In this document: one piece after another, positions 1-64,000 of the stretch
Layout of the letters: the number at the start of each line of letters is the position of its first letter
How positions within the stretch are numbered: position 1 is the first letter of the stretch
Source of the DNA: Solirubrobacteraceae bacterium
GTDB taxonomy: Bacteria; Actinomycetota; Thermoleophilia; Solirubrobacterales; Solirubrobacteraceae
Length of the DNA stretch: 64,000 nt
Direction of reading: 5' to 3'
Assembly: GCA_030447505.1 (NCBI GenBank)
Contig: JAUJOT010000007.1
Location: 1 to 64,000 of the forward strand
Notes under the pieces: generated by a model
Seen by the model: only the letters and a program-made list of their open reading frames with translations
What the model was told of the DNA's origin: nothing
Databases searched by the model: none
Position numbers and translations under genes: made by a program

Positions 1-49
1 CGTCTGCTTGCCATGCAGAAGGTCGAGGGTTCGAGTCCCTTCATCCGCT
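1..49 (+). tRNA. tRNA-Gly (anticodon GCC), 3' part only; 5' end lies outside the window
   Basis: The anticodon stem is TCTGC (3-7) with GCAGA (15-19), around loop TTGCCAT, which gives anticodon GCC at 10-12. The T arm is GAGGG (25-29) and CCCTT (37-41) around TTCGAGT. The 3' acceptor strand CATCCGC (42-48) is followed by discriminator T49, the usual base for bacterial tRNA-Gly. No CCA is encoded. The D arm and 5' acceptor strand are cut off by the window edge. Confidence 0.93.
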
Positions 50-54
50 TCGAC

Positions 55-79
55 AGAAGGCCCTGCACGCGGGGCTTCT
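55..79 (+). terminator. Possible terminator hairpin after tRNA-Gly
   Basis: AGAAGGCCC (55-63) pairs with GGGGCTTCT (71-79) around a 7-nt loop, with one G-G mismatch. It begins six bases after the tRNA. No T-run follows, so it may be a processing or pausing structure and not a true intrinsic terminator. Confidence 0.4.
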
Positions 80-243
80 GAGCCTGGATCCGACACCGGG
101 GCTCGAGCGGCGCGACGCGCACGAGGTCTCGCCGGTGCCGCCGTCCGCTCTGCGAGGATCCGCAGCCTGAACGGCACGCGTCCCGCAGCCGGGACCGCTC
201 GGTCTCGTAGGACATCGCTGCTTTCCTCAGTAAGGTACGTTTC

Positions 244-1194
244 TTGTCTATAACTCTGACGCAGCTGCGGAGCTTCCTTGCGGTCATGCGCGGCGGCTCG
301 GTCACCGCCGCCGCCGACGAGCTCGTCGTCACACAGCCCTCCGTGTCAGCCGCCGTCGCGGCGCTCTCGCGCGAGCTCGGCACCCCGGTCACGGAGCGCG
401 AGGGCCGCGGCATCCGCCCGACCGCGGCCGGAAACGCCTTCGCACCCTTCGCCGCCGACGTCATCGGCCTGCTCGAGGAAGGCCGCCGCGCCGCCCGCGA
501 GGCCGCCCACCTCGCCGACCGCCGGCTACGCCTCGCGGCGGTCACGACCGCGGCCGAGTCCTTCGTCCCGCCGCTCATGCGCGCCTTCTCGCAGAGCAAC
601 GACTCGATCGGCCTGACGCTCGCCGTCGGCAACCGCGAGCAGGTGCTCGACCTCGTGCTCGACCACCGCGCCGACGTCGCGATCGGAGGCCGTCCCCCGC
701 GCGACCCGCGCATCGAGTCGACCGCGATCCTCGCCAACGACTTCGTCCTGATCACCGCGCCCGACGACCCGCACGCCGGCGGCGGGACCGTCGACGCCGC
801 CGAGCTCGAGCGCCGCGTCTGGCTGCTGCGGGAGTCCGGCTCGGGCACGCGGATCGTCAACGAGGAGTTCCTCGCCGCCGCGGCGCTCGAGCCGCAGACG
901 CTGACGCTCGGCTCCAACGGCGCGATCAAGCAGGCGGCGCGCGCCGGCCTCGGCGTCGCGTTCATCTCACGCCGCGCGGTCGCGCTGGAGCTCGACAACG
1001 CCCTGCTCGCGTCGCTGCCCGTGCGCCACCGCCCCGCGACGCGCCGCTGGTATGCGATGTGCTCGACCGTCGGGCCGCGCCGCGCCGCCGTCGAGCGCTT
1101 CATGACGTTCGCTGCCTCGGCGGCGGCGCGCGAGGCGGCCGGTGACAGCGGCGGCAGCCCAGAGCGCCCGGCCGCGAACACTCGCGCGAAATAG
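244..1194 (+). CDS. LysR-family transcriptional regulator, candidate CbbR
   Basis: This 316-aa protein opens with a LysR winged helix-turn-helix (about residues 4-62, including LTQLRSFLAV and TQPSVSAAVAAL). A periplasmic-binding-like effector domain follows to about residue 290, and the length is typical of the family. The start is TTG at 244, with AAGG 8 nt upstream. It converges on the last gene of the RuBisCO operon. CbbR regulators of this family normally control cbb genes, though usually from a divergent position. The CbbR role is therefore inferred from proximity, and it could regulate something to the left of the window. Confidence 0.85.
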   Translation: MSITLTQLRSFLAVMRGGSVTAAADELVVTQPSVSAAVAALSRELGTPVTEREGRGIRPTAAGNAFAPFAADVIGLLEEGRRAAREAAHLADRRLRLAAVTTAAESFVPPLMRAFSQSNDSIGLTLAVGNREQVLDLVLDHRADVAIGGRPPRDPRIESTAILANDFVLITAPDDPHAGGGTVDAAELERRVWLLRESGSGTRIVNEEFLAAAALEPQTLTLGSNGAIKQAARAGLGVAFISRRAVALELDNALLASLPVRHRPATRRWYAMCSTVGPRRAAVERFMTFAASAAAREAAGDSGGSPERPAANTRAK

Positions 1195-1248
1195 CGCCCC
1201 CTTTCGGGCGCTGCGCGACAAGAGGGCCCGCCTCGACGGCGAGCCCTC
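1193..1248. terminator. Two hairpins between the convergent LysR and PRK genes
   Basis: AGCGCCC (1193-1199) and GGGCGCT (1206-1212) form a perfect 7-bp stem overlapping the LysR stop codon. GAGGGC (1222-1227) and GCCCTC (1243-1248) enclose a second CGCC/GGCG stem. Both lie in the gap between two converging genes, where a bidirectional terminator is expected. Neither has a T-tract. Confidence 0.55.
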
Positions 1249-1271
1249 GGAGCGTCAGGAGGTGCCCAGCG

Positions 1272-2228
1272 CTACGACGCCGCGGATGCCGCCGCGCGGC
1301 CCTCCACAGGCTGATCGGTGCGCGTCCCCTCCCCGCCGAGCGCGACCGTGGCGCGTGCCGTCACGAGGTGGTACAGGACGAGCACCTGGACGATCGCCAG
1401 TGACTCGGAGCGATGAAGCTCAGTGCCGACGGTGAACTCGCCGAGCCGCTCGGAGCGCAGATGCGAAGCGAAGTGCATCCGCTCCCAGACCGCCTCCTCG
1501 ATCTCCGACCCGCGGGCGGGATCGATGTCGCCGGGAACGAACAGGCGATGCTCGGTATCGCTCTCGTCGACGGTCACGCCCTTGCCGCCGTCCTCCGCGA
1601 AGTCGCTCAGGTCCGGGTGGACGAGCCCCTTGCGCAGCACGATCTCGGCATCGAGATGCTCCTGGTCGCCGCGGCTGCCGGGCTTGAAGGACACGACCAG
1701 GTCCGCCCAGCGCTGCTGCGGGCGGATGAACAGCTCCGAGTCCGGCTCGCGCCGGTCGAGCTCCTCGAGCACCTGATCGGTGGTGTAGCCGCGCCGCGAG
1801 CAGTCGCGCTGGACCTTCCACCTGCGCCGCAGATCCTCGGGTGGCGCGAGGAAGACGCGCACGTCATAGCTCTCGCGCAGCTCCGGCGTGTGGTAGCCGA
1901 GCAGCCCCTCGATCAGCGTGAACTGCTTGGGCTTCGTATAGACCGGCGGCCCGAAGCTGCCGTCCTTGTGCTGGTACACCGGCTTGAGGATCGCGTTGCC
2001 CTGTCGCAGCTCGGCGAAGTGGCGCTCCATGATGTCGATGTAGTTGCAGTCCGGGTGCAGCGGCGTGATCTGGTGCTCGGCGCGCTGGCGGCGGTCGTAG
2101 CGGTGGTAGTCGTCGGCCGCGACATGCGTGACGTTCTGCTCGCCGAGCATCCGGACGAGCCCCCGGCTGAGGGTGGTCTTGCCGGTGGCGGAGTCGCCGA
2201 CGACACCGAGGATGATCGGTCTGGGCAC
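1272..2228 (-). CDS. cbbP: Phosphoribulokinase
   Basis: It makes ribulose 1,5-bisphosphate from ribulose 5-phosphate and ATP, the RuBisCO substrate-forming step. The 318-aa protein has a P-loop GDSATGKTT (about residues 11-19), then ADDYHRYDRRQR, HPDCNYIDIM, LIEGLL and WKVQRD. These read closer to the plant and cyanobacterial (class II) enzymes than to the proteobacterial class I form; that assignment is by eye. It is the last gene of the cbb run, 13 nt after cbbX. The regulatory cysteine of the plant P-loop is absent. The last 20 residues are an Ala- and Arg-rich tail. Confidence 0.93.
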   Translation of the reverse strand: MPRPIILGVVGDSATGKTTLSRGLVRMLGEQNVTHVAADDYHRYDRRQRAEHQITPLHPDCNYIDIMERHFAELRQGNAILKPVYQHKDGSFGPPVYTKPKQFTLIEGLLGYHTPELRESYDVRVFLAPPEDLRRRWKVQRDCSRRGYTTDQVLEELDRREPDSELFIRPQQRWADLVVSFKPGSRGDQEHLDAEIVLRKGLVHPDLSDFAEDGGKGVTVDESDTEHRLFVPGDIDPARGSEIEEAVWERMHFASHLRSERLGEFTVGTELHRSESLAIVQVLVLYHLVTARATVALGGEGTRTDQPVEGRAAASAAS

Positions 2229-2241
2229 TGTCGCTCCTCAG

Positions 2242-3201
2242 CTAGCTCTCGTTGCCGGGGGCGGTCTTCTTCGCGCCGTTGGGCGACTCGCGCTCGTCGC
2301 CGGGCGACTCGCCCTCTTCGTCGCCGAACAACGAGCTCGCGAGGATGTCCTCGGCCTTGATCGTCATCAGGTCCTCCTTCGTCAGGTTCTCCCGGTTCTC
2401 GTACAGACGGCCGGCCTGACGCATGCGCGCGCGATCGATCGCATTGCGGATGCTGCGCCCGTAGGCGAAGCGCGGGCGCTCGAGGCGCCGCATGATGTAC
2501 TCCTCGAAGGCCTCGCGGGCCTTCGGCTCGAACTTGTACTGCTGCTGCTCCATCATGAGGTCGGCGATCTGCACGAGCTCTTCGGGAGTGAAGTCCGGGA
2601 AGTGCAGGTGGTGCGCGACGCGCGAGCCCATGCCGGGGTTGGAGCGGAAGAACGTCTCCATCCGGTCCTTGTAGCCCGCGAGGATGACGACGAGGTCCTC
2701 GCGCTCGGTCTCCATCACCTGCAGCAGGATCTCGATCGACTCCTGGCCGTAGTCGCGCTCGTTCTCCGGACGGTAGAGGTAGTAGGCCTCGTCGATGAAC
2801 AGGACGCCGCCCTTAGCGCGCTTGAGCACGTCGCGCGTCTTCGGGGCGGTATGGCCGACGTACTGCCCGACGAGGTCGTCGCGCGTCACCGAGACGACCT
2901 TCGGCTTGTCGATGTAGCCGAGCCTGAACAGGATCTCGGCCATCTTCAGCGCGACCGTCGTCTTGCCGGTGCCGGGATTGCCGGTGAACGTCATGTGCAG
3001 CGACGGCCGCGAGGAATCCAGGCCCGCGTCGCGGCGCAGCTGGTCGATGACCAGCAGCGCCGCCATCTCGCGGATCCGCTCCTTGACCGGGCCCAGCCCG
3101 ACCATCTCGCGGTCGAGCTGGTTGAGCACGCTCTCGACGGCGTCGCCGCCGTCGAGGTCTTCCTCGAGCTTCTCCGGGAGGGTTTCGAGCGTCTGTGCCA
3201 C
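2242..3201 (-). CDS. cbbX: CbbX, AAA+ activase of red-type RuBisCO
   Basis: CbbX proteins use ATP to pull on the RuBisCO large-subunit C-terminus and release inhibitory sugar phosphates. The 319-aa sequence shows Walker [10 protein letters not shown] (about 74-82), pore-loop segment [11 protein letters not shown], Walker [13 protein letters not shown] and the sensor-region motif GYKDRM. The N-terminal acidic helix and the length match family members. The last 30 residues form an extra acidic tail rich in E, S, P and G. It sits 3 nt after cbbS, the standard place for cbbX. Its presence agrees with the large subunit being red-type. Confidence 0.96.
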
Positions 3202-3204
3202 GGT

Positions 3205-3702
3205 CTAGTCGGCTGACGTGCCGTTCGACTCAGCTGCCTGCGGCTTGCCGCCCATCGTCGACACGTCGCCGGGGCCACCGTAGCGCTCGCCGTGCGGGGT
3301 GCTCAGGCCGGCGTAGGAGTGGATCGTGTAGCGGATGGCGCGGTCGTGGATCTCCTGGCGCTCGAGCCGGAAGCCCGGCTCGTACTCGGGGCGGTTGACG
3401 ATGAACGACATCGCCGACGTCTGGCGATTGAGCGAGCGGTCGTACGCGACGACCTTGACGTAGAGGTGCGGGAACGCCTCGCGGCACGCGTTGACGTCAC
3501 GCATCACGACGTCGGCCTCGTCCTCGCCGAGGTCGAACATCGGCTGCGCCCACATCTCCCACAGCGAGTTGCGCGGGTGCGGGTCGTCGGTGTACTCGAC
3601 CATGATCGACCAGCCGTTGGAGAGCGCGTAGGAGATCTGCGCCTCGATCTGCTCGTCGGTCAGGTCCGGCAGGAATGAGAACTGTCCCTGTGTGACTCTC
3701 AT
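3205..3702 (-). CDS. cbbS: RuBisCO small subunit, red-type
   Basis: This is the small subunit of the L8S8 CO2-fixing enzyme. The 165-aa protein starts [19 protein letters not shown] and contains [22 protein letters not shown], the typical core. It keeps the C-terminal extension ([10 protein letters not shown] to YTIHSYAG) of red-type small subunits, which lines the central solvent channel. About 30 further Gly-, Ser- and Thr-rich residues make it longer than usual. The ATG at 3702 has a GGGGAGAGAGAAG Shine-Dalgarno stretch just upstream, immediately after the cbbL stop. A longer in-frame reading to 4326 is only an overlap with cbbL. Confidence 0.96.
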
Positions 3703-3716
3703 GTCTTCTCTCTCCC

Positions 3717-5201
<1,485 letters not shown>

Positions 5202-5209
5202 CTACCAGC

Positions 5210-5237
5210 ACACTACCCTCTTGATCCAAAGGTGCAA
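5210..5237 (-). promoter_or_regulatory. Candidate cbbL promoter
   Basis: On the minus strand, TTGCAC (5237-5232) and TAGTGT (5215-5210) are 16 bp apart and about 30 nt before the cbbL ATG. Just upstream, AAAAG...CTTTT (about 5241-5257) is a short inverted repeat, a possible site for a LysR-type regulator. If real, cbbLSX-prk can be transcribed apart from glpX-fba-comB. This is pattern matching only. Confidence 0.4.
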
Positions 5238-5255
5238 AGCAAAAGATCGGGGCTT

Positions 5256-5996
5256 TTACATAGGGTCTTGTCTATCCGCTGCCACGCCCGCGATCACGCT
5301 CGGTACGGCCCTTTCCGCTTCTGTCAGGACCGCGACGGTCCCGATCATGCTGCTCAGCCGGGGCACGACGCCGACGATCGACTCCTGCGCGCAGAACGCG
5401 ATGTCCGACTCCAGGCCCTCCCGCCGCAGGCCGACGGCTCCCGCGCTCGCCGCGAGCGCATCAGCGGCGCTCAGGTACGACGCCGCCACCGCCTCGGCGA
5501 TCTGCGCGCCATCGCTGCGCGGACCGTCGAGCGCCGCGCTCAGGCGGCCCGCGACGTATACGTCCTCGATGCTCACGCGGCCGTCGGTGCCGGCGCAGAC
5601 GAGCAGCACGTCGTCGGCGGCGGCGAGATGCGCGAGCACCGCGTCGAGGTTCAGCAGGGAGGCCGCGATCACCTCGTCGGCGACCGCCGTCGAGGCGACG
5701 ACGGCGGGCGCGCCGTTCGTCGTCGCCAGCACGAGCTCCGGCGTGCGCGGGTCGCGCGTCTCCTCCGGCGAGTTGCCGAGATCGAAGCCGGGCGCCCGCG
5801 CGCAGCCCACCTCGCCTGCGAGGGTGCGCTGCGGCGTACGCAGGTCGCGCGCCTCGTCGATGCTGCCGGCCACGAGCACGCGCTCGTAGCCCGACGCGAG
5901 CGCGAGCGTGATCGTCGACGTGGCACGGAGCACGTCGATGACGACGGCCGTGCGCGCCGGCCGCACGTCGGTCCCGAGGAAGGCGACGTCGATCAT
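5256..5996 (-). CDS. ComB-family (2-phosphosulfolactate phosphatase-like) protein inside the cbb operon
   Basis: The 246-aa protein carries ComB-family signatures: VVIDVLRATSTI near the N-terminus, LAGEVGCARAPGFDLGNSPEE, and LATTNGAPAV. The founding member is a Mg-dependent phosphatase of coenzyme M synthesis that cleaves 2-phosphosulfolactate. No comA or comC partner is seen here, and actinobacteria are not known for coenzyme M synthesis. The gene lies between fba and cbbL, 34 nt after fba, so an inferred alternative substrate is a Calvin-cycle phosphoester such as 2-phosphoglycolate or a RuBisCO-inhibiting sugar phosphate. Family assignment is firm; substrate is unknown. Confidence 0.85.
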   Translation of the reverse strand: MIDVAFLGTDVRPARTAVVIDVLRATSTITLALASGYERVLVAGSIDEARDLRTPQRTLAGEVGCARAPGFDLGNSPEETRDPRTPELVLATTNGAPAVVASTAVADEVIAASLLNLDAVLAHLAAADDVLLVCAGTDGRVSIEDVYVAGRLSAALDGPRSDGAQIAEAVAASYLSAADALAASAGAVGLRREGLESDIAFCAQESIVGVVPRLSSMIGTVAVLTEAERAVPSVIAGVAADRQDPM

Positions 5997-6030
5997 CGAG
6001 CTCGTGTTGGCTTACCCGACGTCGCTCGCC

Positions 6031-7053
6031 CTATGCCGCCGAGCGAACGCCGGAGGTATAGCGCGCCGCCATCTCCTCCAGCGACATCGGCTCGTAGTCG
6101 CCGGCGTGGCCGGCCATGCCGAGCTCCTGCATGCGCTGCATGCAGATCAGCTTCTGGCCCGCGCGAGCGGCCTTGCCGGCGCCACGCGGATCCCAATCGT
6201 CCGGGTTGTCGCGGTAGTGCTCGCGGACGAACGCGGTGATCGCGAGGCGGCCGTCGGTGTCGATGTTGACCTTGCGCACGCCGTGCTCGATGCCACGCTG
6301 GATCGCCGAGATCGGCACGCCGAAGCCGGCGTCGACCTCGCCGCCGGCCGCCTTGAGGCGCTCGACGATGTCCGCGGGGACGCTCGAGGAGCCGTGCATG
6401 ACGATGTGCGTGTCGGGCAGGCGGCGGTGGATGTCCTCGATGATCTCCATCGCGAGGATCTCGCCGTCGGGCTCGCGCGAGAACTTGTAGGCGCCATGGC
6501 TCGTGCCGATCGCCACCGCGAGTGCGTCGACCCCCGTGCGCTCGACGAACTCCTCGGCCTGGGCCGGGTCGGTCAGGCAGATCTCGCCGGAGCCGACGCC
6601 GTCCTCCATGCCGCCGAGCGTGCCGAGCTCGCCCTCGACCGTCACGCCGCGCTCGTGCGCGTAGTCGACGACCTGCTTCGTCACCGCGACGTTGTCCTCG
6701 AAGCTCAGCGGCGTCTTGGCGTCCTCGCCGAGCGAGCCGTCCATCATCACGCTCGTGAAGCCGAGCTCGATCGCGCTGATGCAGGTCTCCGGCGAGTTGC
6801 CGTGGTCCTGATGAAGGGCGACCGGGATGTCCGGGTAGGTCTCGGCCGCGGCGAGCATCATGTGGTAGAGGAAGTGGTCGCCGGCGTACGAGCGAGCGCC
6901 GCGCGAGGCCTGCACGATGACCGGCGACCGGGTCTCCTGGGCGGCCTCCATGATCCCCTGGATCTGCTCGAGGTTGTTGACGTTGAAGGCCGCGACGCCG
7001 TAGCCGCCGGCGGCGGCCTCGTCGAGCAGCTGTCGCATGGTCACGAGCGGCAT
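6031..7053 (-). CDS. fba: Class II fructose-bisphosphate aldolase
   Basis: This Zn-dependent aldolase joins dihydroxyacetone phosphate and glyceraldehyde 3-phosphate, and in the Calvin cycle it also makes sedoheptulose bisphosphate. The 340 residues show [10 protein letters not shown] (Zn and catalytic Asp/His region), [25 protein letters not shown] and HGSSSVP followed by INIDT-like VNIDTD. This is the arrangement of the CbbA subgroup. It is 4 nt after glpX and before comB, so it is almost certainly cotranscribed with them. It may also serve glycolysis, since no second aldolase is visible here. Confidence 0.95.
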
Positions 7054-7057
7054 CTGG

Positions 7058-8062
7058 TCATCCTCCTGCGGACTTGGGTTCTGGGGCTGGTGTGCTCTCG
7101 ACGATCCGGCGGTAGGAGCCGGGGCGGACGATCAGCGACTGGGTGGAGACCCAGCCGGCGGTGTAGCGCGGCGCGCCGAGCATCGTGCCGCCGGTGATCC
7201 CGCAGGCGGCGAAGATCGCGGGCCCGCGGACGAGGTCGTCGGCGTCGAGGATCTCGTCGGTCGAGATCCCGGCCGCGGCGACCGCCTCGCGCTCGTCGTC
7301 GCGCTGCGGGGCGAGGCGCGTCTGCATGCCGCCGCCGAGCACCTTGACGGCGCACGCCGCCATGATGCCCTCCGGCGTCCCGCCGATCCCCATCAGCATG
7401 TCGATGCCGGTGCCGGGCAGGAGCGCGAACATCGCGCCCGCGACGTCGCCGGCGCTCGGCATGATCACGCAGACGCCCATCTCGCGCAGGCGCGCGGCGA
7501 GCTCGACGTGGCGCGGCTTGTCGAGGACGAGGACCCGCATCCTGTCGACGGGCTTGCCGAGCGCCGCGGCGACGCTCTCGATGTTGTGCTCGGGCGACTC
7601 GCGCAGGTCGATTGCCTCGCGCGCGGCGCGACCGACGACGAGCTTGTCCTGGTAGTGCCCCGGTCCCGGCGACCACAGGCAGCCGTCGCCGGCGAACGCG
7701 ATCGTCGTCAGCGAGCCGGGCAGCCCGGCCGCGCAGAGGTCGGTGCACTCGACCGGGTCGACGGCGATGTCGAAGCGCGGGCCGTCGCCGTCACCGAGTT
7801 GCTCGCCGTTGAAGAGCATCGGGGCGTCGTCCTTCTCGCCCTCCCCGATGATGACCGTTCCGAGCCCCTTCGTCTCGCCGAGCACGCGGCGCATCGCCTC
7901 GGTCGCGGCCCCGTCGGCGGCCTTGCCGTTGCCGGAGCCGGCGTACCTGTGCGCCGCCAGCGCAGCTGCGCGGACGGCCTCGAGCGCGAGCGACTCCAGG
8001 CTCGCCGCCAGTTCCTCCGGTCTGCTGCGGGCAGCGTCGACCGGCTCCTCGACCAGGGACAT
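7058..8062 (-). CDS. glpX: Class II fructose-1,6-bisphosphatase, GlpX family
   Basis: It removes the C1 phosphate of fructose 1,6-bisphosphate; many homologues also act on sedoheptulose bisphosphate. The chosen start (ATG 8062, [14 protein letters not shown]) has GAGG 8 nt upstream and gives 334 aa, the family length. An upstream in-frame start at 8176 would touch the divergent gene. Metal-site segments [11 protein letters not shown] and DPVECTD are present. The usual DP(I/V)EGT motif reads DPVECT here, with Gly replaced by Cys, which is unusual beside the phosphate site. It heads the glpX-fba-comB-cbbLSX-prk run. Confidence 0.93.
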
Positions 8063-8165
8063 TGCGACATCCTCGCGTTCGCTGACTTTGGGTACAAGCG
8101 AAATGTCAGCCTCTTTCATTAGGACCAGCCCTATGCGCGCCGAAACGTCGCGCGGCGCGGCTTTG

Positions 8166-8171
8166 TATCGT
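8166..8171 (+). promoter_or_regulatory. -10 box TATCGT, 6 nt before the start codon
   Basis: TATCGT ends 6 nt before the ATG at 8178, placing the transcript start at or beside the start codon. No Shine-Dalgarno sequence is visible. It fits a leaderless mRNA. Confidence 0.45.
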
Positions 8172-8177
8172 CGCACG

Positions 8178-9554
8178 ATGCTGTTCAGACAGCTAATCCA
8201 CGACGACCTCGGCTGCGCGTCCTACCTCGTCGGAGACGCCCACGCCGGAGCCGCCGCGGTCGTCGACCCGCGCTTCGAGATCGACGTCTATCTCGATCTC
8301 GCACGCTACATGGGGGTCCGCATCGAGCACATCCTCGAGACGCACAACCATGCCGATCACGTCTCCGGCCATGGGCGCCTGGCGGTCGCCACCGGGGCCA
8401 GCATCCACGTCCACCGCCTCGCCGCGCCCGACTATGAGCACGGCCGCTTCGACGACGGCTGGGAGCTCGAGCTCGGCGAGGTCGTCATCCGTGCCCTGCA
8501 CACGCCCGGCCACCGGCCCGAGCACAGCGCCTTCGCGCTCGTCGACCGCGCCCGCGGCGACGAGCCCTGGGCCGTGCTGACAGGCGACTCGCTGTTCGTC
8601 GGCGACATCGCGCGGCCCGACCTCGCGATCGAACGCGAGCAGGGGGCGCGGGCGATCTTCGCCAGCCTGCACGAGCAGCTGCTGCGCCTCGACGACACCT
8701 GCGAGGTGTGGCCGGGCCATCTCGGCGGGTCGATGTGCGGCGGGCCCGGAATGGACATGAAGGTCTCCTCGACGATCGGCTACGAGCGGCGACACAACGC
8801 GCTGCTCGCCGAGCGCGACGTCGAGCGCTTCGTGGCGCGCTCGCTCGCGACGCTCGGCCCGCAGCCGCCGAACTTCGAGGCGATCGTCGCGCTCAACCGC
8901 GGCCCGCTGCTGACGGCGGGCGTCGAGGCGCAGCCGCTGGCCCCGCGCCAGGTCGACGTCAAGAGCGACGAGGGCGCGCTGATCGTCGACGTGCGCAGCG
9001 ACGAGCAGTTCGCCGAGGCGCATATCCCGGGGGCGGTCTGCATCACGGCGCTGAGCGTCGGCTTCGGCACGCGCCTGGCCTGGATCGCCGACCGCGAGCA
9101 GGAGATCGTGCTCGTCGGCCGCGACGACAGCGATGCGCTGCGCGCGGCAACGCTTGCGACCGCCGTCGGGATCCGCCGGATCGCCGGCTTCCTGCACGGC
9201 GGGATGCCGAGCTGGCGCGAGGAGCAGCGACCGGTGCAACAGATCGAGCGCCTGGCGATCGGCGACCTGCACGATCGCACCGGCGAGCTGCAGATCCTCG
9301 ACGTGCGCGAGCGATCCGAGTGGGACGAAGGACACATACCCGGCTCGACGCACACCCCCTACCACGACATCCGCGAGGTCCCCGAGGGCATCGATCCGGC
9401 GCGACCGGTGGCCGTCGTCTGCGCCTCCGGTCAGCGTGCCGCCGTCGGCGCCAGCCTGCTCGCGCGCTACGGCGCCCGGCACGTCGTGCACGTCACGGCG
9501 GGTGGCGTCGGGCACTGGCAGCGCGCCGGGCACCCGCTCGAGCGCTCGGACTAG
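8178..9554 (+). CDS. Metallo-beta-lactamase persulfide dioxygenase-like protein with two rhodanese domains
   Basis: The first ~230 residues are an ETHE1/BlaB-type metallo-hydrolase: THNHADHVSGHGRL, HTPGHRPEHSAF, TGDSLFVGDIARPDL and VWPGHLGGSMCG. ETHE1-type enzymes oxidise glutathione or other persulfides to sulfite. Two rhodanese domains follow. The first (IVDVRSDEQFAEAHIPGA) has GRDDSDALR where the catalytic Cys loop should be, so it looks inactive. The second keeps VCASGQRAAV with its Cys. The 458-aa length matches known MBL-rhodanese-rhodanese fusions. It is divergent from glpX with 115 nt between them, and 4 nt before a TauE/SafE gene. Confidence 0.9.
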   Translation: MLFRQLIHDDLGCASYLVGDAHAGAAAVVDPRFEIDVYLDLARYMGVRIEHILETHNHADHVSGHGRLAVATGASIHVHRLAAPDYEHGRFDDGWELELGEVVIRALHTPGHRPEHSAFALVDRARGDEPWAVLTGDSLFVGDIARPDLAIEREQGARAIFASLHEQLLRLDDTCEVWPGHLGGSMCGGPGMDMKVSSTIGYERRHNALLAERDVERFVARSLATLGPQPPNFEAIVALNRGPLLTAGVEAQPLAPRQVDVKSDEGALIVDVRSDEQFAEAHIPGAVCITALSVGFGTRLAWIADREQEIVLVGRDDSDALRAATLATAVGIRRIAGFLHGGMPSWREEQRPVQQIERLAIGDLHDRTGELQILDVRERSEWDEGHIPGSTHTPYHDIREVPEGIDPARPVAVVCASGQRAAVGASLLARYGARHVVHVTAGGVGHWQRAGHPLERSD

Positions 9555-9558
9555 CCGC

Positions 9559-10335
9559 TTGCTCGTCGCCGCCGTCGTGCTCGGGCTGGCGATCGGGCTC
9601 GTCGTCGGCTCCGTCGGCGGCGGCGGTGCGATCCTCGCGCTGCCCGTCTTCGTCTACGTGCTCGGCGAGCCGATCGGGCCGGCGGCTTCGGGATCGCTGG
9701 TGGTCGTGGCGGTGGCGGCGGCGGTCGGCGCCGGCTCGCTGGCACGCAGCGGGCAGGTCTGCTGGCCGATCGCCGGGACCTTTGCCGCGCCGGCCGCTGT
9801 CGGTGCACTGCTGGGGACGCTCGCCGGCGCAGAGGTCGGCTCGGCGCTGCTCGTGCTGCTGTTCGTGCCGGTGATGCTGGCGGCGTCGTTTGCGACCTGG
9901 CAGCGCGCGGGCGCCGGGTCCGGCGGCGGCGACCGCGGCTGCCCGCGACCGGCGCTCGCGCCGGTCCTGACGGCGGGCTTCGCCGTCGGCGTGCTGACCG
10001 GCTTCTTCGGCGTCGGCGGCGGGTTCGTGATCGTGCCCGTGCTGACGCTGTGGTTCGGCGTCGGCTTCCGCCGCGCGGTGGCGACGTCGCTTGTGATCAT
10101 CACGCTGACGGGCGTCGTGGCACTGGCCAGCCATCTGGGCACCGGCAGCGATATCGACCTCGGCGCGACGGCGGCGCTGGCGCTGCCGACGGCCGTCGGG
10201 GCGTTCCTCGGCGCGCACGTGGCGGAGCGACTGCCGCAGGCAGCGCTGGGCCGGGCGTTCGCGGTGGTCGTGTCTGCGGTCGCGCTGTTCCTGCTCGTCG
10301 ACGTGCTGGCGCTGGGCGGGCCGCCGGGCAGCTGA
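9559..10335 (+). CDS. TauE/SafE-family anion exporter, probable sulfite exporter
   Basis: This 258-aa polytopic membrane protein has about eight hydrophobic segments and two internally similar halves, each beginning with a Gly-rich motif (VGSVGGGGAILALPV and GFFGVGGGFVIVPV). That is characteristic of TauE/SafE transporters, which move sulfite, sulfoacetate or related organic anions. The likely start is TTG at 9559, 4 nt after the stop of the persulfide dioxygenase-like gene, which implies cotranscription. The pairing suggests that sulfite made from persulfide is exported. No ATG or GTG lies close by. Confidence 0.87.
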   Translation: MLVAAVVLGLAIGLVVGSVGGGGAILALPVFVYVLGEPIGPAASGSLVVVAVAAAVGAGSLARSGQVCWPIAGTFAAPAAVGALLGTLAGAEVGSALLVLLFVPVMLAASFATWQRAGAGSGGGDRGCPRPALAPVLTAGFAVGVLTGFFGVGGGFVIVPVLTLWFGVGFRRAVATSLVIITLTGVVALASHLGTGSDIDLGATAALALPTAVGAFLGAHVAERLPQAALGRAFAVVVSAVALFLLVDVLALGGPPGS

Positions 10336-10365
10336 CGGCTGTCGCGTCCGACGTCTCCCCCGGCG

Positions 10366-10548
10366 CTACGTCTCCCACCAGTTCCCGCGCTTCGCGCGGT
10401 AGCGCTTCAGGCGCCTGAGCAGCCACTCCAGGAGGTTCTGCAAGCGCTCGAGCGCGACCTCCTTGAAGAGCGCGATCGCGTCGATCGGCTTGTGCTCGAC
10501 GGGCGGCGCGGCGGGTGGCGGCTGCGGGGCGCGCTCGGTCGTCCTCAC
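10366..10548 (-). CDS. Small 60-aa protein of unknown function, coupled to the MocA-like gene
   Basis: The GTG start (10548) overlaps the TGA stop of the preceding gene in the sequence GTGA, so translation is probably coupled. The N-terminal 20 residues are Pro- and Ala-rich. A predicted amphipathic helix follows (DAIALFKEVALERLQNLLEW), then a strongly basic end LLRRLKRYRAKRGNWWET. I recognise no family. It could be a small nucleic-acid- or membrane-binding protein. It is too short and compositionally biased for certainty. Confidence 0.5.
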   Translation of the reverse strand: MRTTERAPQPPPAAPPVEHKPIDAIALFKEVALERLQNLLEWLLRRLKRYRAKRGNWWET

Positions 10549-11123
10549 CGGCGCAGCTCCTCGAGGGCCTCGGGCGTGTCGACGTCGGCCGGCGAGCAGA
10601 GGTGCGAGCACTCGATCGGATCGGCGCCGATCGCCTTGAGCACCTCGCGCGCGCCGACATCGCCCTCGAGCGCCGCGATGCGCGCGAAGTGGTCGCGCCC
10701 GAGCACCACCGGGTGGCCCGGCATCCCGTCGTAGATCGCGCGTGCCCGCGCCGCCGCGCCGTGCTCCTGCGCAAGCGCCGCGAACCGCGCGATGACGTCG
10801 GGCGTGATCCGCGGCATGTCGCCCAGCGTCAGGACGGCGGCCTCGGCGTCGGCGACCGCCGCGATGCCGCAGCGCAGCGACGCCGCCTGTCCCTCGGCCC
10901 AGTCCGCGCACACGACCGGCTCGGCCTGGCCGAAGTCGACGCCCGCACGGACCTGCTCGGCGCGCGCGCCGAGGACGACCACGATGCGCCCGATCGCCGG
11001 CACCGCCTCGACGGCGCGCAGCGCATGCTCGAGCAGCGGGATCCCGTCGAGCTCGGCGAGCTGCTTGGCGCTGCTGCCGAAGCGCGACCCCGATCCCGCT
11101 GCCAGGACGACGGCTGCGATCAC
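10545..11123 (-). CDS. MobA/MocA-like NTP transferase (molybdopterin nucleotidyltransferase)
   Basis: The 192 residues form a small GT-A nucleotidyltransferase: AAVVLAAGSGSRFGSSAKQLAEL (NTP-binding loop with Arg and Lys), TLGDMPRITPDVI (metal Asp) and GHPVVLGRDHF. MocA adds CMP to molybdopterin for enzymes of the xanthine dehydrogenase and CO dehydrogenase family, which would suit the coxG gene at 36220. MobA and other sugar-nucleotide relatives are alternatives. The start is GTG at 11123 and overlaps the upstream 45-codon frame. Its stop overlaps the 60-aa gene, so three genes are chained. Confidence 0.82.
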   Translation of the reverse strand: MIAAVVLAAGSGSRFGSSAKQLAELDGIPLLEHALRAVEAVPAIGRIVVVLGARAEQVRAGVDFGQAEPVVCADWAEGQAASLRCGIAAVADAEAAVLTLGDMPRITPDVIARFAALAQEHGAAARARAIYDGMPGHPVVLGRDHFARIAALEGDVGAREVLKAIGADPIECSHLCSPADVDTPEALEELRR

Positions 11124-11257
11124 CGCGCGCTCGCGGTCGTGAGCGCGCGCCTGGTCGCCACGCGCGCGAGGTGGCGCTTGTAGCCGGGCGTGTCGCTCTG
11201 CTGCTCGCGCGAGATCGTCCGCACGACGCGTTGGATACCCGCCGGTCTTTCAGGCAA
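11120..11257 (-). CDS. Possible 45-aa small protein bridging the DMT transporter and MocA-like genes
   Basis: A TTG-initiated frame (11257) begins inside the last codons of the transporter gene and ends with TGA overlapping the GTG of the MocA-like gene. The composition looks protein-like and not like a shadow frame (RTISREQQSDTPGYKRHLAR), with a basic C-terminus. GTG inside the frame (about residue 12) is an alternative start. It resembles no family I know and may be the relic tail of a larger gene. Confidence 0.4.
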   Translation of the reverse strand: MPERPAGIQRVVRTISREQQSDTPGYKRHLARVATRRALTTASAR

Positions 11258-12113
11258 CCACCTTTGCCGCAGCGCGGCGCGTCGCAATCACGATCCCCGC
11301 GACGATCAGCGCCACGCCGGCGAGCTGCAGCGGCGCGGGATCCTCGCCGAGCAGCACGATCCCGAGTAGCACGGAGCCGACCGGCTGCACCGTCAGCACG
11401 ACCGAGGTCAGCGACGCCGGCAGCCGCGGCAGCGCCACGGCGATCAGCAGCCAGCCGAGCACCTGCGAGGTCAGCGCGAGCGTGAACAGCCACCCGTGCG
11501 CGGGCCAGCTCGGGGCGAGATCGACCTCGCCGAGCAGCCCGCCCGTGACCGCGGCCACGGCCGTCGCCCCGAGCGTCGCCGCGAACAGCGGCCCCGCCGG
11601 TCGGCGCAGGTCGCGGCCCATCTCGCGCAGCACGAGGATGAAGCCCGTGTACGCGACCGCCGTCAGCACGCCGTAGACCGCGCCGAGCTCGGGATCGGCG
11701 CCGTACGCACCCTCGCCGATGACCCCCGAGATCAGCACTGCGCCCGCGAACACGAGCGGCACCGCCAGCGCGATGCGCGCGGACGGCTTCTCGCCGAGCA
11801 GCGCCCACGCGGCGGCCGCGACGAGCACGACCTGGAGGTTGGCGAGCGTCGTCGCAAGCCCCGCCCCGACGAAGCCGATCGCGTGGTGCCAGAGGATCAG
11901 GTCGGCGGCGAAGAACGCACCCGCCGCGGTCGCGTAGCGCCAGTGGCCGGGCGGCGGCGGGCCGCGGCGCCGGCGCTCGCGCAGCGCGAGGGCGCCGAGC
12001 AGCGGCAGCGCGTAGCCGCAGCGAAAGACGGCGGCGGTCGACGGACTCACGTTCGCGAGGTCGACGAGGATCGCCGAGAACGCAATCGCGACGGCGCCCG
12101 CGAGCGCCGCCAG
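11250..12113 (-). CDS. EamA/DMT-family transporter with an apparent CTG start
   Basis: This is a ten-helix drug/metabolite transporter built of two EamA repeats; motifs such as WHHAIGFVGAGLATTLANLQ and LTSVVLTVQPVGSVLLG are typical. Substrates are unpredictable for this family. The first ordinary start (GTG 12050) would remove the first membrane helix. In frame upstream, the open frame encodes LAALAGAVAIAFSAILVDLA with no ATG, GTG or TTG. CTG at 12113 has GGAG (12126-12123) 9 nt before it and gives 287 aa, the family size. ATT at 12143 is another candidate. Confidence 0.8.
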   Translation of the reverse strand: MAALAGAVAIAFSAILVDLANVSPSTAAVFRCGYALPLLGALALRERRRRGPPPPGHWRYATAAGAFFAADLILWHHAIGFVGAGLATTLANLQVVLVAAAAWALLGEKPSARIALAVPLVFAGAVLISGVIGEGAYGADPELGAVYGVLTAVAYTGFILVLREMGRDLRRPAGPLFAATLGATAVAAVTGGLLGEVDLAPSWPAHGWLFTLALTSQVLGWLLIAVALPRLPASLTSVVLTVQPVGSVLLGIVLLGEDPAPLQLAGVALIVAGIVIATRRAAAKVVA

Positions 12114-12135
12114 CGCGGGCTGCTCCGTGAGGGCG

Positions 12136-12546
12136 TTACGAATCGGCCGCGGCGTCGAGGACCTGGTTGACGAGCGCGTCGGCGTCGGCGTTCTGCGCGC
12201 GCGGGACGGAGCGGATCGACCAGCGCTCGAAGCCGCGCAGCGTCTGCAGCGCCGCCGCGTGCAGCGGCTTCATGTCCGGATGCCGGACCTTGTAGACCCC
12301 GTTGACCTGCTTGGCGACGAGTTCGGAGTCGTTGACGATCTCGACCTCTGCGGCGCCCAGCTCGCGCGCCTTCTGCAGGCCGAGCAGCAGGCCGCGGTAC
12401 TCGGCGACGTTGTTCGTCGCGACGCCGATTCGCTCGGCGGCCTCTGCGATGACGTCACCGTCGCGCGTCGAGACGACGGCGCCGGCGGCGGCCGGCCCCG
12501 GGTTTCCGCGCGCGGCGCCGTCGACGTGCACGACGACGACCTTCAT
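12136..12546 (-). CDS. RNase HI-like protein
   Basis: It probably cleaves RNA in RNA-DNA hybrids. The 136-aa protein starts MKVVVVHVDGAARGNPGPAA and has all four acidic residues of the DEDD site: D in HVDGAARG, E in TNNVAEYRGLL, D in IVNDSELV and D in NADADALVNQ. It is the short, handle-less type common in actinobacteria, where it is often fused to other domains. The ATG at 12546 was preferred to an upstream start at 12642 that would overlap the 72-aa gene. It follows that gene by 10 nt and is probably cotranscribed. Confidence 0.9.
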   Translation of the reverse strand: MKVVVVHVDGAARGNPGPAAAGAVVSTRDGDVIAEAAERIGVATNNVAEYRGLLLGLQKARELGAAEVEIVNDSELVAKQVNGVYKVRHPDMKPLHAAALQTLRGFERWSIRSVPRAQNADADALVNQVLDAAADS

Positions 12547-12556
12547 CGCCGACGGC

Positions 12557-12775
12557 TCACTCCGGTTCGATGCGCGGGAACTCGCCGGGGACGCGCGCGC
12601 GGCGGCGGTCGCGCCTCTGGCGCTGCTCGACGGCGGCCGCATCGTCGTTCGGTCCGCGCCGCTCGGACTTGCGGCGGTCGACGATCACCGTGACGCTGTC
12701 GTCGTCGGCGTAGTAGGCGGTGAGCTTGTCGAACAGCTCGGCCTCCAGGGCCTCTGGCACGACGCAGTAGATCAT
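12557..12775 (-). CDS. Small conserved-looking protein, 72 aa, basic C-terminus
   Basis: It opens with a compact folded-looking segment (MIYCVVPEALEAELFDKL, then DDDSVTVIVDRRKSERR). The rest is highly charged and Arg-rich with a repeated RR-x-RR pattern. The DRRKSERR stretch recurs in many small actinobacterial proteins of unknown role. It precedes the RNase HI-like gene by 10 nt. A -10 box lies 6 nt before its ATG and no Shine-Dalgarno sequence is visible. Function unknown. Confidence 0.7.
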   Translation of the reverse strand: MIYCVVPEALEAELFDKLTAYYADDDSVTVIVDRRKSERRGPNDDAAAVEQRQRRDRRRARVPGEFPRIEPE

Positions 12776-12781
12776 CGCCTC

Positions 12782-12787
12782 ACCCTA
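12782..12787 (-). promoter_or_regulatory. -10 box TAGGGT, 6 nt before the start codon
   Basis: On the minus strand, TAGGGT is followed by GAGGCG and then the ATG at 12775. This is the same box and spacing as upstream of the CoxG-like gene at 36681. It suggests a leaderless mRNA for the 72-aa and RNase HI-like genes. Confidence 0.45.
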
Positions 12788-12838
12788 GTGGCTCGTCTCG
12801 TGACGTCATGCTCGGCAACGGCGCTCACGAGCGCGGCC

Positions 12839-13627
12839 TCACGCGGCGAGGACGAGCCGTCCGCGCTCGTCGGCGACGGCGTTGGCGACCTGTTCGGCTT
12901 CGCTCAGCTCCGACAGCTCCGCGCCCTGGCCGGCGACCCGCACGCCGGCCGCCTCGTCGGCGAGGTCGACCTCGTAGCGGTACCAGCACAGCTCCCAGCC
13001 GACGACGACCGTCACGATCGCGCCTTCGACCTCGGAGGGCACGACGGCGACGATCGGCGTGCCGAGCGAGCGCGTCACGCCGGCGATCCGCCGCGGGTGG
13101 CCGCTCTTGTTGAACACGTCGAGCGCCCGCGCCATCTTCAGGTCGGCGTTGGTCGGCACGGCGTGCACGTGGCGCGGCTCGCGCGAGGCGCTGTGCGGCT
13201 CGAGCGCGGCGGGGGCCGCCGGGGCGCCGCGGTCGGTCCTGCCGCCGCCCGGGGGAAGCTCCGGCTCGTCCTCGGCGACCCGCCCCGCACGGTCGCGGCT
13301 CGGGCTCTCGATGCGGTCCACGTTGGAGGAGATGCGCCGGTAGGGCAGCTCGACCGCCGGCGCCGGCTCGCGGCGCTGGGGCTTCAGGCGGCCGAGCAGC
13401 GACCGCGGCCCGCCACGCGAGCCGTTGCGGCCGCGAACGCCGAGTCCGTTGTCGGCGCCCTCTCGAATCCAGCCCTCGTTTGCGGCGCGCGCGGTGCACA
13501 GCTCGCAGACCATCCGCCGCGACCCGTTGGCGATGAACGCGTCGGCGTGCTCGCCGCGCAGGAGCGTGCGGCCACACACGTCGCAGGCGACGGCGGCGCG
13601 GCTCGTCGTGATCGACTTTCGCTCCAT
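12839..13627 (-). CDS. Uncharacterised 262-aa protein with N-terminal zinc-ribbon-like cysteines
   Basis: Residues 15-45 hold two Cys pairs (CDVCG and CELC, about 24 residues apart), suggesting a structural zinc site. A long Arg-, Pro- and Gly-rich linker (about 60-150) follows. The C-terminal ~100 residues look folded (LKMARALDVFNKSGHPRRIAG, VVGWELCWYRYEVDL). The two ends could be a nucleic-acid-binding head and an unknown domain. It stands alone between two gaps. I cannot assign a function or a family. Confidence 0.75.
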   Translation of the reverse strand: MERKSITTSRAAVACDVCGRTLLRGEHADAFIANGSRRMVCELCTARAANEGWIREGADNGLGVRGRNGSRGGPRSLLGRLKPQRREPAPAVELPYRRISSNVDRIESPSRDRAGRVAEDEPELPPGGGRTDRGAPAAPAALEPHSASREPRHVHAVPTNADLKMARALDVFNKSGHPRRIAGVTRSLGTPIVAVVPSEVEGAIVTVVVGWELCWYRYEVDLADEAAGVRVAGQGAELSELSEAEQVANAVADERGRLVLAA

Positions 13628-13721
13628 CTGGCCGTCAGGGTACCGGCCGAGGCGAGGTCGCAGCCTGCCCGTTCAACGAGTGTTCGACGCGCCCGCGCGC
13701 GTTGCGAGCCAGCCACCAACC

Positions 13722-13751
13722 GGGCGCGCGCCGACGACAAGAGGCGCGCCC
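13722..13751 (-). terminator. GC-rich hairpin downstream of the EF-G-like gene
   Basis: GGGCGCGC (13722-13729) and GCGCGCCC (13744-13751) form a perfect 8-bp stem 4 nt beyond the EF-G-like stop codon. There is no T-run, as is common in GC-rich actinobacteria. Confidence 0.45.
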
Positions 13752-13755
13752 TCCC

Positions 13756-15831
13756 CTACGCGCTGATCGTCTCCTGCTCGGTGGCCGCCGCGACGATCTT
13801 CTGCTGCAGGTGCGCCGGCACCTCCTCGTAGCGCAGGAACTCCATCGTGTAGTCGCCCTGGCCGCCGGTCAGCGAGCGCAGGTCGGGCGCGTAGGTGAGC
13901 ATCTCGGACATCGGCACCTCGGCCTTGACCTCGGTCAGGCCGCCGCCGATCGAGTCCATCCCCTGCGGCCTCCCGCGGCGCGAGTTGAGATCGCCGATGA
14001 CGTCGCCGACGGAGTCCTCGGGGATCGACAGCGTCACGAGCATGATCGGCTCCAGCAGCGCCGGCGAGGCGTTGCCCATCGCCTCCCTCATCGCGATCGA
14101 GCCGGCGAGCTTGAAGGCCATCTCCGACGAGTCGACGGTGTGGTAGCTGCCGTCGAACAACCTGACGGAGACGTCCTTGACCGGGCAGCCCGCGATCGGG
14201 CCGGACTGCATCGCGTCGACGACGCCCTTCTCGACGGCCGGGATGAACGACGTGGGAATGACGCCGCCCTTGATCTGGTTGACGAACTCAAAGCCCGCGC
14301 CGGGTTCGCGCGGCTCGATCGAGATGTGGCAGTCGCCGAACTGGCCGCGTCCGCCGGACTGCTTCTTGTGGCGCCCGTGCGCCTTGGCCGGCTTGCGGAT
14401 CGTCTCCATGTAGGGCACCCGCGGCGGCTTCAGCGTGACCTCGGCGCCGAAGCGCTCCTTCAACCGCTCGACGACCACCTCGACGTGCATCTGCGACAGC
14501 CCGGCGATGATCTGGTCGCCCGTCTGCTCGTCGCGGTGCAGGTCGATCGTCGGGTCCTCCTCCTGCAGCCGGCGCAGCGACGTGAACACCTTGTCCTCGT
14601 CGCCCTGGGCCTCCATCGCGAACGCCATGACGGGCGCGGGCAGCTGGATCGCAGGCATCGAGATCGGCTCGTCGCGCTCGGCCAGCCAGTCGCCGGCGCG
14701 GGTCTCCTTGAGCTTCGCGACGGCGCCGATGTCGCCCGGGCCGAACTCGTCGGCGTGGCCGGACTCCTTGCCGCTGAAGACGAGCAGCTGGCCGACGCGC
14801 TCCTTGTTGTGGCTCGTCGTGTTCATCACGTGGCTGTCGTGGCGCATGACGCCCTGGTAGACGCGGAAGAGGTTGATGCGCCCGGCGAACGGGTCGGCGC
14901 GGGTCTTGAAGACGTAGGCGTACAGCGGCGCGTCGGGGTCGGCGTCGAGGGTGATCTCGGGCAGCTCCAGCGAGCCGTGCTTGACCGGCGACGGGAGGTC
15001 CTCGACGATCGCGTCGAGCAGGCGGTTGGTGCCGAGGTTGCGCGTCGCGACGCCGCAGACGACCGGAAACAGCGAGCCGTGGTTCGTGCCGTCCTTGAGC
15101 ACGCCGACGATCTCGTCGTGGGCGATCTCATCGCCTTCGAGGTAGCGCTCCATCAGCGAGTCCGAGACCTCGCAGATCTCGTCCATCATCTTCTCGCGGT
15201 ACTCCTCGGCGAGGTCCTGCAGCTCGGCCGGGATCTCGATCTCGGTGCAGTTGTCGCGGCTGGCGGGGGTCGGATTCGAATACTGGTAGGCCTTCATGTC
15301 GACGAGATCGACGATCCCGCAGACGTCCTGCTCGGAGCCGATCGGGATCTCCGTCGCGACGACGTGGCCGCCGAAGGCGTCCTTGAGCGATTCGAGCGTG
15401 CGAAAGAAGTCGGCGCGCTCACGGTCGAGCATGTTCACGAAGATCATCCGCGCGAGGTCGAGCTCCTCCGCCCGCGCCCACAGGCGCCGCGTCGTGACCT
15501 CGGCGCCCATGACGCCGTTGACGACGAAGACCGCCGATTCGCAGACGCGCATCGCGCCGAGCGCGTCGGCGACGAAGCTCGGCTCGCCGGGCGTGTCGAT
15601 CAGGTTGATCTTGCGCCCGTCCCACTCGAACGAGCTGAGCGCGAGCGAGATCGACATCTTGCGCGACTGCTCGTCGGGCTCGGAGTCCGAGACGGTCGTG
15701 CCGTCGAGCACCGAGCCGAGCCGGTTGGTCGCCTTCGCCTCGAACAGGAGCGCCTCGTGCAGCGAGGTCTTTCCGCTGCCGCGATGACCGATCAGGGCTA
15801 CGTTGCGAATGCGGTCAGCAGGCTTGTGCAT
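13756..15831 (-). CDS. EF-G-like translation factor with altered GTPase motifs
   Basis: The 691 residues cover the five EF-G domains (GTPase, then II to V; C-terminal EFG_C with RRGRPQGMDS). It is not a standard EF-G. The P-loop is GHRGSGKTS in place of AHIDAGKTT. The switch II motif DTPGHVDF reads DTPGEPSF (Glu83 in place of the catalytic His). NKxD reads NMLD. Mycobacterial FusA2 is another EF-G paralogue with altered motifs. A role in ribosome binding or antibiotic protection without normal hydrolysis is an inference. The ATG has a GAGGAGAGGAG ribosome-binding stretch. Confidence 0.9.
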   Translation of the reverse strand: MHKPADRIRNVALIGHRGSGKTSLHEALLFEAKATNRLGSVLDGTTVSDSEPDEQSRKMSISLALSSFEWDGRKINLIDTPGEPSFVADALGAMRVCESAVFVVNGVMGAEVTTRRLWARAEELDLARMIFVNMLDRERADFFRTLESLKDAFGGHVVATEIPIGSEQDVCGIVDLVDMKAYQYSNPTPASRDNCTEIEIPAELQDLAEEYREKMMDEICEVSDSLMERYLEGDEIAHDEIVGVLKDGTNHGSLFPVVCGVATRNLGTNRLLDAIVEDLPSPVKHGSLELPEITLDADPDAPLYAYVFKTRADPFAGRINLFRVYQGVMRHDSHVMNTTSHNKERVGQLLVFSGKESGHADEFGPGDIGAVAKLKETRAGDWLAERDEPISMPAIQLPAPVMAFAMEAQGDEDKVFTSLRRLQEEDPTIDLHRDEQTGDQIIAGLSQMHVEVVVERLKERFGAEVTLKPPRVPYMETIRKPAKAHGRHKKQSGGRGQFGDCHISIEPREPGAGFEFVNQIKGGVIPTSFIPAVEKGVVDAMQSGPIAGCPVKDVSVRLFDGSYHTVDSSEMAFKLAGSIAMREAMGNASPALLEPIMLVTLSIPEDSVGDVIGDLNSRRGRPQGMDSIGGGLTEVKAEVPMSEMLTYAPDLRSLTGGQGDYTMEFLRYEEVPAHLQQKIVAAATEQETISA

Positions 15832-15949
15832 GCCGCGGCTCCTCTCCTCGGGGATCGCGGGATGCTAGTCGTTCGTCGCGGCTCTGGCGACCGCCGGATG
15901 ATCGTCGTCGGCGCCGGCGCGGCAGCAGCGCGCGAGGAGCCGGCGGACC

Positions 15950-16738
15950 TCAGGCGCCGTCGATGTTCTCGCCCGCCATGCGGCCCCGCAGCCGCAGCAC
16001 GGCCTTCGTATGCAGCTGCGATACGCGCGACTCGGTCACGCCGAGAACCTCGCCGATCTCTCGCAGGGTCAGGTTCTCGTAGTAGTACAGCGCGACGACC
16101 AGCTTCTCGCGCTCGGGCAGCCGCGCGATCGCGTCGGCGATCCGGTCCTTCAGGTCGGTCGCGTCCATGACCTGCGCGGGATCGGGGGCGCCGGGGTCCT
16201 GCAGCGTGTCCAGCAGCGAGACCTGGTCGCCGGAGGCGTCGGACACCGTCCACAGCTCGTCGAGCGCGGCGACCGTCGAGTTGGAGATCTGCAGCAGCGC
16301 GTCCTGGAACTCCGAGACCGACATCTCGAGCTCCTTGGCCATCTCCTCGTCGTTCGGCGCGCGCTGGAGCTTGTGCTCGAGCTTCGTGTTGGCACGCTCG
16401 ATCGCGCGGGCGCGGGCGCGCACCGAGCGCGGGACCCAGTCCAGCGAGCGCAGCTCGTCGATGATCGCGCCCTTGATGCGCGTGATCGCGTACGTCTCGA
16501 ACTTGATCTCGCGCTCGAGCTCGAAGCGCTCGATCGCGGAGATCAGGCCGCCCAGGCCGTAGGAGATCAGGTCGGCCTCCTCGACGTGAGCGGGCAGCCC
16601 GGAGGCCATCCGGCCGGAGACGTACTTGACGAGCGGCGAGTAGGCGACGACCAGTCGTTCGCGCGCGCGGTCGTCCCCATCGCGCTTGTAGCGGCGCCAC
16701 AGATCCTTCAGCTCGATTGATTTGACGTTGGTCTCCAT
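15950..16738 (-). CDS. Sigma factor of the FliA/WhiG (sigma-28) family
   Basis: This 262-aa alternative sigma factor has region 2 with VEEADLISYGLGGLISAIERF and FETYAITRIKGAIIDELR. Region 3 includes WVPRSVRARARAIE, and region 4 is LPEREKLVVALYYYENLTLREIGEVLGVTESRVSQ. In actinobacteria these factors drive flagellar or, as WhiG, differentiation genes. Which applies here cannot be told, because no flagellar or sporulation genes are in the window. It begins 3 nt after the recombinase stop codon, so the two are one transcription unit. Confidence 0.93.
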   Translation of the reverse strand: METNVKSIELKDLWRRYKRDGDDRARERLVVAYSPLVKYVSGRMASGLPAHVEEADLISYGLGGLISAIERFELEREIKFETYAITRIKGAIIDELRSLDWVPRSVRARARAIERANTKLEHKLQRAPNDEEMAKELEMSVSEFQDALLQISNSTVAALDELWTVSDASGDQVSLLDTLQDPGAPDPAQVMDATDLKDRIADAIARLPEREKLVVALYYYENLTLREIGEVLGVTESRVSQLHTKAVLRLRGRMAGENIDGA

Positions 16739-16741
16739 CCC

Positions 16742-17668
16742 CTAGGCCCTCGGATGCGCCCGCGCGTAGGCGTCTTTCAGGCGCGCCGACTCTACCCGAG
16801 TGTAGGTCTGCGTCGTAGACACGGACGCCTGGCGGAGCAGCTCGCGGATCGATCGCAGCTCCGCGCCGCCCTCGAGGAGGTGGGTCGCCAAGGAGCGGCG
16901 CAGGGCGTGCGGGTGCACTGCGCCCTGCGCGGAAGCATGTCGCGCCCATACGCGCAGCCGTCGGCGGATGTCCGACGCCGACAGCCGCCGGCCGGACTTG
17001 GAGAGAAACAGCGCGAGCTCGTCGGGCTCCTGGGCGAGCGCCGCCCGGGCGCGCTCGAGATAGCGCGCAAGCGCGCGCAGCGCAGGTTCCCCGGCGGGCA
17101 CGAAGCGCGTCTTGGAGCCGTTGGCCTCGACGCGCAGCTCCTCGGCGTCGAAGTCCACCGACGCGAGATCGAGCGAGACGAGCTCCTCGGCGCGCAGCCC
17201 GCTCGCGTAGGCGAGCTCGAAGAGGGCGCGGTCGCGCAGCTCAAGCGGCGTCGAGGCCGGGATGCGGTCCAGCACGCCGCTGATCTGCTCGGGTGCGAGC
17301 AGGCTCGGCAGTTGCGCGGCGCGCTCGGGCGCCGCCAGCAGCCTGGCACGGTCGGCCTCGATCTCGCCATGCTCGCGCAACGTCTCAAAGAACGCGCGCA
17401 GCGCGGCAAGCTTGCGAGCGACGGTGGCCGGCGCGGACGCGCGCTCCGACAGCGCGGCGGCGTAGCGGCGCAGCAGCCGATCGGTCACAGCGGGCGCCTC
17501 GACGTGCTGCCAGGTCGCCCAGGTGGCGAACTGGCGCAGATCGGCGCGGTAGGCGTTGCGCGTCTTCTCGGCGGCGCCGCGGCGGCGCAGGTCCTCGTCG
17601 AAGCGCGCGATCGCCGCGCGCCACTGGGCGCTAGCCTCGAGCTCGATGGGCGTCTTCTTCATCGACAC
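16742..17668 (-). CDS. Xer-like tyrosine recombinase with a Gln in place of the second catalytic His
   Basis: The 308-aa protein has an N-terminal SAM-like core-binding domain (about 15-100) and a C-terminal catalytic domain. Active-site residues seen are Arg in ASGLRAEEL, Lys in GSKTRF, His and Arg in HPHALRRS, and Tyr289 in TTQTYTRV. Canonical LLGHSxxSTTQ reads LLRQASVSTTQ, so the His/Trp position is Gln280. It may be a chromosome-dimer recombinase or a dedicated inversion enzyme. A XerD-type partner is not visible. It is joined to a FliA-type sigma gene. Confidence 0.87.
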   Translation of the reverse strand: MSMKKTPIELEASAQWRAAIARFDEDLRRRGAAEKTRNAYRADLRQFATWATWQHVEAPAVTDRLLRRYAAALSERASAPATVARKLAALRAFFETLREHGEIEADRARLLAAPERAAQLPSLLAPEQISGVLDRIPASTPLELRDRALFELAYASGLRAEELVSLDLASVDFDAEELRVEANGSKTRFVPAGEPALRALARYLERARAALAQEPDELALFLSKSGRRLSASDIRRRLRVWARHASAQGAVHPHALRRSLATHLLEGGAELRSIRELLRQASVSTTQTYTRVESARLKDAYARAHPRA

Positions 17669-17927
17669 GGCTCAGGGGACGGTCGCCACCCAGCACCAGC
17701 TGGTGGCAGCGGGCATCGCACCGCCGGCCGGGATCCCGCCGCGGCCGTGGCTGCGCGTCCAGGGCACGGGCGACGCCTCGACGATGTGGTACGCGGTCAT
17801 GCGCAAGAGGGAGCGCGGCGTCTTCATCGGCACACTGGTCCTTCGACACTCGCCGCACCATGCCCTGCTCCTGGAGTCCGGCTGGGAGGAGATCCCGGCG
17901 GCGGGAATCGGAGTCGCCGCCGGTTGA
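17646..17927 (+). CDS. Possible small protein of unknown function
   Basis: An open frame of up to 93 codons (ATG 17646), or 74 from GTG 17703, lies in the gap between the recombinase and L,D-transpeptidase genes. Its sequence looks plausibly protein-like (STMWYAVMRKRERGVFIG, HHALLLESGWEEIPAAG). The longer start would overlap the divergent recombinase gene head-on, so the shorter is likelier. No domain is recognised, and no clear Shine-Dalgarno sequence is seen. Confidence 0.4.
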   Translation: MGVFFIDTAQGTVATQHQLVAAGIAPPAGIPPRPWLRVQGTGDASTMWYAVMRKRERGVFIGTLVLRHSPHHALLLESGWEEIPAAGIGVAAG

Positions 17928-17940
17928 GCCGGCGCGCGTA

Positions 17941-18978
17941 CTAGTGAATGTAGATCGGCGTGCCGACCGGGACCTCGTCGTAGAGCTTCTCGACGTCCTC
18001 GATCAGCATCCTGATGCAGCCGTGTGAGGCGTTCGTCCCGATCGACGCACGCGCGTCCGTGCCATGGACGCCGACGCCGTCGTAGACGCCCAGCCAGCGC
18101 GCCTTGAGCGGGTTCTGCGGCGTACCGCCCGGAATGACCTGCCCGGCGAGCGAACCCGCCCAGGACGAGTTCGGAACCGTCCATGCCGGGTTGATCGCCT
18201 TGTTCTGGATCTTGTAGAGGCCCGCCGGCGTCTCCAGGCCGGCCTGGCCGACGGCAATCGGGTAGTCCTTCACCTTCTTGAGCTTCTTGAAGAGGCTGAT
18301 GCGGAAGTTGCCGCGGTCGACCGCCACGACGACCGGGTACCTCGCGACGAGCTGCTTGTCCGTGACGTTCGGCTGGACGGTGAGGACGGGAGCCTCGAGC
18401 GTGCGGTCTGCGACCGCCGAGACGAGCGCCGTCTGGATCTCGCTGCGCAGTTTCAGCGCATCGATCGTGCGGCCCGTGCGGGCCGGCCGGGTGGAGATCG
18501 ACTGCGGCGCGAAGTCGACCTTGGCGTCGACGGCCTTGCGGCTGACCGCAACTCGGACGCGATCGACGATGCGCTGAACGGCGCGACGCGAGTACCGCAC
18601 GTCGGCTGCGACGCGTGCGCCGACCTCCTTGCCGCTGATCGCGCGCCACGTGCGGGTCAGGACGCCGCCGGCGCGGCTGCGCTGCAGCGCCTCGTCGACC
18701 ATCGCGTCGAGGTCGGCCTCGATCTTCGCCTCGCGCGCGGAGAGCCGGAACGTCTGGTTTGACGCGTTGATCATGACCGGCGCGTCGAGCGGCTCGAGCA
18801 GGCGCTGCTGCACTCGTCTGCGCGCCTCGTCACGTGACAGCCCGCTGACGTCGACGGACCCGATGCTGACGCCGTTGGCGATCACGTCGCTGCGACTCGA
18901 GGCCCACGCAAAAGCCCCCCCGAGCGGCAGGAGAACGACGGCGACGAGCGCGATCAGGATGAGCGGTCTGGGCGGCAT
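17941..18978 (-). CDS. L,D-transpeptidase (YkuD) with peptidoglycan-binding-like repeats
   Basis: It cross-links peptidoglycan by 3-3 bonds or attaches groups to the wall, outside the membrane. The 345-aa protein begins with an uncleaved-looking signal anchor (residues 5-27). Two repeats of a PG_binding_4-like domain follow (SVDVSGLSRDEARRRVQQ, RYSRRAVQRIVDRVRV). The catalytic YkuD domain (about 215-345) has the conserved HGTD then SHGCIRM, with the catalytic Cys. AAGGAAG precedes the ATG. It is monocistronic. Confidence 0.93.
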   Translation of the reverse strand: MPPRPLILIALVAVVLLPLGGAFAWASSRSDVIANGVSIGSVDVSGLSRDEARRRVQQRLLEPLDAPVMINASNQTFRLSAREAKIEADLDAMVDEALQRSRAGGVLTRTWRAISGKEVGARVAADVRYSRRAVQRIVDRVRVAVSRKAVDAKVDFAPQSISTRPARTGRTIDALKLRSEIQTALVSAVADRTLEAPVLTVQPNVTDKQLVARYPVVVAVDRGNFRISLFKKLKKVKDYPIAVGQAGLETPAGLYKIQNKAINPAWTVPNSSWAGSLAGQVIPGGTPQNPLKARWLGVYDGVGVHGTDARASIGTNASHGCIRMLIEDVEKLYDEVPVGTPIYIH

Positions 18979-19073
18979 CGACTTCCTTGGGGTCTACGAA
19001 TTGCGTTACGGCGCGGCTCACTGTACGCGACGCACGTCGGCGGGAGTCAGATTTGCAGCGCTTCTTGCCGTTT

Positions 19074-19646
19074 TCAGCGTCGAAGCTCGGCGCGTCGGCG
19101 CAGCAGTGGATCGAGCTGCGCCGCGAGGTCGCGCCAGTCGTCGGCGCAGACCACGTCCTCTTCCTCGCACAGATCGCGATTCCACGGGTGCGAGATCGTC
19201 GCTGCCAGGATCCCGTGCTCGAGCGCCCCGGCGAGGTTCAGCGGGCTGTCGTCGATCAGCAGATCGATGCCGAGCTCGACGCAGCGGGCGACCTTGTCCT
19301 GCGAGCAGTGCAGGTCGTCGTACGGCACGCCGATCCGCTCCAGCCACTGCGCCGTGGCCTGATGCGCCGCGCTGTCGCGATGGCTCGTGATGTGGATGAA
19401 GTGACCCTCCTCGCGCCAGCGCGTGATGATCGCGGCAGCGTCGGGATACGGGTCGCCGGCGAGGATCGCCTCCGCGCAGTGCGTCTCCTCGATGCAGAGC
19501 CGCAGCTGGTCGGGCCGCAGCCGCGTGATTCCCCAGTCCAGCTGCTCCTCGTAGGGCAGGTCGATGCCGAAGCGGCGCAGCGCGGCATCGGAGAGACGGT
19601 CCCAGTAGTGATGAAGCGTCGAGTCGATGTCGATGGCGATGCGCAT
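19074..19646 (-). CDS. HAD-family 5' nucleotidase (NT5C-like)
   Basis: The 190-aa protein starts with the HAD nucleophile motif AIDIDSTLHHYWD. It has ITSHRDS (motif II with Ser) and DLLIDDSPLNL (motif IV, paired Asp). This is the pattern of the 5'(3')-deoxyribonucleotidase branch, which removes phosphate from (deoxy)nucleoside monophosphates. The substrate is not certain. It lies divergent to the DUF72 gene and tail to tail with nothing. Confidence 0.82.
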   Translation of the reverse strand: MRIAIDIDSTLHHYWDRLSDAALRRFGIDLPYEEQLDWGITRLRPDQLRLCIEETHCAEAILAGDPYPDAAAIITRWREEGHFIHITSHRDSAAHQATAQWLERIGVPYDDLHCSQDKVARCVELGIDLLIDDSPLNLAGALEHGILAATISHPWNRDLCEEEDVVCADDWRDLAAQLDPLLRRRAELRR

Positions 19647-19806
19647 GCTTCGACGGCCCGTGGCCGTATCGGCAAGCGTACCTCTCGCACGCGATGCCTA
19701 CGGACGGCCGGGTGCTCTCGCAGTCGCGGGGATGTCGGCGGCGCAGCGCTGGCCGCGGACGGGCGGGCGGCCCTGGCGGCGGGATCGGGGTAGACAGGCT
19801 GGCGAC

Positions 19807-20535
19807 GTGATCCGCATCGGCTGCAGCGGCTGGAACTACGGCTCTTGGCGCCAGAGCTTCTATCCGAAGGGGCTGCCGACGTCGCGCTGGCTGGAGCACT
19901 ACGCGACGGTCTTCGACACCGTCGAGGTCAACACGACCTTCTACCGGCTCGCGAAGCGCTCGTCGGTCGAGCGCTGGGTGGCGCAGGCGCCCAGCGGCTT
20001 CTGCTTCGCGGTGAAGTCGTCGCGCTATCTGACGCACATGAAGCGCCTGATGGACATGGAGCGCGGCGTGCAGCGGCTGCTCGAGCCGCTGGAGCCGCTG
20101 GGCGACGCCAGCCGGCTGGGCCCGATGCTGTGGCAGCTGCCGCCGAACTTCCGTCGCGACGACGAACGGCTGGCGTTCGCGCTGGACCGCCTGCCGGCCG
20201 GCCGCCACACGTTCGAGTTTCGCCATCCGTCGTGGTTCTGCCCGGAGGTCTACGAGCTGCTGCGCTGGCACAACGTCGCGCTCACGATCGCCGACCGCCC
20301 TGGCCTCGAGCAGTTTCAGTCGCACGAGATCACCGCCGACTTCACCTACGTGCGCTTTCACTACGGCCACCGTGGGCGGCGCGGCAACTACTCGAAGTCA
20401 GAGCTCGCCGAGTGGGCTCCGCGGCTGCGCGAGTGGGCAGGCAGGGTGGACGTGTACGCGTACTTCAACAACGACTGGGAGGAGTTCGCGCCGCGCAACG
20501 CCGTGACGCTCGGTCGCTTGCTGGGGCTCAGGTGA
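19807..20535 (+). CDS. DUF72 (YecE-like) TIM-barrel protein
   Basis: The 242-aa protein begins [19 protein letters not shown] and contains [36 protein letters not shown] and [17 protein letters not shown], all typical of DUF72/YecE. These proteins resemble sugar-phosphate or endonuclease IV-like TIM barrels. Their reaction is not established. The start is GTG at 19807. The last 8 nt overlap the end of the convergent ilvD gene. Confidence 0.9.
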
Positions 20536-22210
20536 CGGCGCCCAGCGAGGCGCTCGACACGAGCCTGGCGTACTTGCCCAGGACGCCGCCGAGGTCGCCG
20601 TTGTCGTCGCCGTCGTAGCGCGCGACGCGGTCGGCGATCGTGGCGTCGTCGAGTGCGACGTCGAGCCGGCGGGCGTCGACGTCGATCGTGATCACGTCGC
20701 CGTCGTGGACGGCAGCGATCGGCCCGCCGCGGACCGCTTCGGGCGCGACGTGTCCGGCCATGAAGCCGTGCGTCGCCCCGCTGAAGCGTCCGTCAGTGAG
20801 CAGCGCGACGTGCTCGCCCATGCCGATGCCGTTGAGCGCCGCCGTGACGCCGAGCATCTCGCGCATGCCCGGTCCCCCCGCAGGTCCCTCGTTGCGGATG
20901 ACGACGACCTCGCCGCGCGCGATCGTGCCCGCGACGACCGCGGCCATCGCGTCCTCTTCGCTCTCGAAGACGCGCGCCGGGCCCTCGTGGTGGCGGCGCT
21001 CGTGGCCTGACAGCTTCACGACGCAGCCCTCCGGCGCGAGGTTGCCGCGCAGGATCGCCAGGCCGCCGGTCGCCTTGATCGGGTCGTCGAGCGGGCGCAC
21101 GACGCGCTGACCCTCGGTTTCCGTGGCCTCGCGCGCATGCTCGCCGACGGTTCGCCCCGTGACCGTGAGCGCATCCTCGTGCAGCAGGCCGGCGTCGAGC
21201 AGGCGCCTGGCGACGAGCGGCACGCCACCGGCCGCGTACAGGTCGGTTGCGACGTACCTGCCGCCGGGCTTGAGGTCACACAGCAGCGGCGTCATCTCCG
21301 AGATGCGGTCGAAGTCGTCGATCTGCAGTTCGACACCCGCCTCGCGCGCGATCGCGAGCAGGTGCAGCACGCCGTTCGTCGAGCCGCCGGACGTCGCGAT
21401 CGCGGCGATCGCGTTCTCCAGCGACTCCTTCGTGATGATCTCGCGCGGCCGCAGCCCGCGGTCGAGCACGTCCATGATGAGCTTGCCCGCCTCGATCGCG
21501 ACGCCCGGCTTGCGGGCGTGCTCGGCGGGCACCATCGCCGAGCCCATCGGGCTGATGCCGAGGATCTCAAAGGCCATCGCCATCGTGTTGGCGGTGAACT
21601 GGCCTCCGCAGGCGCCCGAGCCGGGACTCGCGACGGACTCGAGCTCGGCGAGATCCTCGTCGCTGATCGTCCCCGCCGCGTGCGAGCCGACCGCCTCGAA
21701 GACGTCCTGGATCGTGACGTCCCTGCCGCGGAACCGGCCCGGCGCGATCGATCCGCCGTAGAGCATCACGCCGGGCAGGTTCAGGCGCGCGAGCGCCATG
21801 ACGGTGCCCGGGATCGTCTTGTCGCAGGCGCTGAGGGCGACGATCCCGTCGAAGAGGTGGCCGCGGGCGACGAGCTCGATCGAGTCGGCGATCACCTCGC
21901 GCGAGACGAGGCTCGTCTTCATCCCGCTCGTGCCCATCGTGATGCCGTCGGAGATCGCGATCGTGTTGAGCTCCATCGGGGTGCCGCCGGCCTGCCGGAT
22001 GCCCTCCTTGACCTTCGCCGCGAGCGCGCGCAGGTGAAAGTTGCAGGGCATCGTCTCGATCCAGGTCGAGGCGACCCCGATGATCGGCTTGCTCAGCGCA
22101 TCGGCGTCGAAGCCGATGCCGTGCAGATAGGCGCGCGCCGGCGCACGTGCCGGACCCTCGGTGAGGGCGCGCGAGTTGTGCTTGGGGTCGAGCTTCGCCT
22201 TCGTGCTCAC
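20528..22210 (-). CDS. ilvD: Dihydroxy-acid dehydratase
   Basis: It converts dihydroxy-acids to 2-keto acids, the third step of branched-chain amino acid synthesis. The 560 residues carry the three Fe-S cysteines ([25 protein letters not shown]) plus [13 protein letters not shown]-like [13 protein letters not shown] and GMREML. Three Cys ligands in this arrangement fit the [2Fe-2S] class, which tolerates oxygen better. It overlaps the upstream 204-aa gene by 4 nt. Other ilv genes are not nearby. Confidence 0.97.
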
Positions 22211-22821
22211 GGAGCGTGAACACTACCCGCGCCGCGGCGCTGGTCACGGAGCCGCGCCTGCTCCCACTGGCCGAGGCGCCAGAGGTCGCGCTTGACCTGC
22301 TTGGGATCGACCTGACGGCCGGGCAGGTGCATGTTCGCGGTGGCGATGATGCGCCGCTCGTCACCGGTCAGCGCCATCCACTTCGCCAGGACGTCGTCGG
22401 AATCGGGCAGGCGCGCCGAGCCATAGGGACGCGTCTCGTCGGGGAACGTCACGCAGTACTCGCTCAGCAGCCTGCGCGTCTGCGGCAGATAGGCGACGAT
22501 CGGCTTGTGCGGGTAGATGAGGTAGGCGTACGTCGCACCGTGGCCGTCGCGGTCGCTCAGCGGGCCTTCGGACAGCCCGCCCCAGACGCGGATGAAGCCG
22601 AGGTCGCTGTACATCGCCCACTCCTCGTCGTTGACGCAGGAGCGCAGCAGCGTGCGCGCGCGCTGCTCGGCGCGGCGCTCCCGGCCGGGGTCGTAGCCCT
22701 CGACGTCGATGCGGGCGCGGCGCGCGCGCCAGCACGCGATCTTCTCCGCCGCGACCGGCCACGTGACCTCCCACAGCAGCACGAGGACGACGATCAGGCT
22801 GGCGCTTATGGCAAGCAGCAT
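22207..22821 (-). CDS. Uncharacterised membrane-anchored protein, 204 aa
   Basis: One N-terminal hydrophobic segment (residues 2-25, ending WEVTWPV) should anchor it in the membrane. The remaining ~175 residues are soluble, with recognisable ordered segments ([40 protein letters not shown]). I know no family for it. Its stop overlaps the ilvD start (ATGA), so it is in the same transcript. It is also 9 nt after the 82-aa gene. Confidence 0.75.
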
Positions 22822-22830
22822 CGACTCCCC

Positions 22831-23079
22831 CTATCGGCCGCCCGCGGCGCGCGGAAAGAAGATCACGCGGTCGGCGTCCTGCGGGACCTCCTCGAAGTTC
22901 GACACCATCTGCGCCTGCCGGCGTCCGCCCGCATCGGCCAGCGGTACGGCGGCCCACATGCCGGCCTCGAGTTGCTCGCGAAATGCCTCGACGAGCTCGT
23001 CGTGCTCCTCGGCGACGTCGACATCGCCCTCCGCGATGAGGACCTCTCCATGACCGGGCTTCATCCGAAGAAACCGCAC
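22831..23079 (-). CDS. Small uncharacterised protein, 82 aa
   Basis: The GTG start gives MRFLRMKPGHGEVLIAEGD. The body is acidic and looks like a small alpha/beta domain (DELVEAFREQLEAGMWAAVP, VSNFEEVPQDADRVIFFP). It resembles small proteins that would sit on other subunits, but no function can be assigned. TAATCG lies 6 nt before the start codon, a possible -10 of a leaderless transcript. It is first in a unit with the 204-aa gene and ilvD. Confidence 0.65.
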   Translation of the reverse strand: MRFLRMKPGHGEVLIAEGDVDVAEEHDELVEAFREQLEAGMWAAVPLADAGGRRQAQMVSNFEEVPQDADRVIFFPRAAGGR

Positions 23080-23135
23080 AGCGGGCGATTATGGCAAAGG
23101 GGCGGCGTTCGTAGGAACGGTTCCCTCGCGACATC

Positions 23136-23933
23136 TCACTTCTGGCGCACAAGGCCGAAGACGTCGACCGGGCCCGCGCCCGCCCCGAGCCCGCGCAGCC
23201 CATCCGCGACCGCGGCTGCCGCCACCGCGCGCGCGTGGCGCGCTGCCGCGAGCGGACCGTCGCCCAGCGCCAGACGCGCGGCAAGCGTCGACGAGTGCGT
23301 GCAGCCCGAGCCGTGCGCGGCGCCATCGGGATGGCGCTCGCCGGGCAGCTCGGTGAGCGTCGCGCCATCGAAGAAGAGGTCGCTGGCGCTGTCACGGTGC
23401 CCCCCCGTGACGACGACGTTGTCGGGACCCAGCGCATGGAGCGCGCGAACGAGCTCGATCCCGTCGAGGTCGCCGTCATCGGCGAGCACCCGCGCCTCGG
23501 CGAGGTTCGGCGTGATGACGGTCGCGCGAGCCACGATCAGCCTGCGCAGCGCACCGACGGCATCCAGCGCCAGCAGGCGCGCGCCGGACTCGGCGATCAT
23601 GACCGGATCGTGCACGATCGGCACGCCGGCCGGCAGTTCGTCCAGCGCCTGAGCGACGGCCTCGATCGTCGCGACGTCGCCGAGCATTCCGATCTTGACG
23701 GCGTCGATCCCCAGGTCCTCGGCGACGGCGCTGACCTGGCCGACGATGATCGGCGGATCGACCGCCTGCACCGCGGAGACGGCGACCGTGTTCTGCACGG
23801 TGATCGCAGTGATCGCCGTCGTCCCGTGCACACCCGCGCGCGCGAACGCCTTGAGGTCCGCCTGGATCCCCGCGCCGCCGCCGGAGTCCGACCCGGCTAT
23901 CGAGATCGCGACCGGGACGCGGCGAGCCGACAT
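23136..23933 (-). CDS. thiD: Hydroxymethylpyrimidine/phosphomethylpyrimidine kinase
   Basis: ThiD phosphorylates HMP and HMP-P to give the pyrimidine half of thiamine. The 265-aa protein starts at MSARRVPVAISIAGSDSGGG and has the ribokinase-fold motifs AGIQADLKAF, GTTAITAITVQNT, DPVMIAESG and GAAHGSGCTHSSTLAA (anion hole with Cys). No thiamine operon is attached. No TPP-riboswitch-like element was noticed upstream. A -10-like TATCCT lies 7 nt before the ATG. Confidence 0.95.
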   Translation of the reverse strand: MSARRVPVAISIAGSDSGGGAGIQADLKAFARAGVHGTTAITAITVQNTVAVSAVQAVDPPIIVGQVSAVAEDLGIDAVKIGMLGDVATIEAVAQALDELPAGVPIVHDPVMIAESGARLLALDAVGALRRLIVARATVITPNLAEARVLADDGDLDGIELVRALHALGPDNVVVTGGHRDSASDLFFDGATLTELPGERHPDGAAHGSGCTHSSTLAARLALGDGPLAAARHARAVAAAAVADGLRGLGAGAGPVDVFGLVRQK

Positions 23934-23940
23934 GCCGTCG

Positions 23941-23946
23941 AGGATA
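23941..23946 (-). promoter_or_regulatory. -10 box TATCCT, 7 nt before thiD
   Basis: On the minus strand, TATCCT is followed by CGACGGC and the ATG at 23933. It lies in the 20-nt gap after dprA, so thiD may have its own leaderless promoter as well as read-through. Confidence 0.4.
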
Positions 23947-23953
23947 GGGCCGC

Positions 23954-25048
23954 CTACTGCTGGCGCACATAGTGCCCTCCCGGCCCGCGACGCAGGAATC
24001 CCAGCAGCTCGAGCTGGGCGAGCCCCGCGAGCGCGTGCTGCGCCTCGTGCGGCGTCGCGGCGAGCGCCGAGACCGTGTCGCGGCCGTCTTCGACGCGCCG
24101 CAGCAGCGCGCGCAGCGGCGGCGCGAGCTCGTTGGAGCACCGGCCGCTGATCGCGGTCGCCACGCCGATGCCGAGCGCCTCGTCGAGCGCGTCCTGAGCG
24201 TCGCGGATGACGAGCGCCCCGTCGCGCAGCAGCGCGTTCGAGCCGGCGCAGCGCGCGGCGGTGACCGGGCCCGGCACGGCGCCCACCGCACGACCGAGAT
24301 CCTGCGCGAGATCCGCCGTGATGAGCGATCCGGAACGCTCGGCGGCCTCGACGACGATCGTCATCGACGCAAGCCCCGCGATCGTGCGGTTGCGCGCCGG
24401 AAAGCACCAGCGAAACGGCTTGGAGCCCGGCGGCATCTCGGAGATCGCCGCCTGCGTGCGGACGAGCTCGCGATGCAGGTTGCGCTTGCTCGCGGGATAG
24501 GCGACGTCGGCGCCGCCCGCCAGGACGGTGATCGTCGGGCCGCCGACCTCCAGCGCGCCGGCATGCGCCGCGGCGTCGATCCCGAGCGCCATGCCGCTGA
24601 TGACGGTGACGCCGGCGGCCGCCAGCCCGCGCCCGAGGCCGCGCGCGACCTGCAGGCCATCCGCCCCTGCCCGTCTCGCCCCGACGACCGCGACGGCCGG
24701 GGCGTCTCGGTCGGCGAGTACCGCCAGCCGCTCGACGTCTCCGGCGACGTGCAGCACTGCGGGAGCGTCGGCGGCCTCGAGCATCCGCGGCGGGTAGCGC
24801 GGGTCGTGGCGGCAGACGGCGTGCATCGAAGCGGCAGCGAGGCGATCGCGCGCACGCGCCGGGTCAAACGCCGCGTGCGCGCGCTCGATCGCGGCGCGCC
24901 GATCTCCCGCCAGCGCCGCGATCAGGCGCTCGTCGGGCAGCGACAGGATCTCGCTCAGCCTGCGACGCTCGCGCCGTCCGCGCTCGACGTGCCCTGCGAG
25001 CCGGGCGACGAGGGCGGTGCGGCGCAGGCAGTCGTCACACGCCGTCAT
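23954..25048 (-). CDS. dprA: DNA-processing protein DprA
   Basis: DprA loads RecA on incoming single-stranded DNA during transformation. The 364-aa protein has an N-terminal SAM-like region with two Cys pairs nearby (CDDC). The Rossmann core carries AVVGARRAGADGLQVARGLG, ISGMALGIDAAAH, VLAGGADVAYPASKRNL and FPARNRTIAGLA. A C-terminal winged helix follows. It overlaps comM by 4 nt (ATGA). The comM-dprA pair is a common core arrangement and does not by itself prove natural competence. Confidence 0.95.
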   Translation of the reverse strand: MTACDDCLRRTALVARLAGHVERGRRERRRLSEILSLPDERLIAALAGDRRAAIERAHAAFDPARARDRLAAASMHAVCRHDPRYPPRMLEAADAPAVLHVAGDVERLAVLADRDAPAVAVVGARRAGADGLQVARGLGRGLAAAGVTVISGMALGIDAAAHAGALEVGGPTITVLAGGADVAYPASKRNLHRELVRTQAAISEMPPGSKPFRWCFPARNRTIAGLASMTIVVEAAERSGSLITADLAQDLGRAVGAVPGPVTAARCAGSNALLRDGALVIRDAQDALDEALGIGVATAISGRCSNELAPPLRALLRRVEDGRDTVSALAATPHEAQHALAGLAQLELLGFLRRGPGGHYVRQQ

Positions 25049-26562
25049 GCGGGTAGTGCAGCGTCGAGCACGTTGTCCTGGCGAAGGGAGAGCGCGACGC
25101 CGACGTGGTCTTCTCGCACCCGCGCGCTGTCGTCGAGATCGGCGATCGTGCGCGCGACGCGGAGGATCCGGCCGTGTCCGCGCGCGCTCAACGTGCCCTG
25201 GGCGTAGGCGTCTCGCAGCACGCCCTGCGCTCCGCGGTCGGCGCGGACAAGCTCGAGCAGGAGCTGCGGCGTGAGCTCCGCGTTCGTCCTCAGGCCGGTG
25301 CCGGCGAGCCGGTGCGCCTGGCGCTCGCGGGCGTCGAGCACCGCCGCGAGCACCTCGCTCGACGGCGTCCCGCGATCCTGCTCGAGCGCATCGGCCTGCG
25401 GGCGCGGCATGTGGACGAGCAGGTCCATGCGGTCCAGCAACGGACCGCTGAGCTTGCGCCTGTGGCGCGCGACGTCGGCGTCGGTGCAGCGACAGCGGTC
25501 CTCCCCGGCGTGGCCGCACGGACACGGGTTCGTCGACGCCACGAGCTGAAAGCGCGTCGGGAACGTGACCGTGCGCTGGCGGCGCACGATCGCCACGACT
25601 CCGTCCTCGAGCGGCTGGCGCAGCGATTCCAGCGCGGGCCGGCTGAACTCCGAGAGCTCGTCGAGAAAGAGGATCCCGTGGTGGGCAAGGCTTGCCTCGC
25701 CCGGCGCCGGCAGCGCGCCTCCGCCGACGAGTCCTGAGGCGGAGATCGTGTGATGGGGTGCGCGAAACGGCCGTTGCTCGACGAGTCCGTCGCCGACATG
25801 CCTGCCGGTGATGCTGTGGATCCGCGTGACGGCGATCGCCTCCTCGCGCGTCAGCGGCGGCAGGACCGAGATCGCCCGTCGCGCGAGCATCGTCTTGCCG
25901 GTGCCCGGCGGACCGGACAGCAGGATGTTGTGCCCGCCCGCCGCCGCGATCGTGATCGCACGGATCGCCTCCGCATGCCCGCGCACGTCGGCCAGATCGG
26001 GTTCGCTCACCCGCCGCGGCGCGACGGCGGGCGGTGGAAGCTCCGCGGGCTGCTCGCCACGCAGGAGCGCCGCCACCTCGTGCAGGTTCCTGGCACCCGC
26101 TACCGCGAGGCCGTCGACGAGCGCCGCCTCGCGCGCACACTCGCGCGGGACGATCAGCCCCGCGATTCGCGCGCTGCGCGCGCCCTCGGCCACCGTCAGC
26201 ACGCCGCGGCAATGGCGCAGCTCGCCGCCGAGCCCGAGCTCGCCGAACACCGCCCAGCGCTCGAGCTCGCGGGCGGGAAGCTGCTCCGAGGCGACGAGCA
26301 CCCCGCATGCGGTCGCCAGGTCGAAGCCGGGGCCGACCTTGCGTAGGTGCGCGGGCGCGAGGTTGACCGTGATCCGTCGCTGCGGGAACTGAAAGCCGGC
26401 GTTGATGAGCGCGGTCTGCACCCGCTCGCGTGACTCGCGCACGGCGGCGTCGCCGCGGCCGACGATCGTGAACGCCGGCAGGCCGCGGCGCAGGTCGACC
26501 TCGACGGCGATCCGCCGCGAGGAGAGGCCGTCGAGCGTGAACGTCGTCACATGGGCGAGCAT
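25045..26562 (-). CDS. comM: YifB/ComM Mg-chelatase-like AAA+ ATPase
   Basis: ComM is a hexameric helicase that promotes branch migration in transformation. The 505-aa protein starts at ATG 26562 (MLAHVTTFTLDGLSS); an upstream GTG would add a long non-conserved leader. It has an N-terminal Lon-like ChlI domain (to about 170), then Walker A SGPPGTGKTM, Walker B GILFLDELSEF, STNPCPCG with a zinc-binding Cys set (CPCG..C.C), and the C-terminal Mg_chelatase_C domain. It is followed by dprA. Confidence 0.95.
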   Translation of the reverse strand: MLAHVTTFTLDGLSSRRIAVEVDLRRGLPAFTIVGRGDAAVRESRERVQTALINAGFQFPQRRITVNLAPAHLRKVGPGFDLATACGVLVASEQLPARELERWAVFGELGLGGELRHCRGVLTVAEGARSARIAGLIVPRECAREAALVDGLAVAGARNLHEVAALLRGEQPAELPPPAVAPRRVSEPDLADVRGHAEAIRAITIAAAGGHNILLSGPPGTGKTMLARRAISVLPPLTREEAIAVTRIHSITGRHVGDGLVEQRPFRAPHHTISASGLVGGGALPAPGEASLAHHGILFLDELSEFSRPALESLRQPLEDGVVAIVRRQRTVTFPTRFQLVASTNPCPCGHAGEDRCRCTDADVARHRRKLSGPLLDRMDLLVHMPRPQADALEQDRGTPSSEVLAAVLDARERQAHRLAGTGLRTNAELTPQLLLELVRADRGAQGVLRDAYAQGTLSARGHGRILRVARTIADLDDSARVREDHVGVALSLRQDNVLDAALPA

Positions 26563-26576
26563 CGGGCGGACCGTAG

Positions 26577-26620
26577 GCACGATCGCGTGACGGGACAGCA
26601 CGTCTTCGTGACGATCGTGC
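26577..26620. promoter_or_regulatory. Inverted repeat between comM and yraN
   Basis: GCACGATCG (26577-26585) and CGATCGTGC (26612-26620) are perfect 9-nt inverted arms 26 nt apart. They lie 14 nt before the comM ATG. The spacing suits two protein-binding half sites or a leader hairpin controlling comM. No known regulator is recognised. Confidence 0.35.
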
Positions 26621-26715
26621 GCAGAAACCGCGAACGGTCTGCGCGGCGGCAAAGGCGCCACGATTCCTGCGCGAAGTTGTTGCGATCGCGTGCTGAAACG
26701 GCGCCGGCCGCCGCC

Positions 26716-26721
26716 TACCGT
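26716..26721 (+). promoter_or_regulatory. -10 box TACCGT, 8 nt before yraN
   Basis: TACCGT is followed by GGCCGGCA and the ATG at 26730. No Shine-Dalgarno sequence is seen. It probably drives a leaderless or near-leaderless yraN transcript. Confidence 0.4.
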
Positions 26722-26729
26722 GGCCGGCA

Positions 26730-27101
26730 ATGGTGATCGACCTGCGCCACCACCTCGGCCGCGTCGGCGAGCGACTGGCGCGCGAGCACCTCGAGCGTCT
26801 CGGCTACCGCGTCGTCACGTCGAACTACCGCACGCGCTTCGGGGAGCTTGACCTCATCGTGTGCGACGAGACCTGGCTCGTCTTCGTGGAGGTCAAGACG
26901 CGGCGCGTGGGGGCGCTCGAGTCATCGCTGCAGGCGGTCTCAGCCGAGAAGCGCCGCCGCGTGCGGAGCATGGCTGCCGCGTGGCTCGTCGAGGCGACCG
27001 ACCGGCCGCGTTCGCGCGAGCTGCGCTTCGATGTCGTCGGCGTCACGGTCGACCGCAGCAGCCGGCTCGTCCGGCTGGACCACATCGAGGCGGCGTTCTG
27101 A
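26730..27101 (+). CDS. yraN: YraN/UPF0102 nuclease-fold protein
   Basis: The 123 residues follow the UPF0102 pattern: GRVGERLAREHLERLGYRVV, NYRTRFGELDLIVCD, and VFVEVKTRR with the E-x-K of PD-(D/E)XK nucleases. Family members are widely conserved next to rnhB and dprA/comM, as here, but their role is unsettled. It is the only plus-strand gene in this stretch and converges on rnhB. Confidence 0.93.
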   Translation: MVIDLRHHLGRVGERLAREHLERLGYRVVTSNYRTRFGELDLIVCDETWLVFVEVKTRRVGALESSLQAVSAEKRRRVRSMAAAWLVEATDRPRSRELRFDVVGVTVDRSSRLVRLDHIEAAF

Positions 27102-27120
27102 CGTGGGCGACTTCCGAGCG

Positions 27121-27897
27121 CTACAGCGCGAGCTGCTGATACGCCATCGACTGAAAACTCAGGCGATGAAGCGGCGACACGCCGAGGCGCTGGATCGCGT
27201 CGCGGTGCTCTGGCGTCGAGTAGCCCACGTGGGCGCCGAACTCCCAGCCCGGGTGCAGCTCGTCGGCGCGGCGCATGTAGCGGTCGCGCGTGACCTTCGC
27301 GACGATCGAGGCGGCAGCGATCGCGGCGGAGGTCGCATCGCCCTCGATGATCGCCCGCTGCTCGTACCCGACGTCGCCGACAGGGAAGCCGTCCGACAGG
27401 CAGATGCAGCCGGGCCGGGCGACCCCGAGCAGTGCGTCGCGCAGCGCGGCGATGTTCGTCTTGTGCAGTCCGCGCGCGTCGATCGTGCGCGCGCAGCGCG
27501 AGACGACGCAGACCTTCACGGCCGTGCGCATGACGATCGGGAAGAGCTCTTCGCGCACCCCGTGGGTGTGCTGCTTGGAGTCGTTGAGGCGGCTCAGCGC
27601 GCGCAGCTCGCGCGTCGTCAGCGCGTCGACGTCGAACAGCACCCCGGCGGCGACGAGCGGTCCCGCCAGGCAGCCGCGTCCCGCCTCGTCTGCTCCCGCC
27701 ACCCAGCGGACGCCGAGCCGGCGATCGAACGCGAACAGGCGGCGGCCGCTGGATCGCTTGCGCGCGGGCTGCTTGCGGGCGGGGCGGCTGTCAGAGCCCG
27801 CCGATGCCGCCGCCGGGCCAGTACCGGGCGAGGGCGGGCCCGACGATCGGGTCGCCGGGGGCGCGGCGCCAGAAGCGGTTGTCGTCGACGGCTTCAC
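27121..27897 (-). CDS. rnhB: Ribonuclease HII, with a doubtful N-terminal extension
   Basis: RNase HII removes ribonucleotides from DNA. The conserved body starts around RRLGVRWVAGADEAGRGCLA and includes SDGFPVGD (active-site Asp) and AAASIVAKVTRDRYM and GAHVGYSTPEH. From GTG 27897 the protein is 258 aa, with about 55 extra residues rich in Pro, Ala, Ser, Thr and Arg. The only other in-frame start is GTG 27702, which leaves almost nothing before the catalytic motif. The extension is read in a different frame from the remains of a second signal peptidase. Confidence 0.92.
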   Translation of the reverse strand: MKPSTTTASGAAPPATRSSGPPSPGTGPAAASAGSDSRPARKQPARKRSSGRRLFAFDRRLGVRWVAGADEAGRGCLAGPLVAAGVLFDVDALTTRELRALSRLNDSKQHTHGVREELFPIVMRTAVKVCVVSRCARTIDARGLHKTNIAALRDALLGVARPGCICLSDGFPVGDVGYEQRAIIEGDATSAAIAAASIVAKVTRDRYMRRADELHPGWEFGAHVGYSTPEHRDAIQRLGVSPLHRLSFQSMAYQQLAL

Positions 27898-27960
27898 GTC
27901 GTCGCCATCATGAACCAGTCGTCGGGCGGAACGCCGAGCGGCCGCCTGAGGTTCCGACGG
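27791..27960 (-). pseudogene. Frameshifted 3' remnant of a second signal peptidase I
   Basis: Directly downstream of lepB, the minus strand reads NLRRPLGVPPDDWFMM in one frame. After about two one-base losses it continues in another frame as VDDNRFWRRAPGDPIVG, then ALARYWPGGGIGGL and a stop at 27791. This lines up with the end of intact LepB ([50 protein letters not shown]). No intact N-terminal half with the Ser/Lys dyad was found in the 100 nt between the two. It looks like a decayed partial tandem copy. Confidence 0.8.
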
Positions 27961-28080
27961 GCGTCGCCGCGGCGCCCGGAAGTCGCCGATCTCCAGCCCG
28001 ACGCCGCTCGCGCGACGAGTAGGCGCAGCGCTCAGCGGCGAAGGCCGCCGGTCGCCTCGGATACGCCGCCGGCCTGCTGG

Positions 28081-28689
28081 CTACAGCAGCCCGATCCGCT
28101 TCGGCGGCCAGTACGTCGCAAAGGCGTTGCCGATGATCCAGTCGCGTGGCACGGGGCCCCAGAAACGGCTGTCGTCCGACGCGCCGCGGTTGTCGCCCAT
28201 CATGAAGTAGTGATCCTCGGGGATCGTGATCGCGTTCGTGAGGTTGCACTCCGGGCCGCCGCCGCAGGGCTCGGTGAAGCGCTCCGACTGGCGCTTCCCG
28301 TTGCGCACGACGTGGCCGTCGACGACCGCGATCGTGTCGCCGGGGCCGGCGACGATGCGCTTGATGAAGTTCACGTCCGCGCGCGCCGACATCGGCGCGG
28401 GGCAGGGCTGCCGTGGCTCACGGCGCGCGCCGCACTGGTTCTCGTTCTCCGCGCCCGCGGGCGGATGAAAGACGGTCACGTCGCCGACGGCGGGATCACC
28501 GAAGTTGTTGCCGATGCGGTTGACGAGCACGCGCTGTCCGACGGAGAGCGTCGGCACCATCGACTCCGAGGGGATCCGGTAGGGCTTGACGAGAAACGCC
28601 TGGATGCCGAGCGCGAGCCCGAGCGCCACGGCGACGATCAGGACGAGCTCGACGAAGGAATTGCCCTTGGACGGCTCTTCGTTTTTCAC
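28081..28689 (-). CDS. lepB: Signal peptidase I
   Basis: It cleaves signal peptides of exported proteins at the outer membrane face. The 202-aa protein has one N-terminal membrane segment (about 12-33). The catalytic Ser is in [11 protein letters not shown] and the Lys is in [13 protein letters not shown]. Box E reads [16 protein letters not shown]. An insert with two Cys ([13 protein letters not shown]) and another Cys pair (PCGGGPEC) lies between the boxes. Its ATG overlaps the rplS stop (ATGA), the usual rplS-lepB-rnhB order. Confidence 0.96.
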
Positions 28690-29261
28690 GTCTGCTCGCC
28701 GGAGGGGGCCGCATCGGCCTCGCCTTCGGCAGCGGTCCCGTTCGTCGGGGCCCCTCCAACGTCGTCTGCCCGGCCCTCGGCCTCGACTGCCGCGGAGACG
28801 ACATCCTCGGCCACGGCGCCCTCGGCGTCGACGGCCTCCGGCTCGGCTGCCGCCTCGGCCTCGAGCTGAGCGGCGGGGTCGTGCAGCAACCCGGCCTCGA
28901 CGCGCTCCTCGGGACCGGTGTAGCGGCGCTCGCGAACGCGGGCGCGCTTGCCGACCCTGTCGCGCAGGTAGTAGAGCTTCGCGCGCCGCACGTCACCGCG
29001 AGCGGCGACGTCGATCCGCTCGATCTTCGGCGAGTGCACCGGGAACGTCCGCTCGACGCCGACCCCGAAGGACTGCTTGCGCACGGTGAACGTCTCGCGT
29101 GCCCCGTGGCCCTGGCGCTTGATGACGACGCCCTCGAAGACCTGGGTCCGCTTGCGCGTTCCCTCGATCACCTGGAAGTGGACGCGCAGCCGGTCGCCCG
29201 CCTGAAAGCTGGGAATACGGCGCAGCTGAGCGCGCTCGAGACGTTCGATGACTGAGGACAT
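28686..29261 (-). CDS. rplS: 50S ribosomal protein L19 with a long acidic C-terminal tail
   Basis: The first ~115 residues are ordinary L19 ([71 protein letters not shown]). The remaining ~75 residues are an Ala/Glu/Val-rich acidic tail absent from most L19 proteins. Start chosen at ATG 29261; an open frame reaches further but is not conserved-looking. The tail should extend off the ribosome surface near the L14 bridge. Followed by lepB with a 4-nt overlap. Confidence 0.95.
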
Positions 29262-29394
29262 GGCGAAGAAAGGGCGCGGACCCAAGGAGCTGGCCGCGCC
29301 GACGCGGGGATGATAGCGACGCGCGTTCTTGCGGCGCCTCGCTGCACCCCGGTGCCCTGTCGCCCCTGAAACCGCCGGCCTCGGTGACGGACGC

Positions 29395-30078
29395 TCAGTC
29401 CTTCCCCGCCTCGGCGCGCTCACGCGAGCGCTCCAGCCGCCAGGAGCGGATCTGCTCGTGATGGCCGGAGAGCAGGACGTCGGGCACCTTCCAGCCGCGA
29501 TAGTCAGCCGGGCGCGTGTAGTGCGGGTACTCCGGCCGCCCGCCCAGCGCAGCCGAGAACGACTCCTCCAGCACCGAGTCGCTGTGGCCCAGCGCCCCGG
29601 GCAGCTTGCGCATCACGGCGTCGCACAGCACCATCGCCGCGAGCTCGCCGCCCGCCAGCACGTACTCGCCGATCGAGACCGCGTCGCTGGCGAAGTGCTC
29701 GACGATGCGCTCGTCAAAGCCCTCGTAGCGCCCGCACAGCAGCGTGATGGCGGGCTCCGCCGCGAGCTCTTCTACGAGTCGGTCGTCGAGCAGCCGGCCG
29801 CCCGGCGTGAGCGCGATGACGCGCCGCTCGTTGCGCAGGTCGACCGGGTCGACGCCGTAGAACGCGCGCAGCGCCGCGTCCATGACGTCGACGCGCAGGA
29901 CCATCCCCGCACCGCCGCCGAAGGGCGTGTCGTCGACCTGGCCGCCGCTCAGCGGCGTGTGCTCGCGCAGGTCGAGGGTGCGCAGCTCGTGGCCACCGGC
30001 GAGCGCGTTGGCGACATGGCGCTGTGTGCGAAACCAGTCAAACCAATCGGGAAAGAGCGTGACGACGTCCAGACGCAA
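29395..30078 (-). CDS. trmD: tRNA (guanine-N1)-methyltransferase
   Basis: TrmD methylates G37 of tRNAs reading CNN and prevents frameshifting. The 227-aa protein has [13 protein letters not shown] at the start. The trefoil-knot SAM site appears as [14 protein letters not shown] and [15 protein letters not shown], followed by SEES-like DSVLEESF and YPHYTRP. The length is normal. Gene order rpsP-khpA-rimM-trmD-rplS is the classic one. Confidence 0.97.
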
Positions 30079-30149
30079 CCGATCGCTCTCCCGCGCCTCT
30101 TAGACAGCACCCGAAGAAGCCGAGCCCACCGAAGGAGCGAAGGCGGCGA

Positions 30150-30629
30150 TCACGACGCCTCGATCCCGAGAAACACGTGGTCGACGACGATCCGGCGGGT
30201 GGCGATGTCGACGCTCAGCACCGCGTCGCCGACCATCGGCACGAGCAGGTCGCCGACCTCGAGCACCTCGCAGGAGGGCAGCGGCCGCATCCGCGCGACG
30301 ACACCCAGCTCGCGACCGTCGTCCGTCAGCACGACGCAGCCCGCGAGGTCCTCGGCCCAGTACTCCCCGGGCGGCAGCGGCGGCGCGTCGGCGCGCGCCA
30401 CGAGCATGTCGGCCCCGCGCAGCGCCTCCGCCCCCGCGCGATCGTCGATCCCGCGCAGGCGCAGGATCGGCCGCTCCTCCGTCCCCGCGCGGCGAACGAT
30501 CTCATGCACGTCGGAGCCGATCCGCAGTACGCCCCCGAGCGGGAGCAGGATTCCGCGCGGTCGCGTCACGTGAAACGAGCCGTCGAGTCCATGTGGACGC
30601 CCGACCCGGCCTGCGCTCAGCAGCGACAT
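30150..30629 (-). CDS. rimM: 16S rRNA maturation factor RimM
   Basis: RimM binds ribosomal protein S19 and assists 30S head assembly. The 159 residues include the N-terminal RimM barrel (SAGRVGRPHGLDGSFHV, LRLRGIDDRAGAEALRG) and a PRC-barrel end (YWAEDLAGCVVLTDDGRELG, PMVGDAVLSVDIATRRI). It lies 15 nt downstream of khpA and 71 nt before trmD. Confidence 0.94.
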   Translation of the reverse strand: MSLLSAGRVGRPHGLDGSFHVTRPRGILLPLGGVLRIGSDVHEIVRRAGTEERPILRLRGIDDRAGAEALRGADMLVARADAPPLPPGEYWAEDLAGCVVLTDDGRELGVVARMRPLPSCEVLEVGDLLVPMVGDAVLSVDIATRRIVVDHVFLGIEAS

Positions 30630-30644
30630 CGCGGGCCCGACCGG

Positions 30645-30878
30645 CTAGTCGACGATGTCGATGAACACGCGGCACCCTTCCTTCACAGCCGCCGCCTTCA
30701 GGACGGTCCGCAGCGCGTTGGCGGTGCGACCGCCGCGCCCGATGACCTTGCCGTAGTCGTCCTCGCCGACCGACAGCTCGAGCACGACGCTGCCGTCCTC
30801 CTCGTCGAACTTCTCGACGCGCACGGCGTCGGGATCGTCGACGAGGGCCCGGGCGAGGTATTCCAGAAGCTCTTGCAC
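30645..30878 (-). CDS. khpA: KH-domain RNA-binding protein KhpA
   Basis: The 77-aa protein is a single KH domain with the GxxG loop in DYGKVIGRGGRTANALRTV. KhpA pairs with KhpB in other bacteria and affects cell size and small-RNA biology. It sits between rpsP and rimM, its usual place. Confidence 0.94.
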   Translation of the reverse strand: MQELLEYLARALVDDPDAVRVEKFDEEDGSVVLELSVGEDDYGKVIGRGGRTANALRTVLKAAAVKEGCRVFIDIVD

Positions 30879-30902
30879 GGACCGGGTGGCCCCGTGGTCG
30901 GG

Positions 30903-31145
30903 CTACGCGATGCCCTGGATGTGCAGCAGCTTGCGCACCTGGTCAGACGGCTGCGCGCCGCGCTCCAGCCAGTGACGAGCACGATCCTCGTCGACGCGGA
31001 TCGTCGACGGGTCGGTCTGCGCGTTGTAGTGGCCGATCGTCTCGATGACGCGCCCGTCGCGAGGCGAGCGCGAGTCGGCGACGACGATGCGCCAGATCGG
31101 ATCCTTGCGGCCACCGACACGGGTGAGTCTCATTCGAACGGCCAT
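30903..31145 (-). CDS. rpsP: 30S ribosomal protein S16
   Basis: The 80-aa sequence is standard S16: MAVRMRLTRVGGRKDPIWRI, VADSRSPRDGRVIETIGHYN and HWLERGAQPSDQVRKLL. It binds 16S rRNA early in assembly. It is 14 nt after ffh and 24 nt before khpA, so the ffh-rpsP-khpA-rimM run is likely one operon. Confidence 0.97.
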   Translation of the reverse strand: MAVRMRLTRVGGRKDPIWRIVVADSRSPRDGRVIETIGHYNAQTDPSTIRVDEDRARHWLERGAQPSDQVRKLLHIQGIA

Positions 31146-31159
31146 GACGTGGCGACAGC

Positions 31160-32494
31160 CTAGCGAGCCTGCCTCATCAGCGCCTGGATGTCGGGCATCT
31201 TGCCCTTGCCGAGCTGCTTCATGAGCTTCTGCATCTGGCCGAACTGCTTGACGAGCTGATTGACGTGCTGGACCGTCGTGCCCGAGCCGCGCGCGATCCG
31301 CAGGCGCCGCGATCCCTTGATCAGATCCGGGCGCCGGCGCTCCAGCGGCGTCATCGACAGGATGATCGCCTCGATGCGGTCGAGCTCACGCTCGTCGACC
31401 TTGACGTTCTTCATCGCCGCGCCCTGAAAGCCCGGGATCATCCCCAGCAACGACTGCAGCGGGCCCATCTTGCGCATCATCTTCAGCTGCGAGAGGAAGT
31501 CCTCGAACGTGAACTCGTTGCGGCGCAGCTTGCGCTCGAGCTCCTTCGCCTCGTCCTCGTCGATCTGCGCCTCGGCCTTCTCGATGAACGACAGCACGTC
31601 GCCCATCCCGAGGATCCGCTGCGCCATCCGGTCCGGGTGGAAGCGCTCGAACTGGTCGAGCTTCTCGCCCGTCGAGGCGAACACGATCGGCTTGCCGGTG
31701 ACCGCCTTGACCGACAGCGCGGCGCCGCCGCGCGCGTCGCCGTCGAGCTTTGACATCAGCACGCCGTCGAAGGAGACCGCCCGCGCAAACTGCTCGGCGA
31801 CGTTGACGGCGTCCTGACCGGTCATCGCGTCGACGACCAGCAGCACCGTCGTCGGCTTGACGACCTTGCGGATCTTGACGAGCTCGTCCATCAGCTTCTC
31901 GTCGATGTGCAGACGGCCCGCGGTGTCGACGATCAGCACGTCCTTGCCGTCGCGCTTGGCCTGGTCCAGGGCCCACTTGGCGATGTCGACGGGGTCCTTC
32001 TGCGTGCCCTGCTCATAGACCGTCGCGCCGACCTGCGCGCCGACCTTCACGAGCTGGTCGACCGCGGCGGGGCGGTAGACGTCGCAGGCGGCGAGCGCGA
32101 CGGACGAGCCGTGCTCGCTGTTCAAGAAGCGCGCGAGCTTGGCGGCGGCGGTCGTCTTGCCCGAACCCTGCAGCCCTGCCATCAGGATCACCGTCGGCGG
32201 CCGCGGCGCAAAGGCGACGGATGCGCTGGCGCCGCCCATCAGCGCGGTCAGCTCCTCGTCGACGATCTTGACGACCTGCTGGCCGGGGTTGAGCCTGCCG
32301 AGCACGTCGGCGCCCAGGCAGCGCTCCTTGACGGTGTTCGTGAACAACTTGACGACCTTGAAGTTGACGTCGGCCTCGAGCAGCGCGAGGCGGATCTCGC
32401 GCATCGCGGCGTTCACGTCGGCCTCGGTCAGCGTCCCGCGCGAGCGGACGTCGGCGAGCGTGGCCTGAAGCTTCTCCGAGAGCGTGTCGAACAC
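31160..32494 (-). CDS. ffh: Signal recognition particle GTPase Ffh
   Basis: Ffh with its RNA targets membrane proteins to FtsY. The 444-aa protein has an N domain (MFDTLSEKLQATLADVRSRG), the G domain with GLQGSGKTTAAAKLA, DTAGRLHIDE and TKLDGD-like SKLDGDARGG, and a methionine-rich M domain with GSGTTVQHVNQLVKQF. Length is normal. The start is GTG, and TAGACT lies 9 nt before it. The SRP RNA gene is not in this window. Confidence 0.97.
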   Translation of the reverse strand: MFDTLSEKLQATLADVRSRGTLTEADVNAAMREIRLALLEADVNFKVVKLFTNTVKERCLGADVLGRLNPGQQVVKIVDEELTALMGGASASVAFAPRPPTVILMAGLQGSGKTTAAAKLARFLNSEHGSSVALAACDVYRPAAVDQLVKVGAQVGATVYEQGTQKDPVDIAKWALDQAKRDGKDVLIVDTAGRLHIDEKLMDELVKIRKVVKPTTVLLVVDAMTGQDAVNVAEQFARAVSFDGVLMSKLDGDARGGAALSVKAVTGKPIVFASTGEKLDQFERFHPDRMAQRILGMGDVLSFIEKAEAQIDEDEAKELERKLRRNEFTFEDFLSQLKMMRKMGPLQSLLGMIPGFQGAAMKNVKVDERELDRIEAIILSMTPLERRRPDLIKGSRRLRIARGSGTTVQHVNQLVKQFGQMQKLMKQLGKGKMPDIQALMRQAR

Positions 32495-32503
32495 GGCTGC
32501 TGC

Positions 32504-32509
32504 AGTCTA
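32504..32509 (-). promoter_or_regulatory. -10 box TAGACT, 9 nt before ffh
   Basis: On the minus strand, TAGACT is followed by GCAGCAGCC and the GTG start. No Shine-Dalgarno sequence is present, which again points to a very short or absent 5' leader. Confidence 0.45.
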
Positions 32510-32566
32510 GAGGCGTCGGATCGGGCGGCGACGGACGAGCAGCCCTCGCTGCTCTGCGTCAGATGG

Positions 32567-33217
32567 TCAGGCGCGCCGCACGAGCGTCACGCCGTCGCGC
32601 ACGCTCAACATCACGTTGACGACCCGCTCGTCTGCGGCGACGTGATCGTTGAACGCGCGCAGCGCGCGCGTCGAGTCGCTGTCGTCGTCGGCCGGCGCCT
32701 GCGCGACGCGCCCGCTCCACAGCACGTTGTCGACGACGATCAGCCCGCGCGCGGAGAGCTTCGGCAGGACGGCCTCGTAGTAGTCGTGGTAGCCGCCCTT
32801 GTCGGCGTCGATGAAGACAGAGTCGAACGGCCCCTCGAGCGATTCGACCGTCTCCAGAGCCGGTCCCTTCCGAACCTCGACGCGATCGTCGAATCCCGCC
32901 CGCGCGATCTGGCGACGGGCGAACGCGACCCGCAAGGGGTCGAGCTCGCACGTGACGATCCGGCCGCCGGGGGGGAGCGCCTGGGCCATCGACAGCGCGC
33001 TGTAGCCCGAGTACGTGCCGATCTCCAGCACGAGCTGCGGCTGCGCGAGGAAGACGAGGAACTCCAGGAAGCGGCCCTCGATCTCGCCGGTCAGCATCTC
33101 CGGCGACTCGAGCGCGACCCGTGTTTCGGCCGCGAGCGCCTGCAGAAACGGCGCGACGGGCGTCGTGTGAGCGGCCGCGTAGTCCTCGACCGCCTCCGCC
33201 ACGACGAAGGCGCTCAC
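32567..33217 (-). CDS. SAM-dependent O-methyltransferase (CCoAOMT family)
   Basis: The 216-aa class I methyltransferase shows the family pattern: VLEIGTYSGYSALSMAQALP (SAM loop), VTCELDPLRVAFAR, DSVFIDADKGGYHDYYEAV and LIVVDNVLWSGRVA. These enzymes methylate catechol-type substrates, metal-dependently, but bacterial roles are varied. The GTG start overlaps the SPFH stop in GTGA, so it is translated with that gene. Confidence 0.93.
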   Translation of the reverse strand: MSAFVVAEAVEDYAAAHTTPVAPFLQALAAETRVALESPEMLTGEIEGRFLEFLVFLAQPQLVLEIGTYSGYSALSMAQALPPGGRIVTCELDPLRVAFARRQIARAGFDDRVEVRKGPALETVESLEGPFDSVFIDADKGGYHDYYEAVLPKLSARGLIVVDNVLWSGRVAQAPADDDSDSTRALRAFNDHVAADERVVNVMLSVRDGVTLVRRA

Positions 33218-34119
33218 ACCGACGGCGGCGGCGGCGGCGGACTGGGACGGACCGTGCCGGCGATCGCGCCGCCGATGTTGCCGAGCGCCTGGCTGAACTC
33301 GCTCGGGATCACGAAGATCTTGTTTGCGTCGCCCTGCGCGAGCTTGGGCAGCATCTGCAGGTACTGATAGGACAGCAGGCCCTGGTCGGGATCGCCCTCG
33401 TGGATCGCCTTGAAGACGGTGTCGATCGCCTTCGCCTCACCCTCGGAACGCAGGATCGCCGACGTCTTGGCACCTTCGGCGCGCAGCACCGCGGCCTGCT
33501 TCTCGCCCTCGGCGTTGAGGATCTGCGACTGCTTGGAGCCCTCGGCGGTGAGGATCGCCGCACGCCGGTCGCGCTCGGCGCGCATCTGCTTCTCCATCGC
33601 CTCCTGGATCGTCGCCGGCGGGTCGATCGCCTTGACCTCGACTCGGTTGACGCGGATCCCCCAGCGGCCGGTGGCCTCGTCGAGCACGGTGCGCAGCTGG
33701 GAGTTGATCGCATCGCGGCTGGTCAGCGTCTCCTCCAGCGTCAGGCCGCCGATCACGTTTCGCAGCGTCGTGACCGTGAGCTGCTCGATCGCCTGCAGCG
33801 GGTTTGCGACCTCATAGCTGACGGACTTCGCGTCGGTGATCGTGAAGTACAGGACGCTGTCGATCTGGATGCCGACGTTGTCGCCGGTGATCACGCCGGC
33901 GGGCTTGAACGTCACGACCTGCTCGCGCAGGTCGATCAGCGGTCGCACGCGATCGACGAACGGGATCACGATCGCCAGTCCGGGCGTCAGCGTGCGCTGG
34001 TAGCGACCGAGCCGCTCGACGACGCCGGCCCGCGCCTGCGGGATGATCCGCACGGTCCGCGCGGCGAGCAGCAGCGCGAACACGGCGATGACGATGAGCA
34101 GGATCAGGCCGGCCTCCAT
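33214..34119 (-). CDS. SPFH/stomatin-family membrane protein
   Basis: The 301-aa protein has one N-terminal membrane segment (about 3-22). An SPFH domain follows (IPQARAGVVERLGRYQRTLTPG, QIDSVLYFTITDAKSV, LRNVIGGLTLEETLTSRD), then a coiled, Ala/Glu-rich region, ending in a Pro tail. It is the QmcA-like type that forms membrane microdomains. The NfeD protein encoded 10 nt upstream is the expected partner; NfeD-SPFH pairs are widespread. Confidence 0.95.
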   Translation of the reverse strand: MEAGLILLIVIAVFALLLAARTVRIIPQARAGVVERLGRYQRTLTPGLAIVIPFVDRVRPLIDLREQVVTFKPAGVITGDNVGIQIDSVLYFTITDAKSVSYEVANPLQAIEQLTVTTLRNVIGGLTLEETLTSRDAINSQLRTVLDEATGRWGIRVNRVEVKAIDPPATIQEAMEKQMRAERDRRAAILTAEGSKQSQILNAEGEKQAAVLRAEGAKTSAILRSEGEAKAIDTVFKAIHEGDPDQGLLSYQYLQMLPKLAQGDANKIFVIPSEFSQALGNIGGAIAGTVRPSPPPPPPSV

Positions 34120-34129
34120 GATTTGCCTC

Positions 34130-34558
34130 CTAGCCCTCGGTGACGAGCGCTGTCGCGCCCTTGATCTCGATCACGTGCACGCGGCTGCCGGGTTCGAAGA
34201 CCTCGTCGCCGTCGTACGGCCGGGCGGTCCAGATCTCGCCCTCGAGCTTGACGGCACCGCCGCTGGCGTCGACCCGCGTGGTCACCGTCGCGGTCTTGCC
34301 GACCAGCGCGGCGGTGCCCGTGCGCAGCTGGCCCGGCGTGCGCAGGTGGCGGCGCGCGACGGGCCGCAGCAGACCGAAGAACACGCCCGAGCTGATGAGA
34401 AAGACGAGGACGGACACGACGGCGCCGGCGCCCGCCAGCTCTGCCGCCGCGCCGAGCAGGGCGCCCGCGGCGAAGGGGGCGAGAAAGAACCCCAGGGTCA
34501 TGACCTCGCCGGCGGCGAAGATCACCGCGAGCAGGATCCAGAACATCCATGCGTCCAT
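34130..34558 (-). CDS. NfeD-family membrane protein
   Basis: The 142-aa short-form NfeD has three or four hydrophobic segments in the first ~75 residues (WMFWILLAVIFAAGEVMTLGFF) and a C-terminal OB-fold (LVGKTATVTTRVDASGGAVKLEGE). It lacks the ClpP-like protease part of long NfeD. It immediately precedes the SPFH gene with which it works. TATATT sits 6 nt before its ATG. Confidence 0.92.
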   Translation of the reverse strand: MDAWMFWILLAVIFAAGEVMTLGFFLAPFAAGALLGAAAELAGAGAVVSVLVFLISSGVFFGLLRPVARRHLRTPGQLRTGTAALVGKTATVTTRVDASGGAVKLEGEIWTARPYDGDEVFEPGSRVHVIEIKGATALVTEG

Positions 34559-34564
34559 CCATTG

Positions 34565-34570
34565 AATATA
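34565..34570 (-). promoter_or_regulatory. -10 box TATATT, 6 nt before nfeD
   Basis: On the minus strand, TATATT is followed by CAATGG and the ATG at 34558. It is the best -10 match in the window, at the spacing expected for a leaderless transcript. Confidence 0.55.
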
Positions 34571-34614
34571 GGACCCGGCACAGGCGGGCTACGCCAGCGG
34601 CCGGGCCGGGCCCA

Positions 34615-35613
34615 CTACGTCAGCAGCGCGCGCGCGTACGCGTCGGCGTCGAACGGGCGCAGATCCTCGAGCGCCTCCCCGATCCCGATCAGCTTGACCG
34701 GAATGCCCAGCTCGCCCGCGATCGCGAGCGCGATACCGCCCTTCGCCGTGCCGTCGAGCTTCGTCAGGACGATCCCGTCGACCGGCACGACCTCCGAGAA
34801 GAGCTTGGCCTGGCGCAGCCCGTTCTGCCCGGTCGTGGCATCGACCGTCAGCAGCGTCTCGTGCGGCGCGTCCTCGATCTGCTTGGAGATCACGCGGCGC
34901 ACCTTGGCGAGCTCGGCCATCAGGTTGTCCTGCGTGTGCAGCCGTCCGGCGGTATCGATGATCACGACGTCGGCGCCGCTTGCGCTCGCCTGCTTGACGG
35001 CCTCGAAGGCGACCGATCCGGGATCTGACCCCTCGCGGCCGGTGACGATCTCACAGCCCGCGCGCCTGGCCCAGCCGCCCAGCTGCTCGACGGCCGCGGC
35101 GCGGAACGTGTCGGCGGCGCCGAGCACGACCTTCAGCCCCAGCTCCTCCTGCAGGTGCCAGGCGAGCTTGCCGATCGTCGTCGTCTTGCCGGTGCCGTTG
35201 ACCCCGACGGCCATGATCACCGTCGGGGCGTTGCGCAGGTCGATGCGGTCCTCGCCGGTGCGCGCGATCTGCGCGAGCATCTCGGCGAGCCGCTCGGCGA
35301 GCGCCTCGCCGCCGGTGATCGAGCCGCCTGCGACCTCCTGCTCGAGCTCGCCGACGACGCGCGCCGTGGTCATCGCGCCGACGTCGGCCATGATCAGCGC
35401 CTCCTCGAGGCGCTCCCACGTCGCCTCGTCGACGTCGCCCTCCAGCAGCGTCGCCTGGATCTCGGCGCCGAGCGCCTCGCGCGTCTTCGAGAGGTTGGTG
35501 CGCAGGCGCTTGAAGAAGCCGCGCCTGCGCTCGGGCTCGTCCTCGTCGGCAGCACCGGCTGCGGCGGGCGTGACGCCGTCGGTGATGAAGAGTTCGGTCC
35601 AGTCGCGCGCCAT
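34615..35613 (-). CDS. ftsY: SRP receptor FtsY
   Basis: FtsY is the membrane-associated GTPase that docks Ffh. The 332 residues start MARDWTELFITDGVTPAAAG with a short acidic A region. The NG domains follow: GVNGTGKTTTIGKLA, AADTFRAAAVEQL, DTAGRLHTQDNLM and TKLDGTAKGG. An upstream in-frame start at 35817 would add 68 non-conserved residues and was rejected. TATCGT lies 11 nt before the chosen ATG. Confidence 0.96.
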   Translation of the reverse strand: MARDWTELFITDGVTPAAAGAADEDEPERRRGFFKRLRTNLSKTREALGAEIQATLLEGDVDEATWERLEEALIMADVGAMTTARVVGELEQEVAGGSITGGEALAERLAEMLAQIARTGEDRIDLRNAPTVIMAVGVNGTGKTTTIGKLAWHLQEELGLKVVLGAADTFRAAAVEQLGGWARRAGCEIVTGREGSDPGSVAFEAVKQASASGADVVIIDTAGRLHTQDNLMAELAKVRRVISKQIEDAPHETLLTVDATTGQNGLRQAKLFSEVVPVDGIVLTKLDGTAKGGIALAIAGELGIPVKLIGIGEALEDLRPFDADAYARALLT

Positions 35614-35695
35614 CGCGATGCGCGACGATAGCGAGGAAAAGCGATGATCTTCGATCTCAACGTCCCGTCGAGCGACGGCGCGCAGTCGTAGCGCG

Positions 35696-36154
35696 ATGGC
35701 GCTGGAGTTCCGTCGTGGCCGATCAGACGAGTCGCCGGGGCGCGAGCTGCTCGGGGAGCTGATCGACCTCTTCAACGCCCAGTACCCGGGGCGCGCGGCG
35801 CGACCGGGCTCGGTCACGACGCCCGAGGAGATGGTGCCGCCCGACGGGGCGTTCCTCGTCGGCTACGAGGATGGGCGCCCGGTCGCGATCGGCGGAGTGC
35901 GGCGGCTGGAGGAGTCGGTCTGCGAGATCAAGCGCATGTACGTCGTGCCCGAGGCGCGTTCGCGCGGCGCCGGCCGCGCGTTGCTCGCCGCGCTCGAGGA
36001 TGCCGCGCGCGAGCTCGGCTACGAGCGCGTGCGGCTCGACAGCGGCCCCGCCCAGCAGCACAGCCGCCTGCTCTTCGCCGACAGCGGATACGTCGAGATC
36101 CCGCAGTACAACGCCAACCACATCGCCGACTACTTCGCCGAGAAGGTCCTCTAG
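35696..36154 (+). CDS. GNAT-family N-acetyltransferase
   Basis: The 152-aa acetyl-CoA-dependent transferase has the A-motif MYVVPEARSRGAGRALLAAL with its R/Q-x-x-G-x-A loop and a conserved C-terminal segment (LYERVRLDSG-like, LLFADSGYVEIPQYN). Its C-terminal ending with NANHIADYFAEKVL is typical of small GNATs of unknown substrate. It is a lone plus-strand gene between ftsY and coxG. Confidence 0.9.
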   Translation: MALEFRRGRSDESPGRELLGELIDLFNAQYPGRAARPGSVTTPEEMVPPDGAFLVGYEDGRPVAIGGVRRLEESVCEIKRMYVVPEARSRGAGRALLAALEDAARELGYERVRLDSGPAQQHSRLLFADSGYVEIPQYNANHIADYFAEKVL

Positions 36155-36219
36155 CCGCGCGCGCACTCGCCGGCGGCGACCTCTGCCGAGCACGCCTGCG
36201 GTCGCCTCAGCGTCGGCCG

Positions 36220-36681
36220 CTACGGCCGCGCCCGGCGCCGCTGCACGAGCGCCTCGAGGTTCGCGGCGAACGTCCGCAGCGTGTCGCCTGCGACCGCGTC
36301 GAGCGTCTGCTCGGAGACGAGCGTCGCGATCGCGTCGACCTCGACGTGAGAATGCACCGCGCCGTGCGTTGCGGAGCCCTCCTCCATGAGCACGATCGTG
36401 ACCTTCGCCTCGGCGAGCTTGTCTCCGTCGGCATCGTTCGCCACGATCCTCAGCACCTCGCGACGGGCGCCGTCGTCGCGCTCGACAAGCGTGATGTTGG
36501 CCTGTGACGTGATCTCGAACGGGCCCACGGCGGCCATGATCTCGACGTCGTAGCTGTTGCGGCCGGCGCGACCGGTCACCCGCGTCTTGGGGATGCAGGG
36601 CGCGACGCGCTCGATGTCGGTGATCGTCGTCCAGACCGCGTCGGTCGGTGCCGACACGCAGAAGGCGTGGTCGAACTCCAT
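36220..36681 (-). CDS. CoxG-like SRPBCC-family protein
   Basis: The 153-aa START/SRPBCC protein begins MEFDHAFCVSAPTDAVWTTI and continues DIERVAPCIPKTRVTG, the CoxG (CO dehydrogenase accessory subunit G) pattern. CoxG anchors Mo-CO dehydrogenase to the membrane in carboxydotrophs. CoxG-like proteins are also common without cox genes, and none of coxMSL is here. It follows smc by 30 nt on the same strand but has its own -10 box. Confidence 0.85.
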   Translation of the reverse strand: MEFDHAFCVSAPTDAVWTTITDIERVAPCIPKTRVTGRAGRNSYDVEIMAAVGPFEITSQANITLVERDDGARREVLRIVANDADGDKLAEAKVTIVLMEEGSATHGAVHSHVEVDAIATLVSEQTLDAVAGDTLRTFAANLEALVQRRRARP

Positions 36682-36687
36682 CCGGCG

Positions 36688-36693
36688 ACCCTA
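36688..36693 (-). promoter_or_regulatory. -10 box TAGGGT, 6 nt before the coxG-like gene
   Basis: On the minus strand, TAGGGT is followed by CGCCGG and the ATG at 36681. Box and spacing are the same as for the 72-aa gene at 12775. Confidence 0.5.
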
Positions 36694-36711
36694 GTGGGTC
36701 GCGCGGGTGCG

Positions 36712-39700
36712 CTACGCGGCGCCCGCGCCCGCCGCCGGCGCCGGCGCCGGCGCCGCCGGCTCCTCGCGCGGCAGCCGGCGCGACAGGACCTTCGACACGC
36801 CGTCGTCGCCCATCGACACGCCGTACAGCGTGTCGGCGGCCTCCATCGTGCGCTTCTGGTGCGTCACGACGATGAACTGCGCGCGGTCGGCATACGTGCG
36901 CAGAAGCTCGAGGAAGCGCGTGATGTTCGGGTCGTCGAGCGCCGCCTCGACCTCGTCGAGGATGTAGAACGGGCACGGCCGCGCGAGGAACACCGCGAAC
37001 AGAAAGGCGATCGCGGTCAGCGACTTCTCCCCGCCGGAGAGCAGCGTCAGGCGCTTCATCGACTTGCCGGCGGGGGTGATCTCGATCTCGACGCCGAGCA
37101 TCTCCTCCTCGTGCTCGGCGAGCTCGCGCTCGGCGACGTCGTCGCCGTCGGGCGCGTCGCCGTGCTCGCCGTCGGCGGGCTGCCCCGCGAAGCCCCTGAT
37201 GTGCTGCTCGTCCTTGACGAGCCGCAGCCGCCCGCGGCCGCCCGGGAAGAGCCGCGCGGCCAGCTCCTCGAAGTTGCGCGCCGCCGCCTGGAAGGTCTCG
37301 TCGAACGTCTCGTGGATCTGGCGGTCGGTGTCGCGGATCAGGGCGCGCAGCTCGCGCAGCGCCGTCTCGAGGTCGCTGCGCTGGACCTCGAGCTCGGCGA
37401 CGTGCGCGAGCGCCTCCTCGTACTCGTCCTTGGCGAGCGGGTTGACCGGGCCGAGCTGCTCGCGGCGCCGGCGCAGGCGCTCGATCCGCTCGCGCAGCGT
37501 CTGCGCCTGCTCGGGCGCGAGCGGCTGCTCGGCGGGCTGCGCCGGAAGGCCGAGCTGCTCGGCCAGCAGCGCGAGCTCGTGGTCGGCGTCGGCGCACTGG
37601 TCGCGCGCCTGCTGCGCGCGCACGGCAGCGCTCGTGACGGCCTCGGCGCGCTCGCGCAGCTGGGCCTGGATCTGCGCCTCCTCGGAGGCGCAGGCCCGCA
37701 GCTGCGCCGCGAGGCCCTCGCCCGCGGCCCGGCCCGCGGCAAGCTCGCCCTCGAGCTCAACGACGCGCGCGCCGATCGCGCCCGCGACCTGCTCGAGCGC
37801 CGCGGCGAGGCGCTCGGCCTGCGGCGCGAGCGCCTGATCGGCGGCGACGCGGGCGCGCAGGCGCTCGATGCGCCGCGCGCGCTCGGCGCGCTCGCGCTCC
37901 ACGCGCTGGACGGCGCGCCGCTCGGCGGCGAGCTCACCCTCGATCTGCGCGCGGCGCACGGCCGACGCGCCCTCCTGCGGCGCCGCGCGGCGCCGCTCGA
38001 TCAGCCAGCCGGCCCGGCGCGCCTCCTCGGTCGCGGCGCTCAGAGCCTGCGACGCCTCGCGCAGCCCGCGATCGGCCTGCTCGCATGATGCATCGGCGGC
38101 GCCGACCGCGGCTTCCGTCGACGCGCAGGCGGCGCGCGCGGCCTGCTCGGCCTGCACGGCGGCCTCGCTGGCGGCGATCAGCTCGTCGCGGCGGTTGCGC
38201 TCGGCGAGCACGCGCTCCTCGCCGCCCTCCGGCGCCTGGCGCAGCTCGCGCCGGCGACCGTGCCAAACGCGGCCGGCGCGCGTCACCGCGACGCCGACGA
38301 AGCCGGCTGGCAGCTGCTCGATCTCGTCGACGAGCCAGGCGTCCGACAGCAGGCGCTGCGCGGTCGCGAGCACGCGCTCGTCGCCCCCGACGAACTGTGC
38401 GAGCTGGCGCGCGCCCGGCGCCGGCGGGTTGTCGGCCGGCGCCGGCCGCGGTGCGAGCGAGTCGACGATCAGGACGCGCCCACCGTCGCCGCCGGCCGCG
38501 TCGAGCAGCTCGCTGCCGTCGAGCACCCGCTCGGCCAGCGACGCGCTCAGCAGGCCGCCCAGCGCCGCCGCGACCGCGCGCTCGTAGCCGGGCATGACCT
38601 CGAGCGCGTCGGCGAGCGCCCGCACTCCGGATCGGCCGCCATCGCGGCCGCCGTCAGCTGCCGAGCGCGTGCGCAGAAACTGGTTGCAGGCGGCCAGCTC
38701 GGCGCCGACGCGCGCGGCCTCGCGGCGCGCGGCCTCCAGGCCGCGGTCGGTCTCGCGACGCCGCGCACGGGCGGATTCGGCGGCGGCGGTGGCGCAGGCC
38801 AGCAGCGCGCGCGCCGCGTCGACCCTGCTCTGCGCCTGCTCGCCGGCGGCGACGGCGGCGACGCGCGCCTCCTCCAGCCCGGCGAGCTCGCGCTCGAGCT
38901 GCGCGGCGTGGTCGGCCGCGAGCTGCTCGAGCTCGGCCTCGAGCGCTGCGATCCGCTCGCCGCCGGCGTCGGAGGCGGCCTCGCCCTCGGATGCCGCCAG
39001 CGCGTGCAGCGCGCGCAGCTCGTGCGTGCGGCGCTCGGCGCGCTCCTGCAGATCCTCGGCCGTCGAGCGGGTGCGCTCCAGGCGCAGCTCGACCCGCTCG
39101 CCGGCCGAGCGCGCGCGATAGACGCGCTGCGCGAACGCCTCGCGCTGCTCGGTCCGCCGGGCCATCGCCTGCTCGCCCGCGTGGCGGCGGGCGGCGACGG
39201 CGTCGAGCGCGGCCTGCGCCTGATCGCGCGCCGCGCGCGCGGCCGTCGCCGCGTGCTCGGCGGCCGCGAGCTGCGCCCGGCGCGCACGGGCAAGGTCGCG
39301 CACGAGCTCCCAACGCGCCTCGACGGACTGGCGCTCGAGGCGCTCGTGCAGCTCGGCCGCCTCGGCCTGGCGCTTCAAGGGCCGCAGCCGCGCGCGCGCC
39401 GCGCGCTCGACGTCGAGCGCGCGGTCGAGGTTGTCCTGCGTGCGCTCGAGCTTGAGCTGCGCGCGGCGGCGGCGCTTGCGGTGCTTGCCCAGGCCCGCGG
39501 CCTCCTCGATCAGCAGCCGGCGGTCCTTCGGCTTGGAGGTGACGATCGACTCGACACGGCCCTGCGAGACGACCGAGTGCATCTCCTTGCCCAGGCCCGT
39601 GTCGGAGAGGATCTCGAGCACGTCGACGAGCCGGCAGCGCGCCCCGTTGAGGCGGTACTCGCCCTCGCCCGCGCGGTCCAGACGGCGCACGATCGAGATC

Positions 39701-39990
39701 TCCCCCATCGGCACGTCGACCGCGCCGTCGCCGTTGTCGATGACGATCTCGACCTCGGCGGCGCTGCGCGCCTGCACGCCGCGGCCGCCGCCGAAGATGA
39801 CGTCGCGCATCGACTGTCCGCGGACGGCCAGCGGCGACTGCTCGCCCATCGCCCACAGCACCGCGTCGGTGATGTTCGACTTGCCCGAGCCGTTGGGGCC
39901 CACGACGACCGACACGCCGGGCCCGAAGTCGAGCTTCGTGCGGTCGGGAAAGGACTTGAAGCCCTTCAGCGTGACCGATCTCAGGTGCAT
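36712..39990 (-). CDS. smc: Chromosome segregation protein SMC
   Basis: This is the condensin ATPase. The 1092 residues start MHLRSVTLKGFKSFPDRTKL with Walker A GPNGSGKSN (31-39). A long Ala-, Arg- and Glu-rich coiled coil follows, with a central hinge (about 475-590, VMPGYERAVAAALGGLLSAS). The second coil and head carry the signature LLSGGEKSLTA and Walker B FYILDEVEAALDD. It is somewhat shorter than the usual ~1150-1190 residues. An acidic insert lies just before the signature motif. The end is an Ala/Pro repeat from a GCCGGC-rich stretch. It is preceded by rnc. Confidence 0.96.
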   Translation of the reverse strand: MHLRSVTLKGFKSFPDRTKLDFGPGVSVVVGPNGSGKSNITDAVLWAMGEQSPLAVRGQSMRDVIFGGGRGVQARSAAEVEIVIDNGDGAVDVPMGEISIVRRLDRAGEGEYRLNGARCRLVDVLEILSDTGLGKEMHSVVSQGRVESIVTSKPKDRRLLIEEAAGLGKHRKRRRRAQLKLERTQDNLDRALDVERAARARLRPLKRQAEAAELHERLERQSVEARWELVRDLARARRAQLAAAEHAATAARAARDQAQAALDAVAARRHAGEQAMARRTEQREAFAQRVYRARSAGERVELRLERTRSTAEDLQERAERRTHELRALHALAASEGEAASDAGGERIAALEAELEQLAADHAAQLERELAGLEEARVAAVAAGEQAQSRVDAARALLACATAAAESARARRRETDRGLEAARREAARVGAELAACNQFLRTRSAADGGRDGGRSGVRALADALEVMPGYERAVAAALGGLLSASLAERVLDGSELLDAAGGDGGRVLIVDSLAPRPAPADNPPAPGARQLAQFVGGDERVLATAQRLLSDAWLVDEIEQLPAGFVGVAVTRAGRVWHGRRRELRQAPEGGEERVLAERNRRDELIAASEAAVQAEQAARAACASTEAAVGAADASCEQADRGLREASQALSAATEEARRAGWLIERRRAAPQEGASAVRRAQIEGELAAERRAVQRVERERAERARRIERLRARVAADQALAPQAERLAAALEQVAGAIGARVVELEGELAAGRAAGEGLAAQLRACASEEAQIQAQLRERAEAVTSAAVRAQQARDQCADADHELALLAEQLGLPAQPAEQPLAPEQAQTLRERIERLRRRREQLGPVNPLAKDEYEEALAHVAELEVQRSDLETALRELRALIRDTDRQIHETFDETFQAAARNFEELAARLFPGGRGRLRLVKDEQHIRGFAGQPADGEHGDAPDGDDVAERELAEHEEEMLGVEIEITPAGKSMKRLTLLSGGEKSLTAIAFLFAVFLARPCPFYILDEVEAALDDPNITRFLELLRTYADRAQFIVVTHQKRTMEAADTLYGVSMGDDGVSKVLSRRLPREEPAAPAPAPAAGAGAA

Positions 39991-40003
39991 CCGAGCCCCA
40001 TCC

Positions 40004-40711
40004 TCACGCGCCTTCGGCGGGCTCGGGTTGCATCGTGTCCAGCGGGTGCAGCGCCTCCAGCGCGATCCGCGCGGCCTCCTGCTCGGCGTGCTTCTTCGAG
40101 CGCCCGACACCGCGGCCGACCGGTGCGCCGCCGACCTTCGCGATCACCTGGAAGCGACGGTCGTGCGGCGGTCCGTCCTCGGCGGCGATCGTGTACTCGA
40201 CGGTCTCGGCGCGGCGCGCCAGGCGCTCCTGCAGCGTCGACTTGAAGTCGACGGGGTTGTCGAGCGCGTTTGAGATCTCCGCCTCGAAGGCCTCGACGAC
40301 CGCAGCCGCCGTGCGGTCGTAGCCGAACTGCAGGTAGCAGGCGCCGATCACGGCCTCGATCACGGATGCGAGCACCCGCTCGGTCTCGACGAGCGAGTCG
40401 GCGCTCTGGCCGATGCCCGCCGGCGCCGACGCGCGCAGCTTGTCGGGCACCCCGAGACGCTCGGCGACGGCGCGGCAGGAGACGCCCGAGACGCTCTGCG
40501 CGCGGATCTTCGTCAGCCGCCCGGCACCGAAGCGCTCGGCCTCCAGGCGCGGGTACAGATGCGAGGTCACCGCGAGGCCGAGCACGGAGTCACCGAGAAA
40601 CGCCAGCCGCGAGTAGGAGTCGCTGCGGCGCTCGGTCCAGGACGCGTGCGTGAAGACCTGCCGGTGGAGGTGCTCCGGCAGCTCCTCGAGGAGTTCGTCG
40701 AGGAGCTTCAG
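40004..40711 (-). CDS. rnc: Ribonuclease III with degenerate catalytic residues and an apparent CTG start
   Basis: The 235-aa protein has an RNase III domain and a C-terminal double-stranded RNA-binding domain (DFKSTLQERLARR, GVGRSKKHAEQEAARIAL). The signature NERLEFLGD reads YSRLAFLGD, so E38 and E41 (E. coli numbers) are Ser34 and Ala37 while D45 is kept. DTxEA reads SVIEA, so D114 is Ser and E117 is kept. No ATG, GTG or TTG precedes the domain. CTG at 40711 overlaps the acpP stop as CTGA, the usual coupling geometry. GTG 40585 would delete the first helices. Confidence 0.9.
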   Translation of the reverse strand: MKLLDELLEELPEHLHRQVFTHASWTERRSDSYSRLAFLGDSVLGLAVTSHLYPRLEAERFGAGRLTKIRAQSVSGVSCRAVAERLGVPDKLRASAPAGIGQSADSLVETERVLASVIEAVIGACYLQFGYDRTAAAVVEAFEAEISNALDNPVDFKSTLQERLARRAETVEYTIAAEDGPPHDRRFQVIAKVGGAPVGRGVGRSKKHAEQEAARIALEALHPLDTMQPEPAEGA

Positions 40712-40971
40712 GACTCAGAGGGCTCGTGGACGACGGCGTGCTCCAGGACGAAGTCGACGGCCTGACCGACCGTGACGATCTTCGCGGCCTGCTCGTCGCT
40801 CATCTTCACGCCGTAGGAGTCTTCGAGCTCCTGCACGAGGGTGTAGAGATCAAGCGAATCGGCCTCGAGGTCGACGCGGAAGTTCGTGCTGTCGTCGATC
40901 CGCGCGGGATCGACCTCGAGCTCGTCGACGAGATGCGCCTGGATCATTGCGAAGACTTCTTGCCTGGTCAT
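40708..40971 (-). CDS. acpP: Acyl carrier protein
   Basis: The 87-aa ACP carries the growing fatty acyl chain. It has the phosphopantetheine Ser in LEADSLDLYTLVQELED and the normal acidic four-helix pattern. It overlaps plsX by 4 nt upstream and, by CTGA, rnc downstream. The plsX-acpP-rnc-smc order is standard. Confidence 0.95.
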   Translation of the reverse strand: MTRQEVFAMIQAHLVDELEVDPARIDDSTNFRVDLEADSLDLYTLVQELEDSYGVKMSDEQAAKIVTVGQAVDFVLEHAVVHEPSES

Positions 40972-42065
40972 GCCGACACCGTAGAGCCGGTTTCGGACAG
41001 CGTGCCGCCCGGCTTGCGCAGCGCGCCGGCGCGCTCCAGCGCGTCGTGCGTGCGCCCGGTCACGTCGCCGGTGACGCCGCGCGCGGCGAGCAGGATCGCC
41101 TGCGCGAAGCCGCGGCTCGTGAAGCGCCCGTGGCCGACGACGCCGAGCTTGCGCAGGCCGAGCAGATACGCGCCGCCGGCGATCTCGGGGTGGATCTCGT
41201 CGCGAAACGCGCGCAGTGCCGGCTTCATCAGCAGCCCGCCGGCCTTCGCCCGCTGTGAGGACGTCGCGGTCTCCCTGAGCAGCGCGATCATCTTGTCGGA
41301 GACCCCTTCCATGACCTTCAGCGCGACGTTGCCGGTGAAGCCGTCCGTGACCACGATGTCGGCCCTGCCCTCGACGAGCGCGTGGCCCTCGACGTTGCCG
41401 ACGAAGTTCAGCCCGCGGGCGGCGGTCAGGCGCGCGTGCACGTCGATCGTGAGCGGCGAGCCGCGCGTCTCCTCCTCGCCGACCGACAGCAGCGCGATGC
41501 GCGGCTCCTCGACGCCGTGCACGACCTGCGCGAGCGCCGCCCCCATGAAGGCGAACTGGACGAGGTGCTCGGGGCGCACCTCGGTGTTCGCGCCGACGTC
41601 GACGAGCGTGACGGGCGCGCCGGGGACCGGGACCAGCGCCGCCAGCGCGGGGCGCAGGATGCCGCGGTCGCGCTTGATGTTGAAGAGCGCCGCCGCGAGC
41701 GCGGCGCCGGTCGAGCCGCCCGACACGAGCGCGTCGGCGTCACCGGCCGCGACGGCGCGCGCGGCGCGCACGATCGAGGACTCCGGGTTGGAGCGTGCCG
41801 CCGCGGCGGGGTTCGGCTCCTTGGCGATCGACAGCGGCGCGTCGATGACCTCGATCCCCGGTCCGGCGGCGCCGAGCTCGGCGGCGGGTCCGAACAGCAG
41901 CACGCGGACGCCCTGAGCGGCGGCGATGTTGGCCCCCGCCGCAACCTCGGCGGGACCGAGGTCGGCGCCGTTGGCGTCGACCGCGATGACGGGCACGTGG
42001 ACCGGCTCGAGCGGGACCCCCCCGTCCGAGCGGTCGATCAGCGCCCTGATGCGCGCGGCCGGCAT
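40968..42065 (-). CDS. plsX: Phosphate acyltransferase PlsX
   Basis: PlsX makes acyl-phosphate from acyl-ACP for membrane phospholipid synthesis. The core begins VIAVDANGADLGPAEVAAGA and includes VSGGSTGAALAA, LVDVGANTEVRPEHLVQFA and VTDGFTGNVALKVMEG. From ATG 42065 it is 365 aa. GTG 41996 is an alternative that would start at the conserved residues. Typical PlsX opens with DAMGGD; here the loop reads DANGAD. It follows rpmF by 13 nt. Confidence 0.94.
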   Translation of the reverse strand: MPAARIRALIDRSDGGVPLEPVHVPVIAVDANGADLGPAEVAAGANIAAAQGVRVLLFGPAAELGAAGPGIEVIDAPLSIAKEPNPAAAARSNPESSIVRAARAVAAGDADALVSGGSTGAALAAALFNIKRDRGILRPALAALVPVPGAPVTLVDVGANTEVRPEHLVQFAFMGAALAQVVHGVEEPRIALLSVGEEETRGSPLTIDVHARLTAARGLNFVGNVEGHALVEGRADIVVTDGFTGNVALKVMEGVSDKMIALLRETATSSQRAKAGGLLMKPALRAFRDEIHPEIAGGAYLLGLRKLGVVGHGRFTSRGFAQAILLAARGVTGDVTGRTHDALERAGALRKPGGTLSETGSTVSA

Positions 42066-42078
42066 GCGCCGGCCACCC

Positions 42079-42276
42079 TCAGTGGTCGTGGTGGTCGTGC
42101 GCCGTCGGCGCGACGACCTCGCGGCCGGCGTAATGACCGCACACCGGACAGACGCGGTGCGGGCGGCGGGGACTGTGGCACTGTGGGCAGGCGTTGTAGG
42201 CCGGCGCCGCCATCTTGTGCTGGGCGCGGCGCTGCGCGGTGCGGGCGTGCGACTGCTTCTGCTTGGGGACGGCCAT
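42079..42276 (-). CDS. rpmF: 50S ribosomal protein L32, zinc-binding type
   Basis: The 65-aa protein starts MAVPKQKQSHARTAQRRAQH and contains the zinc ribbon CPQCHSPRRPHRVCPVCG. It ends in a His/Asp tail (AHDHHDH) that might bind metal. It leads the rpmF-plsX-acpP-rnc-smc operon. Start at 42276, with TACCCT 9 nt upstream. Confidence 0.95.
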   Translation of the reverse strand: MAVPKQKQSHARTAQRRAQHKMAAPAYNACPQCHSPRRPHRVCPVCGHYAGREVVAPTAHDHHDH

Positions 42277-42285
42277 GGCTGCGGA

Positions 42286-42291
42286 AGGGTA
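42286..42291 (-). promoter_or_regulatory. -10 box TACCCT, 9 nt before rpmF
   Basis: On the minus strand, TACCCT is followed by TCCGCAGCC and the ATG at 42276. No Shine-Dalgarno sequence is visible. Confidence 0.45.
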
Positions 42292-42356
42292 GCGCAGCGC
42301 GGCGGTCGGGCTCCTCCAGATTCGAGGAAGGAGTGGCGCGATCGCGCGCGAACGGT

Positions 42357-42911
42357 ATGCGCATGAGCGCCCTCGAGCTCGATCCGACACTGCTGGAGGC
42401 CCTGCGCACGCTCGCCCTGCACGACGTCGAGTTCGTGATCGTCGCCGACGTCGCCGAGGCGATCCACAACCACGGCGGCTTCGTCTCGAGCCTGGCGATC
42501 GTACCCGGCCGCTACGGGCGCAACGTCGAGCGCCTCAACAACGCGCTGCAGGCGATGGACGCCGAGCCGGGCATCGGCGGAACGCCGGCCGGGACGCGGT
42601 TCGACCCCCGCCGCACGGACCTGCGCGAGGTCGCGCCGTGCTCGTTCATCACGCGCCACGTGGAGATCGACGTGAACTTCGAGCCGCCGGGCACGGGCGG
42701 CTATCAGGACCTCTTCGACGACGCCTCGCGGATCGAGCTCGCGCCCGCCGTGCGCCCGCTCGTCGCCGCGCCCGAGGATCTCGAGCGGATCGCACGCGGC
42801 GCCGCGCCGGCGGTGCCCTACGCGCAGCCGCCGGCGGCGCTTCCTCCCGAGCTCGACGAGCAGTACCCGACGGCCGCGGACATCCGCGCCGGCCGGCCTA
42901 CTCGAACCTGA
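42357..42911 (+). CDS. Nucleotidyltransferase-fold-like protein lacking the usual D-x-D
   Basis: The 184-aa protein (or 182 from ATG 42363) resembles the small nucleotidyltransferase-like proteins of actinobacteria and toxin-antitoxin systems: ALHDVEFVIVADVAEAIHNH, LAIVPGRYGRNVERLNNAL, VEIDVNF. In such proteins the expected motif is GGxAAxxHGS then DLDIVP. Here the positions read VADVAEAIHNH and SLAIVP, so the metal Asp pair is missing. It is inserted in reverse orientation between yceD and rpmF, and its end overlaps yceD by 14 nt. Confidence 0.75.
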   Translation: MRMSALELDPTLLEALRTLALHDVEFVIVADVAEAIHNHGGFVSSLAIVPGRYGRNVERLNNALQAMDAEPGIGGTPAGTRFDPRRTDLREVAPCSFITRHVEIDVNFEPPGTGGYQDLFDDASRIELAPAVRPLVAAPEDLERIARGAAPAVPYAQPPAALPPELDEQYPTAADIRAGRPTRT

Positions 42912-43416
42912 TCTCGCCGAGCTTGGCCCAGCGCGGATCGGGCTCGCGCTCGTGTGCGTGCTCGGGGCCGGCCCCGTTGAGGTCCGCGCCGCAGACGGCG
43001 CACAGCCCGGCGCACTCGGCGCGGCAGAGCAGCTGCGCGGGCAGCGCGAGCGCGAGCGCGTCGCGCGCCCAGGCGTGCAGGTCGAGCACGTCGTCCTCGA
43101 CGTACGGGCTGCGCAGCTCCTCGACCTCGCCGGGCTGGTCGACCTCGCGCGAGTCGACCGAGATCTCGGGGCGAGCGGCCTCCAGGCAGCGCATGCAGGG
43201 CCCCTGCAGCGACGCATCGAAGCGCAGCCGCAGCGCGTAGCCGTGGTGCGTCATGCGCGAGATGTCGAGGATCGCGTCGACGGCGGCGGGCGTCACCGCG
43301 TATGTCTCGCCGCCGAACCGCAGCGGGTCGAGCGAGACCTCCAGCTCGAAGCGCCGGCCCTCGCCTGAGGTCAGCCGCAAGCGACCGAGATCGAAGCTGT
43401 CGGTGCGGGGTGCCAT
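42898..43416 (-). CDS. DUF177/YceD-family protein
   Basis: The 172-aa protein has the YceD cysteines (QGPCMRCLE, CRAECAGLCAVCG) in the usual places. YceD is required in many bacteria for 23S rRNA accumulation and normally precedes rpmF directly. Here a reversed gene separates the two. It starts at ATG 43416, with TAGCCT 10 nt upstream. Confidence 0.93.
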   Translation of the reverse strand: MAPRTDSFDLGRLRLTSGEGRRFELEVSLDPLRFGGETYAVTPAAVDAILDISRMTHHGYALRLRFDASLQGPCMRCLEAARPEISVDSREVDQPGEVEELRSPYVEDDVLDLHAWARDALALALPAQLLCRAECAGLCAVCGADLNGAGPEHAHEREPDPRWAKLGEIRFE

Positions 43417-43426
43417 GGCCCCATCA

Positions 43427-43432
43427 AGGCTA
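43427..43432 (-). promoter_or_regulatory. -10 box TAGCCT, 10 nt before the DUF177 gene
   Basis: On the minus strand, TAGCCT is followed by TGATGGGGCC and the ATG at 43416. The same hexamer occurs before the HAD gene at 47997. Confidence 0.4.
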
Positions 43433-43478
43433 GCGCCGTGCTCGTTGGTCGCGGACGTGCGCTCGCGTCTGACGCGCG

Positions 43479-45104
43479 CTACGGCCGCTCGCCGGTCCCC
43501 ACGAGCTCGCGCTTGAGCACCTTGCCGGTCGCGTTGCGCGGCAGCTCGTCGAGGAAGACGACCTCGCGCGGGACCTTGTAGCGCGCGAGGTTTGCCTTCA
43601 CGTGCGCCTTGACGTCCTGCTCTGAGATCGTCGCGCCGTCGCGGACGACGACGAACGCGCGCAGGCGCTGGCCGAAGTCCGCGTCCTCGATGCCGATCGC
43701 GGCCACCTCGTCGATTCCCTCGAGCATCGCGATCGTGTCCTCGACCTCGCGCGGAAAGACGTTCTCGCCGCCCGAGACGATCATCTCGTCGTCGCGGCCG
43801 TCGACGAACAGGCGACCGGCGTCGTCGAAGTGGCCGATGTCGCCGGAGCACAGCAGGCCGTCGACGAGCGCCTTGTTGCCTCCATCGGAGTAGCCGTCGA
43901 AGACGAGCTCGTTGCCGACGAAGATGCGCCCCGTCTCGCCGGCACCGACTTCCTCGTCGTCGGCGTCGTACAGACGCACGACCGTCCCGCGCGGCGGCCG
44001 GCCGGCGGTGCCGGGAGCGGCACGCAGGTCCTCGGGGGTGGCGACCGTCGCCCAGGCGACCTCCGTCGAGCCGTAGAGGTTGTAGAGGACGTCGCCGAAG
44101 CTGTCCATGACCGTTGTCGCAAGCTCGCCGGGCAGCGACGAGCCGCTGGCGGCGATCACCCGCAGCGAGCCGGTGTCGTAGCGCCCCAGGGTCCTCGGGC
44201 CGAGCTCGAGGATCCGCTGCAGCATCACCGGGACGACGATCAGCGCGCTGACGCCGTGCTCGTCGATCGCGCTCAGCGCGTCCTGCCGATCGAAGCGCCG
44301 GCGCAGGACGAGCGTCGACGACAGCCCGATCGCGAGGATGAGGTGCGCAAGCCCCCAGGAGTGAAAGAGCGGCGCGGCGATCAGCGTGCGCTCGCGGGCC
44401 CGGAGCGGGATCTTCGAGATCAGCGCGGCGATCGGGTCGAGCGTCTGGGGCTGGCTGCGGTTGGCGCCCTTCGGCGTTCCGGTCGTCCCGCTCGTGAGGA
44501 TCACGATCCTGCCGTTCGTGGCCGGCACGACGACGTCGCGCGGATCGCCGCGCTCGATCAGCGCCTCGAGCAGGTCGGCCCCGGCGGGCGCCCTGCCGGA
44601 GTCCGACCAGGCGACGAACCGGCGGCGATCGCGAGCCGCGCCGGCGACGACCTGCTCGAACTCCTCGTCGTAGACGATCGCGCGCGGCTGCTCGCGCTCG
44701 CAGACCTCGGCGAGCTGCGGCGCCGCGAACGCCGTGTTGAGAAACAGCGCGTGGGCGCCGAGCTTCGAGCAGGCGACCATCGCCTCGACGAAGCCGCGGT
44801 GGTTGCGGCACAGGATTGCGATGTTGTCGCCCTCGACGATCCCCTCGTCGCTCCAGGCGTGCGCGAGCGCGTTCGTGCGCCGGTGGACCTCGCCGAACGT
44901 CAGCGAGCCGGCCTCGTCGATGATCGAGACGTCGTCGGGGTAGCGGATCGCCGATGCGGCGTAGCCGGCGGCCGCCGTCGGCCCCCAGTCCCTGATCGCC
45001 TTGAGCGTCCGCACGAGCCTGTCCGGCCGCGTCGGCCCGAACATCCCGCATTCGACCAGCGTGCGCACGGTGAAGGCCTTCGTCGACAGGCTGTCGAGAA
45101 GCAT
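43479..45104 (-). CDS. AMP-forming acyl-CoA synthetase
   Basis: The 541-aa adenylate-forming enzyme shows P-loop VILTSGTTGTPKGANR, then YGSTEVAWA, SGDIGHFDDAGRLF, GRDDEMIVSGGENVFP, and the C-terminal Lys in PRNATGKVLKREL. It activates a fatty or aromatic acid with CoA; the substrate cannot be read from motifs. The N-terminal ~75 residues are typical of FadD-like proteins of actinobacteria. It is on its own, with 39 nt before the next gene upstream. Confidence 0.92.
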   Translation of the reverse strand: MLLDSLSTKAFTVRTLVECGMFGPTRPDRLVRTLKAIRDWGPTAAAGYAASAIRYPDDVSIIDEAGSLTFGEVHRRTNALAHAWSDEGIVEGDNIAILCRNHRGFVEAMVACSKLGAHALFLNTAFAAPQLAEVCEREQPRAIVYDEEFEQVVAGAARDRRRFVAWSDSGRAPAGADLLEALIERGDPRDVVVPATNGRIVILTSGTTGTPKGANRSQPQTLDPIAALISKIPLRARERTLIAAPLFHSWGLAHLILAIGLSSTLVLRRRFDRQDALSAIDEHGVSALIVVPVMLQRILELGPRTLGRYDTGSLRVIAASGSSLPGELATTVMDSFGDVLYNLYGSTEVAWATVATPEDLRAAPGTAGRPPRGTVVRLYDADDEEVGAGETGRIFVGNELVFDGYSDGGNKALVDGLLCSGDIGHFDDAGRLFVDGRDDEMIVSGGENVFPREVEDTIAMLEGIDEVAAIGIEDADFGQRLRAFVVVRDGATISEQDVKAHVKANLARYKVPREVVFLDELPRNATGKVLKRELVGTGERP

Positions 45105-45143
45105 CGGCGGGAATCTATTCGGTCTCTCCTTGGCGATCGCCGC

Positions 45144-46079
45144 CTACGGCAGGCGCAGGTCGGGCGGCATGTCGCCGGACTCGATCAGGCGGTGGATGTC
45201 GGCGGCGCGGCGCGAGTTGAGGAACACGTGGCGCTGCCCGACGCTCGGCTTCTCGTCGAGCAGGCCGGCGGCGAGCAGCGCCTCCCCGACCTCGTCGGCG
45301 AGTGCACGCTCGTTGCCGGCGAAGCCACGCGAGAGGTGGCGAAAGTCCGTGTGGTAGCCGCCCCACTTGCCCATCCCGTGCAGCCGCTGCAGGATCCGCC
45401 GGGCGATCCGGCGCGCGGGCTGCGGATCGTCGTGCGGCCGCGCCGCGCCGCCGTCCGCGCCGACCAGCGCCAGCACCGCGTCCTCGTGCGCGGCGACCGA
45501 GTCGCCGTCGGCGGGCCGCCCGCCGAGGCGCGCCACGACCTCGGCGCTGCGCAGCGCCTGGGCGAGCGGCGGGCGCCAGTCGCCGGCATCGGCGACGACG
45601 AACGCCGGCAGCGCGAGCGCGCGGCTGCGCAGCCGCGCGATGGCGGCGGCGTGCTCGTCGAAGGCGACCGCCGCAAGCTCGGCGTCCTCCGGCTCGGCGG
45701 CGCTCGCCGGCAGGCGCAGCGCGAGGTGCCCGTCGAGCGCCCCGGCCTGCAGGCCCAATTCGGCGGCGCTGTGCGGGGGGCCGAGCCCGACGCTCTCGAC
45801 GAGCGCGCCGATCGCGGCGGCGGTGGCGAGAAAGCCGCGCTCGGGAGCGGCGGCGGGGTCGGCGCGCACGGAGACGGCGACCGGGACGACCGCCACGAGG
45901 CGGTCGCCGTCGGCGGCGAACGCCACCGTCACCGGCTCGTCGCGCCCCGAGCGCGGCAGCGCCAGCTCGCGCGCGGAGCGCAGCAGCTCGTCGCGCAGCA
46001 GATCACGCAGCTGCGCCGAGCGCTCACGCGGAGCGGCTGTCCCGCCGGCCTCCTCGAGCGCGATCGCAAGCTGACTCAT
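45144..46079 (-). CDS. Uncharacterised 311-aa protein
   Basis: The sequence is Ala-, Leu- and Glu-rich. An N-terminal helical segment (LRDLLRDELLRSARELALP) is followed by a beta-rich middle (VTVAFAADGDRLVAVVPVAV). The C-terminal domain (KWGGYHTDFRHLSRGFAGNE, then RHVFLNSRRAADIHRLIESG) looks like a small DNA- or ligand-binding winged helix. No catalytic motif is seen. It is divergent from the phosphatase gene at 46134. CATACT lies 6 nt before its ATG. Confidence 0.7.
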   Translation of the reverse strand: MSQLAIALEEAGGTAAPRERSAQLRDLLRDELLRSARELALPRSGRDEPVTVAFAADGDRLVAVVPVAVSVRADPAAAPERGFLATAAAIGALVESVGLGPPHSAAELGLQAGALDGHLALRLPASAAEPEDAELAAVAFDEHAAAIARLRSRALALPAFVVADAGDWRPPLAQALRSAEVVARLGGRPADGDSVAAHEDAVLALVGADGGAARPHDDPQPARRIARRILQRLHGMGKWGGYHTDFRHLSRGFAGNERALADEVGEALLAAGLLDEKPSVGQRHVFLNSRRAADIHRLIESGDMPPDLRLP

Positions 46080-46133
46080 CCGACGAGTATGGAGCGAGCG
46101 GTCGCCTAGCCGACGGTCTACGCTGCACGCCCC

Positions 46134-46622
46134 GTGTCGGACTGGTTTGAGCACTTCGGCTTCGCACAGGTCGGCGAGGACCTGCTGATGGGGGCCTATC
46201 CGCAGGACGCAGACGACGTCGCGACGCTGCGCGAGGCCGGCGTGACGGCCGTCTTCAACCTCGTGCAGGACGTCGAGTACGAGCAGCAGGGCGGCCGCGA
46301 GGCGTGCGCGGCGGCGCTCGCGCAGGCCGGCATCCGTGAGGAGCGCGTCGAGGTGATCGACTACGGCAACCTGTTGCCGGGCCACATCGAGCGCGCCGCC
46401 AGGACGGTCCTCGCGTGGCTCGACGACGGCGAGCGCGTCTACGTGCACTGCCGCGCGGGGATGCAGCGCTCGGCCGTCGTGTCGGCCGCGATCGTGGCGC
46501 TGCACGAGGGCCTCGCGCCGCTCGACGCCCTGGAGCGCGTGCGCGAGCGCAACCCGCAGGCCAACCCGCTCTCGCACCAGCGCCGGGACCTGCTGCGCTG
46601 GTGGGACAAGCGCAGCGCCTGA
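46134..46622 (+). CDS. Dual-specificity-like protein tyrosine phosphatase
   Basis: The 162-aa protein has the Cys-phosphatase loop VHCRAGMQRSAVVSAAIV (H-C-x5-R-S) near residue 104. A DSP-type core surrounds it (ADDVATLREAGVTAVFNLVQD), with the general-acid region before the loop. It may act on phosphoproteins or phosphoinositide-like substrates. The start is GTG at 46134, 9 nt after TACGCT. It is the first of three plus-strand genes; whether they share function is unknown. Confidence 0.88.
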   Translation: MSDWFEHFGFAQVGEDLLMGAYPQDADDVATLREAGVTAVFNLVQDVEYEQQGGREACAAALAQAGIREERVEVIDYGNLLPGHIERAARTVLAWLDDGERVYVHCRAGMQRSAVVSAAIVALHEGLAPLDALERVRERNPQANPLSHQRRDLLRWWDKRSA

Positions 46623-46654
46623 ACGCGCTCCTGCGGTCCGTCAGGTGCGGTCCG

Positions 46655-46660
46655 TACCGT
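46655..46660 (+). promoter_or_regulatory. -10 box TACCGT, 7 nt before the nuclease-like gene
   Basis: TACCGT is followed by GCGACCG and the ATG at 46668. No Shine-Dalgarno sequence is visible. It matches the yraN box. Confidence 0.4.
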
Positions 46661-46667
46661 GCGACCG

Positions 46668-47954
46668 ATGGCTATGCAAGCTGCCGCTCCTCTGCCCCTC
46701 GCGCGCGTGCACGTCGTCAACGACCGCCTGGCGATCGACTGGCTGATCGTCGACGACGAGACGGCCGTGCGGCTCGCCGCCGAGCGCGAGGACCCGACGC
46801 GGTTCGTCGTCGAGGCGATCGAGATCGGCGCGCGCGTGCTCGACCGCGAGCAGACCGGCGCCAACGCCGAGTTCGTGCGCGCGGAGTTCGAGAAGACCGC
46901 GCGCGAGCTCGACAGCGCCTTCGTCGAGCGGGCGCGCGCCGTCGCCGAGCGGCTCGACCGGAAGGTCGACGAGGTCTTCGGCCCCGAGCACGGGCACGTC
47001 ACGCAGGCGCTCGCGCGGCACTTCGGCGACGAGTCGTCGACCGCCGTGCAGCACCGCGTCAAGGCCGTGCTGAGCGAGGTCTCGGCGCAGATGCGCGAGG
47101 ACGTGCGCAGGCAGTTCTCGGCCGACAACGACGCAAATCCGCTGGCGGTCTTCCAGCGCATGCACCTCGCGCAGGCGCAGCGGATCGCCGGCGAGCAGTC
47201 CGACAGCCTGCGTGCGATGAGCGCTCGGCTGGAGGCGATGCGCGTCGAGATCGCGCAGCTGCGTTCGGAGAAGGAGAAGCTCGCCGAGATCGCCGCCGTC
47301 GAGGACAAGGGAACGGCGAAGGGCCGCACGTACGAGGAGGCCGTCGCGGAGGCGCTCGACGCGCTCGCCGGCGGCCGCGGCGACGACTGCGACGCCGTCG
47401 GCGACGTCCGCGGCGAGGGCGGCAAGAAGGGCGACTTCGTCGTCGCGATCGACGCCTGCAGCGGCCCCGCGCGCGGCAAGATCGTCTTCGAGGCCAAGAA
47501 CAAGAAGCTGTCGAGGAACGAGGCGCTCGCCGAGCTCGACGGCGCGATGGAGACGCGCACGGCCGACTACGCGGTGCTCGTCGTGCCCGGCGAGGACAAG
47601 CTGCCCGCGCGCACGCACCCGCTGCGCGAGTTCAACGGCGACAAGCTGTTCGTGACGTTCGATCCCGAGGACGGCTCGACGCTCGCGCTCGAGGTCGCCT
47701 ACGGCCTCGCCCGAGCGCGCGTGCTGATGGCGCGCGCCGCCGGCGGCGGGATCGACGCCGGCGCGCTGCGCGTCGAGGTCGAGCGCGCGCAGGGCGCGAT
47801 GGAGGACGTGCGGCGCATCAAGTCGCAGCTCACCAACGCGGCCACGGGGATCGACGGCGCGCGCGCGATCCTCGAGGCGATGGCGGCGAACGTGCGCGGC
47901 CACCTGACGGCGATCGAGCGGCTGCTGGCCGAGGCGGCGTCAGCGGACGACTGA
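46668..47954 (+). CDS. Coiled-coil protein with a PD-(D/E)XK-like nuclease region
   Basis: The 428-aa protein has a beta-rich N-terminus, then a helical coiled coil (about 90-220, EFEKTARELDSAFVERARAV, SEKEKLAEIAAV). The segment GRTYEEAVAEALDAL follows, with GKKGDFVVAID and IVFEAKNKK. The Asp and the E-x-K fit a PD-(D/E)XK active site, as in DUF2130-like proteins. A further helical region follows to the end. It might process DNA ends or act in defence. ATG 46668 was chosen over GTG 46659. Confidence 0.75.
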   Translation: MAMQAAAPLPLARVHVVNDRLAIDWLIVDDETAVRLAAEREDPTRFVVEAIEIGARVLDREQTGANAEFVRAEFEKTARELDSAFVERARAVAERLDRKVDEVFGPEHGHVTQALARHFGDESSTAVQHRVKAVLSEVSAQMREDVRRQFSADNDANPLAVFQRMHLAQAQRIAGEQSDSLRAMSARLEAMRVEIAQLRSEKEKLAEIAAVEDKGTAKGRTYEEAVAEALDALAGGRGDDCDAVGDVRGEGGKKGDFVVAIDACSGPARGKIVFEAKNKKLSRNEALAELDGAMETRTADYAVLVVPGEDKLPARTHPLREFNGDKLFVTFDPEDGSTLALEVAYGLARARVLMARAAGGGIDAGALRVEVERAQGAMEDVRRIKSQLTNAATGIDGARAILEAMAANVRGHLTAIERLLAEAASADD

Positions 47955-47984
47955 GCGCACGCTCGCGCACAGTGGGCGGTCCAC

Positions 47985-47990
47985 TAGCCT
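47985..47990 (+). promoter_or_regulatory. -10 box TAGCCT, 6 nt before the HAD gene
   Basis: TAGCCT is followed by GCGGCC and the GTG start at 47997. It fits a leaderless transcript. Confidence 0.5.
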
Positions 47991-47996
47991 GCGGCC

Positions 47997-48638
47997 GTGA
48001 CCGAGGCCGTGATCTTCGACTGCGACGGCGTCCTCGTCGACACCGAGCTGATCTCCAACACCGTGCTCGCCGGGCTGCTCACGCAGGCGGGGCTGCCGAC
48101 GACGCTCGAGGACTGCCTGCGCGACTACCGCGGGCGCTCGATGACGTCGGTCATGGAGCTCGCGACGCAACGCCACGGCGCGCCGCTGCCCGACATCAGC
48201 GATCGCTACTACGCCGAGACGAAGGCGGTCTTCGTGCGCGAGCTGCAGCCGGTGCCGGGCGTGATCGACGCGCTGGACCGGATCGCGCTGCCGTCCTGCG
48301 TCGCGTCGAGCGGGCCGCACCACAAGATGGAGGTCACGCTGCGGCGCACCGGCCTGTGGGAGCGCTTCGAGGGGCGGCTCTTCAGCGCGACGGAGGTCGA
48401 CCGCGGCAAGCCCGCGCCCGACCTGTTCCTGCACGCCGCCCGCTCGATGGGCTTCGTCGCGGCGAGCACCGCCGTCGTGGAGGACAGCGTCGCGGGGGTC
48501 GAGGCCGCGTGCCGGGCGGGGATGCGCGCGCTGGCGTTCGCGCGCGGCACCGACGCCGCCGCACTCGCCGCCGCCGGCGGCGAGCCGTTCGAGGAGATGT
48601 CGGAGCTGCCGGGCCTGCTCGCCGCAGCGCGTCGATGA
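47997..48638 (+). CDS. HAD-superfamily phosphatase (beta-phosphoglucomutase/CbbY-like subgroup)
   Basis: The 213-aa protein has motif I FDCDGVLVDTE, motif II VASSGPHHKM, Lys in GKPAPDLFL and motif IV VVEDSVAGVEAA. The cap domain and overall length fit the beta-PGM/CbbY/Gph branch, whose members act on sugar phosphates. CbbY removes RuBisCO-inhibiting xylulose bisphosphate, but this gene is 40 kb from the cbb operon, so that role is only a possibility. Confidence 0.9.
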   Translation: MTEAVIFDCDGVLVDTELISNTVLAGLLTQAGLPTTLEDCLRDYRGRSMTSVMELATQRHGAPLPDISDRYYAETKAVFVRELQPVPGVIDALDRIALPSCVASSGPHHKMEVTLRRTGLWERFEGRLFSATEVDRGKPAPDLFLHAARSMGFVAASTAVVEDSVAGVEAACRAGMRALAFARGTDAAALAAAGGEPFEEMSELPGLLAAARR

Positions 48639-48732
48639 GCGACGTCGTGGCGCATGCAGGGTCGTCGAGGCTTCGGGGGCTTCGAGATCGGCTAGCGGAG
48701 TGGCGGCCCGTCAGTCCAGGCCGCGGCGCGCG

Positions 48733-49197
48733 TCAGCGAACCTCGGCGGGCTCGTCCTTGCCCTGCAGGCGCTCGCGGCCGCGCTGCACCGCCGCGATGA
48801 ACTTCGAGAGGTTGACCTCGAGCGTGTTGAGGATCTCGTCGGCGTAGTCCTCGGCGCCGAGGCGGATCTCGCGCTCGCGGGCGCGGGCGTCCTCGATGAT
48901 GTCCTCCGCGGCCCGCTGGGCCTGCTTGGTGACCTCTTCCTCGCCGACGAGCTGGTTCTGGCGCTCGCGTGCCTCCTTGATGATCCGCTCAGCCTCGCGC
49001 TTGGCCTCGGCGAGCATCTCCTGGCGCTCCTTAACGATCCAGCGCGCCTGCTTGATCTCCTCGGGGATCGTGGCGCGCATCTGGTCGAGGATGTCGTAGA
49101 TCTCGTCCTTGTCGACGCGAACCTGACCCGTCATCGGGACGAGCTTGGCGTTGTGCACCAGGTCGTCGAGCTTGTCGATGAGTACGAGGACGTCCAT
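48733..49197 (-). CDS. SepIVA-like DivIVA-domain coiled-coil protein
   Basis: The 154-aa protein starts LIDKLDDLVHNAKLVPMTGQ and has VRVDKDEIYDILDQMRATIP then EEIKQARWIVKERQEMLAEA, followed by a long Glu/Arg/Ala coiled coil. This matches mycobacterial SepIVA, a DivIVA relative needed for division and cell-wall synthesis. It lies 17 nt downstream of coaD and is likely cotranscribed. The protein is shorter than mycobacterial SepIVA. Confidence 0.85.
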   Translation of the reverse strand: MDVLVLIDKLDDLVHNAKLVPMTGQVRVDKDEIYDILDQMRATIPEEIKQARWIVKERQEMLAEAKREAERIIKEARERQNQLVGEEEVTKQAQRAAEDIIEDARAREREIRLGAEDYADEILNTLEVNLSKFIAAVQRGRERLQGKDEPAEVR

Positions 49198-49214
49198 AGC
49201 AACCCTTGTGTTCG

Positions 49215-49712
49215 CTAGCGGCCGAGCTCTTCCTTCAAGCGCGCCGCCACCTGTTCCGGGACGAGCTCTTCGATGTTGCCACCGAACGTCGCGAGCTCCT
49301 TGATCCCACTCGAACTGAGGAAACTGTACTGCGGGCTGGCCATCAGGTAGAGCGTGTCGATGTCAGGCGCCTGTAGGCGGTTGAGCTGGTGCATCTCGAA
49401 CTCGTACTCGAAGTCGGAGATCGCGCGCAGTCCCTTGACGATCGCCTTGGCTGCGTTCTCGCGGGCGAACTCGACGACGAGGTTGGAGAACGGCAGCGCG
49501 CGGACGCCGTCGAGGTGGCCGGTCGCGTCGGTGATGAAGCGCAGGCGCTCGTCGACGTCGAAGAGCGTCTTGCCCTTGCGCAGCGGCAGGTTGACGACGC
49601 CGACGATGACCTCGTCGAAGAGCTCCGAGGCGCGGGCGATGACATCGAGGTGGCCGTTCGTGATCGGGTCATAGGAGCCCGGGCAGACGGCTATGCGATG
49701 GTCAGGTGTCAT
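49215..49712 (-). CDS. coaD: Phosphopantetheine adenylyltransferase
   Basis: CoaD makes dephospho-CoA, the penultimate CoA step. The 165-aa protein has RIAVCPGSYDPITNGHLDV (T/HxGH nucleotide motif), KAIVKGLRAISDFEYEFEM and YSFLSSSGIKE. Length and motifs are standard. It overlaps rsmD by 11 nt, the classic rsmD-coaD pair. Confidence 0.96.
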   Translation of the reverse strand: MTPDHRIAVCPGSYDPITNGHLDVIARASELFDEVIVGVVNLPLRKGKTLFDVDERLRFITDATGHLDGVRALPFSNLVVEFARENAAKAIVKGLRAISDFEYEFEMHQLNRLQAPDIDTLYLMASPQYSFLSSSGIKELATFGGNIEELVPEQVAARLKEELGR

Positions 49713-50235
49713 GGATGCGGATGACGGTGTCGCCGTAGCGGCGCTCGTCGAGGAGTGGCAGTTCGAGCTCCAGCGGGTCGTGGCGGTCGCTCTCGCTCAC
49801 GACGCGGGCGGTCGGTGCGACCACCGCGGCCAAGCCTTCTGAGAGCTCCCGCCCCAGCTCGCCGGCGCGCCGGTACGGGGGGTCGAGGAAGACCAGATCG
49901 TATGCGTCCGCTCGCGCCGATGCCGCGCGCAGCCAGGCGCGCGCCTCGATCCGGTGCACGTCGGCGTCGATCCCGAGCGCCGCGAGGTTGGCGCGAATGG
50001 CCGCTATCGCGCGCGGCGCGCTGTCGACGAAGACCGCGCTCGCGGCCCCGCGCGAGAGCGCCTCGATGCCGAGCGCGCCCGAGCCGGCGAACAGGTCCAG
50101 GACGCGCGCGCCCTGCACCGTCGTGCCGAGCACGCCGAAGAGCGCCTCGCGCACGCGGTCGCTCGTCGGCCGCGTCGCGTCGCCCGGCGGCGCCGCGAGG
50201 CGGCGCCCGCCGTAGACGCCGGCGATGACCCTCAT
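49702..50235 (-). CDS. rsmD: 16S rRNA (guanine-966-N2)-methyltransferase RsmD
   Basis: From ATG 50235 the 177-aa protein begins MRVIAGVYGGRRLAAPPGDA. It then has TRPTSDRVREALFGVLG, LDLFAGSGALGIEALSRGA (SAM loop) and LVFLDPPYRR (catalytic NPPY-type loop as DPPY). An upstream ATG at 50265 would add ten residues that are not family-like. It overlaps coaD. Confidence 0.94.
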   Translation of the reverse strand: MRVIAGVYGGRRLAAPPGDATRPTSDRVREALFGVLGTTVQGARVLDLFAGSGALGIEALSRGAASAVFVDSAPRAIAAIRANLAALGIDADVHRIEARAWLRAASARADAYDLVFLDPPYRRAGELGRELSEGLAAVVAPTARVVSESDRHDPLELELPLLDERRYGDTVIRIHDT

Positions 50236-50323
50236 CGGTGCGGGCGGGGTACTCGGTCGCGGCATATCTGCAGCATCTGGCGCTGCATAGCAGCCACGGC
50301 GGTGGGTCGATCGCCCGATTCGA

Positions 50324-50376
50324 CGGGGGTGTGTCGAATCTGCGTCGCCTGGCGACGCTCATTCGACACACCCCCG
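50324..50376. repeat. 53-nt near-perfect palindrome between recG and rsmD
   Basis: The outer arms CGGGGGTGTGTCGAAT (50324-50339) and ATTCGACACACCCCCG (50361-50376) pair over 16 bp. A 2x2 internal mismatch and the inner arms GCGTCGCC (50342-50349) and GGCGACGC (50351-50358) complete the cruciform. ATTCGAC also occurs at 50318-50324, giving an alternative smaller hairpin with 50333-50339. It may be a terminator for recG, a REP/BIME-like mobile repeat, or a protein site. The ~268-nt gap holds no credible gene. Confidence 0.85.
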
Positions 50377-50503
50377 CCGGCGCAGGGCTGCGGCGCGCAA
50401 CCACGGGGCGTGGCCGACCACCCGCGCGCTCGCGCACTGACGCCCTCGGTGCCGCTGTTCACGAGCGCCGAACGGACCCCAAGGCGCACGAGCGACACGA
50501 CCC

Positions 50504-52627
50504 TCACGCCGGCAGCGGCGCGAGCTGCGCCGATCCGTAGGCGTTCGCGAGCGCGTCGGCGAGCAGCGCGTGCTCGGGCTCGGCAAGCTCCGGATCGGCC
50601 TCGAGCAGGCCCTCGGCGTAGACCCTGCAGGCCTCGGCCAGCGCCTCGTCCTCGGGCAGCCGGGCGACCGTGAACTGCGCGAGGCCCGACTGGCGGGTGC
50701 CGGCGAGCTCGCCCTCGCCGCGCAGCTCGAGGTCGATCTGCGCGAGCTCGAAGCCGTCTGCATGCTCGGCGAGCGCTCTCAGGCGGGCCGCGTTCCGGGG
50801 CCCGAACAGCAGGCACAGCGAGGCATGCTCGCCCCGTCCGACGCGCCCGCGCAGCTGGTGCAGCTGGCTGATCCCGTAGCGCTCGGCCCCCTCGACGAGC
50901 ATGACGGTCGCATTGGGGACGTCGATGCCGACCTCGACGACCGTCGTTGCGACGAGCACGTCGGCGTCGCCGGCGGCGAACGCGAGCATCGCCGCCTGCT
51001 TCTCCTTCGGGCGCATCTGGCCGTGCAGCAGCGCGACGCGGTAGCTCTTCAGCTCCCCGTGGCGCAAGCGTTCGAACTCCGCTGTCGCCGCGCGCGCCTG
51101 CAGCGCCTCGGACTCCTCGACGAGCGGACAGACGACGAACGCCTGGCGGCCCGCGTCGAGCTCCTCGCGGATGCGCTCGTAGGCGCGCGCACGCTCGGCG
51201 TCGGTCGAGGCGATGTGGGTCGTGACCGGGCGGCGCCCGCGCGGCAGCTCGCGCAGCGCGGTGACGTCGAGGTCGCCGTAGCGCAGCAGGGCCATCGTGC
51301 GCGGGATCGGCGTCGCTGTCATGTGCAGCACGTGCGCCACGTGGCCGACACAGCGATCCGTGCTCTGGCCCCTCGCCTTGGCGTCGAGCGCCGTGCGCTG
51401 GCGCACGCCGAAGCGGTGCTGCTCGTCGACGACGACGACGGCGAGGCGGTCGAACTGCACGTCGGGCTCGACGAGCGCGTGCGTGCCGACGACGAACGAC
51501 AGCTCGCCGCTGGCGAGCTTGCCGAGGATGTCGCTGCGCCGCGCCGCGGGGGTCGAGCCGGTCAGCAGGGCGGCGCGCACCGACTCGCCGGGCATGAGCG
51601 CCTGCAGCGTCGCGAAGTGCTGCTCGGCGAGCGTCTCGGTCGGCGCCATGAAGACCGCCTGCATGTCGTGCTCGACCGCGCGCAGCATCGCGTGCAGGGC
51701 GACGACGGTCTTGCCCGCGCCGACCTCCCCCATCAGCAAGCGCTGCATCGGCCGCGGCTGGGCGAGCTCGGCGTCGAGGGCGCCGATCGCCGCGAGCTGG
51801 TCGCCGGTCAGCGCGAACGGCAGCAGCTCCTCGCGCCAGCGGCGCGACAGGGTGGGTGGTTGGTCGAGCGCCGGCGCCGAAGCTGCCGCGCGGCGCTGCG
51901 AGCGGCGGCGCAGCAGCGAGAGCTGCGCGAGCAGCAGCTCGTCGAACGCCAGTCGCCGGCGGCCGGCCTCGTGGTCGCCGACGTGGGCGGCGACGAGCGC
52001 GGCCTGCCGATCGGGCAGCGGGGCGCGGGCGCGCAGGCGCGCGGGCAGCGGCTCGATCGCGTGCTCGGCGGCGGACAGGTGCCGGCGCACGAGCGCGAGG
52101 ATCTGCGTCGAGGACAGGCCCTCCGTCGCGGCGTAGTGGGCGACCTCGCCCTCGCCGCCGATGCGCTCGTCCGTCGGCGCGTGGCTCGTGACGCGAAACG
52201 CGTTGCGCGCGGCGTACTTGCCGTGCAGGACCAGCCGCGTGCCGGGCGCGTACCTGCGCTGCAGCCAGGGCTGATTGAAGAAGCTCGCCTTCATCGTCCC
52301 GCTCTCGTCGCCGACCGTCGCCTCGACGAGCGGCTTCATGCCGCGGCGGCGGACGGGGCGGCTGGAGATCGAGCGCACCTCGACGACGACGGTCGCGCTC
52401 TCCCCGGGCGTCAGCGCCGCGATCGTGCGCGCCTCGCGCCGATCGCGCGGCAGGTGCTCGAGCAGGTCGCCGACCGTGTGCAGGCCGAGCTGCTGCGCCG
52501 CGTCCGCCGACTTCTGCGGCGTGATGCTCAGCGCCAGCTCGAGCGCCGACGGCCGCGGCCAGCGCAGCGGCGCGGCCAGCAGCTCGTGGCGGTGCAGCTC
52601 GTCAGACGACGCAAAGGCGGTCGGCAC
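50504..52627 (-). CDS. recG: ATP-dependent DNA helicase RecG
   Basis: RecG regresses stalled replication forks. The 707-aa protein has an N-terminal wedge/OB region (SRPVRRRGMKPLVEATVGDE). SF2 motifs are GEVGAGKTVVALHAM (I), VVVDEQHRFG (II, DExH), HMTATPIPRT (III), TTVVEVGIDVPNATVM and QLRGRVGRGEH. The size is typical. A strong palindrome begins ~130 nt after its stop codon. It is downstream of the FakA-like gene by 60 nt. Confidence 0.96.
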   Translation of the reverse strand: MPTAFASSDELHRHELLAAPLRWPRPSALELALSITPQKSADAAQQLGLHTVGDLLEHLPRDRREARTIAALTPGESATVVVEVRSISSRPVRRRGMKPLVEATVGDESGTMKASFFNQPWLQRRYAPGTRLVLHGKYAARNAFRVTSHAPTDERIGGEGEVAHYAATEGLSSTQILALVRRHLSAAEHAIEPLPARLRARAPLPDRQAALVAAHVGDHEAGRRRLAFDELLLAQLSLLRRRSQRRAAASAPALDQPPTLSRRWREELLPFALTGDQLAAIGALDAELAQPRPMQRLLMGEVGAGKTVVALHAMLRAVEHDMQAVFMAPTETLAEQHFATLQALMPGESVRAALLTGSTPAARRSDILGKLASGELSFVVGTHALVEPDVQFDRLAVVVVDEQHRFGVRQRTALDAKARGQSTDRCVGHVAHVLHMTATPIPRTMALLRYGDLDVTALRELPRGRRPVTTHIASTDAERARAYERIREELDAGRQAFVVCPLVEESEALQARAATAEFERLRHGELKSYRVALLHGQMRPKEKQAAMLAFAAGDADVLVATTVVEVGIDVPNATVMLVEGAERYGISQLHQLRGRVGRGEHASLCLLFGPRNAARLRALAEHADGFELAQIDLELRGEGELAGTRQSGLAQFTVARLPEDEALAEACRVYAEGLLEADPELAEPEHALLADALANAYGSAQLAPLPA

Positions 52628-52687
52628 AGGCCCATGATGATCGGCGGTCCGGTCAGCCGCCCAGGTGGTGCGCGACGCGCAGAACGC

Positions 52688-54316
52688 CTACTCGGCCGCC
52701 ACGAGCCACCAGTACGCCGGCTGGCCGCCGTGCTCGCACTCGAGCTCGACGCCGTCGGGAACGAGCGCGCGCACGCCCTCCTCGTCCAGCGGCGCGCCGT
52801 CGCCGGCGATGCACGTCAGCAGCTCGGCGTCCGCGGCGAGCCGTCTGAGCACCTCGCCGAGCGTCGGCGCCGGCTCGCCCCAGGCGACGATCGCGTCGTC
52901 GACGAAGCCGACGGCGTCCCCGACGGCGAAGCGGCCCTCCCCGTCGTCGCGCGCGGCGGGCGCGACCGCGCCGGTGCGCAGGTGCTCGAGCGCCGCGTCG
53001 ACCGCGGCGACGTTCTGCGCAGCCGAGCGCGATGGGTCCAGCGCGAGCGCCGCCGCGAGCCCGGCCTGCTGGGAGCGCGCCGCGCTCACCCGCACCGCCT
53101 TGTCCGACAGCCCGGCCGCATGCTCGGCGGCCATCACCACGTTCGGCGAGTTGGGCAGCACGACGACCTCCTCGGCGCGGACGTCGTGGATCGCCGCCAG
53201 CAGCTCGTACGTCGAGGGGTTGAGCGTCGGGCCGCCGTCGAGCACCGCGACTCCGAGCGAGGCGAACAGCTGCCGCATCCCGTCGCCGGCGACGACCGCC
53301 AGCGCGCCGCAACGCTGCGTCGCCAGACGCGCATCGCGCTCCTGCACCTGGACGTGCATGTCGGCGACGTCGAGGTGCGAGACCTCGCCGGCGCCGTCGA
53401 AGAGCGCGGTCGCGGCGGCGGGCTCGTCGGTGTGGACGTGGATCTTCAGCGTCGCGGCGTCGCCGACGACGAGCACGGAGTCGCCGATCGCCTCGAGCGG
53501 CGCGATCCAGCGGCCCGGCTCGAGGTCGCGCCCGACGACGGCGAAGTTCGTGCAGTAGCGGTAGGTCGAGGAGCTGTGCTGCGCGTGGCTGATCCGCGTG
53601 GGCGGTGCCTGTCGCGCGACGGTTGGCGGATCGCCGCCGCGCAGCGCCGCGATCACGCCGGCGACGATGACCGTGAGGGCGTGGCCGCCGGCGTCGACGA
53701 CGCCGCTCGCGCGCAGGACCTCGAGCTGCTCCGGCCCGCGACTGACCGCCTCCTCGCCGGCGCGCAGCGCACGTTCGAGCACATCGGCGATGAGCGCGTT
53801 CTGCACCGCGGGATCGCCCTCGGAGCCGAGCCGGACATCGCCCATGTGCGCGATCTCGCTGGCGACGCAGGTCGCCATCTCGCGCATCACGGTCAGGATC
53901 GTGCCCTCCGCCGGGGCGCGCACGGAGGCGTAGGCGCGCTGCGCGGCACGCGCCATCGCCGCGCCGACCAGGACCGGGTCGACGAGCTCGCCGGGACGGC
54001 TGACGAGCTCCTCGGCGGCGCCGCGGATGAGCTGGGAGAGGATCACGCCGCTGTTGCCGCGCGCGCCCAGCAGCGCCGCGCGGGCGACGGAATCGACGAT
54101 CTCGTCGCGGCCGATCTCGTCGATCAGGCGCTGCCCGTCGTCGGCGAGCCGATCGAGCTCGACGAGCACGGCGTGCAGCGTCAGCGCCATGTTGTCGCCG
54201 GTGTCGCCGTCGGCGACCGGGAAGACGTTGAGGTCGTTGATCTCCTGCCGGCGCGACGCGAGCTGCGCGAGCGCGCCTTCGACGACGGCCCGGAAGCGAA
54301 CGAGGCTGGGGTCCAT
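52688..54316 (-). CDS. DAK2/FakA-like fatty acid kinase family protein
   Basis: The 542-aa protein has an N-terminal DhaL (DAK2) domain with FPVADGDTGDNMALTLHAVL (Mg/ATP-binding Asp set) and RGNSGVILSQLIRG. A middle region and a C-terminal EDD/DegV-like domain (about 310-540) follow. FakA phosphorylates fatty acids bound to FakB. No FakB is adjacent. It is downstream of rpmB and upstream of recG, a conserved neighbourhood. Confidence 0.93.
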   Translation of the reverse strand: MDPSLVRFRAVVEGALAQLASRRQEINDLNVFPVADGDTGDNMALTLHAVLVELDRLADDGQRLIDEIGRDEIVDSVARAALLGARGNSGVILSQLIRGAAEELVSRPGELVDPVLVGAAMARAAQRAYASVRAPAEGTILTVMREMATCVASEIAHMGDVRLGSEGDPAVQNALIADVLERALRAGEEAVSRGPEQLEVLRASGVVDAGGHALTVIVAGVIAALRGGDPPTVARQAPPTRISHAQHSSSTYRYCTNFAVVGRDLEPGRWIAPLEAIGDSVLVVGDAATLKIHVHTDEPAAATALFDGAGEVSHLDVADMHVQVQERDARLATQRCGALAVVAGDGMRQLFASLGVAVLDGGPTLNPSTYELLAAIHDVRAEEVVVLPNSPNVVMAAEHAAGLSDKAVRVSAARSQQAGLAAALALDPSRSAAQNVAAVDAALEHLRTGAVAPAARDDGEGRFAVGDAVGFVDDAIVAWGEPAPTLGEVLRRLAADAELLTCIAGDGAPLDEEGVRALVPDGVELECEHGGQPAYWWLVAAE

Positions 54317-54385
54317 GTCTGACTGCGGCGATCGTAGGGCGAAGAACGTACTTCGCTGCGGTCGCGCCGCGACGGCCGGCGATAC

Positions 54386-54577
54386 CTAGACGGCCTTCTG
54401 GACCTTCCCGGCCTTCAGGCAGCGCGTGCAGACGTACACCCGTCGCGGCGCCGAGGCGACCAGCACGCGGACCTTCTGGAGGTTCGGGTTGAAGCGCCGC
54501 TTCGTGGCGCGCATCGAGTGGCTGCGGCTCTGGCCGAACGCCGGCTTCTTTCCGCAGCTGTGACAGACCTTGGCCAT
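54386..54577 (-). CDS. rpmB: 50S ribosomal protein L28, zinc-binding type
   Basis: The 63-aa protein starts MAKVCHSCGKKPAFGQSRSH and ends with VCTRCLKAGKVQKAV. The paired CxxC motifs mark the zinc-binding form. ATG 54577 was chosen over an upstream start at 54664. TACACT, a -10-like box, lies 11 nt before it. It heads the rpmB-fakA-recG unit and is divergent from the kinase gene. Confidence 0.96.
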   Translation of the reverse strand: MAKVCHSCGKKPAFGQSRSHSMRATKRRFNPNLQKVRVLVASAPRRVYVCTRCLKAGKVQKAV

Positions 54578-54626
54578 CGCGACGACGCAGTGTAGTGCGT
54601 CGAGGACGAACCGGCGGCCCGGCGGA

Positions 54627-54654
54627 TTGGCCGCCCGGCGCCGCTGGGTATCTT
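54627..54654 (+). promoter_or_regulatory. Candidate promoter of the Ser/Thr kinase gene
   Basis: TTGGCC (54627-54632) and TATCTT (54649-54654) are 16 bp apart. The -10 box ends 12 nt before the kinase ATG at 54667. Confidence 0.4.
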
Positions 54655-54666
54655 CACCCGGCACTG

Positions 54667-56196
54667 ATGCCGCTGGCCTCGGACATCCAGCTGCCAGAGC
54701 GCTACCGCGTGACGCGCCACATCGCCAGCGGCGGGATGGCGTCCGTCTGGGAGGTCGAGGACCTGCTGCTCGGACGAGTCGTCGCGGTCAAGGTGCTCGG
54801 CGCTCAATACGCCGCCGACCTCGGCGCCCGCGCCCGCTTCGCACGCGAGGCGCGGACGGCGGCGCGCGTCTGCGAGCACCCGCACATCGCGACGATCTAC
54901 GACATCGGCGAGCACGGCGAAGAGGCCTTCATCGTGATGGAGTACTTCAGCGGCGGCACCGTTGCCGACCAGCTGCGCGCGGCGAGCGAAGCCGGGCGAC
55001 GCGTGCCGCGCGAGACGGCATTGCGCTGGCTGCGCGAGGCGGCGGGCGGCCTGGACCACGCGCACGGCGCCGGGGTCGTGCACCGCGACGTCAAGCCGGC
55101 GAACCTGCTGCTCGACGCGCAGACGCGCCTCGCCGTCGCCGACTTCGGGATCGCGCGCCTCGCCGACGACACGCACATGACGCAGACCGGGCAGCTGCTC
55201 GGGACCGCCGCCTACCTCTCCCCCGAGCAGGCGCTCGGCGGGCAGGCGACGGCGGCCAGCGACCGTTATGCCTTCGCGGTCGTGGCCTACGAGCTGCTGA
55301 CCGGGACGCGACCCTTCCCCGGCGGGCCGCCGACCGCCCAGCTGCGCCAACACGCCGAGGCGCAGCCCGCTCGCGCAAGCGAGGCGGCGCCCGACCTGCC
55401 GGCCGCGATCGATGCCGTCCTGTCGCGCGGCCTGGCGAAGAGCCCGCAGGACCGGCCGCGGACGGCCGCGGAGCTGGTCGGCGAGATCGAGCGCGCGCTG
55501 CGCGCACCCGAGCCGACCGAGAAGACGCAGCGGCTGGCCCCCGTGCTGCCGCTGGCGGCGGAGGCGGCGCCGGCCGCGCGCGCGCCCGATCCGCCCCCCG
55601 CACCGTCGCGGATCTCGCCGCTGGCGGCGCTCGCGCTGGTCGCCGTCGTCGCCGGAATCGTCATCGCGCTCGTGCTCGCCGGCGGCGACAGCGAGCGCCG
55701 GGCGTCGACGAGCATCCCGCGCACGACGCAGCCGGCCGGCGAGCGCACGCCGACGCCGGCACCGGCGCCGGCTGGCGACGCCGAGGAGCCCGCGCAGGAG
55801 CCGTCGGCAGGAGCGGAGGAAGATCCCTCGCCGGCAGCGGATCCCGTCGCGCTCAACGCGCGCGGAAACGACCTCATCAACGCCGGCGACTACGCGGCCG
55901 CAGTCCCGGTGCTCGAGCAGGCCGTGGCGGGATTTCGGGAGCAGAAGCGCACCGACGAGATCCAATACGCGTACGCGCTCTACAACCTCGCGTTCGCGCT
56001 GACGCGCTCCGGCGATCCCGAAGCCGCGATCCCGCTCCTGGAGGAGCGCCTGAAGTACGACGACCAGCTCGCCACCGTCAGGAAGGAGCTCGCGTACGCG
56101 AAGTCGCAGCTCGACGGCGGCGACGAGACGAAGGAGCCCGAGGACGAGAAGGGCGGCAAGCCCGGCAAGCGCGGCAAGCGCGACAAGGACGACTAG
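54667..56196 (+). CDS. PknB-like Ser/Thr protein kinase with an extracellular TPR-like domain
   Basis: The 509-aa protein has an N-terminal eukaryotic-like kinase domain: HIASGGMASVWEV, VAVKVLG (catalytic Lys), VHRDVKPANLLL, and VADFGIARL (DFG). It lies on the inside of the membrane, anchored by one helix at about 317-340 (LAALALVAVVAGIVIALVLA). Outside there is a Pro/Glu-rich linker, a TPR-like repeat (LNARGNDLINAGDYAAAVPV, LYNLAFALTRSGDPEAAIPL) and a Lys/Asp/Gly tail. The sensor half is not PASTA-type. Confidence 0.94.
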   Translation: MPLASDIQLPERYRVTRHIASGGMASVWEVEDLLLGRVVAVKVLGAQYAADLGARARFAREARTAARVCEHPHIATIYDIGEHGEEAFIVMEYFSGGTVADQLRAASEAGRRVPRETALRWLREAAGGLDHAHGAGVVHRDVKPANLLLDAQTRLAVADFGIARLADDTHMTQTGQLLGTAAYLSPEQALGGQATAASDRYAFAVVAYELLTGTRPFPGGPPTAQLRQHAEAQPARASEAAPDLPAAIDAVLSRGLAKSPQDRPRTAAELVGEIERALRAPEPTEKTQRLAPVLPLAAEAAPAARAPDPPPAPSRISPLAALALVAVVAGIVIALVLAGGDSERRASTSIPRTTQPAGERTPTPAPAPAGDAEEPAQEPSAGAEEDPSPAADPVALNARGNDLINAGDYAAAVPVLEQAVAGFREQKRTDEIQYAYALYNLAFALTRSGDPEAAIPLLEERLKYDDQLATVRKELAYAKSQLDGGDETKEPEDEKGGKPGKRGKRDKDD

Positions 56197-56259
56197 CGCA
56201 GGCGCCGGCGAGCCGCCCCGCCCGACGGTCGCTCCAGCCCTAAAGGCCGCTCGCTGCGG

Positions 56260-56616
56260 TCAGCTCCCGGGCCGGCGCTCACGGACCGGTGCCGGCCGGC
56301 GTTCGGGGTGTGCCGGGCGTCGCGGGGGACGCGGGTAGCGGTCGGCGACAGCGACCGGCTCGCGCAGGCGCACACGGCTCGGCTCGCCGTCCGCGAGCGG
56401 CAGCGGCAGCGGAGCACGAGCGCCTCCGCCGCCGTCGGGCGGCCCTTGCGGAGCGCGCGGATCGTCCTCGCCGCCCCCGCCCCCGCCCCGGCGCCGGCGC
56501 CAACCGGCGCGCTGCTCGGCGTCGAGCAGGGCCCACACGAGCATCACGGCGCCGACGACGTGGACGACGAACACGAGCGCCAGCGCGATGAACTGCTCGG
56601 CGTGACCGGCGGGCAT
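56260..56616 (-). CDS. Small membrane protein, 118 aa, Pro/Arg-rich tail
   Basis: One hydrophobic helix (about 8-33, IALALVFVVHVVGAVMLVWA) is followed by an Arg-rich juxtamembrane stretch, a Gly-run and a Pro/Arg tail with no fold. Function unknown. Bias in composition makes the C-terminal half uncertain. It is the upper limit of a small gap before ribH. Confidence 0.6.
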   Translation of the reverse strand: MPAGHAEQFIALALVFVVHVVGAVMLVWALLDAEQRAGWRRRRGGGGGGEDDPRAPQGPPDGGGGARAPLPLPLADGEPSRVRLREPVAVADRYPRPPRRPAHPERRPAPVRERRPGS

Positions 56617-56645
56617 GGGGCCAGCCTACCCAGCGCACGACGCAG

Positions 56646-57089
56646 CTACGTCAGCTCGGCGCGGACACGCAGCAGCGCGAGGACCGCCTCGGCGGCGTGG
56701 GCGCCCTGGTCGCGCCTGCCGCCCCCGCTGCGGGCGATCGCCTGGTCCATGTTCTCCACCGTCAGCAGCCCGAAGCCGCACGGCACGCCCGTGCGCAGCG
56801 CGACGTCCTGGATCCCGCGCGCCGCCTCGTTGCAGACGTGGTCGTAGTGGCTCGTCTCGCCGCGGATGACGGCGCCGAGACACGCGATCCCCGCGTAGCG
56901 CTCGGTCTGCGCGACGATCTGTGCCGCAAGCGGCAGCTCGAAGGCGCCCGGCACCCCGTAGACGTCGACCGCATCGGCCCCTGCCTGTTCGAAGACGCGC
57001 CTCGCGCTGGCGACCAGCCGCTCGGCGAGCTCGCCGTAGAACCGACCGACGACGATCGCGTAGCGAAGCGCGGCGTCCTCAGAAGCCAC
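56646..57089 (-). CDS. ribH: 6,7-dimethyl-8-ribityllumazine synthase
   Basis: RibH makes the riboflavin precursor from the butanone phosphate and the pyrimidine of the rib pathway. The 147-aa protein (GTG 57089) has IVVGRFYGELAERLVASARR, VPGAFELPLAAQ, CLGAVIRGETSHYDHV and FGLLTVENMDQA. It starts one base before the ribBA stop ends (TAGTG). Confidence 0.96.
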   Translation of the reverse strand: MASEDAALRYAIVVGRFYGELAERLVASARRVFEQAGADAVDVYGVPGAFELPLAAQIVAQTERYAGIACLGAVIRGETSHYDHVCNEAARGIQDVALRTGVPCGFGLLTVENMDQAIARSGGGRRDQGAHAAEAVLALLRVRAELT

Positions 57090-58378
57090 TACCGGGCGTC
57101 CTCGCCGTGCGCGTCGCGCTCCTCCTCGTCGTGGAGCATCTCCTTGTCCACGTCGAGGCCCTGGTGGTGCAGCGTATGCCCCATCCGCTCGCGCTTGGCG
57201 CGCAGGTAGTCCTCGTTGTGGGGGTTGGGCAGGTGCTCGATCGGCACCTGCTCGCTGACCGACAGGCCGTAGCCCTCCAGCCCGCGGATCTTCTTCGGGT
57301 TGTTCGTCAGGATCCGGATCGAGCTCAGTCCGAGGTCGACGAGGATCTGCGCCCCGATCCCGTAGTCGCGCAGGTCGGCGGGCAGACCGAGCTGGAGGTT
57401 GGCCTCGACCGTGTCCAGGCCCCCCTCCTGCAACTTGTAGGCGCGCAGCTTGTTGAGCAGGCCGATCCCGCGCCCCTCCTGCGAGAGGTAGAGCAGCACG
57501 CCGTGGCCCTCGCGCTCGATCATCGCAAGCGCGGACTCGAGCTGCTCGCCGCAGTCGCAGCGCAGCGAATGGAAGACGTCGCCGGTCAGGCACTCCGAGT
57601 GCACGCGCACGAGCACGTCCTGCGTGCCCTCGACGTCGCCCTTGACGAGCGCGACGTGATGCTTGCCGCCGACGAGCTCGCGGTATCCGACGGCCTGGAA
57701 GTCGCCGAAGCCGGTCGGCAGCTTCGTCGACACGACGCGCTCGACGAGCTTGTCGTGACGGCGGCGGTAGGCGATCAGGTCTGCGACCGTGATCATCTTC
57801 AGCCCGTGGCGGGCGCAGTAGCCGACGAGGTCGCCGACGCGCGCCATCGTCCCGTCGTCGTTCATGACCTCGCAGATGACGCCGGCCGGGTTGAGCCCCG
57901 CGAGGCGCGCGAGATCGACGGCGGCCTCGGTCTGGCCGATCCGCTCCAGCACGCCGCCGGACCTGCTCTTCAGCGGGAAGATGTGGCCGGGCTGGACGAG
58001 GTCGCGCGGCGAGCTCTCAGGGTCGATCGCGACCTGGATCGTGCGTGCGCGGTCGTGCGCCGAGATGCCGGTGGTGACGCCCTCGCGGGCCTCGATCGAG
58101 ACGGTGAACGGCGTCTCGAAGGGCGACTCGTTCTTCGCGGCCATCAGGTCGAGGCCGAGCTCGTCGCAGCGCTGCGGCGTCAGCGACAGGCAGATCAGGC
58201 CGCGCCCGTGGGTCGCCATGAAGTTCACGGCCTCGGGCGTCGCGAACTGGGCGGCCATCGTCAGGTCGCCCTCGTTCTCGCGATCCTCGTCGTCGCAGAC
58301 GACCACCATCTTGCCGCGGCGGATGTCCTCCAGGGCCTCGTCGATCGTGGCGAACGGGCTGCGCGTGATCTGGCTCAT
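57089..58378 (-). CDS. ribBA: Bifunctional RibBA: DHBP synthase and GTP cyclohydrolase II
   Basis: RibB part (about 1-205) has [19 protein letters not shown] and [17 protein letters not shown]-like segments. RibA part (about 215-420) has [20 protein letters not shown] (zinc cysteines), [20 protein letters not shown] and [14 protein letters not shown]. Together they supply both branches of riboflavin synthesis. The 429-aa length is normal. It is followed by ribH and preceded by a lipoprotein gene. Confidence 0.97.
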
Positions 58379-58476
58379 GGCCTCTAGCTTCGCAAACCAC
58401 GAGGCGCGCCGGGGTTCTGCGGCGCCGCCCGCAGACGCTCACGCGTCCTCCGCCTCGATCGGTCAGCTCGACGGCG

Positions 58477-58701
58477 TCATCTGCCGTCGACGTCCTCGAC
58501 GCCCTCTTCGATCTCGTCTCCGGCGTCCTCGACCGCGTCCCCAGCCTTCTCGTCGACGTTTCCGGCGCCCTTGTCGAGCTCCTGCCGGGCGTCCCTGGTG
58601 TCGCGTTCGATCGCGTCGTCGGTGCCGCAGGCCGGCAGCGCGGCGAGCGCGGCGAAGGCGGCCACGAGGCTCAGGCGTGAGCGCAGGGCGGGCATCGGCA
58701 C
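58477..58701 (-). CDS. Small lipoprotein with acidic heptad repeats
   Basis: The 74-aa protein has a signal peptide (RLSLVAAFAALAALPACG) with the lipobox LPAC, so the Cys should be lipid-modified. The mature part is a short acidic amphipathic helix with repeated DAxDEIEE-like spacing (TRDARQELDKGAGNVDEKAG). It is unusual inside a riboflavin operon. A role in flavin uptake or envelope stress would be guesswork. Confidence 0.75.
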   Translation of the reverse strand: MPMPALRSRLSLVAAFAALAALPACGTDDAIERDTRDARQELDKGAGNVDEKAGDAVEDAGDEIEEGVEDVDGR

Positions 58702-58731
58702 AGGAGTACCCAGGCCGCGCCGCTGCGACGC

Positions 58732-59319
58732 TCAGCGCGCCAGCAGCTTCTCGACGTACTTCGCGACGACGTCGACCTCGAGGTTCATCTGCGCCCCCGC
58801 CGCCGCGCCGCCGAGCGTCGTGCGCTCGAGCGTCTCCGGAATCAGCGAGACGTCGAAGCTCTCGTCGTCGATCCGCGCGACGGTCAGCGACACGCCGTCG
58901 ACGGCGATCGAGCCCTTCTCGACGACGTAGCGCAGCAGCGCGGCGTGCTCGGCGCGGATCGTGAGCACGCGGGCGAAGCCGTCCTCGAGCGCCTTCGCGA
59001 CAGTGCCGACGCCGTCGACGTGGCCCTGCACGATGTGGCCGCCGAGGCGATCGGCGGCGCGCAGCGCGAGCTCGAGGTTGACCTGCGTTCCCGCCTCGAT
59101 CGCCCCGATCGTGCTGCGAGCGAGCGTCTCGTGCATGACGTCGGTGGCGAAGCTGTCGCCGGCGACGGCGGTCGCGGTCAGGCAGACGCCGTTGACCGCC
59201 ACCGAGTCGCCCTCGGCGACGTCGCCGGCCAGGCGCGTGCGCAGCGTCAGCCGCAGGCCGTCAGCGGTCGCGTCGACCGCCGCGACGGTGCCGAGGTCGG
59301 CGACGAGCCCCGTGAACAG
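58732..59319 (-). CDS. ribE: Riboflavin synthase alpha subunit with an apparent CTG start
   Basis: RibE turns two lumazines into riboflavin and the pyrimidine. The 195-aa protein has the two lumazine-protein repeats: DSVAVNGVCLTATAVAG, ADRLGGHIVQGHVDGVG, KGSIAVDGVSLTVARI. The conserved start MFTGIV corresponds to CTG TTC ACG GGG CTC GTC. The first ordinary in-frame start, GTG 59202, lies 39 codons later and would delete the first strands. CTG 59319 has GGAG about 10 nt upstream and lies 4 nt after the ribD stop. Confidence 0.92.
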   Translation of the reverse strand: MFTGLVADLGTVAAVDATADGLRLTLRTRLAGDVAEGDSVAVNGVCLTATAVAGDSFATDVMHETLARSTIGAIEAGTQVNLELALRAADRLGGHIVQGHVDGVGTVAKALEDGFARVLTIRAEHAALLRYVVEKGSIAVDGVSLTVARIDDESFDVSLIPETLERTTLGGAAAGAQMNLEVDVVAKYVEKLLAR

Positions 59320-59323
59320 GAGG

Positions 59324-60445
59324 TCACCACTCCCGCAGGCGCGCCGAGATCAGCAGGTCGTCGGCGACGCGCTCGCAGTCGAGCGTCAGCGCGCGCAGCG
59401 CCTCGGAGATCCGCTCGACGCCCTCGCCCTCCAGCGGGTCGCGGGCGGCGCGGCCGCCGAGCAGCAGCGGCGCGAGGAAGAGCCGCACCTCGTCGATCTC
59501 GCCGGCGTCGAGGAAGGCGCCGGCCAGGTGCGGGCCGCCCTCGAGCAGGATCGAGGTGATGCCCCGCGCGCCGAGCTGGTCGAGCGCCGAGCGCACGCGC
59601 GCGGGCTCGTTCTCGCCGGTCGCGACGACGACCTCGGCGCCCGCCATCTCCAGCGCCTCGACGGCCGAGCGGCGCGCGGCACGCGAGACGACGACGGTCA
59701 GCGCCGACTGCGGTGCCGCCGCGACGAGCTTGGAGTCCAGCGGCAGCCGCGCGGTGGCGTCGAAGACGACGCGGCGGGGCTGGTGATGGACGCCGTCGAG
59801 GCGCGCCGTCAGCTGCGGGTCGTCGGCCAGCGCGGTGCCGATCCCGACGACGACGGCGTCGACGCTCGCCCGCCAGCGGTGCGCGCGGGCGCGGCTGGAC
59901 TCGTCGGAGATCCACTGCGAGTCGCCGGTACGCGTGGCGACCTTGCCGTCGAGCGTCATCGCCGACTTGAAGGCGATCCAGGGCCGGCCGCTGCGGGCGT
60001 GCTTGCGAAAGGCCTGGTTCACGAGCCGCGCGCGGGCGGCGAGCTCCCCGTCGGCGACGTCGACCTCGATGCCCTCGTCGCGCAGGATGCCGAGGCCGCG
60101 GCCGCAGGCCTTGGCGCTAGGGTCGTCGGAGGCGACGACGACGCGGGCGATGCCGGCGGCGATCAGCGCATCGGTGCACGGCGGGGTCTTGCCGTGATGG
60201 CAGCACGGCTCCATCGAGACGTAGAGCGTCGCGCCCGTCAGGTCCGCGCCGCCGGCGTCGGCGATCGCGTTGACCTCGGCGTGCGGGCCGCCGCACTCGT
60301 CGTGCCAGCCCTCCGCCAGCACCTTCTCGTCGCGGACGATCAGCGCGCCGACCATCGGGTTGGGGTGCACCCGGCCGAGCCCGAACTCGGCAAGCTCGAT
60401 CGAGCGCGCCAGGTGGTCGTGGTCGGCCGCGGTCAGTGTCGCCAT
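59324..60445 (-). CDS. ribD: Bifunctional RibD: pyrimidine deaminase and reductase
   Basis: The N-terminal CDA-type deaminase has GGPHAEVNAI and MEPCCHHGKTPPCTD (zinc His/Cys). The C-terminal reductase has the NADPH site WIAFKSAMTLDGKVATRTGD. The 373-aa length is standard. It heads the ribD-ribE-lipoprotein-ribBA-ribH run. No FMN-riboswitch consensus is visible in its 5' leader. Confidence 0.96.
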   Translation of the reverse strand: MATLTAADHDHLARSIELAEFGLGRVHPNPMVGALIVRDEKVLAEGWHDECGGPHAEVNAIADAGGADLTGATLYVSMEPCCHHGKTPPCTDALIAAGIARVVVASDDPSAKACGRGLGILRDEGIEVDVADGELAARARLVNQAFRKHARSGRPWIAFKSAMTLDGKVATRTGDSQWISDESSRARAHRWRASVDAVVVGIGTALADDPQLTARLDGVHHQPRRVVFDATARLPLDSKLVAAAPQSALTVVVSRAARRSAVEALEMAGAEVVVATGENEPARVRSALDQLGARGITSILLEGGPHLAGAFLDAGEIDEVRLFLAPLLLGGRAARDPLEGEGVERISEALRALTLDCERVADDLLISARLREW

Positions 60446-60463
60446 CAGTGGTTGTCCCCGTGA

Positions 60464-60593
60464 GTACGCGTGCTGTCCAGGCGATTGCTGGCGCCGACCG
60501 GCGAGGACGCAGGGAGGAAGGTGTGCCTCTGGCAGATCGACGACCGAGGACGCCGCGAGGCGGTGATCAGCGATTGCCTGGCAGTGTGCGTAC
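60464..60593 (+). ncRNA. Candidate structured RNA: 130-nt element closed by a 26-bp stem
   Basis: Strand 60464-60490 pairs with 60568-60593. The only break is a bulged T at 60476. Of 26 pairs, 21 are Watson-Crick and five are G-U as read on the plus strand (60470/60587, 60471/60586, 60472/60585, 60483/60575, 60486/60572). All five would be A-C mismatches on the minus strand. The enclosed ~77 nt contain further small stems: CGCC-GACC-GGCG, AGG/CCT inside CAG/CTG, and CGCC-GCGA-GGCG with a GNRA-type loop. It lies between two minus-strand genes, upstream of ribD. No known class is recognised. The class, promoter and ends are unproven. Confidence 0.45.
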
Positions 60594-60631
60594 GTGCGGG
60601 GGCGACCACTAGGCCAGCATAGGGCCGGACG

Positions 60632-62455
60632 TCAACCCGAAGCGGTCAGCCCCTCGGCGCAGCGGCCGCCCTGCAGCCGGTAGATCGTCATGACCGGCCC
60701 CGGCCTGCTGTACGCCAGCGGGTAGTAGTTGAACGTCCAGTCGAAGTTGAAGCCGACGGGTCCCTTGCCCTTCGCGTACGGCGACACCGCGTAGGCGACC
60801 TTCGAGCGCCGTTCGAGCTCCTCGTAGTAGCGCAGCGCGTTGGGCACCTGGTCGGGCTCGGCCTCGGCGCGGCCGCGCTGCGTCGACCCGACGACGACGT
60901 AGCAGTACGCCTGCTGCTCGAAGACGTCGACGAGCTCCGGGTGCAGCACCTTCTCGAAGTCCTCGATGTTCACGACGCCGGCCGCGCCGGGCACCGGCCC
61001 GCCGGTCTTCGGATCGATCTTGCGGCTGAGCGGATACTTGTTCCAGCGGTTGCCGTTGGAGGTGACCGCGGACGGGTTGCCGATGTCCTGCGCCCACTGG
61101 TCGGGCACGACCGGCTCGACGACGACCTTCGTCGTCTCGGGAACGTTCAGCACCATCCACTCGCGGGCGATGTTGCGCGTGTCCTCGCGCGACATCACGA
61201 GGCCCGAGTGCAGCGAGTAGACGAAGCCCTGCCCGCACAGCGCCACGACGGCGGCGGCGACGAACGTCGGGCGCAGCCCGGGCGAGACGTTGCCCAGCCA
61301 GTCGGCCAGCTCGATCGCCGCGTAGGCGGCCAGGACGCAGACGAACGGAAAGACCGGCATCAGCCAGCGCCCGAAGTAGCGCTCCTGCGAGCCCATGAAC
61401 AGGACGAACACGACGATCGGCGCGGCGAGCATCCAGAGCAGCCTGCGCTCGTCGAAGAACAGCCGCACGGCGCCGCCGACCGCGAAGAACAGCGGCACCC
61501 AGCCCAGCCCCCAGCCGAACGACCAGAGGTAGTACGCGTAGCCCGAGTCCTGCGTGAGCCCGAGCTTTCCGGCGGCGTCGCCCGATGCGGTCGACTGGTG
61601 CGTCAGCCCGTTCCAGAACGACGAGAAGTCGAGCATCGAGTACGGGTTGGCGATGACGAACGTCAGTAGCGAGAGCGCGGCGAGGATCCCGATCCCGCGC
61701 AGCGCGCCGGCCCTGCCGCCGCTGGCCGCGAACTGCGCGCCGGCGGCGCCCAGGATCGGCAGCAGCACGATGCCGCCCGTGTACTTCGTCGCGGACGCCA
61801 GGCCGAGACCGATCGCGGCCCAGGCGTAGTCGCGCAGGCGCCCGTTGCGCAGGATCCCGGCGGCGCCCCACAGGCCGAGGCACACCCCGGCGAGCGTCGG
61901 CACGTCGTTGAGCGCGAGCTTGGAGTAGAAGACCGGCAGGAAGGCGACCGCGAAGATCCCGGCCGACAGCAGCCCGACGCGGCGGTCCAGCAGCCGCGAG
62001 CCGGCGAGGTACAGCAGCCAGACCGCGAGCGTCCCGCACAGCGCCGCGATCGTGCGGGAGATGATCCAGATCTGCGTCGGATCGGCGGCAAAGGAGTTCG
62101 AGACCCCCGCGCGGCCGCCGTGCCAGACGCCGAGCGCGAGGTGCACGAGGTACGTGTACGCGGGCGGGTTGACGTAGTAGTTCGGGTCCCAGTCGTGGCC
62201 GAACATCCCGATCGCCCGCGTCACGAAGTGCGCGTTCTCGTCCGCGTTGTAGGCGTACGGCAGCCCGTGGCCGACGCCCCAGACGCGCAGCCCGAACGCG
62301 AGCAGCAGGACGGCGCCGATCGCCGAGCCCCAGATCAGCTTGTCGTCGCTCGGGCGGCGAAGGCTCAGTCCGGGCGCGGTGAGAAACGCCGTCAGGCCGC
62401 TCTGCTCCGGCGCCGGCGCCTGCGCGTCGCGAAACTGGCTCTCAACAGCTGACAT
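60632..62455 (-). CDS. GT39-like membrane glycosyltransferase
   Basis: The 607-aa polytopic protein has about ten to twelve helices. The first outside loop carries the NADENAHFVT acidic pair typical of GT39/PMT-type lipid-linked mannosyl- or arabinosyltransferases. A periplasmic C-terminal domain follows (about 430-607). The first gene of the pair (62442) overlaps it by 14 nt. Substrate unknown. Confidence 0.85.
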   Translation of the reverse strand: MSAVESQFRDAQAPAPEQSGLTAFLTAPGLSLRRPSDDKLIWGSAIGAVLLLAFGLRVWGVGHGLPYAYNADENAHFVTRAIGMFGHDWDPNYYVNPPAYTYLVHLALGVWHGGRAGVSNSFAADPTQIWIISRTIAALCGTLAVWLLYLAGSRLLDRRVGLLSAGIFAVAFLPVFYSKLALNDVPTLAGVCLGLWGAAGILRNGRLRDYAWAAIGLGLASATKYTGGIVLLPILGAAGAQFAASGGRAGALRGIGILAALSLLTFVIANPYSMLDFSSFWNGLTHQSTASGDAAGKLGLTQDSGYAYYLWSFGWGLGWVPLFFAVGGAVRLFFDERRLLWMLAAPIVVFVLFMGSQERYFGRWLMPVFPFVCVLAAYAAIELADWLGNVSPGLRPTFVAAAVVALCGQGFVYSLHSGLVMSREDTRNIAREWMVLNVPETTKVVVEPVVPDQWAQDIGNPSAVTSNGNRWNKYPLSRKIDPKTGGPVPGAAGVVNIEDFEKVLHPELVDVFEQQAYCYVVVGSTQRGRAEAEPDQVPNALRYYEELERRSKVAYAVSPYAKGKGPVGFNFDWTFNYYPLAYSRPGPVMTIYRLQGGRCAEGLTASG

Positions 62456-63992
62456 AGGCGGCGTAGTACCGGCTCGTCGCGACGCGGACGAAGCCGGGCG
62501 GCGGCAGGTTGTCGGCGGACTCGTCGTTGTCGGTCACGAACGCCTGCTTGAAGATCGCCGGGCGGTCGTGCACGAGGATCGCGACCCCGCGGCTGGGCGG
62601 CGGAGGGTCGGGAACCTTCTGCGTCCGCAGGCTCGAGCGCGCGAGCACGTCCGACTGCGGCCGATCGAGGATCCAGCGAACATCCGGGATGAGCTTGTGA
62701 TTTGGCACGTAGGCGGGTCCGCAGCGCAGCGCGCGGACGACTTCGGGGTCGTGCAGCACGCGCTCGAGCGCGACATGCGCGTCGCCGCGGAAGCGCAGCT
62801 CGTTGCGCAGCTGCTCCAGGTTAACGCGCGTCGCGGTGAAGACGGCCCCGAAGATCACGATCGCCAGCGCTCCCGTCGCCCACAGCCGGCGCCAGCTCGT
62901 GCCGCGCTCGAGCATCGTCCAGCCGGCGATGAAGACCGCCGCGAAGATCATCGCGCACAGCGACGGGACGAGCAGGTAGCGGTCGATCACCGACAGGCCC
63001 GCGACGCCGACGAGCGCGAACGTGCCCGCCCCGATCGCGAACAGCACGAGCGGCATCAGCGCCCGGCGCGGCGTCAACACGACCGCCAGCACGACGCCCG
63101 CGATGCCGGCGATCACGACCGGGAACTTCGCGAGCTTGACGAGGAAGGCGTACAGCGCCGCCGGGACGGCCGCGCCGCCCTTGTTGCGCCCGAGCTCCTC
63201 GGCGAGGTCCCGCGTTCCCGTCAACGAGTACAGCGGGTTGCCGGTGACGGCGAAGTCGACGGCGACCCAGACGAGCGGGCCGATCGCCGCCAGCGCGGCG
63301 TACAGCGCGCGCTGCTTCCACGTCGCGCGCGGCACGAGCCACAGCCAGTAGACGCCCGCCAGCAGCCAGGCCTCCGGCCGCATCAGCCCAGCCGCGGCCA
63401 GCAGCCCCAGCACGAGCAGCGGATGTCGGCGCGGCGCGCGCAGCTCGATCACGGCCGCCCAGACGACGACGGCGAGGTACGGGATGTCGATGTAGCCGCG
63501 TGCCGCGAGGAACGGGAAGTCGAAGCGCGTGACGAGCAGCACCGCCGCGACGGCGCCGACGAGCGGCGTGAACGCGGTCTTGCCGAGCGCGTAGAGCGCG
63601 GCGACGAGCGCGAGGAACGAGATCACGGTGCAGGCGACCAGCACCCGGTCGGCGCTGTCGCCCAGCGGCGTCAGCAGCGCGCCGAACGCGATCGCCAGCG
63701 GATGCTCGGTCGGCGCGCGATAGGCCTCGAAGGACAGCGCGTCAAGTCCGACGAGCTCGCGGCCCCACAGCAGCGAGTAGTACGAGTCGTAGTTGGGATA
63801 CGTCGGGTAGACGACGAAGCCGATCAGCGCGGCGAGCGCGAGAATGCCCGTGCCGAGGCGTTCGAGCACGGCGACGCGCACCGTCGGCACGCGGCGGCGC
63901 CTCTCGGAGGGAGCCTCGGCGGGCGACGGCGACGTGACGGCGGCCGGGCTGGCGGTCTCGGGCACGGATGACGCTGCGATGGCCGTTAGCAT
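62442..63992 (-). CDS. Polytopic membrane protein, probable glycosyltransferase
   Basis: The 516-aa protein has a Ser/Pro/Ala leader (1-35) and about ten membrane segments. The first loop has PTYPNYDSYYSLLWGRELV, where GT39/GT-C enzymes carry an acidic pair, and FDFPFLAARGYIDIPYLAVV follows. A soluble C-terminal ~140 residues end in PAIFKQAFVTDNDESADN. It is a GT-C candidate without clear subtype. Its stop overlaps the downstream GT39-like gene, so they are one unit. Confidence 0.75.
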   Translation of the reverse strand: MLTAIAASSVPETASPAAVTSPSPAEAPSERRRRVPTVRVAVLERLGTGILALAALIGFVVYPTYPNYDSYYSLLWGRELVGLDALSFEAYRAPTEHPLAIAFGALLTPLGDSADRVLVACTVISFLALVAALYALGKTAFTPLVGAVAAVLLVTRFDFPFLAARGYIDIPYLAVVVWAAVIELRAPRRHPLLVLGLLAAAGLMRPEAWLLAGVYWLWLVPRATWKQRALYAALAAIGPLVWVAVDFAVTGNPLYSLTGTRDLAEELGRNKGGAAVPAALYAFLVKLAKFPVVIAGIAGVVLAVVLTPRRALMPLVLFAIGAGTFALVGVAGLSVIDRYLLVPSLCAMIFAAVFIAGWTMLERGTSWRRLWATGALAIVIFGAVFTATRVNLEQLRNELRFRGDAHVALERVLHDPEVVRALRCGPAYVPNHKLIPDVRWILDRPQSDVLARSSLRTQKVPDPPPPSRGVAILVHDRPAIFKQAFVTDNDESADNLPPPGFVRVATSRYYAAYVSC

Positions 63993-64000
63993 TCCACGCG

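What the first reader, a model, noticed from the sequence alone, without database searches (positions are those of the whole stretch)
60464..60593. Candidate unknown structured RNA upstream of ribD, closed by a 26-bp stem with one-sided G-U pairs
Seen: arms 60464-60490 and 60568-60593 pair over 26 bp with one bulged T. All five imperfect pairs are G opposite T on the plus strand, so a plus-strand RNA keeps full pairing while minus-strand RNA would have five A-C mismatches. If mismatches were random transitions, all five on one side is about 1 in 32. The loop holds three smaller stems, one with a GCGA tetraloop. Inference: selection acts on a plus-strand RNA, antisense to or divergent from ribD. 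It does not show FMN riboswitch, SRP RNA or 6S landmarks that I can recognise. A MITE with imperfect inverted ends is the main alternative.
Basis: partly seen in the sequence, partly recalled or inferred. Interest (0 to 1): 0.7.

Follow-up and report, generated by a model that had tools for sequence, protein, structure and literature searches.

The report
Mobile hairpin repeat with RNA-like core
A 164-base hairpin sitting next to a vitamin B2 gene is one copy of a previously undescribed mobile repeat that has spread through soil actinobacteria (up to 150 or more copies in one genome), and its letters change in a way that keeps one strand able to fold, which suggests that its RNA matters.

Summary
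The stem is real and larger than reported: pairing runs from 60447 to 60610. The one-sided G-U signal holds. It is not a ribD element: the same site is empty in all six other genomes of the genus. It belongs to a dispersed family of about 164-bp inverted-repeat elements found in 160 of 299 Thermoleophilia genomes examined, with at least 150 copies in one complete genome. A divergent branch occurs in other families of the phylum.

Arms (54-58 nt) vary freely but stay paired. The core (RAGGACGCAGGGAG-hairpin-CGACCGAGGACGC, tandem G.A internal loops) is almost invariant. In the divergent branch, two facing non-canonical positions change together. Across 92 elements, wobbles on the core strand outnumber A-C mismatches 583 to 97, whichever way neighbouring genes point. 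This fits selection on the fold of one strand, most simply an RNA.

Copies sit at stop/start codon junctions, even inside a ribosomal-protein operon, and some ends supply a stop codon and Shine-Dalgarno sequence. The family is absent from Rfam, and no description was found in the open papers searched. Y1 transposase, reverse transcriptase and IS110 helpers are each missing from several carriers. Best reading: a non-autonomous MITE-like element whose plus-strand hairpin is functional; helper unknown.

The parts
60447..60610 (+). whole element (164 bp), inserted between ribD and a membrane glycosyltransferase gene; core strand is + and antisense to both flanking genes
   Evidence: empty site in six sister genomes ends at these borders; inverted repeat AGTGG..CCACT
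60447..60502 (+). left arm / terminal inverted repeat, type (a) end AGTGGTTGTCCCC
   Evidence: pairs with 60554-60610, 11 G.T and 0 A.C; arm length conserved at 54-55 nt from GTG to core in all 35 type (a) copies
60503..60516 (+). conserved 5' core GAGGACGCAGGGAG
   Evidence: columns invariant in 78 dereplicated copies; CM match 72.5 bits, E 1e-15
60517..60540 (+). variable apical hairpin
   Evidence: covarying pairs across the family; median apical z -3.2
60541..60553 (+). conserved 3' core CGACCGAGGACGC
   Evidence: columns invariant; positions opposite the 5' core co-change in the second subfamily
60554..60610 (+). right arm / terminal inverted repeat ending GGGGGCGACCACT
59324..60445 (-). 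ribD; its start codon lies one base from the element, so the sequence immediately 5' of ATG (CACGGGGACAACCACTG) is element-derived
   Evidence: Pfam RibD_C and deaminase
60632..62455 (-). PMT-like membrane glycosyltransferase on the other side; synteny with ribD kept in sister genomes
   Evidence: Pfam PMT_2

Best explanation
A non-autonomous, MITE-like mobile element of about 164 bp. Shown by sequence: it is dispersed, absent at orthologous sites in relatives, bounded by terminal inverted repeats usually flanked by TA or TG within CTAG / TGATG, and inserted mostly at stop and start codons. Also shown: one strand, the one reading AAGGACGCAG, is kept able to fold into a single long hairpin of fixed length whose centre is a conserved stack of G.A-type internal loops. 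Inferred: that strand acts as an RNA made from the element, most likely bound at its core by a protein. Selection on the element itself maintains the fold, rather than the neighbouring genes doing so, because the wobble bias is the same in sense and antisense copies. Also inferred: a helper encoded elsewhere, perhaps a TA-targeting DDE transposase, moves the element in trans. Ends that restore a stop codon and a Shine-Dalgarno sequence let copies sit inside operons with little damage.
For: Dispersed copies: 4 in the own genome, 160/299 genomes of the class, at least 150 in the complete FR_37 genome. Empty sites at ribD in six genomes and in a ribosomal-protein operon. Nested insertions of one element into another's core. 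Covariation: 17/20 pairs with double changes, score 0.423 vs 0.137 shuffled. Core co-change GGAC/GGAC to GGCC/GAAC in another branch. Wobble bias 583:97, 209:37 dereplicated, present in (-,-) 271:28 and (+,+) 112:23 contexts. Plus strand more stable in 154/163 copies. Constant arm lengths with unrelated arm sequences. TA/TA or CA/TA flanks in 21/35.
Against: No transcript data. Wobble bias would also arise if a single-stranded DNA hairpin of that strand were the selected form. It is weaker in the second subfamily (by my addition of the rows, about 62 G.T to 42 A.C). No helper IS sharing the ends was found around the unpaired end sequences examined. Target duplication is not consistent: 13/35 TA/TA, and one empty site fits insertion with no duplication. 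Many recent copies are related, so counts are not fully independent.
Confidence: 0.68

Rival explanations
1. Single-stranded DNA hairpin element (REPIN/IS200-like): the strand is selected to fold as ssDNA, and an HUH transposase recognises it.
For: G.T pairs are tolerated in DNA hairpins; polarity; hairpin with internal mismatches; high copy; no consistent target duplication.
Against: Y1_Tnp (PF01797) is absent from G000, G003, G005, G006, G011, G020 and G025, all carriers. No orientation bias between replication arms in FR_37 (71+/79-, permutation p 0.66), whereas lagging-strand bias is expected of IS200-type movement (own knowledge).
Confidence: 0.12
2. Ordinary TA-type MITE moved as double-stranded DNA by a DDE transposase; the core is a DNA-binding site and pairing is kept by gene conversion between the arms.
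For: Size, terminal inverted repeats, TA/CTAG borders and hairpin transcripts match known bacterial MITEs (PMC2229807; PMC10969869).
Against: Double-stranded DNA gives no reason for 6:1 G.T over A.C on one fixed strand, nor for co-change of facing non-canonical core positions. The ends, not the core, are what a DDE enzyme should conserve; here the reverse is seen.
Confidence: 0.15
3. A host regulatory or structural ncRNA (for example mRNA processing or attenuation) that was copied around the genome and is kept for the host.
For: Deep conservation of the core across a class and beyond; location at gene ends.
Against: Copy number runs from none detected to at least 150 among related genomes; orthologous sites are empty; copies are antisense to flanking genes more often than sense (63 vs 36 co-directional cases, p 0.009).
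Confidence: 0.05

Closest known systems
Correia/NEMIS, ERIC and RUP repeats (bacterial TA-type MITEs)
   Same: 100-200 bp, terminal inverted repeats, TA at the termini, transcripts predicted to fold into one long hairpin, many intergenic copies (PMC2229807). NEMIS RNA is proposed to be cut by RNase III.
   Different: Here the ends diverge completely between lineages while the core is nearly invariant and shared beyond one class; wobble pairs are confined to one strand; arm length is fixed. I did not measure wobble bias in ERIC or Correia.
REPINs (REP doublets forming hairpins) with RAYT transposases
   Same: Extragenic, high-copy, hairpin as the replicative unit, tandem copies, non-autonomous (PMC3116915).
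   Different: No Y1/RAYT protein in many carrier genomes; about 164 nt with one central core instead of two terminal REPs.
RNAs of mobile elements: IS110 bridge RNA, IscB/TnpB guide RNAs (HEARO, RAGATH-18)
   Same: Structured RNA carried by a mobile element.
   Different: No Rfam match even at E up to 5 apart from chance models; no nuclease or recombinase gene was recognised beside the window copy; IS110 is absent from several carriers.

Membership tests
Prokaryotic MITE | small, non-coding, flanked by terminal inverted repeats | tested here: met
   164 bp, arms of 54-58 nt; core length varies without regard to codons
Prokaryotic MITE | multiple dispersed copies with empty orthologous sites | tested here: met
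Prokaryotic MITE | target-site duplication | tested here: inconclusive
   TA/TA in 13 of 35 type (a) copies and CA/TA in 8; one empty site (CTGATG) fits no duplication
Prokaryotic MITE | shares ends with an autonomous IS that moves it | tested here: inconclusive
   end-sequence searches in FR_37 and the genus found only full, half or core-less elements at the unpaired sites examined; no DDE family survey was made
REPIN/RAYT | REP-associated tyrosine (Y1) transposase in carrier genomes | tested here: not met
   PF01797 absent from G000, G003, G005, G006, G011, G020, G025
Rfam RNA family | covariance-model match above gathering score | tested here: not met
   no match for the window copy nor for seven loci at E up to 5 except chance models
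FMN riboswitch | match to the Rfam FMN model upstream of rib genes | tested here: not met
IS110 bridge RNA | IS110 (DEDD) recombinase in carrier genomes | tested here: not met
   PF01548 absent from G005, G049, G053, G078, G221, G248, G264
Retroelement moved by a reverse transcriptase | RT in carrier genomes | tested here: not met
   PF00078 absent from G000, G005, G053, G078, G221, G248, G264 and others
Intrinsic terminator | G+C hairpin followed by a U run | tested here: not met
   sequence after the stem is ..GACCACTAGG, no U run
Correia/ERIC | sequence homology to those repeats | not tested
   only architecture compared, from PMC2229807

The most novel reading that the evidence does not exclude
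The folded plus-strand RNA is itself a working part of mobility. A protein (or the RNA alone) recognises the tandem-G.A core, and movement happens at the open foot of a hairpin of fixed length, so the ends are free to change while the core and arm length are not. This would be a class of RNA-structure-dependent mobile element that needs no Y1 transposase, IS110 recombinase or reverse transcriptase.
Probability: 0.22. Interest if true: 0.92.

Novelty: new variant of a known kind. Interest (0 to 1): 0.66.

Why it matters
This looks like one of the most abundant non-coding repeat families in Thermoleophilia, yet it has no Rfam entry and I found no description of it. It shows that evolution can be read off the wobble pairs of a mobile hairpin: the strand that is functional when single is visible from DNA alone. 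It also gives a testable case of a parasite that enters essential operons safely by bringing its own stop codon and ribosome-binding site, and of an element that keeps its centre and swaps its ends.

Tried and rejected
Rfam at gathering and at E up to 5: nothing. A ribD-specific regulator: rejected, site empty in six sister genomes. Small ORF: rejected, since core lengths vary without codon periodicity and pairs covary. Lagging-strand bias in FR_37: none. Y1, RT and IS110 helpers: each absent from several carriers. An IS with the same ends: unpaired end sequences turned out to be half elements, core-less deletions or nested elements. Plasmid and phage carriage: no match; one IMG/VR contig holds a copy. 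Transcription- or replication-linked mutation bias as the cause of the wobble asymmetry: rejected, since the bias is the same in sense and antisense copies and orientation is random along FR_37. The first wobble count ran beyond the element ends and was replaced. Literature searches found general MITE reviews only.

Full report
Observation. The stem reported at 60464-60593 is present. The plus strand folds at -76.1 kcal/mol (z -6.9, none of 200 shuffles as stable) against -53.5 for the minus strand. Pairing continues outward to AGTGG at 60447 and CCACT at 60610, so the unit is 164 bp. No Rfam family matches, and seven related loci gave nothing at E up to 5 except chance models.

It is a repeat family. 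The 150-base query has four significant places in its own genome, counting itself, and up to 14 per genome, the scoring limit, in relatives. From 78 dereplicated copies I built a covariance model. It finds the family in 160 of 299 genomes of the class and 78 of 114 genera, often at the scoring limit of 13 per genome, and at least 150 times (again the limit) in the complete 4.6-Mb genome FR_37. The window copy scores 72.5 bits, E 1e-15. The window genome appears to belong to Solirubrobacteraceae: contig G001:C278 of its genus and the named contig JAUXSD010000289.1 (Solirubrobacteraceae bacterium) have the same length, 21,071 bases.

It moves. ribD and the neighbouring membrane-protein gene stay side by side in all six other genomes of the genus, and none has the element there. 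The gain matches 60447-60610. A second case lies in a ribosomal-protein operon: G005 has copies at two junctions where sister genomes have only CTGATG, CTAGATG, CTAGTG or similar (at one of the two junctions G002 has a copy too). In FR_37 some elements sit inside the core of another, between GGC-AA and GGACGCAG, and copies less than 250 bp apart share one orientation. Core-less hairpins and half elements also occur.

Anatomy. The core is RAGGACGCAGGGAG, a variable hairpin, then CGACCGAGGACGC. It reads as one helix broken by facing GA/GA loops, which I infer to be tandem sheared G.A pairs; two core pairs are invariant. Arms are 54-55 nt on the left (from GTG to core) and mostly 56-58 nt on the right in 35 independent type (a) copies. 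Their sequences differ completely between lineages: ends such as AGTGGTYNYTCC, GCAGGCTGTTGAAG, GAGCTCGTTTC, GGAGGGCTTGGCG and TTAAGGGCCTGTCCAG all occur. Borders are mostly TA, or CA/TG, within CTAG or TGATG.

Evidence for a selected single strand. Seventeen of 20 proposed pairs show changes on both sides. The covariation score is 0.423 against 0.137 for shuffled partners and at most 0.112 for slid partners. Inverted repeats in DNA could covary too, so polarity is the key test. With scoring that treats G.T and A.C alike, arms of 92 elements hold 583 G.T and 97 A.C; 88 of 89 untied elements are G.T-rich against a composition-expected share of 0.61. After dereplication it is 209:37, and 33 elements to 0. 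The bias is the same whether the element is antisense (271:28) or sense (112:23) to both neighbours, and orientation along FR_37 is random, so transcription- or replication-linked mutation does not explain it. The plus strand is the more stable fold in 154 of 163 copies. In other families of the phylum the core is AAGGCCGCAG / CGAGAACG: two positions that face each other inside the core change together, as expected of a non-canonical pair. In that branch the wobble bias is weaker, about 62 to 42 by my sum of the rows.

Setting. Of 100 ends that face a stop codon, 61 lie within -10 to +5 nt of it; of 83 ends that face a start codon, 18 lie in the same range. Type (a) ends read GGAGGAACCACTGATG, a Shine-Dalgarno sequence at normal spacing, and TAG at the other side; at CT^GATG the element restores a stop codon and keeps the ATG. 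Among co-directional neighbours the core strand is antisense 63 times and sense 36 (p 0.009), but in the tightest contexts only 31 to 18 (p 0.085). My gene calls are from a simple codon-usage finder, so distances are approximate.

Mechanism. Mobility and strand-specific folding are shown by sequence. That the strand works as RNA is inference, with ssDNA as the alternative. The helper is unknown: Y1 transposase, reverse transcriptase and IS110 recombinase are each missing from several carriers.

Known relatives. The architecture is that of bacterial TA-type MITEs (PMC2229807; PMC10969869), and it works like REPINs in being a high-copy hairpin (PMC3116915). It fails the RAYT test, and a conserved core with exchangeable ends and one-sided wobble is not a feature I could find described. 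I therefore call it a new variant of a known kind.

Noticed in passing
FR_37 loci L049, L056, L094, L104, L123, L137, L158: Elements with GAGCTCG-type ends sit inside the core of other elements at one position (GGC-AA | GGACGCAG), making nested arrays; some composites seem to have spread as units.
   Followed up: partly
L283-L301 (families f13 and f49 of the phylum): A second subfamily with core AAGGCCGCAG / CGAGAACG, outside the class; organism names are not given.
   Followed up: partly
L230, L235, L236 (own genus), L247, L248 (FR_37): Core-less hairpin derivatives: the two arms joined after loss of the core.
   Followed up: no
L015, L036 (G005) and L037 (G002): Copies inside a ribosomal-protein gene cluster, all antisense to the operon, with end sequences that supply stop codon and Shine-Dalgarno.
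   Followed up: yes
window 57049-57127 (minus): Weak covariance-model match (22.2 bits, E 0.003) near the ribH/ribBA boundary; chance or a decayed copy.
   Followed up: no
L282 (IMGVR_UViG_3300026300_000009): One copy lies on a contig classed as viral; it could be host DNA.
   Followed up: no
window 56646-60445: Clustered riboflavin genes (ribD, riboflavin synthase, ribBA, probable ribH) with no Rfam FMN riboswitch in the window.
   Followed up: no
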